Shown here piece by piece: positions 1 to 20,186 of a stretch of DNA of 20,186 nt. The translations under genes were made by a program, and so were the position numbers. The notes beneath the pieces are model-generated. The model saw only the letters and a program-made list of their open reading frames with translations. It did no database searches and was not told the DNA's origin. How positions within the stretch are numbered: the stretch's first letter is position 1; every line of letters starts with the position of its first letter. Source of the DNA: a virus; IMG/VR virus record IMGVR_UViG_3300032783_000012, positions 1 to 20,186 of that record; one strand, written 5' to 3'.

Positions 1-725
1 CAGGCTTCTCGAGGAATAGTAACCGCACCGTCTTTGGAAAAATCCTCCACTCCAGATTTTATACGCGCCTGAATCAATTCTCCGAGATCGTTGTTTCCGT
101 CGAGCATAAAAACGCCTTGCTCATTCATTCCAATAAAGGCGCCATTAAAATGAAGGAGGGAATTGAAATTGTAATTTTTGTATTCTGTCACGGCGAAATT
201 AAAAATGTGCATGACGACGGCTTTTCGGATAAAGGTGACCGGAATTTCTAATCCATGAATAAAAACAGAATCCGAAGCCTCTACGCCGGCGATCTCGAGG
301 AAGGTGTCCGGGGATATGGAGAGGGTGGCCACATCCCCGGACTCTACCGCAGAAAGGGATCCAACGATCCCGGTGAGGGCATCAAAAGAACCTTGATCAA
401 ACTGTTCTGTAGCAGCGACAGAAATGATAACTTCCGAGCGGCCCGTTATTAATGAAGTGTCCGAGGCCTCGATCGCATTTATTTCTATCCCGATCCCAAC
501 CTTGATATCGAACGAACCGACATCTAAGGCTTCGGTGACCAAAAGATGAATCGACCTGGAGGCTATCTCGATATCCGCCGAATCGGGAAGCTCTACGCCA
601 GCGATTAGATTTCCGCTGCCGAGACTTGCGACGTCCGGATTTTCGACAGCCTTTAAATAGTTCAGGCCGGTAAAGTTAATTATTCCAAGGTCTAAAAGCT
701 CTACCGCAGCAAGAATATTAGACAT
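1..725 (-). CDS. Phage tail/virion protein with E-x-x-D repeats, 3' end cut by window
   Basis: I read an open frame from ATG at 725 to the window edge, 241 residues, with no stop. AGAGGT lies about 5 bases before the ATG, and the upstream gene stops only 10 bases earlier (736). Residues about 5-155 contain eight copies of a short repeat whose core is (A/G)-V/I/T-E-x-x-D, starting near residues 7, 26, 43, 63, 84, 105, 126 and 147. The spacing settles at 21 residues. Residues about 165-230 switch to a globular domain with a segment reading GVFMLDGNNDLGELI. That style of segment is common in phage proteins of unknown exact role that follow such repeats (recalled, not searched). The protein is probably a structural tail or fibre-associated component. 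The repeats may form a beta-solenoid or a string of small beta modules. The C-terminus is missing here, so length and domain order cannot be judged. Confidence 0.75.
   Translation of the reverse strand, partial: MSNILAAVELLDLGIINFTGLNYLKAVENPDVASLGSGNLIAGVELPDSADIEIASRSIHLLVTEALDVGSFDIKVGIGIEINAIEASDTSLITGRSEVIISVAATEQFDQGSFDALTGIVGSLSAVESGDVATLSISPDTFLEIAGVEASDSVFIHGLEIPVTFIRKAVVMHIFNFAVTEYKNYNFNSLLHFNGAFIGMNEQGVFMLDGNNDLGELIQARIKSGVEDFSKDGAVTIPREA
246..716 (-). repeat. Eight-copy protein-coding repeat, 17-21 residues each
   Basis: This is the stretch of the left-edge gene that encodes the repeated (A/G)-x-E-x-x-D units. Measured from the glutamate signature, the spacings are 19, 17, 20, 21, 21, 21 and 21 residues. 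The nucleotide sequence is diverged between copies, so the repeat is old and kept at protein level rather than a recent tandem duplication. Confidence 0.65.
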
Positions 726-735
726 GGTTTACCTC

Positions 736-1512
736 TTACGCACCGGTGACTTTGGTAATGCTTGCCCCGTCGATCGTGGAGGTTGCCCCCAGGGTGATCG
801 TCGTATTGCTCATCGTAATCTCCGCGCCGGAAGTGGAAACAGCGCCCTGAGCCCGGATTTCGGTGCTGGTAAGCTGACCATCGTCATTAGGCATCACAAG
901 ACGCCCATATCCGGCGACACCCGTTGCCAACCCGACTCCAGACCAAACATCGGCCGTTTTCTGAATCACGCCGGCAGTAGGAGGCCCAAACTGAAGCGTA
1001 TAAATGCCACTTCTCGAAGCAGCCTGGAGAGAAGTGATTGTAACTGCCGTCGTTCCGCTACCATCAGCCAAGGTTAATGAAAGACCCGCGATCTGGCATC
1101 TCACAGCAATGCTCAGGCCCGCATAGGGAACGCAGACGATTTGAGGGACATTCCCGTCAAGCCATCTTGCGACATTGACCGCCGCAATCAGGTCTGACGT
1201 ATCGACACCAGACGCGAATGTGTAAGTATAGGTGGTAGGCCCTACTCCATCGACCGTCACATTGACCTTGACGGTATTTCCGCTCGTCCTGTTCGCCAGC
1301 ACTAAGGTTGAAATCTGAGCAACGGAATTAAGTGTTGCGATCGCATTGCTCCCAACGGAAATCCTTGCGAGCTTCACGCCGGGCGCTGCCGCGTCTGCAT
1401 TCGCGGGCGGTGTTCCAGAATAAAGATCGATGCAGAAATCGCTAAACATTTTTCTCGTCGAACCCTGACCACTCATGAAATTGATTGCCCCTGTTGAATA
1501 AATCCAAGCCAT
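736..1512 (-). CDS. Putative phage structural protein (beta-rich, tail region)
   Basis: 258 residues. ATG at 1512 follows an ideal AAGGAGG site. The N-terminus (residues about 10-55) has a pattern I recall from a widespread phage family near tail genes: a short helix, then an L-Y-S-G-T-x-P-A-x-A-D-A motif (about residues 30-41), then a strand. The rest is Ser/Thr/Gly/Val-rich and looks like strands joined by short turns, with no Cys cluster, no membrane segment and no signal peptide. The gene lies 17 bases below the gp10-like gene and 10 bases above the E-x-x-D repeat gene, so it is part of the same late operon. A virion role is inferred from context and composition. I cannot say whether it belongs to the tail, a fibre or a decoration. 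Confidence 0.75.
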   Translation of the reverse strand: MAWIYSTGAINFMSGQGSTRKMFSDFCIDLYSGTPPANADAAAPGVKLARISVGSNAIATLNSVAQISTLVLANRTSGNTVKVNVTVDGVGPTTYTYTFASGVDTSDLIAAVNVARWLDGNVPQIVCVPYAGLSIAVRCQIAGLSLTLADGSGTTAVTITSLQAASRSGIYTLQFGPPTAGVIQKTADVWSGVGLATGVAGYGRLVMPNDDGQLTSTEIRAQGAVSTSGAEITMSNTTITLGATSTIDGASITKVTGA

Positions 1513-1529
1513 TTCTCTACCTCCTTTTT

Positions 1530-2528
1530 TTAATGTGCCGTGATCGCTGCCGTGTCCGGGAGATCGACGGCGTTAAGATTTATTAACCCTACCCCCGCGG
1601 GGGCTTGACCGACAAAAACATATTGCCGATATCCCATGTGATACTTTATGAATGAAAACCCCTCCTCGATATCCGTGATAGCGTAATGTTCAGAGGTAAG
1701 GTCTTTTACGAACCCTCCAGGGAGTCCCATGAACATTCCGATGCACGTCCCAAAAATACAGACCTTTCCCTCGAGGCCCTTCCCAAGATCGTATCTCTCG
1801 ATCGAAACGGAGCTCCCGAGGAGCGCCGGCACATCGAGAAGAGGTTTATATTTTGCTTTTTCAAGAGAAGGTTCAAGATCCGAAAGATAAGCACATTTTC
1901 CACCGGCACTCACATAGATTCCATTCTCTCCGCGAGGCCCATTCACGCCTTTAATCATCGTGATCGGCCCGCCAAGATAGATGAAATCCCGCTTGATATC
2001 CATTTCAAAAGGATTTGCCGCGACAGATCTGTAAATAATATCTCCCTGGGCAACATAAAGGCGCGGAGGATGATATTCAATCAGCTCTCCGCCAACCATT
2101 CTTTGCCGATCGGTCCTGACATTGGCGGGGAAAGCGTGAGCGACACCATCTTGAATATATCCGTTTTTAATGAGGTTTGAGAAAAAGACCCTTTCTCCAA
2201 GTTGAAAGAAATTCATATGAGAGGGGCCTACGTTCGGGAAAATAAGTGTTGTGGTCCAATCAGTATTTAATTGGACGAGATCACCATTAAGAACAAGAAA
2301 GCAGAGCTTATCTTCGTTAGACCAACCGCTATGAGCATTCCCGGAAACGAGCTGAAGAAGAACGCCTTTTCTTCTTCGGATCATCATCTCGCTATCAATA
2401 TCGACATTTTCAGCGACCCTGACAAAACCGGGCTCGAGACGAAGATCATCCGTAGCGAGATTATCGATTCCCCTAAACTTACTCATTTCATAAAGCGGCT
2501 TCAGAGTGTTTTGAATGAGTCGAGGCAT
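1530..2528 (-). CDS. P22 gp10-like tail/DNA-stabilisation protein (probable)
   Basis: 332 residues. The ATG overlaps the stop of the upstream gene by one base (TGATG), which implies translational coupling. The N-terminus reads F-R-G-I-D-N-L (residues 18-24) and then A-E-N-V-D-I-D (39-45) followed by R-R-R-K-G (51-55). This opening resembles the P22 gp10 / packaged-DNA stabilisation family and related tail-hub proteins that plug the head-tail channel. Recurring strand pairs with aromatic residues fit a beta-propeller-like body. P22 gp10 is about 470 residues, so this would be a shortened relative or a distinct family with a shared N-terminus. Its place after the adaptor and among tail genes agrees with a neck or tail-tube role. 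The family assignment is from motif memory only. Confidence 0.7.
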   Translation of the reverse strand: MPRLIQNTLKPLYEMSKFRGIDNLATDDLRLEPGFVRVAENVDIDSEMMIRRRKGVLLQLVSGNAHSGWSNEDKLCFLVLNGDLVQLNTDWTTTLIFPNVGPSHMNFFQLGERVFFSNLIKNGYIQDGVAHAFPANVRTDRQRMVGGELIEYHPPRLYVAQGDIIYRSVAANPFEMDIKRDFIYLGGPITMIKGVNGPRGENGIYVSAGGKCAYLSDLEPSLEKAKYKPLLDVPALLGSSVSIERYDLGKGLEGKVCIFGTCIGMFMGLPGGFVKDLTSEHYAITDIEEGFSFIKYHMGYRQYVFVGQAPAGVGLINLNAVDLPDTAAITAH

Positions 2529-4060
2529 CAGCTCACCTTTCTATAGTTGTAATCGCCTTCCGGAAGAGGAAGGGTTATTGATTTTTTCGCAAGATGGATA
2601 TAATCGAACATTGAGAAAGGAAAGGATTTCGATATATAGGGGCCCTCACCCCCGGCGATCGCGCCGCTTTGAGACAAAAGGAACATAATAAACTGAAATA
2701 GAGAATCACCCCCGGCGATTGCGCCAAGGGATCCGTACGCTTTTACGATCTGGTTAAAATCGACAATTCCACCGATGATCGCGCCGGCTCCCGGGATCCA
2801 AAGATATCCTTTATTCAAATATGCCAAACCACCATCGATCGCTCCTCCAACAGATGTAAATGAATAAGATTGTAGAGGAATGCTTTCGCCGGCGATCGCT
2901 CCGCCAATGGAGATAAAGGAGACATTACGAAATTCAAGTGCTGTTCCCCCATCAATCGCGCCGGCCGATGATGTAAAGGAATAAGTTTGAATCAAAGAAG
3001 ATTGACCCGCGATCGCGCCTCCGCTGCTGATAAAAACCACTTTTTGAATTTCAGGTGCAACGGATCCGTCGAGGGCTCCGCTGGTCGCCGTGTATGAATA
3101 ACCTATATTTTTAAGAGCTGTTCCCCCTGAAGCAGCTCCATTGATTCCAATAAAATTTTGTATCTTTTGCTCAGGAGCGGCACCATCGGAGATTGACCCG
3201 GCGATCGAAGAAAATAACTGCTTAAAATTGACGGCGGCAATTCCACCAACTAAGGCTCCTCCAAGAGAGGTATAGGCCGGAACAAAAACAAAAACGGTGC
3301 TCCCTTCACCTCCAGCATAGGTATATGATCCATAAAGACCCGTCGCGTAGACCACCCCTCTTTTTGTTCCGGGTTGAGGATGTCCAAACATTGAGTCAGA
3401 AGAACCGCCAATGATCGAGCCGGCACTTGAAGCAAAAACCTCTTTTTTATTTACAGGAGAGCTTCCCCCATCGATCGCACCGAGGAGACCGGAGAAGCCT
3501 TGAATTTTACCGTTTGGAGCAGATCCGTCTCCAATGGAGCCACCGGTCATATCGTAGGTGGGAGCCGAAGTATAATTAACCTCAACATAGAGTCGGGAAA
3601 CGTAATCATCCCAATCCGACCCCAAACTGCCAGCCTGATAGCCGGCACAGTATAGACCGTTCGTTGCATCGATCCCATTGACCTGATTGACTGTCCAAGC
3701 AGATCCGGTATTTGGATTCGTAGTCCATGTGAGGACCACTTCCGAAAAGGAATTGGTAAAACTCCCATTCTGGCTCGCCGAATTACCGTTCGCCATCCAG
3801 ATAATCCCTTTAATCGTATCGCCGCCGCTGTAATTTGTTTTTGCCCTGAGATATATTTTTACATTGACGATGGTCGATCCGGCAGGAACGCTAAAACCAT
3901 TCAGGCCAAGCTCGTCGATCGCTCCTTGCGATGTGGAATAATTGTAGCTTGTATCATCCTGACCGGGATAATCATCAACGTTCTCGTAGCTGGCGTAATT
4001 AGGAATACCACCCCACGTCTTGCTCTGATCCCAGGCCGGATTTTGTTGTTGTGATAACAA
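2528..4060 (-). CDS. Virion/fibre-like protein with 20-residue Gly-Ala-Ile repeats
   Basis: 510 residues. The start is TTG at 4060, preceded by GGGGG at 8 bases. No ATG gives a better start. Residues 1-165 look like a beta-sandwich found in phage surface proteins, with late motifs W-T-T-N-P-N-T-G-S-A-W-T (111-122) and a closing V-E-V-N-Y. Residues about 171-480 are about 14 units of close to 20 residues, each centred on G-(G)-A-I-x-G-G followed by a variable stretch and an aromatic residue. One unit near 214-266 is expanded. A short tail of about 30 residues follows. The regular period suggests an elongated solenoid or stacked turns, as in fibre shafts. A receptor-binding or side-fibre role is likely from location. 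I do not recognise this repeat as a named family. Confidence 0.8.
   Translation of the reverse strand: MLSQQQNPAWDQSKTWGGIPNYASYENVDDYPGQDDTSYNYSTSQGAIDELGLNGFSVPAGSTIVNVKIYLRAKTNYSGGDTIKGIIWMANGNSASQNGSFTNSFSEVVLTWTTNPNTGSAWTVNQVNGIDATNGLYCAGYQAGSLGSDWDDYVSRLYVEVNYTSAPTYDMTGGSIGDGSAPNGKIQGFSGLLGAIDGGSSPVNKKEVFASSAGSIIGGSSDSMFGHPQPGTKRGVVYATGLYGSYTYAGGEGSTVFVFVPAYTSLGGALVGGIAAVNFKQLFSSIAGSISDGAAPEQKIQNFIGINGAASGGTALKNIGYSYTATSGALDGSVAPEIQKVVFISSGGAIAGQSSLIQTYSFTSSAGAIDGGTALEFRNVSFISIGGAIAGESIPLQSYSFTSVGGAIDGGLAYLNKGYLWIPGAGAIIGGIVDFNQIVKAYGSLGAIAGGDSLFQFIMFLLSQSGAIAGGEGPYISKSFPFSMFDYIHLAKKSITLPLPEGDYNYRKVS
2621..3550 (-). repeat. About 14 coding repeats, 20 residues (60 bases) per unit
   Basis: The Gly-Ala-Ile cores fall near residues 175, 194, 214, 268, 288, 308, 328, 348, 367, 387, 406, 426, 446 and 466 of the gene at 2528-4060, so the spacing is 19-20 with one longer interval. 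At DNA level the core often contains GCGATCGC or ATCGATCGC on the plus strand, but the linkers differ between units. The array is therefore a diverged protein repeat, not a CRISPR or satellite. Confidence 0.8.
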
Positions 4061-4085
4061 ATTATTTCCCCCATCAAACCTTTAT

Positions 4086-4532
4086 CTATAAGACACCAGC
4101 TCTTGAAAAAATGAATCCTTGAACCGAGAGAATGATGTTCGCTGTCGCCGACCAACTTGTCTTTGCCAGGGTCGAAGTGATGTCTCCAGAAATATAGGCG
4201 GCGTTTCCCCCGGAGTCGTCTCTATAGGGATAGGCCGGAGATGTTACTCCATAATACGCAATGAGGTCTCCCTTCTCGACGGGAATCCAGGCTGGAATAG
4301 TAACAATTCCTGTCCCTACCGTCGTAACGGGAGTCTCGCCGATAAAGATATAGTGGGTCCCGTCATCGCGGAAAACTTTCACCTTTACGTTTCCACCGGC
4401 AACCATGTAAAGGCTTGCTGATTTCATAATCCCTCTGCCGGGAGAAGGAACCATTTTATCGATAGCGGTATAGGCGTACTGCCAGGTATCCGCTCGGCCG
4501 ATCAACGAACTTCCTATAATCTGATATCCCAT
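4086..4532 (-). CDS. Putative phage structural protein, beta-sandwich type
   Basis: 148 residues. ATG at 4532 shares one base with the stop of the preceding gene (TAATG), so the two are probably translated together. The sequence is rich in strands and aromatic residues. A core around residues 38-65 contains K-V-K-V-F-R-D-D-G-T, and P-V-E-K-G-D-L-I-A-Y-Y follows at about 102-112. That resembles the edge strands of small carbohydrate-binding or jelly-roll modules in phage fibres. No catalytic motif, signal peptide or membrane segment is visible. Position between two fibre-like genes suggests a receptor-binding accessory or fibre tip. The function is an inference from neighbourhood and fold impression only. 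Confidence 0.75.
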   Translation of the reverse strand: MGYQIIGSSLIGRADTWQYAYTAIDKMVPSPGRGIMKSASLYMVAGGNVKVKVFRDDGTHYIFIGETPVTTVGTGIVTIPAWIPVEKGDLIAYYGVTSPAYPYRDDSGGNAAYISGDITSTLAKTSWSATANIILSVQGFIFSRAGVL

Positions 4533-5578
4533 TAAATTGCCTCGGTGTATTCAAGCTCGACATAAATGAGCTTGGCAGTCGCAGCGAGATTATCGTTGCC
4601 ATCCGTACCTTTCCGGGCAATCTTCATAATCACCGTGTCATTATTAGCAAGCTCTGATACGGTAAGTGTCGCCGTCGTAACGGTGAGGTATTCGGCGCTC
4701 CCTGCGGTCGTTGCAGCCGAAAGATTATGATCGGTAAAGGTCGAGTCGAACGCCTGTGGTGTAGGAGTCAACCCTAAGAAAGAGACAGTCCAAACAACAG
4801 CCCCCGATGTCGCATTGGCTTTCCATCCAATCCGAACATTTATATTCCCTGCGTTCCAGTTCGAGAATCTGACAGCAGGAGCAATCGCCTTCGAGACCGC
4901 GCTCACGATAAAGTCAAGCTCTCCGTAATCGAAATTGGTCCCCTGTGTCTGCACGAAACTCGCCCATCCGGAAGCAACCCTTGTTTCAAAGCAGGAGGCA
5001 GGGAAAACAATATTTCGAAGAGTGGAGGGCATTCCATGTTTATGATCCCGGCGAGCAGCAAACGCAGCCGATCCTACTGACGCGGAGTCTCCAAAGTCCT
5101 GAGTAACCGGGGCCGTCGTATCGAAAGCGGCGATTGTGCTGTCCGATTTGATTACCGTCGTCGCAGATCCCGCAGCAGCGGAAGAAGCCAAGGTGATATT
5201 TGGAGTAGCGAATGTCGGAGCGCTTCCCGCCGCGATTGCCGCCGCAATATCGGTGATCATTTTTGCCGTCAGCGGCAAAATCATTGTGTAGGTTTTTCCG
5301 GCCGTATTATGATTCGCTGCCGTCGTTCCCTCTTGAGCCCTGGTTACTGTGAGAGTGTCCGTCGATCTGGCCGTACAGCGAACGATCTCTACGTTTGGAT
5401 CGTCAGCGGGATCCCCGTAATCGGTGCTATTCCACCAAACGAGATTGAATGACCCATCAGTCGCAGGAGCAGGTAGCTTTGCGCCATTTCCGGAAGTAAG
5501 GACTATGGAGGTATCGGAAGTCCCATAGCCCGTACTGACCGTGACTTTCCCGAAATTTTTTACAGCATCAAGAGCCAT
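4532..5578 (-). CDS. Putative tail fibre / receptor-binding protein
   Basis: 348 residues. ATG at 5578 follows a GGGGTGA site. The N-terminal part (residues about 15-105) matches a module I recall at the base of many phage fibres: E-I-V-R-C-T-A-R, then L-T-V-T-R-A-Q-E-G-T, then A-x-N-H. A helix follows with the sequence LTAKMITDIAAAIAAG. Residues about 168-183 carry S-A-A-F-A-A-R-R-D-H-K-H-G, a histidine-containing collar motif frequent in fibre shafts before the binding domain. The C-terminal half (about 190-348) is a strand-rich domain suited to a receptor-binding head. The gene lies between two other beta-rich virion genes. A fibre role is well supported by motif style. The target receptor cannot be read from the sequence. 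Confidence 0.75.
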   Translation of the reverse strand: MALDAVKNFGKVTVSTGYGTSDTSIVLTSGNGAKLPAPATDGSFNLVWWNSTDYGDPADDPNVEIVRCTARSTDTLTVTRAQEGTTAANHNTAGKTYTMILPLTAKMITDIAAAIAAGSAPTFATPNITLASSAAAGSATTVIKSDSTIAAFDTTAPVTQDFGDSASVGSAAFAARRDHKHGMPSTLRNIVFPASCFETRVASGWASFVQTQGTNFDYGELDFIVSAVSKAIAPAVRFSNWNAGNINVRIGWKANATSGAVVWTVSFLGLTPTPQAFDSTFTDHNLSAATTAGSAEYLTVTTATLTVSELANNDTVIMKIARKGTDGNDNLAATAKLIYVELEYTEAI

Positions 5579-5593
5579 AAATCACCCCGTTTA

Positions 5594-6016
5594 TTAGGTT
5601 GGCGTCCCTTTCGACATGTGAAATTTAGGGGTTATAAGAAGCTGATCGCCGTTGTTCGCGGGAGTGAAAGCAGCCGCCAACTTTTCAGCCCAAACAAGGT
5701 TGCTGTCTGCATCGAGGACATAGTAACCATAGATCGTATCCCCGAAGTTCGCGGTAAAGGTCCACGTTTGTTGAGCATAAAGGACTTGAGAAATATTGCC
5801 CGTAATCGAAACGGTCCAGCTCCCGTTTGTCAGCGTCTTTGCCGATCCGCCCGTAACGGTCGTTTCCGTATAAGTACCCGCTGTATCCGTATCGGAAGGG
5901 CTGACGTTATTCGAATTGAGATGAATGGTCAGGTTCTTCCCTGCACCGGGCCAAGTGTTGTTAAAATAGGCTCCAAGAACCATTTCACATCCGACGTCGG
6001 TTATAATTAATCCCAT
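5594..6016 (-). CDS. Putative phage structural protein of about 140 residues
   Basis: 140 residues. ATG at 6016 has an AAAGGAGGT site 7 bases upstream. The protein has alternating strands, with a characteristic middle-to-end segment: Q-T-W-T-F at about 83-87, I-Y-G-Y-Y-V at about 94-99, W-A-E-K at about 108-111, and then N-N-G-D-Q-L-L-I-T-P. I have seen this arrangement in small virion-associated proteins of environmental phages, where the gene sits next to fibre genes. It lacks cysteines suited to metal binding and has no membrane segment. It follows the head-tail adaptor by 39 bases and precedes the fibre gene by 15, so it is probably a virion component of the neck or fibre base. The exact role is unknown. 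Confidence 0.75.
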   Translation of the reverse strand: MGLIITDVGCEMVLGAYFNNTWPGAGKNLTIHLNSNNVSPSDTDTAGTYTETTVTGGSAKTLTNGSWTVSITGNISQVLYAQQTWTFTANFGDTIYGYYVLDADSNLVWAEKLAAAFTPANNGDQLLITPKFHMSKGTPT

Positions 6017-6055
6017 TTGAAATACCTCCTTTTATCGCCCTTGAGGGCATTATTT

Positions 6056-6985
6056 TTAAAGCCTTCCAGGGTTCGGTATAAAAACCGTGGGCCCCTGCCT
6101 GAGACGCTGAATTTCGTTATAAGCCTTGTCTTTTGCTTTCTGAAAATTTTTACCATGCTCTTCCGATTTATTGACATCGAGACATTGAGAATCTTGCTTT
6201 TGATAGGCTTCTCTCAGAATTCCCTCTATCAAATAAGGATGATAATCAAACCTGATTTCGGGAGACTGCGTATCCCAATTAGCGAGGGTAAGCTGATTTA
6301 AAGGGAGCCTCGAAACGCTGATATTGAGGTTATCGACGATCTTGCTGATCGCGGCGGCGGCCGCGCTTTCGTCAGCGATCGTTTCAATGACCGTCACGAA
6401 GTTTAATTGGGAAGTTACGATCGTAAAGGTTGAAGGAGCAGCCGTTGTTCCATTGAGAACCGTACCCGACACGACGATTTTATCTCCAGGGACTAAAACG
6501 GTGAAATTCGTTCCCGTCTGAGTAATCGAATTTGAAGCTGCCGCAAAGGTGAAGGCTCCCGAGAAATAGCCGCGTTCAGGTTTCGGAAATCTCGCCACCT
6601 TCATATATCCGGACGAATAATCTGGAAGAATGAATCGCTGATCCCCGCCCTGTTTTCGCCACATATAAACGTGTCGATCGAGCCAGATTTCATCCTTCAC
6701 ATCGATATGAGCCCATCCTGAATCGAGCCATCCATTGTGAATCTGAATAATCCTATTATCCATTGGATAGGTCAGGACGTTGGCCAGAAGAGGGATCTGA
6801 CAAATGGCGGTTGTTTTATCGTCCCGAAGGCATCCGGTCTCTCGACACCATTCATTAAGAACTGTGTTCGCGCATCCAATGAGCTCGCTATCGGACCAAA
6901 GGAGCTCTTGAACCTTATCGTCCAGTTTGTCCCGGGCCCCCTGGACGCCGGCATCGTTACCCCAAATAAGCTCTCTCGCTGTCAT
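6056..6985 (-). CDS. Head-tail adaptor (connector) protein with inserted beta domain
   Basis: 309 residues. ATG at 6985 overlaps the stop of the acyltransferase gene by four bases (ATGA). The two ends look like one helical adaptor fold. The N-terminal helices (about 18-60) are followed by N-R-I-I-Q-I and W-L-D strands. The C-terminal part (about 228-295) contains L-T-L-A-N-W, a P-E-I strand, Y-H-P-Y-L-I-E-G-I-L-R-E-A-Y-Q-K and a long charged helix. This pattern is typical of the protein that binds below the portal ring in podovirus-like necks. Between them, residues about 140-218 are Thr/Ser/Val-rich and strand-like, different in composition, and read as an inserted Ig-like domain. Its place between coat and tail genes agrees with an adaptor role. 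It could alternatively be a tail-tube (gatekeeper) protein. Confidence 0.7.
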   Translation of the reverse strand: MTARELIWGNDAGVQGARDKLDDKVQELLWSDSELIGCANTVLNEWCRETGCLRDDKTTAICQIPLLANVLTYPMDNRIIQIHNGWLDSGWAHIDVKDEIWLDRHVYMWRKQGGDQRFILPDYSSGYMKVARFPKPERGYFSGAFTFAAASNSITQTGTNFTVLVPGDKIVVSGTVLNGTTAAPSTFTIVTSQLNFVTVIETIADESAAAAAISKIVDNLNISVSRLPLNQLTLANWDTQSPEIRFDYHPYLIEGILREAYQKQDSQCLDVNKSEEHGKNFQKAKDKAYNEIQRLRQGPTVFIPNPGRL

Positions 6986-7407
6986 GTTCTTTCTCCAATT
7001 TTCTTAGCGGGATTTCCCGCCCAAATTTCGTAAGGGCCAGGATTTTCGGTAAGAACCGAAGCGCAGCCGACAACAACTCCATCCGGAATTTCAGTAACCT
7101 GATAGAGAATCGTACAGCCGTGAAGCCATACATCATTTCCAATGCGCTTATTTTGCCATTTGACACCTTTCTCCTCCTGGACAAGCAAAAGGGGCTTTCG
7201 CCCCTCATGGTAATGATCGTGGGTGAGGATTGTCGTTCCCTCACCGATCATTGACCAATCCCCGATCGTGACGGATCCCGTCAGATCGATTCGGCATTTT
7301 GGAGAAATAAAAAGCTGCCCATCTCCTATAACAAGCTCGCCCGTATGAACTTCCGGGTGAGGATAATATAAAACGGACATCATGTTCAAAACGTCTTCAG
7401 TCTTCAT
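6982..7407 (-). CDS. Hexapeptide-repeat (left-handed beta-helix) acyltransferase
   Basis: 141 residues from ATG at 7407, which overlaps the glycosyltransferase stop by 11 bases. A longer form from ATG at 7449 is possible but has a weaker ribosome site and a longer overlap. Imperfect hexapeptide turns run through most of the protein: G-S-V-T-I-G, G-E-G-T-T-I, N-K-R-I-G-N-D-V-W-L, and I-P-D-G-V-V-V-G-C-A-S-V-L. The ending G-N-P-A-K-K-I-G is the usual C-terminus of WcaF/maltose-acetyltransferase-type enzymes, and T-H-D-H-Y-H in the middle supplies the expected catalytic histidine region. These enzymes usually transfer an acetyl group from acetyl-CoA to a sugar hydroxyl. Coupling to a glycosyltransferase upstream and the adaptor downstream suggests late modification of a sugar on the virion or cell surface. 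Confidence 0.85.
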   Translation of the reverse strand: MKTEDVLNMMSVLYYPHPEVHTGELVIGDGQLFISPKCRIDLTGSVTIGDWSMIGEGTTILTHDHYHEGRKPLLLVQEEKGVKWQNKRIGNDVWLHGCTILYQVTEIPDGVVVGCASVLTENPGPYEIWAGNPAKKIGERT

Positions 7408-8089
7408 CCCAATGCCCCGCATAGCAAATGTCAGCGAACCAATTTCCATCTTTGTCTCTTCGCGGTCGCTGAGAAACGTGTTCGATGTGACCGATCACGT
7501 TGTCGAGATCGATATAGACCTTGAAGCCGGACTGTTGAGCGTACCAGCAAAAGAAAAGATCGGAGCTGGAATATCTGAGGTCGAGCTGACCCTGACGAAA
7601 CCAGGGAGGATCCATCGCCTCAAAAACATTTCTTCGGATCAGCATCCCTGCATTGCCTACCGTCCCGGTCCATTCCATAATACCGGACTTCCCGCGGAGA
7701 ACTTCCCAACGATCCGGATGAGGAACGAAGCCCCCTTCAACTCCGCAGTTTAAAACGGGAGCGTGATCGGATTTTCTTAAACAAAGAGGGACGATGATAT
7801 CAACATTGCGCTCATACAATTTGTAAAAAAGATTTTTCGGGAAATCGTGATCGTCTCCCAAAATCCATAGCCAGCGCATTTCCGGATTTTCCATCATCTT
7901 CGTTACGAGCTCATTAAAGTTAAATCCGATATCGCAGCCCATGGCGAAAAGTTTTTGGGAGTTTGGAGGAAGGAGAACTTCATTTAGGGATGAATCGAAT
8001 TCTCGATATCTCCCTAAAAAAGAAGTGGGGATCCCTACGATGCCGGCAGGGATCCCCTTCAATTTTTGTTTAATCGTAGAATTTTTCAT
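7397..8089 (-). CDS. GT-A fold glycosyltransferase (family 2-like)
   Basis: 230 residues. ATG at 8089 has AAAGGG upstream and lies 7 bases after the previous stop. The N-terminus has a G-I-V-G-I-P-T-S strand (about 16-23). W-L-W-I-L-G-D-D-H-D-F-P at 73-84 provides the D-x-D-type nucleotide-sugar and metal site (D79/D80/D82). V-G-N-A-G-M-L-I at 144-151 is the acceptor loop seen in this group. S-S-D-L-F-F-C-W-Y-A at 175-184, followed by G-F-K-V-Y-I-D, resembles the acidic catalytic region. H201 in N-V-I-G-H may bind the metal. No membrane segment is seen, so a soluble cytoplasmic enzyme acting on a protein or an activated carrier is likely. Its place within virion genes, before an acyltransferase and after a Ser/Thr-rich repeat protein, fits glycosylation of virion proteins. 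Host surface modification is the alternative. Confidence 0.8.
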   Translation of the reverse strand: MKNSTIKQKLKGIPAGIVGIPTSFLGRYREFDSSLNEVLLPPNSQKLFAMGCDIGFNFNELVTKMMENPEMRWLWILGDDHDFPKNLFYKLYERNVDIIVPLCLRKSDHAPVLNCGVEGGFVPHPDRWEVLRGKSGIMEWTGTVGNAGMLIRRNVFEAMDPPWFRQGQLDLRYSSSDLFFCWYAQQSGFKVYIDLDNVIGHIEHVSQRPRRDKDGNWFADICYAGHWDED

Positions 8090-8096
8090 GGGCCCT

Positions 8097-8807
8097 TTAT
8101 GCCGCTTTCAGGGTCATAACGGACAGAACAATTCCACTCGCATGAGTAAAGGCCTTATTCAGAGACGCCTTTGCGGTGGTCGCCCCCGATTTATAGACCT
8201 TTGCAACCTGAACCCCCGAAGAGATCGCGGCAGCGGAAGGGGGAGAGGTTGGAATGACGCCGATGATAACAGCGCCGGATGAGGTCGCTCCGGAAATGGA
8301 AGATGCTCCGGAAGCAACGGTAAGAGTGATCGCGGCGTATTTCACTTTGCTGGCAATCACCGAATTCGCGCCGAGCTTGGCAGCAACAACCGAACTGGAG
8401 CCCAACCCCGCGGAAGTAACCGCGCCTGTCCCGATAGCGGCAGCGACAACAGCGCCCGAAGCCAAGGCCGCCGATGTAACCGCTCCCGTTCCGAGTTTTG
8501 CGGCAACAACGGAACCGGCAGCGATGTTTGCTGAAGTGATCGAATTCGCGCCGATCGCGCTGGCGGGAGTCACGAAGGAGGCACTCGACAGCGATCCATT
8601 GTTATAATAAAGCACTCCGTTTGTCTTCATAAAGATACAACCCGGAGCATAACCGGTGTCGCCATTCGTGGGGACCGTCGCCCCCTGACAGAGAATAACG
8701 TCGCCGTGAGAATTGCACATTTGGATTTTTACGGAAGGCGTTCCAATCTTCCGAGTAAAACCCACTACGCGAAGCATCCCAACAAGAAAATCCTCGAACT
8801 GAGCCAT
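8097..8807 (-). CDS. Virion-associated protein with 10-residue Ala/Ser/Thr repeats
   Basis: 236 residues from ATG at 8807, preceded by GGAGG at 7 bases. An upstream in-frame start (near 8876) would add a low-complexity Pro/Gln stretch across a hairpin and is rejected. Residues 1-80 form a compact domain with C-x(8)-C pairs (C31, C40) and a G-C-I-F-M-K-T-N-G-V-L-Y-Y strand typical of fibre-type proteins. Residues about 84-156 are about seven 10-residue repeats alternating G-S-V-V-A-A-K-L and G-A-V-T-S-A-x-L. Residues 157-236 are Ser/Thr/Ala-rich with strands. Such repeats occur in phage fibres and head fibres and probably stack as a beta-helix. Adjacent to the glycosyltransferase, it is a plausible but unproven sugar acceptor. 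Confidence 0.75.
   Translation of the reverse strand: MAQFEDFLVGMLRVVGFTRKIGTPSVKIQMCNSHGDVILCQGATVPTNGDTGYAPGCIFMKTNGVLYYNNGSLSSASFVTPASAIGANSITSANIAAGSVVAAKLGTGAVTSAALASGAVVAAAIGTGAVTSAGLGSSSVVAAKLGANSVIASKVKYAAITLTVASGASSISGATSSGAVIIGVIPTSPPSAAAISSGVQVAKVYKSGATTAKASLNKAFTHASGIVLSVMTLKAA
8340..8558 (-). repeat. Seven tandem coding repeats of 10 residues (30 bases)
   Basis: This segment encodes residues 84-156 of the 236-residue protein. Two repeat types alternate, one with V-V-A-A-K-L and the other with G-A-V-T-S-A. The 30-base units are similar enough to see by eye, which suggests relatively recent duplication or conversion. A 117-codon open frame on the plus strand here is a by-product of the biased codons. 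Confidence 0.7.
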
Positions 8808-8849
8808 GGTTTTTCCTCCATTTTCACCCTGTTGCTGAGGGGGAGAAAC

Positions 8850-8869
8850 GGGGGGGGATGAACCCCCCC
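8850..8869 (-). other. Strong G/C hairpin in a 72-base intergenic gap
   Basis: On the plus strand, eight G (8850-8857), a five-base loop and seven C (8863-8869) form a near-perfect stem between the 166-residue gene (stop at 8880) and the repeat-protein start (8807). On the transcribed strand it is followed by GTTTCTCC rather than a run of T, so it is not a classic terminator. It may protect the 3' end of upstream mRNA or reduce read-through, and so help express coat genes above fibre genes. No gene lies in 8808-8879. Confidence 0.5.
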
Positions 8870-8879
8870 TCGACAAAGG

Positions 8880-9380
8880 TTATTGTCCGGTCGTACCCGC
8901 AGGAGTGCCCGCATTATAGGGCTGATCCGCATGGAGGGTATCGAGACAAACATCAAAAATCGCCGTTGTGACATTCGCCGTCCCGATAAGAATGGAAGCG
9001 TAGTCGGTCCCCGCCCCGGTGTTATAGGCGAGGATGTTGGCGATCGTCCAGCCGGCCCCGGAAGAGTCGATAATCGTCCCCAGGCCCGAAAGAGCAAGCG
9101 TGGTGCAGAGCGTCTTGCTCCCCGAAGTGTTGACGGTAATCGTGCCCCCGCCCGTATCGACGGTTCGGACGAAAATATACGCCCCGAGAACGATGCAGTA
9201 TTGAGGGATATTGATCAACGTGTAGGTGTTCGTGTTGATCAATCCCGAAGCCGTCAAAGTCCCCGCAGCGATCAGCGCGGGAACGTCGATCTTTCTTGAA
9301 ATGACGCACCTTTTGAAAATTCCTTCGCTCGGATAAGCAGCGATGGAAGTGGAAATCCTGATGTCCACAGTAGATCCCAT
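8880..9380 (-). CDS. Putative capsid-associated (decoration-like) protein
   Basis: 166 residues. ATG at 9380 has a textbook GGAGGTAACTT leader. The sequence is strand-rich with Thr, Gly, Ile and Val. An early segment K-I-D-V-P-A-L (about 31-37) is followed by I-N-I-P-Q-Y-C-I-V-L-G-A-Y-I-F-V (about 56-71). That pattern, residues setting a value and then a strand, recalls small phage proteins encoded next to the major capsid protein. The gene comes immediately after the major capsid gene, 47 bases away, the common position for a head decoration or head-completion protein. No enzyme motif is seen. The decoration role is inferred from position only, and a minor capsid or fibre-anchor protein is equally possible. 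Confidence 0.75.
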   Translation of the reverse strand: MGSTVDIRISTSIAAYPSEGIFKRCVISRKIDVPALIAAGTLTASGLINTNTYTLINIPQYCIVLGAYIFVRTVDTGGGTITVNTSGSKTLCTTLALSGLGTIIDSSGAGWTIANILAYNTGAGTDYASILIGTANVTTAIFDVCLDTLHADQPYNAGTPAGTTGQ

Positions 9381-9427
9381 AAGTTACCTCCTTCAATCGA
9401 TCTGAAAAGGGTAAAGGTTAAAAATCG

Positions 9428-10384
9428 TTATTTGTGAGCGTAAAGAACGCCACAGGCTTCCGTCTTCAGGATCTTGATCCCGTAAACGATCAGTCCGCGG
9501 ACCTTATCCGCGAAGGCTCTCTGAGCTCTCAGGGTTTCCGTTTCCGTCAGTTGAGCCGCGAAAGAAGGACCGAAGGGATGCCCGAAGGGGATACAGGTTG
9601 TATTTGTTCCGCCATCGTTGACGACCGGGAGAAGGTTCGACACATAAAGCCCGAACATATCGATTTCTCCGATTCGGCCGTTTCTCAGGATGGAAACGCT
9701 GTCTCCGGTGATGGAGGCATTCTTGAGATCGGACTTTTTGATTAGACCGGCCATCCAAACAGGGATAATCATCCACATCCGATCGTTGGGAACATTCTGC
9801 TCGGCAAGGACGTTCTCGCAATCGACGATATAATCGAGGACGTTTCCCTTGTCGAGAGTGACGGTTGATCCATAGGCGCCGATGTTGTAGCTGGCGCTTT
9901 TGTATCCCGCCGTCTGCCCGGTATTATAGGCGCTGACCTGTCCCATGACTCCGGAAGTGGTCCCGCCATAACCGAACCATTGATTGAAAACATCTGTCTC
10001 GATCGTGATCTTCTGCTGCCGGCCGGCTTCGTCCGTCCACCGATCCAAGAGGTTAAGGTCACTCTGGACATCCATTACGTCGTCCAGGAGAACAGACCAG
10101 TAATACCCCTGATCGATCGACAGGGAGGTCGGAGTGGAAACCGGGCGTTCGTCGACGAGATCCTGACCAACCACGTATTTTCTCATGGTGATCGGAGCGA
10201 CGGTTCGGATGATCACGGTATCACCGTATTTCTTGATCTCACCTTCATAATCGGTGTTGCAGATATCCGTCATGCAGGTGGCATCGTAGAACTTGATCAA
10301 AATCTTCCCGGACCAAATTTCCGGGATAAAACGAGATCCGGCCCTGGTATAGTCCGGTTGTTCTGTTACGCGAGGGTAAGCCAT
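9428..10384 (-). CDS. Major capsid protein (HK97 fold, P22-coat/N4-gp56-like)
   Basis: 318 residues. ATG at 10384 follows an ideal AAGGAGG site, as expected for the most abundant virion protein. The N-terminal R-F-I-P-E-I-W-S (about 18-25) and K-K-Y-G-D-T-V-I-I-R (about 51-60) match the opening of P22-coat/N4-gp56-type capsid proteins. The long L-L-D-D-V-M-D-V-Q-S-D-L helix region (about 97-108) resembles the spine helix. A central segment with V-P-N-D-R-M-W-M-I-I-P-V-W-M (about 198-211) and the closing strands fit the A-domain and P-domain order. It follows a scaffold gene directly, which is the standard arrangement. I am confident that it is the coat protein. The exact subfamily is less certain. 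Confidence 0.85.
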   Translation of the reverse strand: MAYPRVTEQPDYTRAGSRFIPEIWSGKILIKFYDATCMTDICNTDYEGEIKKYGDTVIIRTVAPITMRKYVVGQDLVDERPVSTPTSLSIDQGYYWSVLLDDVMDVQSDLNLLDRWTDEAGRQQKITIETDVFNQWFGYGGTTSGVMGQVSAYNTGQTAGYKSASYNIGAYGSTVTLDKGNVLDYIVDCENVLAEQNVPNDRMWMIIPVWMAGLIKKSDLKNASITGDSVSILRNGRIGEIDMFGLYVSNLLPVVNDGGTNTTCIPFGHPFGPSFAAQLTETETLRAQRAFADKVRGLIVYGIKILKTEACGVLYAHK

Positions 10385-10395
10385 AGTATACCTCC

Positions 10396-11376
10396 TTATC
10401 CGTCAATAATAAGGCCTTTTGCGGCTTTCTCATCGATTTCGGCCTTTAATTGAGCCTCTTTTTTTGGATCCTTTTTATACTTCCCTACGGCGATATCGGT
10501 GAGAGTTTTTTTCACATAAGACCTTGTGATAGGTTTTTTCTTGTCTTCCGCTGTCTTGTCTTTCGGAGGTGTTCCCCCTCCAGAATTCGGCTTCGGAAGT
10601 CCGAGATTTCCTTCATCGTCAGGGATCTCTTGAGCGGTCCCTGGATTTTTAACCTTGATGAATTCATTGAAATGTTCAGCGACGGCTTTAAAATCGCCTT
10701 TCGCATAAGAAGACATCATCAAATCGTAGCGGGAGTGGCCGGCAATCATATTGACGTTTGCCCATCGGAGAAATTCAGAGCCTTGCGTGTTCATCTCACG
10801 CCAGCTCCCGCGCTTATCGACGAGACGATCCATTTCTTTGCTGAATCCATCAACTTCCGTTTTTTGAACCCTTCTTTCTACGGAAGTGAAACCGCTTTCT
10901 ATTTTGTTTAACCTCTCTTCAAGGCTGGCGATTTTCTTGTCTCTCTCTTTGAGGACACGCCGGAGCTGAATTTCGCTCATCTTGGCGACTTCCGGATATT
11001 GTTCGCGGAGGCTTTCAAGCTCTCCCTCATCTGGATCCGGAACGGCGGGCTCAGGGACTTTTCCCTTTTCGGCCTTGAGTGAGGAAATTTCCACTTTGAT
11101 CGTTGTGAGATCGTCTGCAAGGGCCTTGTTTTGTCGAATGAGCTCAGGGACTTCGCTGTTATACTTTCCTTCAAGCGTCAAGCGTCTCTGTTTCTCTTCT
11201 TCATATAAGGCCTTGTAATCCAATCCCTCATTCGCAGGCGGTTCAGGATCGGGATCAGGAGTCTCTATGGGAGGAGTTTCCCTGGAAGGATCTTCCGGGG
11301 GCTGATTCTCATAGGCTTCTTTTCTGATTTTTTCCGCTAATTCCGCCTGTCTCAATACTGCCGCTGGCATTCCCAT
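10396..11376 (-). CDS. Capsid scaffolding protein
   Basis: 326 residues, highly charged and with little hydrophobic core. An acidic proline-rich N-terminal stretch (about 25-50) is followed by predicted coiled-coil helices at about 52-105 and 140-178, with heptad-like Leu/Ile/Lys/Glu patterns. The C-terminus (about 275-322) is Lys-rich helix-turn-helix-like, as in P22-type scaffolds, where a basic C-terminal helix pair binds the coat protein. The gene ends 11 bases before the major capsid gene. ATG at 11376 has GTAGGGAAAG in front, and a second ATG two codons later is an alternative start. The protein would guide prohead assembly and then leave or be cleaved. The leader upstream is structured (see the entries at 11395-11617), which may control expression of this protein. 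Confidence 0.85.
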   Translation of the reverse strand: MGMPAAVLRQAELAEKIRKEAYENQPPEDPSRETPPIETPDPDPEPPANEGLDYKALYEEEKQRRLTLEGKYNSEVPELIRQNKALADDLTTIKVEISSLKAEKGKVPEPAVPDPDEGELESLREQYPEVAKMSEIQLRRVLKERDKKIASLEERLNKIESGFTSVERRVQKTEVDGFSKEMDRLVDKRGSWREMNTQGSEFLRWANVNMIAGHSRYDLMMSSYAKGDFKAVAEHFNEFIKVKNPGTAQEIPDDEGNLGLPKPNSGGGTPPKDKTAEDKKKPITRSYVKKTLTDIAVGKYKKDPKKEAQLKAEIDEKAAKGLIIDG

Positions 11377-11394
11377 CTTTCCCTACTTTCCGGC

Positions 11395-11445
11395 GCCGTC
11401 TCTACGGTCTGCCTTTTTATTTCCATCGGGCCGTCTTTACGGTCT
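11395..11445 (-). repeat. Tandem 16-base hairpin repeat in scaffold-gene leader
   Basis: On the plus strand, GCCGTCTCTACGGTCT (11395-11410) and GCCGTCTTTACGGTCT (11430-11445) differ at one base and are 35 bases apart. Each contains a perfect CCGT/ACGG stem with a four-base loop. They lie between the terminator and the scaffold ribosome site, so both hairpins would be in the 5' leader of the scaffold-coat mRNA. This could be a protein-binding site (coat or scaffold autoregulation) or a transcript-stabilising element. The repeat is clear, and the role is inference. Confidence 0.6.
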
Positions 11446-11459
11446 CCGTTGGATGCAAT

Positions 11460-11499
11460 AAAAAAGCCCCGCCTAAAGGTTTCCCTTCAGACGGGGCTT
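11460..11499 (-). terminator. Strong intrinsic terminator before the scaffold gene
   Basis: Read on the minus strand, a 14-pair stem (11484-11497 with 11466-11479, counting two G-U pairs) is closed by a GAAA tetraloop and extended by AA/TT. Six T residues follow (11465-11460). This is the textbook rho-independent form. It lies about 85 bases before the scaffold start, inside what otherwise looks like one late operon. Either the upstream packaging genes are transcribed separately from scaffold and coat, or partial read-through or antitermination is needed. Confidence 0.85.
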
Positions 11500-11584
11500 A
11501 GTGAAGCTGCGCGGCTCAAAAAGCCCGCTTCCATTTAGGCCTACAGGCCATTAGGATCAGCGGTAAGCGAACCGTTTTATGTTT
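11460..11584 (-). ncRNA. Candidate small structured RNA or attenuated leader
   Basis: Between the promoter-like site (11617-11591) and the terminator (11499-11460) about 125 bases carry successive hairpins on the minus strand. They are CGGT/ACCG (11574-11561), TGGCC/GGCCTA (11550-11536), GAAGC/GCTTC (11531-11503, with inner GGCT/AGCC) and then the terminator stem. No reading frame with a ribosome site is present. A discrete RNA of roughly 120-125 nucleotides could therefore be made from here, or the segment could attenuate transcription into scaffold and coat. I do not recognise a known RNA family, and it is not tRNA-like. The claim rests on structure and signals read by eye. Confidence 0.4.
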
Positions 11585-11590
11585 TACAGA

Positions 11591-11617
11591 ATTACACGGC
11601 TTTTAATCCAATGTCAA
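11591..11617 (-). promoter_or_regulatory. Candidate sigma70-type promoter
   Basis: On the minus strand a perfect TTGACA (11617-11612) is followed after 15 bases by TGTAAT (11596-11591), five of six matches to TATAAT. The spacing is two bases short of ideal. It overlaps the last codons and stop of the 66-residue gene and would start transcription near 11584, directly before the hairpin series. A host-like promoter just before the scaffold and capsid genes is functionally reasonable, but the short spacer keeps this tentative. Confidence 0.4.
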
Positions 11618-11792
11618 GACGATTTTTGTCAGGGGCCCTCTGCTTCATTCTCCGGATCAACCCGGTTTCATGTCTTTCGGCGTCGGAGATCGAGGGCCCT
11701 TGCCCGATATGGAGAACGAGCTGCCCCATAAATCCCGGGGGAATCAGGTCCATTTCCATTAAGGCTTCGATAAGTTTTTTTTCTGCCGTCAT
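11592..11792 (-). CDS. Small hypothetical protein, 66 residues
   Basis: The preferred start is ATG at 11792, which overlaps the upstream stop in the ATGA arrangement. An in-frame start 30 codons earlier would overlap the previous gene over 90 bases and gives a low-quality N-terminus. The protein begins T-A-E-K-K-L-I-E-A-L-M-E-M-D, an amphipathic helix, followed by a P-P-G-F-M-G-Q-L-V-L-H-I-G turn, and ends in a basic stretch. I recognise no family. It lies between the portal-side genes and the scaffold gene, so a minor head assembly role is possible, but nothing in the sequence shows it. Its stop codon lies inside the candidate promoter. Confidence 0.6.
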   Translation of the reverse strand: MTAEKKLIEALMEMDLIPPGFMGQLVLHIGQGPSISDAERHETGLIRRMKQRAPDKNRLDIGLKAV

Positions 11793-12085
11793 GATTCTTT
11801 GATCGGTTCTGGATTTTTCCTTGCTTCGGCTATTTTCGCCCTGGACGCCATCTCTTCCCTTGCATTTTCGATCCAGGAGCATAAATTAAAAAGAAAAACC
11901 GAGACCCCCTGATATCGTCTCACTTCTTTTTCTTCAAGCTGCACCCCGAAGGCGGTGTAATTCTCATAATGGATCAGTTGTTCGGCGATCCATTTCTTCA
12001 GGGTGATCCAATTCGGATCGTTGTTCGAGTTCAGGTTCGCCACACTCCTCAACACTTCGTCCGACATTACGAAAAAGTTCTCCAT
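11789..12085 (-). CDS. Hypothetical protein, 98 residues
   Basis: ATG at 12085 has a strong GAGGAGG site, although this start lies inside the end of the upstream YkgJ-like gene (122-base overlap in another frame). The ribosome site and the ATGA junction with the next gene both argue that this frame is real. The protein is mostly helical: residues about 6-45 include W-I-T-L-K-K-W-I-A-E-Q-L, followed by F-G-V-Q-L-E-E-K-E and a C-terminal charged helix ending E-A-R-K-N-P-E-P. No domain is recognised, with no Cys cluster and no membrane segment. It could be a small head-assembly or regulatory protein. Confidence 0.65.
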   Translation of the reverse strand: MENFFVMSDEVLRSVANLNSNNDPNWITLKKWIAEQLIHYENYTAFGVQLEEKEVRRYQGVSVFLFNLCSWIENAREEMASRAKIAEARKNPEPIKES

Positions 12086-12446
12086 CTTTTTTCTCCTCCT
12101 CTATTTTTTCTGTAGCCCAAAGGCATTTTAAGCCATCTCTCTTTTCCTCGAGACGGCCGTCGAACATCACGCAGACCAGGGGCCTTTCGTTGTAAATATC
12201 GCAGGTAAAAGAGAGATCTCCGTTTCCCTCTTCTTTTGCCTCGATCTTCTTCACCAGGTGAGGACATTGATAGGGAATTTTCAATCGCCAGCTATTCGAA
12301 TGCTCTTTGACGATCGATATTTTCCTTGCCTGGAGCCAGCCTCTCCAAAGGAGCTCATTGGATTTAGGCTCTGGCTTGTGCAATTCAAGAACGAAAAATT
12401 TACAGCACTCCCCGCATCGCTGGCATAATTCGGATTTCGTCGGCAT
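11964..12446 (-). CDS. YkgJ-family cysteine-cluster protein
   Basis: 160 residues. ATG at 12446 shares one base with the upstream stop. It begins C-Q-R-C-G-E-C-C (residues 8-15), followed by C-P-H-L (61-64), T-C-D-I-Y-N-E-R-P-L-V-C (81-92) and C108. This order is the signature of the YkgJ / CxxCxxCC family, thought to bind zinc or an iron-sulphur cluster. Known members are small proteins of unclear biochemical role. Finding one between the portal-side gene and the scaffold gene is unusual. The last 40 codons are charged and overlap the next gene's frame, so the functional domain probably ends near residue 115. It might modify or cofactor-load a virion protein, but this is speculation. Confidence 0.8.
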   Translation of the reverse strand: MPTKSELCQRCGECCKFFVLELHKPEPKSNELLWRGWLQARKISIVKEHSNSWRLKIPYQCPHLVKKIEAKEEGNGDLSFTCDIYNERPLVCVMFDGRLEEKRDGLKCLWATEKIEEEKKDGELFRNVGRSVEECGEPELEQRSELDHPEEMDRRTTDPL

Positions 12447-12790
12447 CAGTTTTTCTCGCTCTTATAATCCGCGGAGACCAGGGCGGATCCGTTCGTGGTT
12501 AAGGTGGTAATCTCAACCATCACATCGTCGACCGGTTGATTCTGAAAAAATCGATATGCGGCTTTCGCGGTGATTTCAGGCGCGGAGAATGTCGCTTCGG
12601 TGTTTGCGTCGGTTGCCGTCAAAATAGCCCATGGCCCACCGGCGATCCGACCCCAAAGTTTGAATTTTAATACGGTTACTGTCCCGCTGACATTTGAAAA
12701 AGAAACCAGAAGCCCATGATTCATTGCAGAAGCCCTGAAAGCCTGGCCTTGTGCTGGCGCTGATACGCCGCTTAAAATTCTTGCTCCCAT
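12446..12790 (-). CDS. Small beta-rich hypothetical structural protein
   Basis: 114 residues. ATG at 12790 has AAAGGAG 6 bases upstream, and the gene lies 15 bases after the portal stop. The composition (Val, Thr, Ser, Ala) and repeated short strands, for example T-V-T-V-L-K-F-K-L-W-G-R-I, resemble an Ig-like or beta-barrel module. No motif allows a family name. Following the portal directly, it is probably a virion or head-related protein, though it could be a small decoration protein. Its stop overlaps the start of the YkgJ-like gene, which would couple their translation. Confidence 0.65.
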   Translation of the reverse strand: MGARILSGVSAPAQGQAFRASAMNHGLLVSFSNVSGTVTVLKFKLWGRIAGGPWAILTATDANTEATFSAPEITAKAAYRFFQNQPVDDVMVEITTLTTNGSALVSADYKSEKN

Positions 12791-12805
12791 CGTTTTCTCC
12801 TTTCG

Positions 12806-14839
12806 TTATGCTGGAGGAGCTCCTCCCCCCTGGACAAGTTGAAAATCTTTTCCCTGAGTCTTATCTCCAGCCTCGTTTATTGCGGTTTCTTTGGGCAGAT
12901 CTGCCCCGGTTGGTCCCTCAACCTTCGGAATATAATTGAGGTCCATAACTTCTTTTGGATCCATTTCGTGAGTCTTCATAACCAGAGAGAGGAATTTTCT
13001 CAGCTCTTCCGGAGTGAGGACTTTCGAAGCGACGGCGATATTATAAAGCTCCGTCTGCCTGTTCGCCTGTTGTTCTTTTGCGATCAGAGATCTTACGCCC
13101 TTTGGTATGATCCTCATGCTTCCGACCAGGCCGACGAATTTTTTCCGGTCCATATTGTAATCAAACTGCCGATGGATCGAATCCTCGATAATGTACCGAT
13201 CCATATTCTTGAGAACAAGCTTCATCCCTTTTGAAGAGGCTGTTTGAAACATAGAGAATCCGGAGGCCGTCGTACCGGCTCCGCCGACCTGAGCGTTGCC
13301 GTGAGAATAAGCGGGGATCGTCATTTCATCGCAGAGAGCCATTAAAAATTTTATCGTCTCGACGAGCTGAGAAGCGATCAACGTTGGCTGATAGAATTCG
13401 ATCGCCTTGATCGTTCCCCTCGAGACATTCTCTCCATACTTGACCCACCATCTTTTCCAGGGAGTCATTTCTCCCTTTTCAAATTCCGAAAGAACGCTTT
13501 CGTCGACGGTGACCTGCGGACCGCTGGCCATGCCCACATTATTGCAAAGGGCCCGGAGGCAGGAATTGATCGCGCCCTGCAAATCCTGAATCACTTCGGG
13601 AAGACCGATCCCGAAAAAGGAATCAGGCAGATTGATAAAAGAACATTTGGAATAATTTCTTTCTCCGAGAGGGTTTTGATTAAGGACGGCCTTGATCACA
13701 TGGCCGCCGATCAGATAACCCTCGACATCGTAAAAGTGATCCTCATCCGGGGCTTTCTCTTTTAATTTCGGAGACCATTCTTGAAGCATCCTTCCCTGGA
13801 CCGGGCCATGGTACTCGAGACAATCGATTTCGTCCCAATCCCAAATCATCGTAGGATCGTTTTTCTCCGCTTCGGCCCGATCGACATCAATCATGGTCCA
13901 CTCGCGGAGCTTACTTCCCGGCTGGCGAGCTTCCTCCAGGACCGCGCGGATTTCATTATCGTCAAATCCTGGAAGGCCCAAAAATCCTTGAATATCGACG
14001 GGAGTATAGCGGAGACGATCGAAGAAATAGCCTTTTTGGAATGAGGTCACGCCCGGCCCCGGATAGATATCGAGAGCCGATCGGCGTTCGTATTGAGGGA
14101 TGATCTCTTTCTCGTAATAGATTTCGGGGATCCCGTCTTCCCGGAATTTTACTTTCCTTCTTGGCTCTTTCCGTCTTATGGGCCCCTTGAGAATTCCGCA
14201 TTTTAAGAAAACATCGGGTGTGATCTTCTCGATCACATCGTACCAATCTCCCTCGACCAGTTGTTCGTGGATCTGTTCTTTCATGTCCTGCGCCTTTTCT
14301 TTGGCGTAGTCCATGATCACTTTTTTTGCTCCCGCCTTGACATCGGGCATCGCCTTTTCGATCATCGAAAGAATATAATCGGAATTTGGCTCTTCCCCGC
14401 CTTGCTGCGCCTGCTGTGTGATCTGTTCTATCGCATTCTGGACGAAGTTTTCAATGAGCTGATTCTCGAGCTTTTCCCCGAGTTCAGGTTTTGGCGTCGG
14501 TTCGATATCGAAAGGAATTTCGTCGAGGAATTCAGAAATTTGAGCGTGAGCGTTTCTCCATTTCGTTTGAGTGTAATTGGCATAGGACTCAGAGCCACCG
14601 AATTCCCGAATGCTTGTGAGCTTATTAGGATCATATTCACCGGAGACCATTCTGAGGTTGCTTAAAATCTGTTGTTCGATATCGATTTTATTTCTCTTGG
14701 CGGCTTCCCATGCTTTGCGGAGATGTCCGGCCAAACTCATTTTGACTATTTCAACTTGCTGCCCAATGGCGAGGAGATTCTCTTCTTCCTTTTGCCTCTC
14801 TTCGATCTGTTTGTTTGTTTTAAACTCGACCAAAGCCAT
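12806..14839 (-). CDS. Portal protein
   Basis: 677 residues. ATG at 14839 has AGGAGG in front, 10 bases after the terminase stop. The N-terminal third contains charged helices (residues about 8-70) and an R-N-A-H-A-Q-I-S-E-F-L-D-E-I-P-F segment, the wing region of large podovirus-type portals. The middle has several W-D-W-D-E-I-D-style strands. The section around residues 395-430 (N-L-P-D-S-F-F-G-I-G-L-P-E-V-I-Q-D-L-Q) leads into the stem helices. Residues about 500-600, including G-T-T-A-S-G-F-S-M-F, are the usual C-terminal crown and clip region. The portal forms a dodecamer at the capsid vertex and the pore for DNA packaging. Length and gene order (terminase, portal, scaffold, coat) agree with a P22-like layout. 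Confidence 0.85.
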   Translation of the reverse strand: MALVEFKTNKQIEERQKEEENLLAIGQQVEIVKMSLAGHLRKAWEAAKRNKIDIEQQILSNLRMVSGEYDPNKLTSIREFGGSESYANYTQTKWRNAHAQISEFLDEIPFDIEPTPKPELGEKLENQLIENFVQNAIEQITQQAQQGGEEPNSDYILSMIEKAMPDVKAGAKKVIMDYAKEKAQDMKEQIHEQLVEGDWYDVIEKITPDVFLKCGILKGPIRRKEPRRKVKFREDGIPEIYYEKEIIPQYERRSALDIYPGPGVTSFQKGYFFDRLRYTPVDIQGFLGLPGFDDNEIRAVLEEARQPGSKLREWTMIDVDRAEAEKNDPTMIWDWDEIDCLEYHGPVQGRMLQEWSPKLKEKAPDEDHFYDVEGYLIGGHVIKAVLNQNPLGERNYSKCSFINLPDSFFGIGLPEVIQDLQGAINSCLRALCNNVGMASGPQVTVDESVLSEFEKGEMTPWKRWWVKYGENVSRGTIKAIEFYQPTLIASQLVETIKFLMALCDEMTIPAYSHGNAQVGGAGTTASGFSMFQTASSKGMKLVLKNMDRYIIEDSIHRQFDYNMDRKKFVGLVGSMRIIPKGVRSLIAKEQQANRQTELYNIAVASKVLTPEELRKFLSLVMKTHEMDPKEVMDLNYIPKVEGPTGADLPKETAINEAGDKTQGKDFQLVQGGGAPPA

Positions 14840-14848
14840 ATCGTCCTC

Positions 14849-16411
14849 CTACAAATGAGCTCCTAAAGAGATCTTTGACGAATGATCCCTTGCGATGTGA
14901 TGATAATAATCTTCTTCTTCTCTCGAAGGGCCCATGGCGGCGTATTGAAGGGCATCATGGACATCGGAGGCCTTGTTCTTAACCGGCTGATCTTTATAAA
15001 TATCTTTCCCGGAAATTTGTTTTCTCTCCATCCGGTACTCTCCGAGAAAACCCTTATGGAGAATTTTGCATCGCTGATTCATTTGATACATCCCGGTCCC
15101 TTCAATCTGAGAAATCAGCATCCGATTGACCGCACCATACCGGGCATCCCAACTATTTGAATAGGCCTTTGCAACATTATCGATCTCCTGGAGCTTGGCT
15201 TCGGCCTTTGCGTTGCTTGGATTTGTGTCGCTTTTTTTTGCGGCGGGATCGAGAATCACAAAAATTCTCGACCATGGAAAACCGGTATAATGGCTCCACA
15301 TAAAGGGTTTTACCGTCTCTCTCAGGAAGGTTCTCGCGTCCGTCGATTCTTCATAGAGCTCATCGTAGGTGCAGAATTTTCCATTCGGAAGACGCTGATT
15401 GATTGTCATGGCCTGATGATTTCCGGTACAGTCCCAACCGAGAATCAGCGGATAGGAGGGATGGGCGTCAAGCTCTTTCGGCGTTTTCTCATTCGGCACA
15501 AGATGAAAATGATCCGCGTAATTTGGATAGACCGGCTTTCCATCCCTCACGTAGCCGTATTTCCCATGGATATAAACCGTGATATATCCTTGATCTTTCC
15601 CGACCATGAGGTTCGAATAATATCCAGGGGGAAGATTTTTCAGGTTTTCGGCTTGCGGGGAAAGGCCTGAAGGCTGTTTAAAGATCGCGGTCATGGGGAC
15701 AGCCTGATCTTCCCCTTTCCCGCAGGAGGGACATATCGGGATCGCCGGCCGTCCATCGATCGTTCTGGGAGTATAAAGAACGTGCCCTCCATCGGAATTT
15801 AAACAAACCGGGCACATTAAAGGTCTCTCGTCTTCGAAGAGATTATAAAACCAGGAATCGGTATCCGGAGGGTTTGTGTCTCCAAACATCCCGTACCAGG
15901 TGCAGCCGCCATCGTCGATCGGAGGATATCTGCCGACACGCCCAAGCATTCCGTCGAAAATGACCTTAGCTATTTCGCGCAGCTCATTAAACCAGCAGGC
16001 TGTCAGGTCCAGGGAGAGAAGGTTTCGAACATCATCCGGCATATCGAGCGGCCGAAACATAATTTCGCTTTCGACGTCCGTCCCATCCGGGGCTTTCATT
16101 CTGAGCTGAAAATTTTTGGCTGTCTTTTCATAGATGCCAAAATTATTCATCCAATGCTCCCAGGTCTTATAGGTCGTATCGCGGAGCTGAGGAGCGGTGT
16201 TTCTGATAACTGCAAACCTCGTTCTCCGGACTCCATCCCGGGGAGAAGGCCTTTGTTCGAAGGCCCGCTTCACGATCTCCATCACCCCGCCACCGGAAGA
16301 CTTTCCGGAACCGAATGGGCCCATTAACGATCGAATAAGGGTGTTGCATTGAGAATATCGCCAAATGGTAGGAACGTCTGAATAGTCAAATCTGACCTGA
16401 GTGCTCTCCAA
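14849..16411 (-). CDS. terL: Terminase large subunit (TerL) with zinc-type insertion
   Basis: 520 residues from TTG at 16411, preceded by GAGGGATC. Walker A is G-P-F-G-S-G-K-S (31-38). The Walker B and catalytic acidic region is S-L-D-L-T-A-C-W-F-N-E (133-143), and the coupling motif is G-D-T-N-P-P (177-182). The nuclease part carries acidic residues in G-W-D-C-T-G (D327), I-L-D-P-A (D388) and A-S-D-V-H-D-A-L (D483, D486). Together these make an ATP-driven DNA-packaging motor with headful or cos cutting activity. An extra segment holds C-P-V-C at 200-203 and C-P-S-C at 227-230, a zinc-ribbon-like pair between ATPase and nuclease. The portal gene follows 10 bases later. TTG use may lower expression, which suits a non-structural enzyme. 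Confidence 0.9.
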   Translation of the reverse strand: MESTQVRFDYSDVPTIWRYSQCNTLIRSLMGPFGSGKSSGGGVMEIVKRAFEQRPSPRDGVRRTRFAVIRNTAPQLRDTTYKTWEHWMNNFGIYEKTAKNFQLRMKAPDGTDVESEIMFRPLDMPDDVRNLLSLDLTACWFNELREIAKVIFDGMLGRVGRYPPIDDGGCTWYGMFGDTNPPDTDSWFYNLFEDERPLMCPVCLNSDGGHVLYTPRTIDGRPAIPICPSCGKGEDQAVPMTAIFKQPSGLSPQAENLKNLPPGYYSNLMVGKDQGYITVYIHGKYGYVRDGKPVYPNYADHFHLVPNEKTPKELDAHPSYPLILGWDCTGNHQAMTINQRLPNGKFCTYDELYEESTDARTFLRETVKPFMWSHYTGFPWSRIFVILDPAAKKSDTNPSNAKAEAKLQEIDNVAKAYSNSWDARYGAVNRMLISQIEGTGMYQMNQRCKILHKGFLGEYRMERKQISGKDIYKDQPVKNKASDVHDALQYAAMGPSREEEDYYHHIARDHSSKISLGAHL

Positions 16412-16432
16412 AAGTGATCCCTCAAAAACACC

Positions 16433-16482
16433 TAAAGAAAAGGCCCCGTCTCTCCCGGCCGGAAAGAGGAGCCTTTTCTTTA
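16433..16482 (-). terminator. Long hairpin upstream of terL, possible terminator or leader element
   Basis: Twelve-base arms TAAAGAAAAGGC (16433-16444) and GCCTTTTCTTTA (16471-16482) enclose a second partial stem (CTCT/AGAG around CCGG). On the transcribed strand, T-rich sequence follows, although not a pure T run. It lies in the gap between the 67-residue gene and the TTG start of terL, so it may end or attenuate upstream transcripts, or structure the terL leader. A further short stem, GCCGG/CCGGC, is at 16497-16511. I see no gene in 16412-16521. Confidence 0.5.
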
Positions 16483-16521
16483 AAGTGGGATTCAGCGCCG
16501 GCAGGACCGGCCCCTATCCTC

Positions 16522-16725
16522 TTACTTATTTACAGCCTGATCGAGTCCGGAATCGTTCTTGTAGGTTCTTTCCCGGCCGACCGTTCCAGTTTCAGCGATC
16601 CCTGCGGCTTCTTCCATCTTACTGACCGTGGGATCAGCGCCAGATTTACGCTGACTAAAATATTTGCCAGCACTTGCGAGAGCGCCACCGAAGGTATCTC
16701 CAAGTCTTTTGCTTTCATCAGGCAT
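16522..16725 (-). CDS. Small hypothetical protein, 67 residues
   Basis: ATG at 16725 has AAAGGGGG upstream. The protein begins P-D-E-S-K-R-L-G-D-T-F-G-G-A-L-A-S-A-G-K (residues 2-20), a helix-like start, followed by polar Ser/Thr/Lys stretches and a basic end. No family is recognised. The gene is next to terL, whose start is 110 bases further on. A competing frame with ATG at 16718 is the same DNA in a neighbouring phase and lacks a good ribosome site. Function unknown; a small virion or packaging accessory protein is one possibility. Confidence 0.6.
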   Translation of the reverse strand: MPDESKRLGDTFGGALASAGKYFSQRKSGADPTVSKMEEAAGIAETGTVGRERTYKNDSGLDQAVNK

Positions 16726-16743
16726 GAGGGCCCCCTTTCTTAA

Positions 16744-16823
16744 TAGCCGCTTCCCCCCGGTGTCGCGGAGGAGAGAGAAGTTTTTTAGCTACAACATACC
16801 ATCTCCCTGCGGAGTAGCGGCTA
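16744..16823 (-). other. 95-base gene-free gap with an 8-base inverted repeat
   Basis: Between the His-rich gene (stop at 16821) and the 67-residue gene (start at 16725) I see no supported frame. TAGCCGCT (16744-16751) and AGCGGCTA (16816-16823) are inverted copies 64 bases apart, the second overlapping the stop codon of the His-rich gene. A long-range stem in the mRNA is possible. No promoter-like pair is convincing. Confidence 0.35.
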
Positions 16824-17078
16824 ATGTTTGTGATGTTTGTGAGCGGCTTTCACGTTGTGGGGATGATCCGAACCATGAGGATGTCCCTCGCTATGCTGAA
16901 TCGCTCTCATTTGTGATTCGTTACGGACAATCTTTCCGGATCCGGAATGGAGCGTTCCCCGTTCATATTCAGCGCGAATGACGGCTGCTCTCTCTTCCGG
17001 TGGAAGTTTCCTTCTCTTCTCTGCACCAGCCCCAAGCTTATCCTCATGCTTGAGCGCGTCAAGCTGCCTTTTATTCAT
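16821..17078 (-). CDS. Small phage protein with G-x-L-H-S-G-S-G motif and His-rich tail
   Basis: 85 residues. ATG at 17078 is chosen because GGAGG lies 6 bases upstream and the start overlaps the stop of the 36-residue gene by 8 bases. An in-frame start seven codons earlier has no comparable site. The middle (about 38-60) reads E-Y-E-R-G-T-L-H-S-G-S-G-K followed by Q-M-R-A-I-Q-H-S-E. This resembles a short family of unknown function common in phages and environmental bacteria (DUF6496 as I recall it, not searched). The last 24 residues contain nine histidines and could bind metal. The N-terminal half is basic and helical. A nucleic-acid or virion-associated role is possible but not shown. Confidence 0.65.
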   Translation of the reverse strand: MNKRQLDALKHEDKLGAGAEKRRKLPPEERAAVIRAEYERGTLHSGSGKIVRNESQMRAIQHSEGHPHGSDHPHNVKAAHKHHKH

Positions 17079-17181
17079 CGCTATCCTCCGGTGGATCATT
17101 TTTTGTAATGACAGGGTTTTTTAACAGGTCTTCTTCGGCTCTTGAATAAACGGGATGATCGTCTGTGTGAGGGAAAGGCAT
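17071..17181 (-). CDS. Tiny hypothetical protein, 36 residues
   Basis: I found this frame by reading the 115-base gap between two annotated-size genes. ATG at 17181 is preceded by AAGGA, which overlaps the upstream stop, and the TAA stop overlaps the next gene's start (ATGAATAA, 8 bases). The product starts M-P-F-P-H-T-D-D-H-P-V-Y and is acidic, with helix-like S-R-A-E-E-D-L-L-K-N in the middle. It has no recognised family. The two-sided overlap and the ribosome site make it more likely real than chance. It is too short for length-filtered gene calling. Confidence 0.5.
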   Translation of the reverse strand: MPFPHTDDHPVYSRAEEDLLKNPVITKNDPPEDSDE

Positions 17182-17193
17182 GATATCCGTTCC

Positions 17194-17430
17194 TTAGTGC
17201 CGGCAGAGATGTTCTCCGCTGTGATGGGTCGATATTTTTGATTTCCCGATCGCGGATGTTTTGATATCATGGTCAAGATCACCCTTGCTTCCCGTCTTTC
17301 TCTTCTTCGCAAAATCGTGAAGCTGGCTCTTGCTCATTTTCAACATCCCCCGGTTTCGCTTGTAAAGCTTTTCCGGTTCGTGCTCCGCGATCGCCGCCGC
17401 CTTTCGTTGTGCTTCGCTTTCTGATGGCAT
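17194..17430 (-). CDS. Small phage protein, DUF3008-like
   Basis: 78 residues. ATG at 17430 has a good AAAGGAGA site 6 bases upstream. The pattern at the start, M-P-S-E-S-E-A-Q-R-K-A-A-A, and M-S-K-S-Q-L-H-D-F-A-K-K-R-K (about 32-45) resembles small phage proteins of the DUF3008 type (M-P-x-x-S-K-x-Q then M-S-x-x-x-L-x-D-F-A). The second half is basic and then His-containing, and no catalytic motif is seen. Its first 152 bases lie inside the preceding zinc-finger gene in another frame. The ribosome site supports this frame. Role unknown. Confidence 0.65.
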   Translation of the reverse strand: MPSESEAQRKAAAIAEHEPEKLYKRNRGMLKMSKSQLHDFAKKRKTGSKGDLDHDIKTSAIGKSKISTHHSGEHLCRH

Positions 17431-17647
17431 CGAAGTCTCCTTTGATGATTTCTAACCCTTTTGGACTTGGAATTAATTCCCATCTTAATTCGCCATTTCG
17501 TAAAATGTCAATACAATTATTGCAAGTAAAGAAAAAACCGACGATATGACCGTCCCGGTGATGGCCGATAAGCTGAAGGCTTTTCGTCTCCCCGCAGATC
17601 ATACAATGGCCCATTTCATAGAGGTTGTTTAGGAGCTTCTCCACCAT
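17279..17647 (-). CDS. Zinc-finger protein, degenerate HNH-like
   Basis: 122 residues from ATG at 17647. A TTG start four codons earlier and an ATG at 17614, just after the upstream stop, are alternatives. The core has C-M-I-C (residues 15-18), H-H-R-D-G-H (29-34) and C-N-N-C (42-45), the spacing of a treble-clef or HNH-type zinc finger. The usual C-x-x-C-H and N-x-x-H ending of active HNH nucleases is absent, so catalysis is doubtful. HNH-type proteins often sit next to terminase genes, as this one does. The last 50 codons are low-complexity, Gly/Lys/Glu-rich, and overlap the next gene in another frame, so the domain probably ends near residue 75. Confidence 0.65.
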   Translation of the reverse strand: MVEKLLNNLYEMGHCMICGETKSLQLIGHHRDGHIVGFFFTCNNCIDILRNGELRWELIPSPKGLEIIKGDFDAIRKRSTTKGGGDRGARTGKALQAKPGDVENEQEPASRFCEEEKDGKQG

Positions 17648-18122
17648 TTTTCTCTTCAACCTTACCTACGATATTTTTTGAAAGGTCGCTTCCGGGCGGG
17701 GCAACAAGCATGAGGGTCGGACCATAATTATTGATATTTGCCTTTTCCCCGACCTGGCTCTCACCGTCCGGAGGAATGAGTTTACCAAGCTGCTTAGGAG
17801 GATAGAACATCACATTTTGTTTAATATCGTCCGTCACGTCTCGAGCGATTTTTGTGTTGGAGTCCTCGATCGCAGCGCGGAATCGTTCCATCTCTTTTTT
17901 TTCTTCCGGGCTTGCGTCGTTGATATCAAATTGACCGGTAAGGGAGTTATCGTCTTTGGAAAGGAGCTCCATTCTCTTTTTTTGCCAGCCATAGAATGTC
18001 GACCACTTTTGGATCGTCGAGATGGACTTTCCAAACTGTTTCGCCACCGCCTTATAATTCGGGAATTTGACGAAATAATTAAAGGCGTCTATGTGCCAAT
18101 CGGCTTTTACGAGGTTTCCCAT
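17616..18122 (-). CDS. Probable terminase small subunit, HTH type
   Basis: 168 residues. ATG at 18122 is chosen because it overlaps the upstream stop by one base (TGATG) with GGGAG in front. A TTG one codon earlier is possible. Residues about 16-48 form a clear helix-turn-helix: F-P-N-Y-K-A-V-A-K-Q-F-G-K-S-I-S-T-I-Q-K-W, followed by Y-G-W-Q-K-K-R. That is the DNA-recognition pattern seen in small terminases that insert before W-x-x-K-R. The central part is acidic and helical (about 65-100), probably for oligomerisation. The C-terminus is Pro/Gly-rich and perhaps contacts TerL. It lies about 1.2 kb above terL, separated by five small genes, which is less usual than adjacency. A transcription regulator is the main alternative. 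Confidence 0.7.
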   Translation of the reverse strand: MGNLVKADWHIDAFNYFVKFPNYKAVAKQFGKSISTIQKWSTFYGWQKKRMELLSKDDNSLTGQFDINDASPEEKKEMERFRAAIEDSNTKIARDVTDDIKQNVMFYPPKQLGKLIPPDGESQVGEKANINNYGPTLMLVAPPGSDLSKNIVGKVEEKNGGEAPKQPL

Positions 18123-18433
18123 CAACTATCTCCCGGCTTCATGATTTCGGGAATAATAATCAATGGGACTTCTTTCGTGAGCTTCATCATGAGCTCCCTG
18201 GTCATTCGATTTATTCCCGCGCAATGAACCATGATCATCTCCCCCTCTTCTTTGCCGCCATCTCTCACGATTCTCTTAGCAAGCTCAAAAATGCTTGACG
18301 TAAGAAGCCTAATAGCAAGGGGTTCGCTTAATCCGGCATAGTGAGCGGAAGACTTCATGTCTTTAAAAAGAACGATCGTGATTTCACCGACTTTTGTGTA
18401 ATCCCTGTGCGGCGGCTTTAATTCTTCAGCCAT
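18122..18433 (-). CDS. Hypothetical protein, 103 residues
   Basis: ATG at 18433 has AAGGAGG 10 bases upstream, a site formed by the last codons of the preceding gene. The protein has a strand at E-I-T-I-V-L-F-K-D (about 17-25), a helix from L-S-E-P-L-A-I-R-L-L (about 35-44) onwards and a second strand E-M-I-M-V-H-C-A-G. It ends with a V-P-L-I-I-I-P-E strand. This alternating order suggests a small alpha/beta protein. No family is recognised. It is translationally linked to the helix-turn-helix gene by a one-base stop/start overlap, so it may act with packaging functions. Confidence 0.65.
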   Translation of the reverse strand: MAEELKPPHRDYTKVGEITIVLFKDMKSSAHYAGLSEPLAIRLLTSSIFELAKRIVRDGGKEEGEMIMVHCAGINRMTRELMMKLTKEVPLIIIPEIMKPGDS

Positions 18434-18438
18434 TTCCC

Positions 18439-18840
18439 TTAAACCTCCTTCTTCACGCCCGGGACATATTTCATCGCCTCGAGCTCTTCCTTGCTTGGAG
18501 CTGTATCCCCGAGAACCTGTCCCGTAACACGGATCGTTTTCTGTTCGGATTCGATTTTCTCAAGCTCCGCCTCCTGGACTTCGATCAGGGAGATCAGATC
18601 CTCTTTGATCTCCGGAAATTTATTGATATGGACAAGAATCTTCCGCTGGACCAGCTCCATTTCGATATTTTGAATATACTGGCCTTTCTCGTTTTTGTCG
18701 AGAAAAGTGGGTTTCCACGATTCGGCATCGAACCCCAAAGTCTTTATGACCTTCAGACGGCGCTCCCGGCCGAGTTTCCAAAAACGATGTCGGAGATTCT
18801 TAAACTCTTCTTCCGGATTTTCTATTTGATTCTCTTCCAT
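18439..18840 (-). CDS. Hypothetical helical protein, 133 residues
   Basis: ATG at 18840 is preceded by GAGGAG. The protein is charged and almost wholly helical. A first block, F-W-K-L-G-R-E-R-R-L-K-V-I-K-T-L-G-F (about 20-37), is followed by a W-K-P-T-F-L-D-K loop and Y-I-Q-N-I-E-M-E-L-V-Q-R-K-I. Then comes a possible coiled coil, L-I-S-L-I-E-V-Q-E-A-E-L-E-K-I-E (about 82-97). The end is short and flexible. I do not recognise a family. It sits five bases above the next gene, so it is part of the pre-terminase operon. A small adaptor or DNA-associated role is possible but is not shown by any motif. Confidence 0.65.
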   Translation of the reverse strand: MEENQIENPEEEFKNLRHRFWKLGRERRLKVIKTLGFDAESWKPTFLDKNEKGQYIQNIEMELVQRKILVHINKFPEIKEDLISLIEVQEAELEKIESEQKTIRVTGQVLGDTAPSKEELEAMKYVPGVKKEV

Positions 18841-18995
18841 TTTTTATCTCCTCTCCTTTCCCTCTCAAATAGTCAAAAGCGTGAGTTTTACCAGGATGCG
18901 CGTGCCGGCGACGAATGGAGGTGATTTTTAAACCGCCCCGACCATCCCCCTGGGATCTCGAAACACCGGACACCCCGAGTCTAATTGTTGGAGAC
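18841..18995 (-). other. 155-base gap with fragmentary reading frames
   Basis: No frame here has both a good start and good length. Two candidates were read on the minus strand. One is a 23-residue frame whose ATG overlaps the previous stop (ATGA) with GGGAG upstream. The other is a 57-residue frame from a GTG at 18973 to a stop at 18800 that contains R-R-R-H-A-H-P-G-K-T-H-A-F-D-Y-L-R, which looks protein-like but lacks a ribosome site. Either a tiny gene or a decayed one is possible. No clear promoter or terminator was seen. Confidence 0.3.
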
Positions 18996-19214
18996 TCATC
19001 CTTTTCTCCCTTGCGAATAAATCCTCTTGTAAAAGGGCACTTTGTCAGAAGACATACTGACGCCCTGGAGGATCGACACGATAGCCCCTAAAGTTCCGCG
19101 GCCGAAACTTTTTCCACCGCCGCCGCTGCCGCCACCCCAACTTTCAAAACGGAAAGAACGATTCTTTCCGCTTTTCCCACGAACCCGGATCCCAAAAAGC
19201 GCGTGAGGCATCAT
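18996..19214 (-). CDS. Small glycine-rich hypothetical protein, 72 residues
   Basis: ATG at 19214 has AAAGGTGA upstream, and the next codon is also ATG, so the start may be one residue shorter. The protein begins P-H-A-L-F-G-I-R-V-R-G-K, then has a glycine-rich stretch with W-G-G-G-S-G-G-G-G-K (about 26-35). A hydrophobic L-G-A-I-V-S-I-L-Q-G-V-S follows (about 42-53), with a basic end. It is strongly basic. No family is recognised. It could be a small nucleic-acid-binding or virion protein. It lies among the early-positioned small genes before the terminase. Confidence 0.55.
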   Translation of the reverse strand: MMPHALFGIRVRGKSGKNRSFRFESWGGGSGGGGKSFGRGTLGAIVSILQGVSMSSDKVPFYKRIYSQGRKG

Positions 19215-19251
19215 GTTTTTTCACCTTTGGAATAATTTTTGGAAAAAAATC

Positions 19252-19494
19252 TCACTCTTTTTTCTGCCCATTCCCGGGAAGGATATTTTTGGGGGGAATG
19301 AACCCCGGAACAATGATCTTAGATCGAGCATTCAGCTCTTGCCCGATTAAAGAAGCTGCCAACTGACACAAAATCATTGCCAGGGCTTCCGGATTGATTG
19401 TATCGGAATGGATCCCGAATTGATTTTCCGATACCTTAAAAACTTCGGCCACGACTTCATGTTTCTTTTCGATTGGAATCAAATTTTCAGGCAT
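19252..19494 (-). CDS. Hypothetical protein, 80 residues
   Basis: The start is ATG at 19494, with GAGGAGG at a good distance and an 8-base overlap with the upstream stop. An in-frame upstream start at 19542 lacks a site and would overlap far more. The protein has an N-terminal strand, then H-E-V-V-A-E-V-F-K-V (about 12-21), and a helix with I-N-P-E-A-L-A-M-I-L-C-Q-L-A-A-S-L (about 33-49). It ends in a proline-containing, Gly/Lys-rich tail. No family is recognised. A small helical accessory protein of the pre-terminase cluster is the most that can be said. Confidence 0.6.
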   Translation of the reverse strand: MPENLIPIEKKHEVVAEVFKVSENQFGIHSDTINPEALAMILCQLAASLIGQELNARSKIIVPGFIPPKNILPGNGQKKE

Positions 19495-19840
19495 GGGTTC
19501 TCCCCTCCTCAAAGCTCTCAGTAATTTTCTTCTCTGCCCCATCGACAGATACCCCCTTCTCTTTTGGCCGTGGCCAAAGCTCCATTTCTTCTTTGACCCG
19601 CATTTCCATAAAAGCGATCACGTTCAAAAGATGGTTCATAACTTCTTCCTTGTCGATCGACGCCCAATCTGATCTGACCACGCAGGAGAAATCTCGATAT
19701 CTTTTGAGGATACGAAGCCGTCGCTGATTCGGGCTCATTCTGAGTTTCTTCGCCTCGAGGGAAAATTCTCCTGCGTGATCGATCCATTCTATTTCCGACT
19801 TCGTTCCCCAAGAGTTACCGTGTGTGATTGGATTTGTCAA
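19487..19840 (-). CDS. Hypothetical protein, 117 residues
   Basis: The start is TTG at 19840, with GAGGAGG about nine bases upstream. No ATG in this frame has a better site. The middle is basic and helical: R-M-S-P-N-Q-R-R-L-R-I-L-K-R-Y-R-D-F (about 34-51). It is followed by D-W-A-S-I-D-K-E-E-V-M-N-H-L-L-N-V-I-A-F-M (about 58-78), then a charged tail. Composition suggests a small nucleic-acid- or partner-binding protein. No family is recognised. It lies 58 bases after the stop of the fibronectin-type gene and overlaps the next gene by 8 bases, so it belongs to the same transcription unit. Confidence 0.65.
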   Translation of the reverse strand: MTNPITHGNSWGTKSEIEWIDHAGEFSLEAKKLRMSPNQRRLRILKRYRDFSCVVRSDWASIDKEEVMNHLLNVIAFMEMRVKEEMELWPRPKEKGVSVDGAEKKITESFEEGRTHA

Positions 19841-19898
19841 AATAATTTCCCTCCTCAGATATTAAAAACGTACATCAAAAAATCGATTACCCAGGCGG

Positions 19899-20186
19899 TC
19901 AGGCCAGTTTCGCCCCTGTTACTGGAGGAGGGGCGACCGTATCGAAAGGGGCAGTCACGATATCCATATCTGATTCGTTCCCGACTGCATCGACGGTCGA
20001 AATCCCGATATTGATATTTCCGTTGAAAGCGGGCGTGTTCGGGAGGGGGAGAGCAACCGACGTAACCAGACCGACCTCAGCATAAGGAAGAGCATAATCC
20101 GCGGCTGTGCCGGTGAAAGGGGTTTCCGAGAACCGGACTCTGATATTTTTGACGTCCGACATATCGGCCGGGTTTGTCCAAGATAG
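19899..20186 (-). CDS. Fibronectin type III-like protein, N-terminus beyond window
   Basis: The frame is open from the window edge at 20186 to the stop at 19899 (95 residues). ATG at 20162 is probably internal, because the residues upstream of it (L-S-W-T-N-P-A-D) continue a fibronectin type III strand. Further signs are Y-A-L-P-Y, the strand I-N-I-G-I-S-T-V-D-A-V-G-N-E-S (close to the usual V-x-A-x-D-x-x-G-N-x-S), and a terminal T-V-A-P-P-P-V-T-G linker. Such domains are common in phage tail and virion surface proteins, and this one probably ends a longer protein. A cell-surface protein from a prophage host flank is a less likely alternative. Confidence 0.65.
   Translation of the reverse strand, partial: LSWTNPADMSDVKNIRVRFSETPFTGTAADYALPYAEVGLVTSVALPLPNTPAFNGNINIGISTVDAVGNESDMDIVTAPFDTVAPPPVTGAKLA

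Follow-up and report, generated by a model that had tools for sequence, protein, structure and literature searches.

The 20,186 nucleotides analysed here (the window) make up a complete linear IMG/VR contig (IMGVR_UViG_3300032783_000012), which belongs to an uncultured bacterial virus; the genes on its minus strand form a tailed-phage structural operon. The operon leads from large terminase, portal and scaffold genes through the major capsid protein (9428..10384; PHROG 267, E 2e-51, and Pfam Phage_capsid_4), a probably head-associated 166-aa protein (8880..9380) whose homologues (30-48% identity) likewise follow the capsid gene in most capsid relatives, and a repeat-rich head-fibre-like protein of 236 aa (8097..8807; matches to PHROG tail fibre and virion structural families) to a predicted glycosyltransferase (GT; 7397..8089, 230 aa), a predicted hexapeptide-repeat acyltransferase (6982..7407, 141 aa) and a head-tail adaptor (6056..6985), all on the minus strand. 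Further small and fibre-like proteins follow downstream of the adaptor, and then the head closure protein Hc3 (1530..2528, minus strand; PHROG 8040, E 4e-20). The capsid, adaptor and Hc3 assignments are profile matches, and the terminase, portal and scaffold names were read from place and sequence. The fibre-like gene is taken from ATG 8807, its longest ORF beginning at TTG 8876. Between the portal and scaffold genes lies a Cys-rich ORF (11964-12446), by eye resembling metal-chelating YkgJ-type proteins and conserved in the capsid relative L006. The capsid gene of the window is unsplit; in three relatives it is split by group I introns (Rfam RF00028; L006:8743-9469, L017:2051-2969 and L031:5891-6126) inserted after about codon 34-49, L006 also having, in the opposite orientation, an HNH-like ORF, and the capsid gene of L033 is similarly split with no Rfam match.

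The GT gives a weak signal by sequence (PHROG 1574, E 5e-6; PHROG 12406, "glycosyltransferase", E 6e-3; just a sub-threshold Anp1 match in Pfam), and in a sequence-based search the profile of its family hits no solved structure, such structures being reached by fold comparison alone. Its AlphaFold2 model (pLDDT 88.3, pTM 0.89) aligns across residues 2-226 with many GT-A enzymes of known structure, at Z 13-19. The closest is A197 of STIV (PDB 2c0n; Z 18.7, rmsd 2.5, 176 residues), followed by human LH3, Mimivirus R699, the collagen galactosyltransferase ColGalT1 and yeast Mnn9; the best matches are protein and polysaccharide GTs, with these last four representing the protein-modifying kind. Within an alignment of 13 sequences, the stretch W75-H81 (WILGDDH), which includes a DxD-like D79/D80, is invariant, as are D177 and H201. 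D177 opens helix 176-186 of the model and, judged by topology, may be the counterpart of Asp151 in A197 and thereby a putative catalytic base, and H201 is a putative metal-binding residue; together D79, D80, H81, D177 and H201 are candidate catalytic residues. The 230-aa protein is therefore predicted, strongly by fold and weakly by sequence, to be a GT-A-type glycosyltransferase.

For the 141-aa protein, profile matches point to a soluble hexapeptide-repeat acyltransferase. The match to Pfam Hexapep (E 3.6e-6, 26.9 bits against a cut-off of 27) is borderline when taken alone, and the many NCBIfam sugar and xenobiotic acetyltransferase models that the protein matches all score under their own cut-offs; profile matches in the PDB, to CatB8, maltose O-acetyltransferase and VatA/Vat enzymes, have E values down to 1e-12. 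With the hexapeptide sugar O-acetyltransferases (maltose O-acetyltransferase, WbbJ, NeuD) and the CatB/Vat enzymes it shares hexapeptide repeats, a His-rich loop and a C-terminal region, but it is shorter, stays below every NCBIfam cut-off and lies in a phage structural context. The motif THDHxHxGR is conserved in the four closest acyltransferase sequences, and its region aligns with the His loop of maltose acetyltransferase; this loop is likely the active-site region and the candidate location of a catalytic His. As to the left-handed beta-helix of this enzyme class, the structural model of the acyltransferase is weak (pLDDT only 57), with short strands in a regular pattern, and too poor for a fold search. 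Neither enzyme has a predicted membrane segment, the top 19-residue hydropathy being 0.73 for the GT and 1.18 for the acyltransferase.

The acyltransferase has several in-frame starts, among them ATG 7449, with a 53-base overlap with the GT gene, and ATG 7407, with an 11-base overlap. ATG 7407 is preferred because the homologue in contig L002 starts at the same alignment column, which makes the upstream ATG 7449 the less likely start. Given ATG 7407, the initial annotation was exact in reporting overlaps of 11 bases between GT and acyltransferase and of 4 bases between acyltransferase and adaptor, the latter formed by the stop at 6982 and the adaptor ATG at 6985 (ATGA); its enzyme names are likewise upheld by the GT fold and by the hexapeptide profile and PDB matches. 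The reading frames are real, since homologues of both enzymes (61-65% identity) adjoin in the otherwise divergent phage L002. Short overlaps are by themselves not exceptional, 1-base overlaps occurring at three further junctions of the same operon.

The adaptor matches PHROG 399, and six of its relatives exceed the Pfam SU10_adaptor cut-off; a tblastn search with it against named phages found nothing. It has a good ribosome-binding site of its own (GGAG, 7 bases ahead of the ATG), and those of the GT and the acyltransferase are weak. The earlier suggestion that the overlaps tie the two enzymes to translation of this neck protein is not supported: besides the adaptor's own GGAG site, comparable overlaps exist at other junctions of the operon, the pair can lie as far as 9 kb from the adaptor or ahead of the capsid genes in relatives, and the nearest capsid relatives keep the adaptor without either enzyme. 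Translational coupling, if relevant, would more likely make the enzymes depend on the upstream fibre gene than on the adaptor.

Comparison with relatives separates the history of the pair from that of its surroundings. In L002, whose adaptor is just 33% identical to that of the window, the pair is followed by an HNH gene and the adaptor lies about 9 kb further on. L006, with a capsid 83% and an adaptor 64% identical to those of the window, is without both enzymes, and so are twelve other capsid relatives (about 65-80% capsid identity), some of whose contigs are too short to prove phage-wide absence. The pair is shared with L002 despite the divergent adaptor and is missing in the close relative L006, and therefore it moves as cargo inside structural modules. 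In agreement with this, L029, L030 and the matching contig L086 from a Desulfobacteraceae bin have the pair upstream of the capsid genes, and the slot that it occupies in the window holds other proteins, of 200-320 aa, in relatives where it is covered and was read. The occurrence of the pair in several distantly related phages marks it as a small travelling kit rather than a one-off, and the GTs that have an acyltransferase partner are dispersed over the GT tree. The GC content of the two genes (about 47%, against 49% overall) does not indicate a very recent import, and a search for repeats flanking the cassette found no convincing ones. The cassette had been called uncommon among structural genes, which holds within this capsid lineage (the other 13 capsid-relative records include 0 with the pair). 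Among phages generally it does not hold, for the GT family recurs there in 40 distinct clusters, and structural genes are prominent in its neighbourhood.

Queried with an alignment, this family was found on 54 viral contigs and on a single contig among 84,980 cellular genomes; the scan relies on short conserved peptides, which more distant cellular relatives could escape, and the family appears almost restricted to phages. A scan with the single window GT sequence returned no viral contig, so that the family is reached by alignment queries only. The viral and cellular contigs together with the window yield 40 GT clusters at 90% identity. Hexapeptide transferases (9) and the podophage fibre protein Gp80 (8) head the Pfam families represented in 115 neighbouring proteins, with capsid and adaptor families coming next; in PHROGs, several families of head, fibre and head-closure proteins are represented as well. 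A GT homologue of 26-29% identity also lies beside the capsid gene in two named phages: in Microcystis phage Mel-JY34 it comes directly after that gene, and in MW202711 it abuts tail tubular protein A.

Several of these loci carry larger sets of sugar-related genes. In the slot of the window's cassette, flanked here by a beta-helix fibre-like gene and the adaptor, L031:9980-15223 holds a seven-gene glycan set consisting of two GT-A types (including a GT2), a GT-B type, a short-chain dehydrogenase, a hexapeptide transferase, a PIG-L deacetylase and an unassigned 271-aa gene. Further tailoring genes at GT loci are methyltransferase domains in L034, an epimerase in L038 and a UDP-glucose dehydrogenase in L062, and such neighbours are the content expected of variable glycan decoration. 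Fused forms also occur. In L033:9968-11359 the GT extends at its C-terminus by about 240 aa that look methyltransferase-like, and L049:9995-12006 holds two GT copies in tandem. Additionally, a GT2 fusion (L003:9364-11076) and a methyltransferase fusion (L034:4640-5890) have N-terminal parts that look similar on inspection, both reminiscent of sulfotransferase P-loop domains; Pfam does not name these parts.

The gene directly upstream of the GT is usually fibre- or spike-like in near relatives, and in the window the fibre-like protein at 8097-8807, which occupies this place, is the most likely candidate for the sugar acceptor. In L029, L033, L034, L035, L048, L049 and L050 the upstream gene ends in one shared domain. 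A role of this C-terminal domain (ending WWEP) as a dedicated GT substrate was rejected, given that a reverse scan finds it mostly without the GT; as a mark of the substrate it is a hint only, and not an obligate substrate. The fibre-like gene of the window has no detectable homology to the fibres of other GT carriers. In L002, the fibre region of the structural operon also includes a signal-peptidase (S26) gene (L002:6548-6967).

Particle glycosylation has been shown for few phages only, mycobacteriophages among them. As summarized in PMC12363180 and PMC11256854, the mycobacteriophage GTs Che8 gp110, Corndog gp38 and that of Myrna decorate capsid or tail proteins (Freeman et al., 2023). Similar to such virion-glycosylation systems, the GT of the window is encoded by the phage together with its structural genes; the Che8 GT genes, in contrast, lie outside the structural operon, near the genome end, in a stretch without an annotated acyltransferase, and the window GT has no BLASTP or profile match to the single sequence of Che8 gp110. 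STIV A197, for its part, is proposed in the passages devoted to it in PMC10551542 and PMC4187194 to glycosylate the virus coat protein. Like the window GT, it is a small virus-encoded GT-A enzyme with a DxD motif, and it is the closest solved fold, but the two are 13% identical and STIV is an unrelated archaeal virus with a different coat. A197 is essential, whereas the window's pair is absent in close relatives, and the same passages mention no partner acyltransferase. Virion glycosylation is already known from mycobacteriophages, and what is new here is this enzyme pair: a limited literature search found no paper describing a GT-acyltransferase pair in phage structural operons, and none treating phage head fibre, glycosyltransferase and acetyltransferase together.

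Taken together, the pair is probably a small, horizontally mobile virion-glycan cassette that decorates the particle with an acylated sugar, a reading that rests on the folds and families of the enzymes, their conserved candidate residues, operon placement, repeated co-occurrence and mobility as a unit. The window and most of its relatives are contig fragments. We infer that the GT-A enzyme would draw on an activated sugar of the host cytoplasm and, expressed late, attach that sugar to a surface protein of the phage, most probably the upstream fibre-like protein and possibly the capsid too. The soluble hexapeptide enzyme would then O-acylate a hydroxyl of that sugar, or would act on the sugar before its transfer, and the acyl group would most likely be acetyl, drawn from acetyl-CoA. 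The phage could benefit, e.g., through a change in adsorption, through particle stability or because the fibre is shielded. Of the two roles suggested for the pair at the outset, decoration of the virion is the one that agrees with the co-occurrence of the two genes in evolution and their place in a structural operon.

The other role, i.e., remodelling of the infected host surface, is unlikely. Here the enzymes would glycosylate and acylate a cytoplasmic polysaccharide precursor, thus blocking later phages or freeing released virions. Non-AT3 enzymes, NeuD among them, are known to acetylate surface-sugar precursors in the cytoplasm (PMC9558356), the best NCBIfam match of the acyltransferase, far under its cut-off, is a lipopolysaccharide O-acetyltransferase model, and the epimerase of L038 and the UDP-glucose dehydrogenase of L062 are nucleotide-sugar genes. 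The phage seroconversion enzymes (Gtr and AT3-type Oac) combine phage-encoded sugar and acetyl transfer. However, the known seroconversion acyltransferases are AT3 proteins, integral to the membrane and acting across it, whereas both enzymes of the window are predicted to be soluble; moreover, they are encoded among late structural genes, and many virion genes were tallied among the neighbours of the family.

It is more doubtful still that the two genes are independent cargo, brought together by a common insertion hot spot between fibre and adaptor and without a common substrate. The slot is indeed variable, both gene orders of the pair are seen, and in 24 of the 40 GT clusters the stretch examined contains no acyltransferase. 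Members of the window's acyltransferase family (56-59% identity) also stand without this GT beside the large terminase genes of lambda-like phages (L003/L004:641-1090 and L028:2090-2512), in L003 with a different GT2 gene downstream. Against this, the two genes lie far closer together than random placement would have them. An acyltransferase is found within 2 kb of the GT in 12 of the 40 clusters, i.e., in 12 of the 16 GT loci that have one, compared with 3.9 expected (P ~3e-5), and the excess persists when three loci linked to the acyltransferase search are left out (9 of 13 against 3.3 expected, P ~9e-4). The ORFs of the pair overlap in the window, L002, L029 and L047, and the two genes appear to have been transferred jointly between phages whose structural genes differ.

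Hypermodification of DNA by phage glycosyltransferases does occur (PMC12619734), but a GT acting on modified bases of the phage DNA, with the acyltransferase extending the hypermodification, is highly improbable in view of the structural gene position, the protein and polysaccharide GTs among the best fold matches, and the occurrence of a thymidylate-synthase-type hydroxymethylase in 0 of 25 GT-family records, often fragments, in a search whose positive control worked.

A broader and more tentative proposal is that many tailed-phage lineages share a dedicated, phage-specific GT family together with swappable acyltransferases, methyltransferases, epimerases and deacetylases, thereby diversifying the glycans of their head fibres as bacteria do their surface polysaccharides; the window would then represent a minimal, two-enzyme form. 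We hold this generalization at less than even confidence. The WILGDDH motif offers a marker for picking culturable phages, and the fused and clustered forms are candidate tailoring chemistries. That dozens of uncultured lineages have a phage-restricted GT next to genes for capsid, fibre and adaptor proteins, often accompanied by a second enzyme of sugar modification, suggests that decorated virions are widespread.
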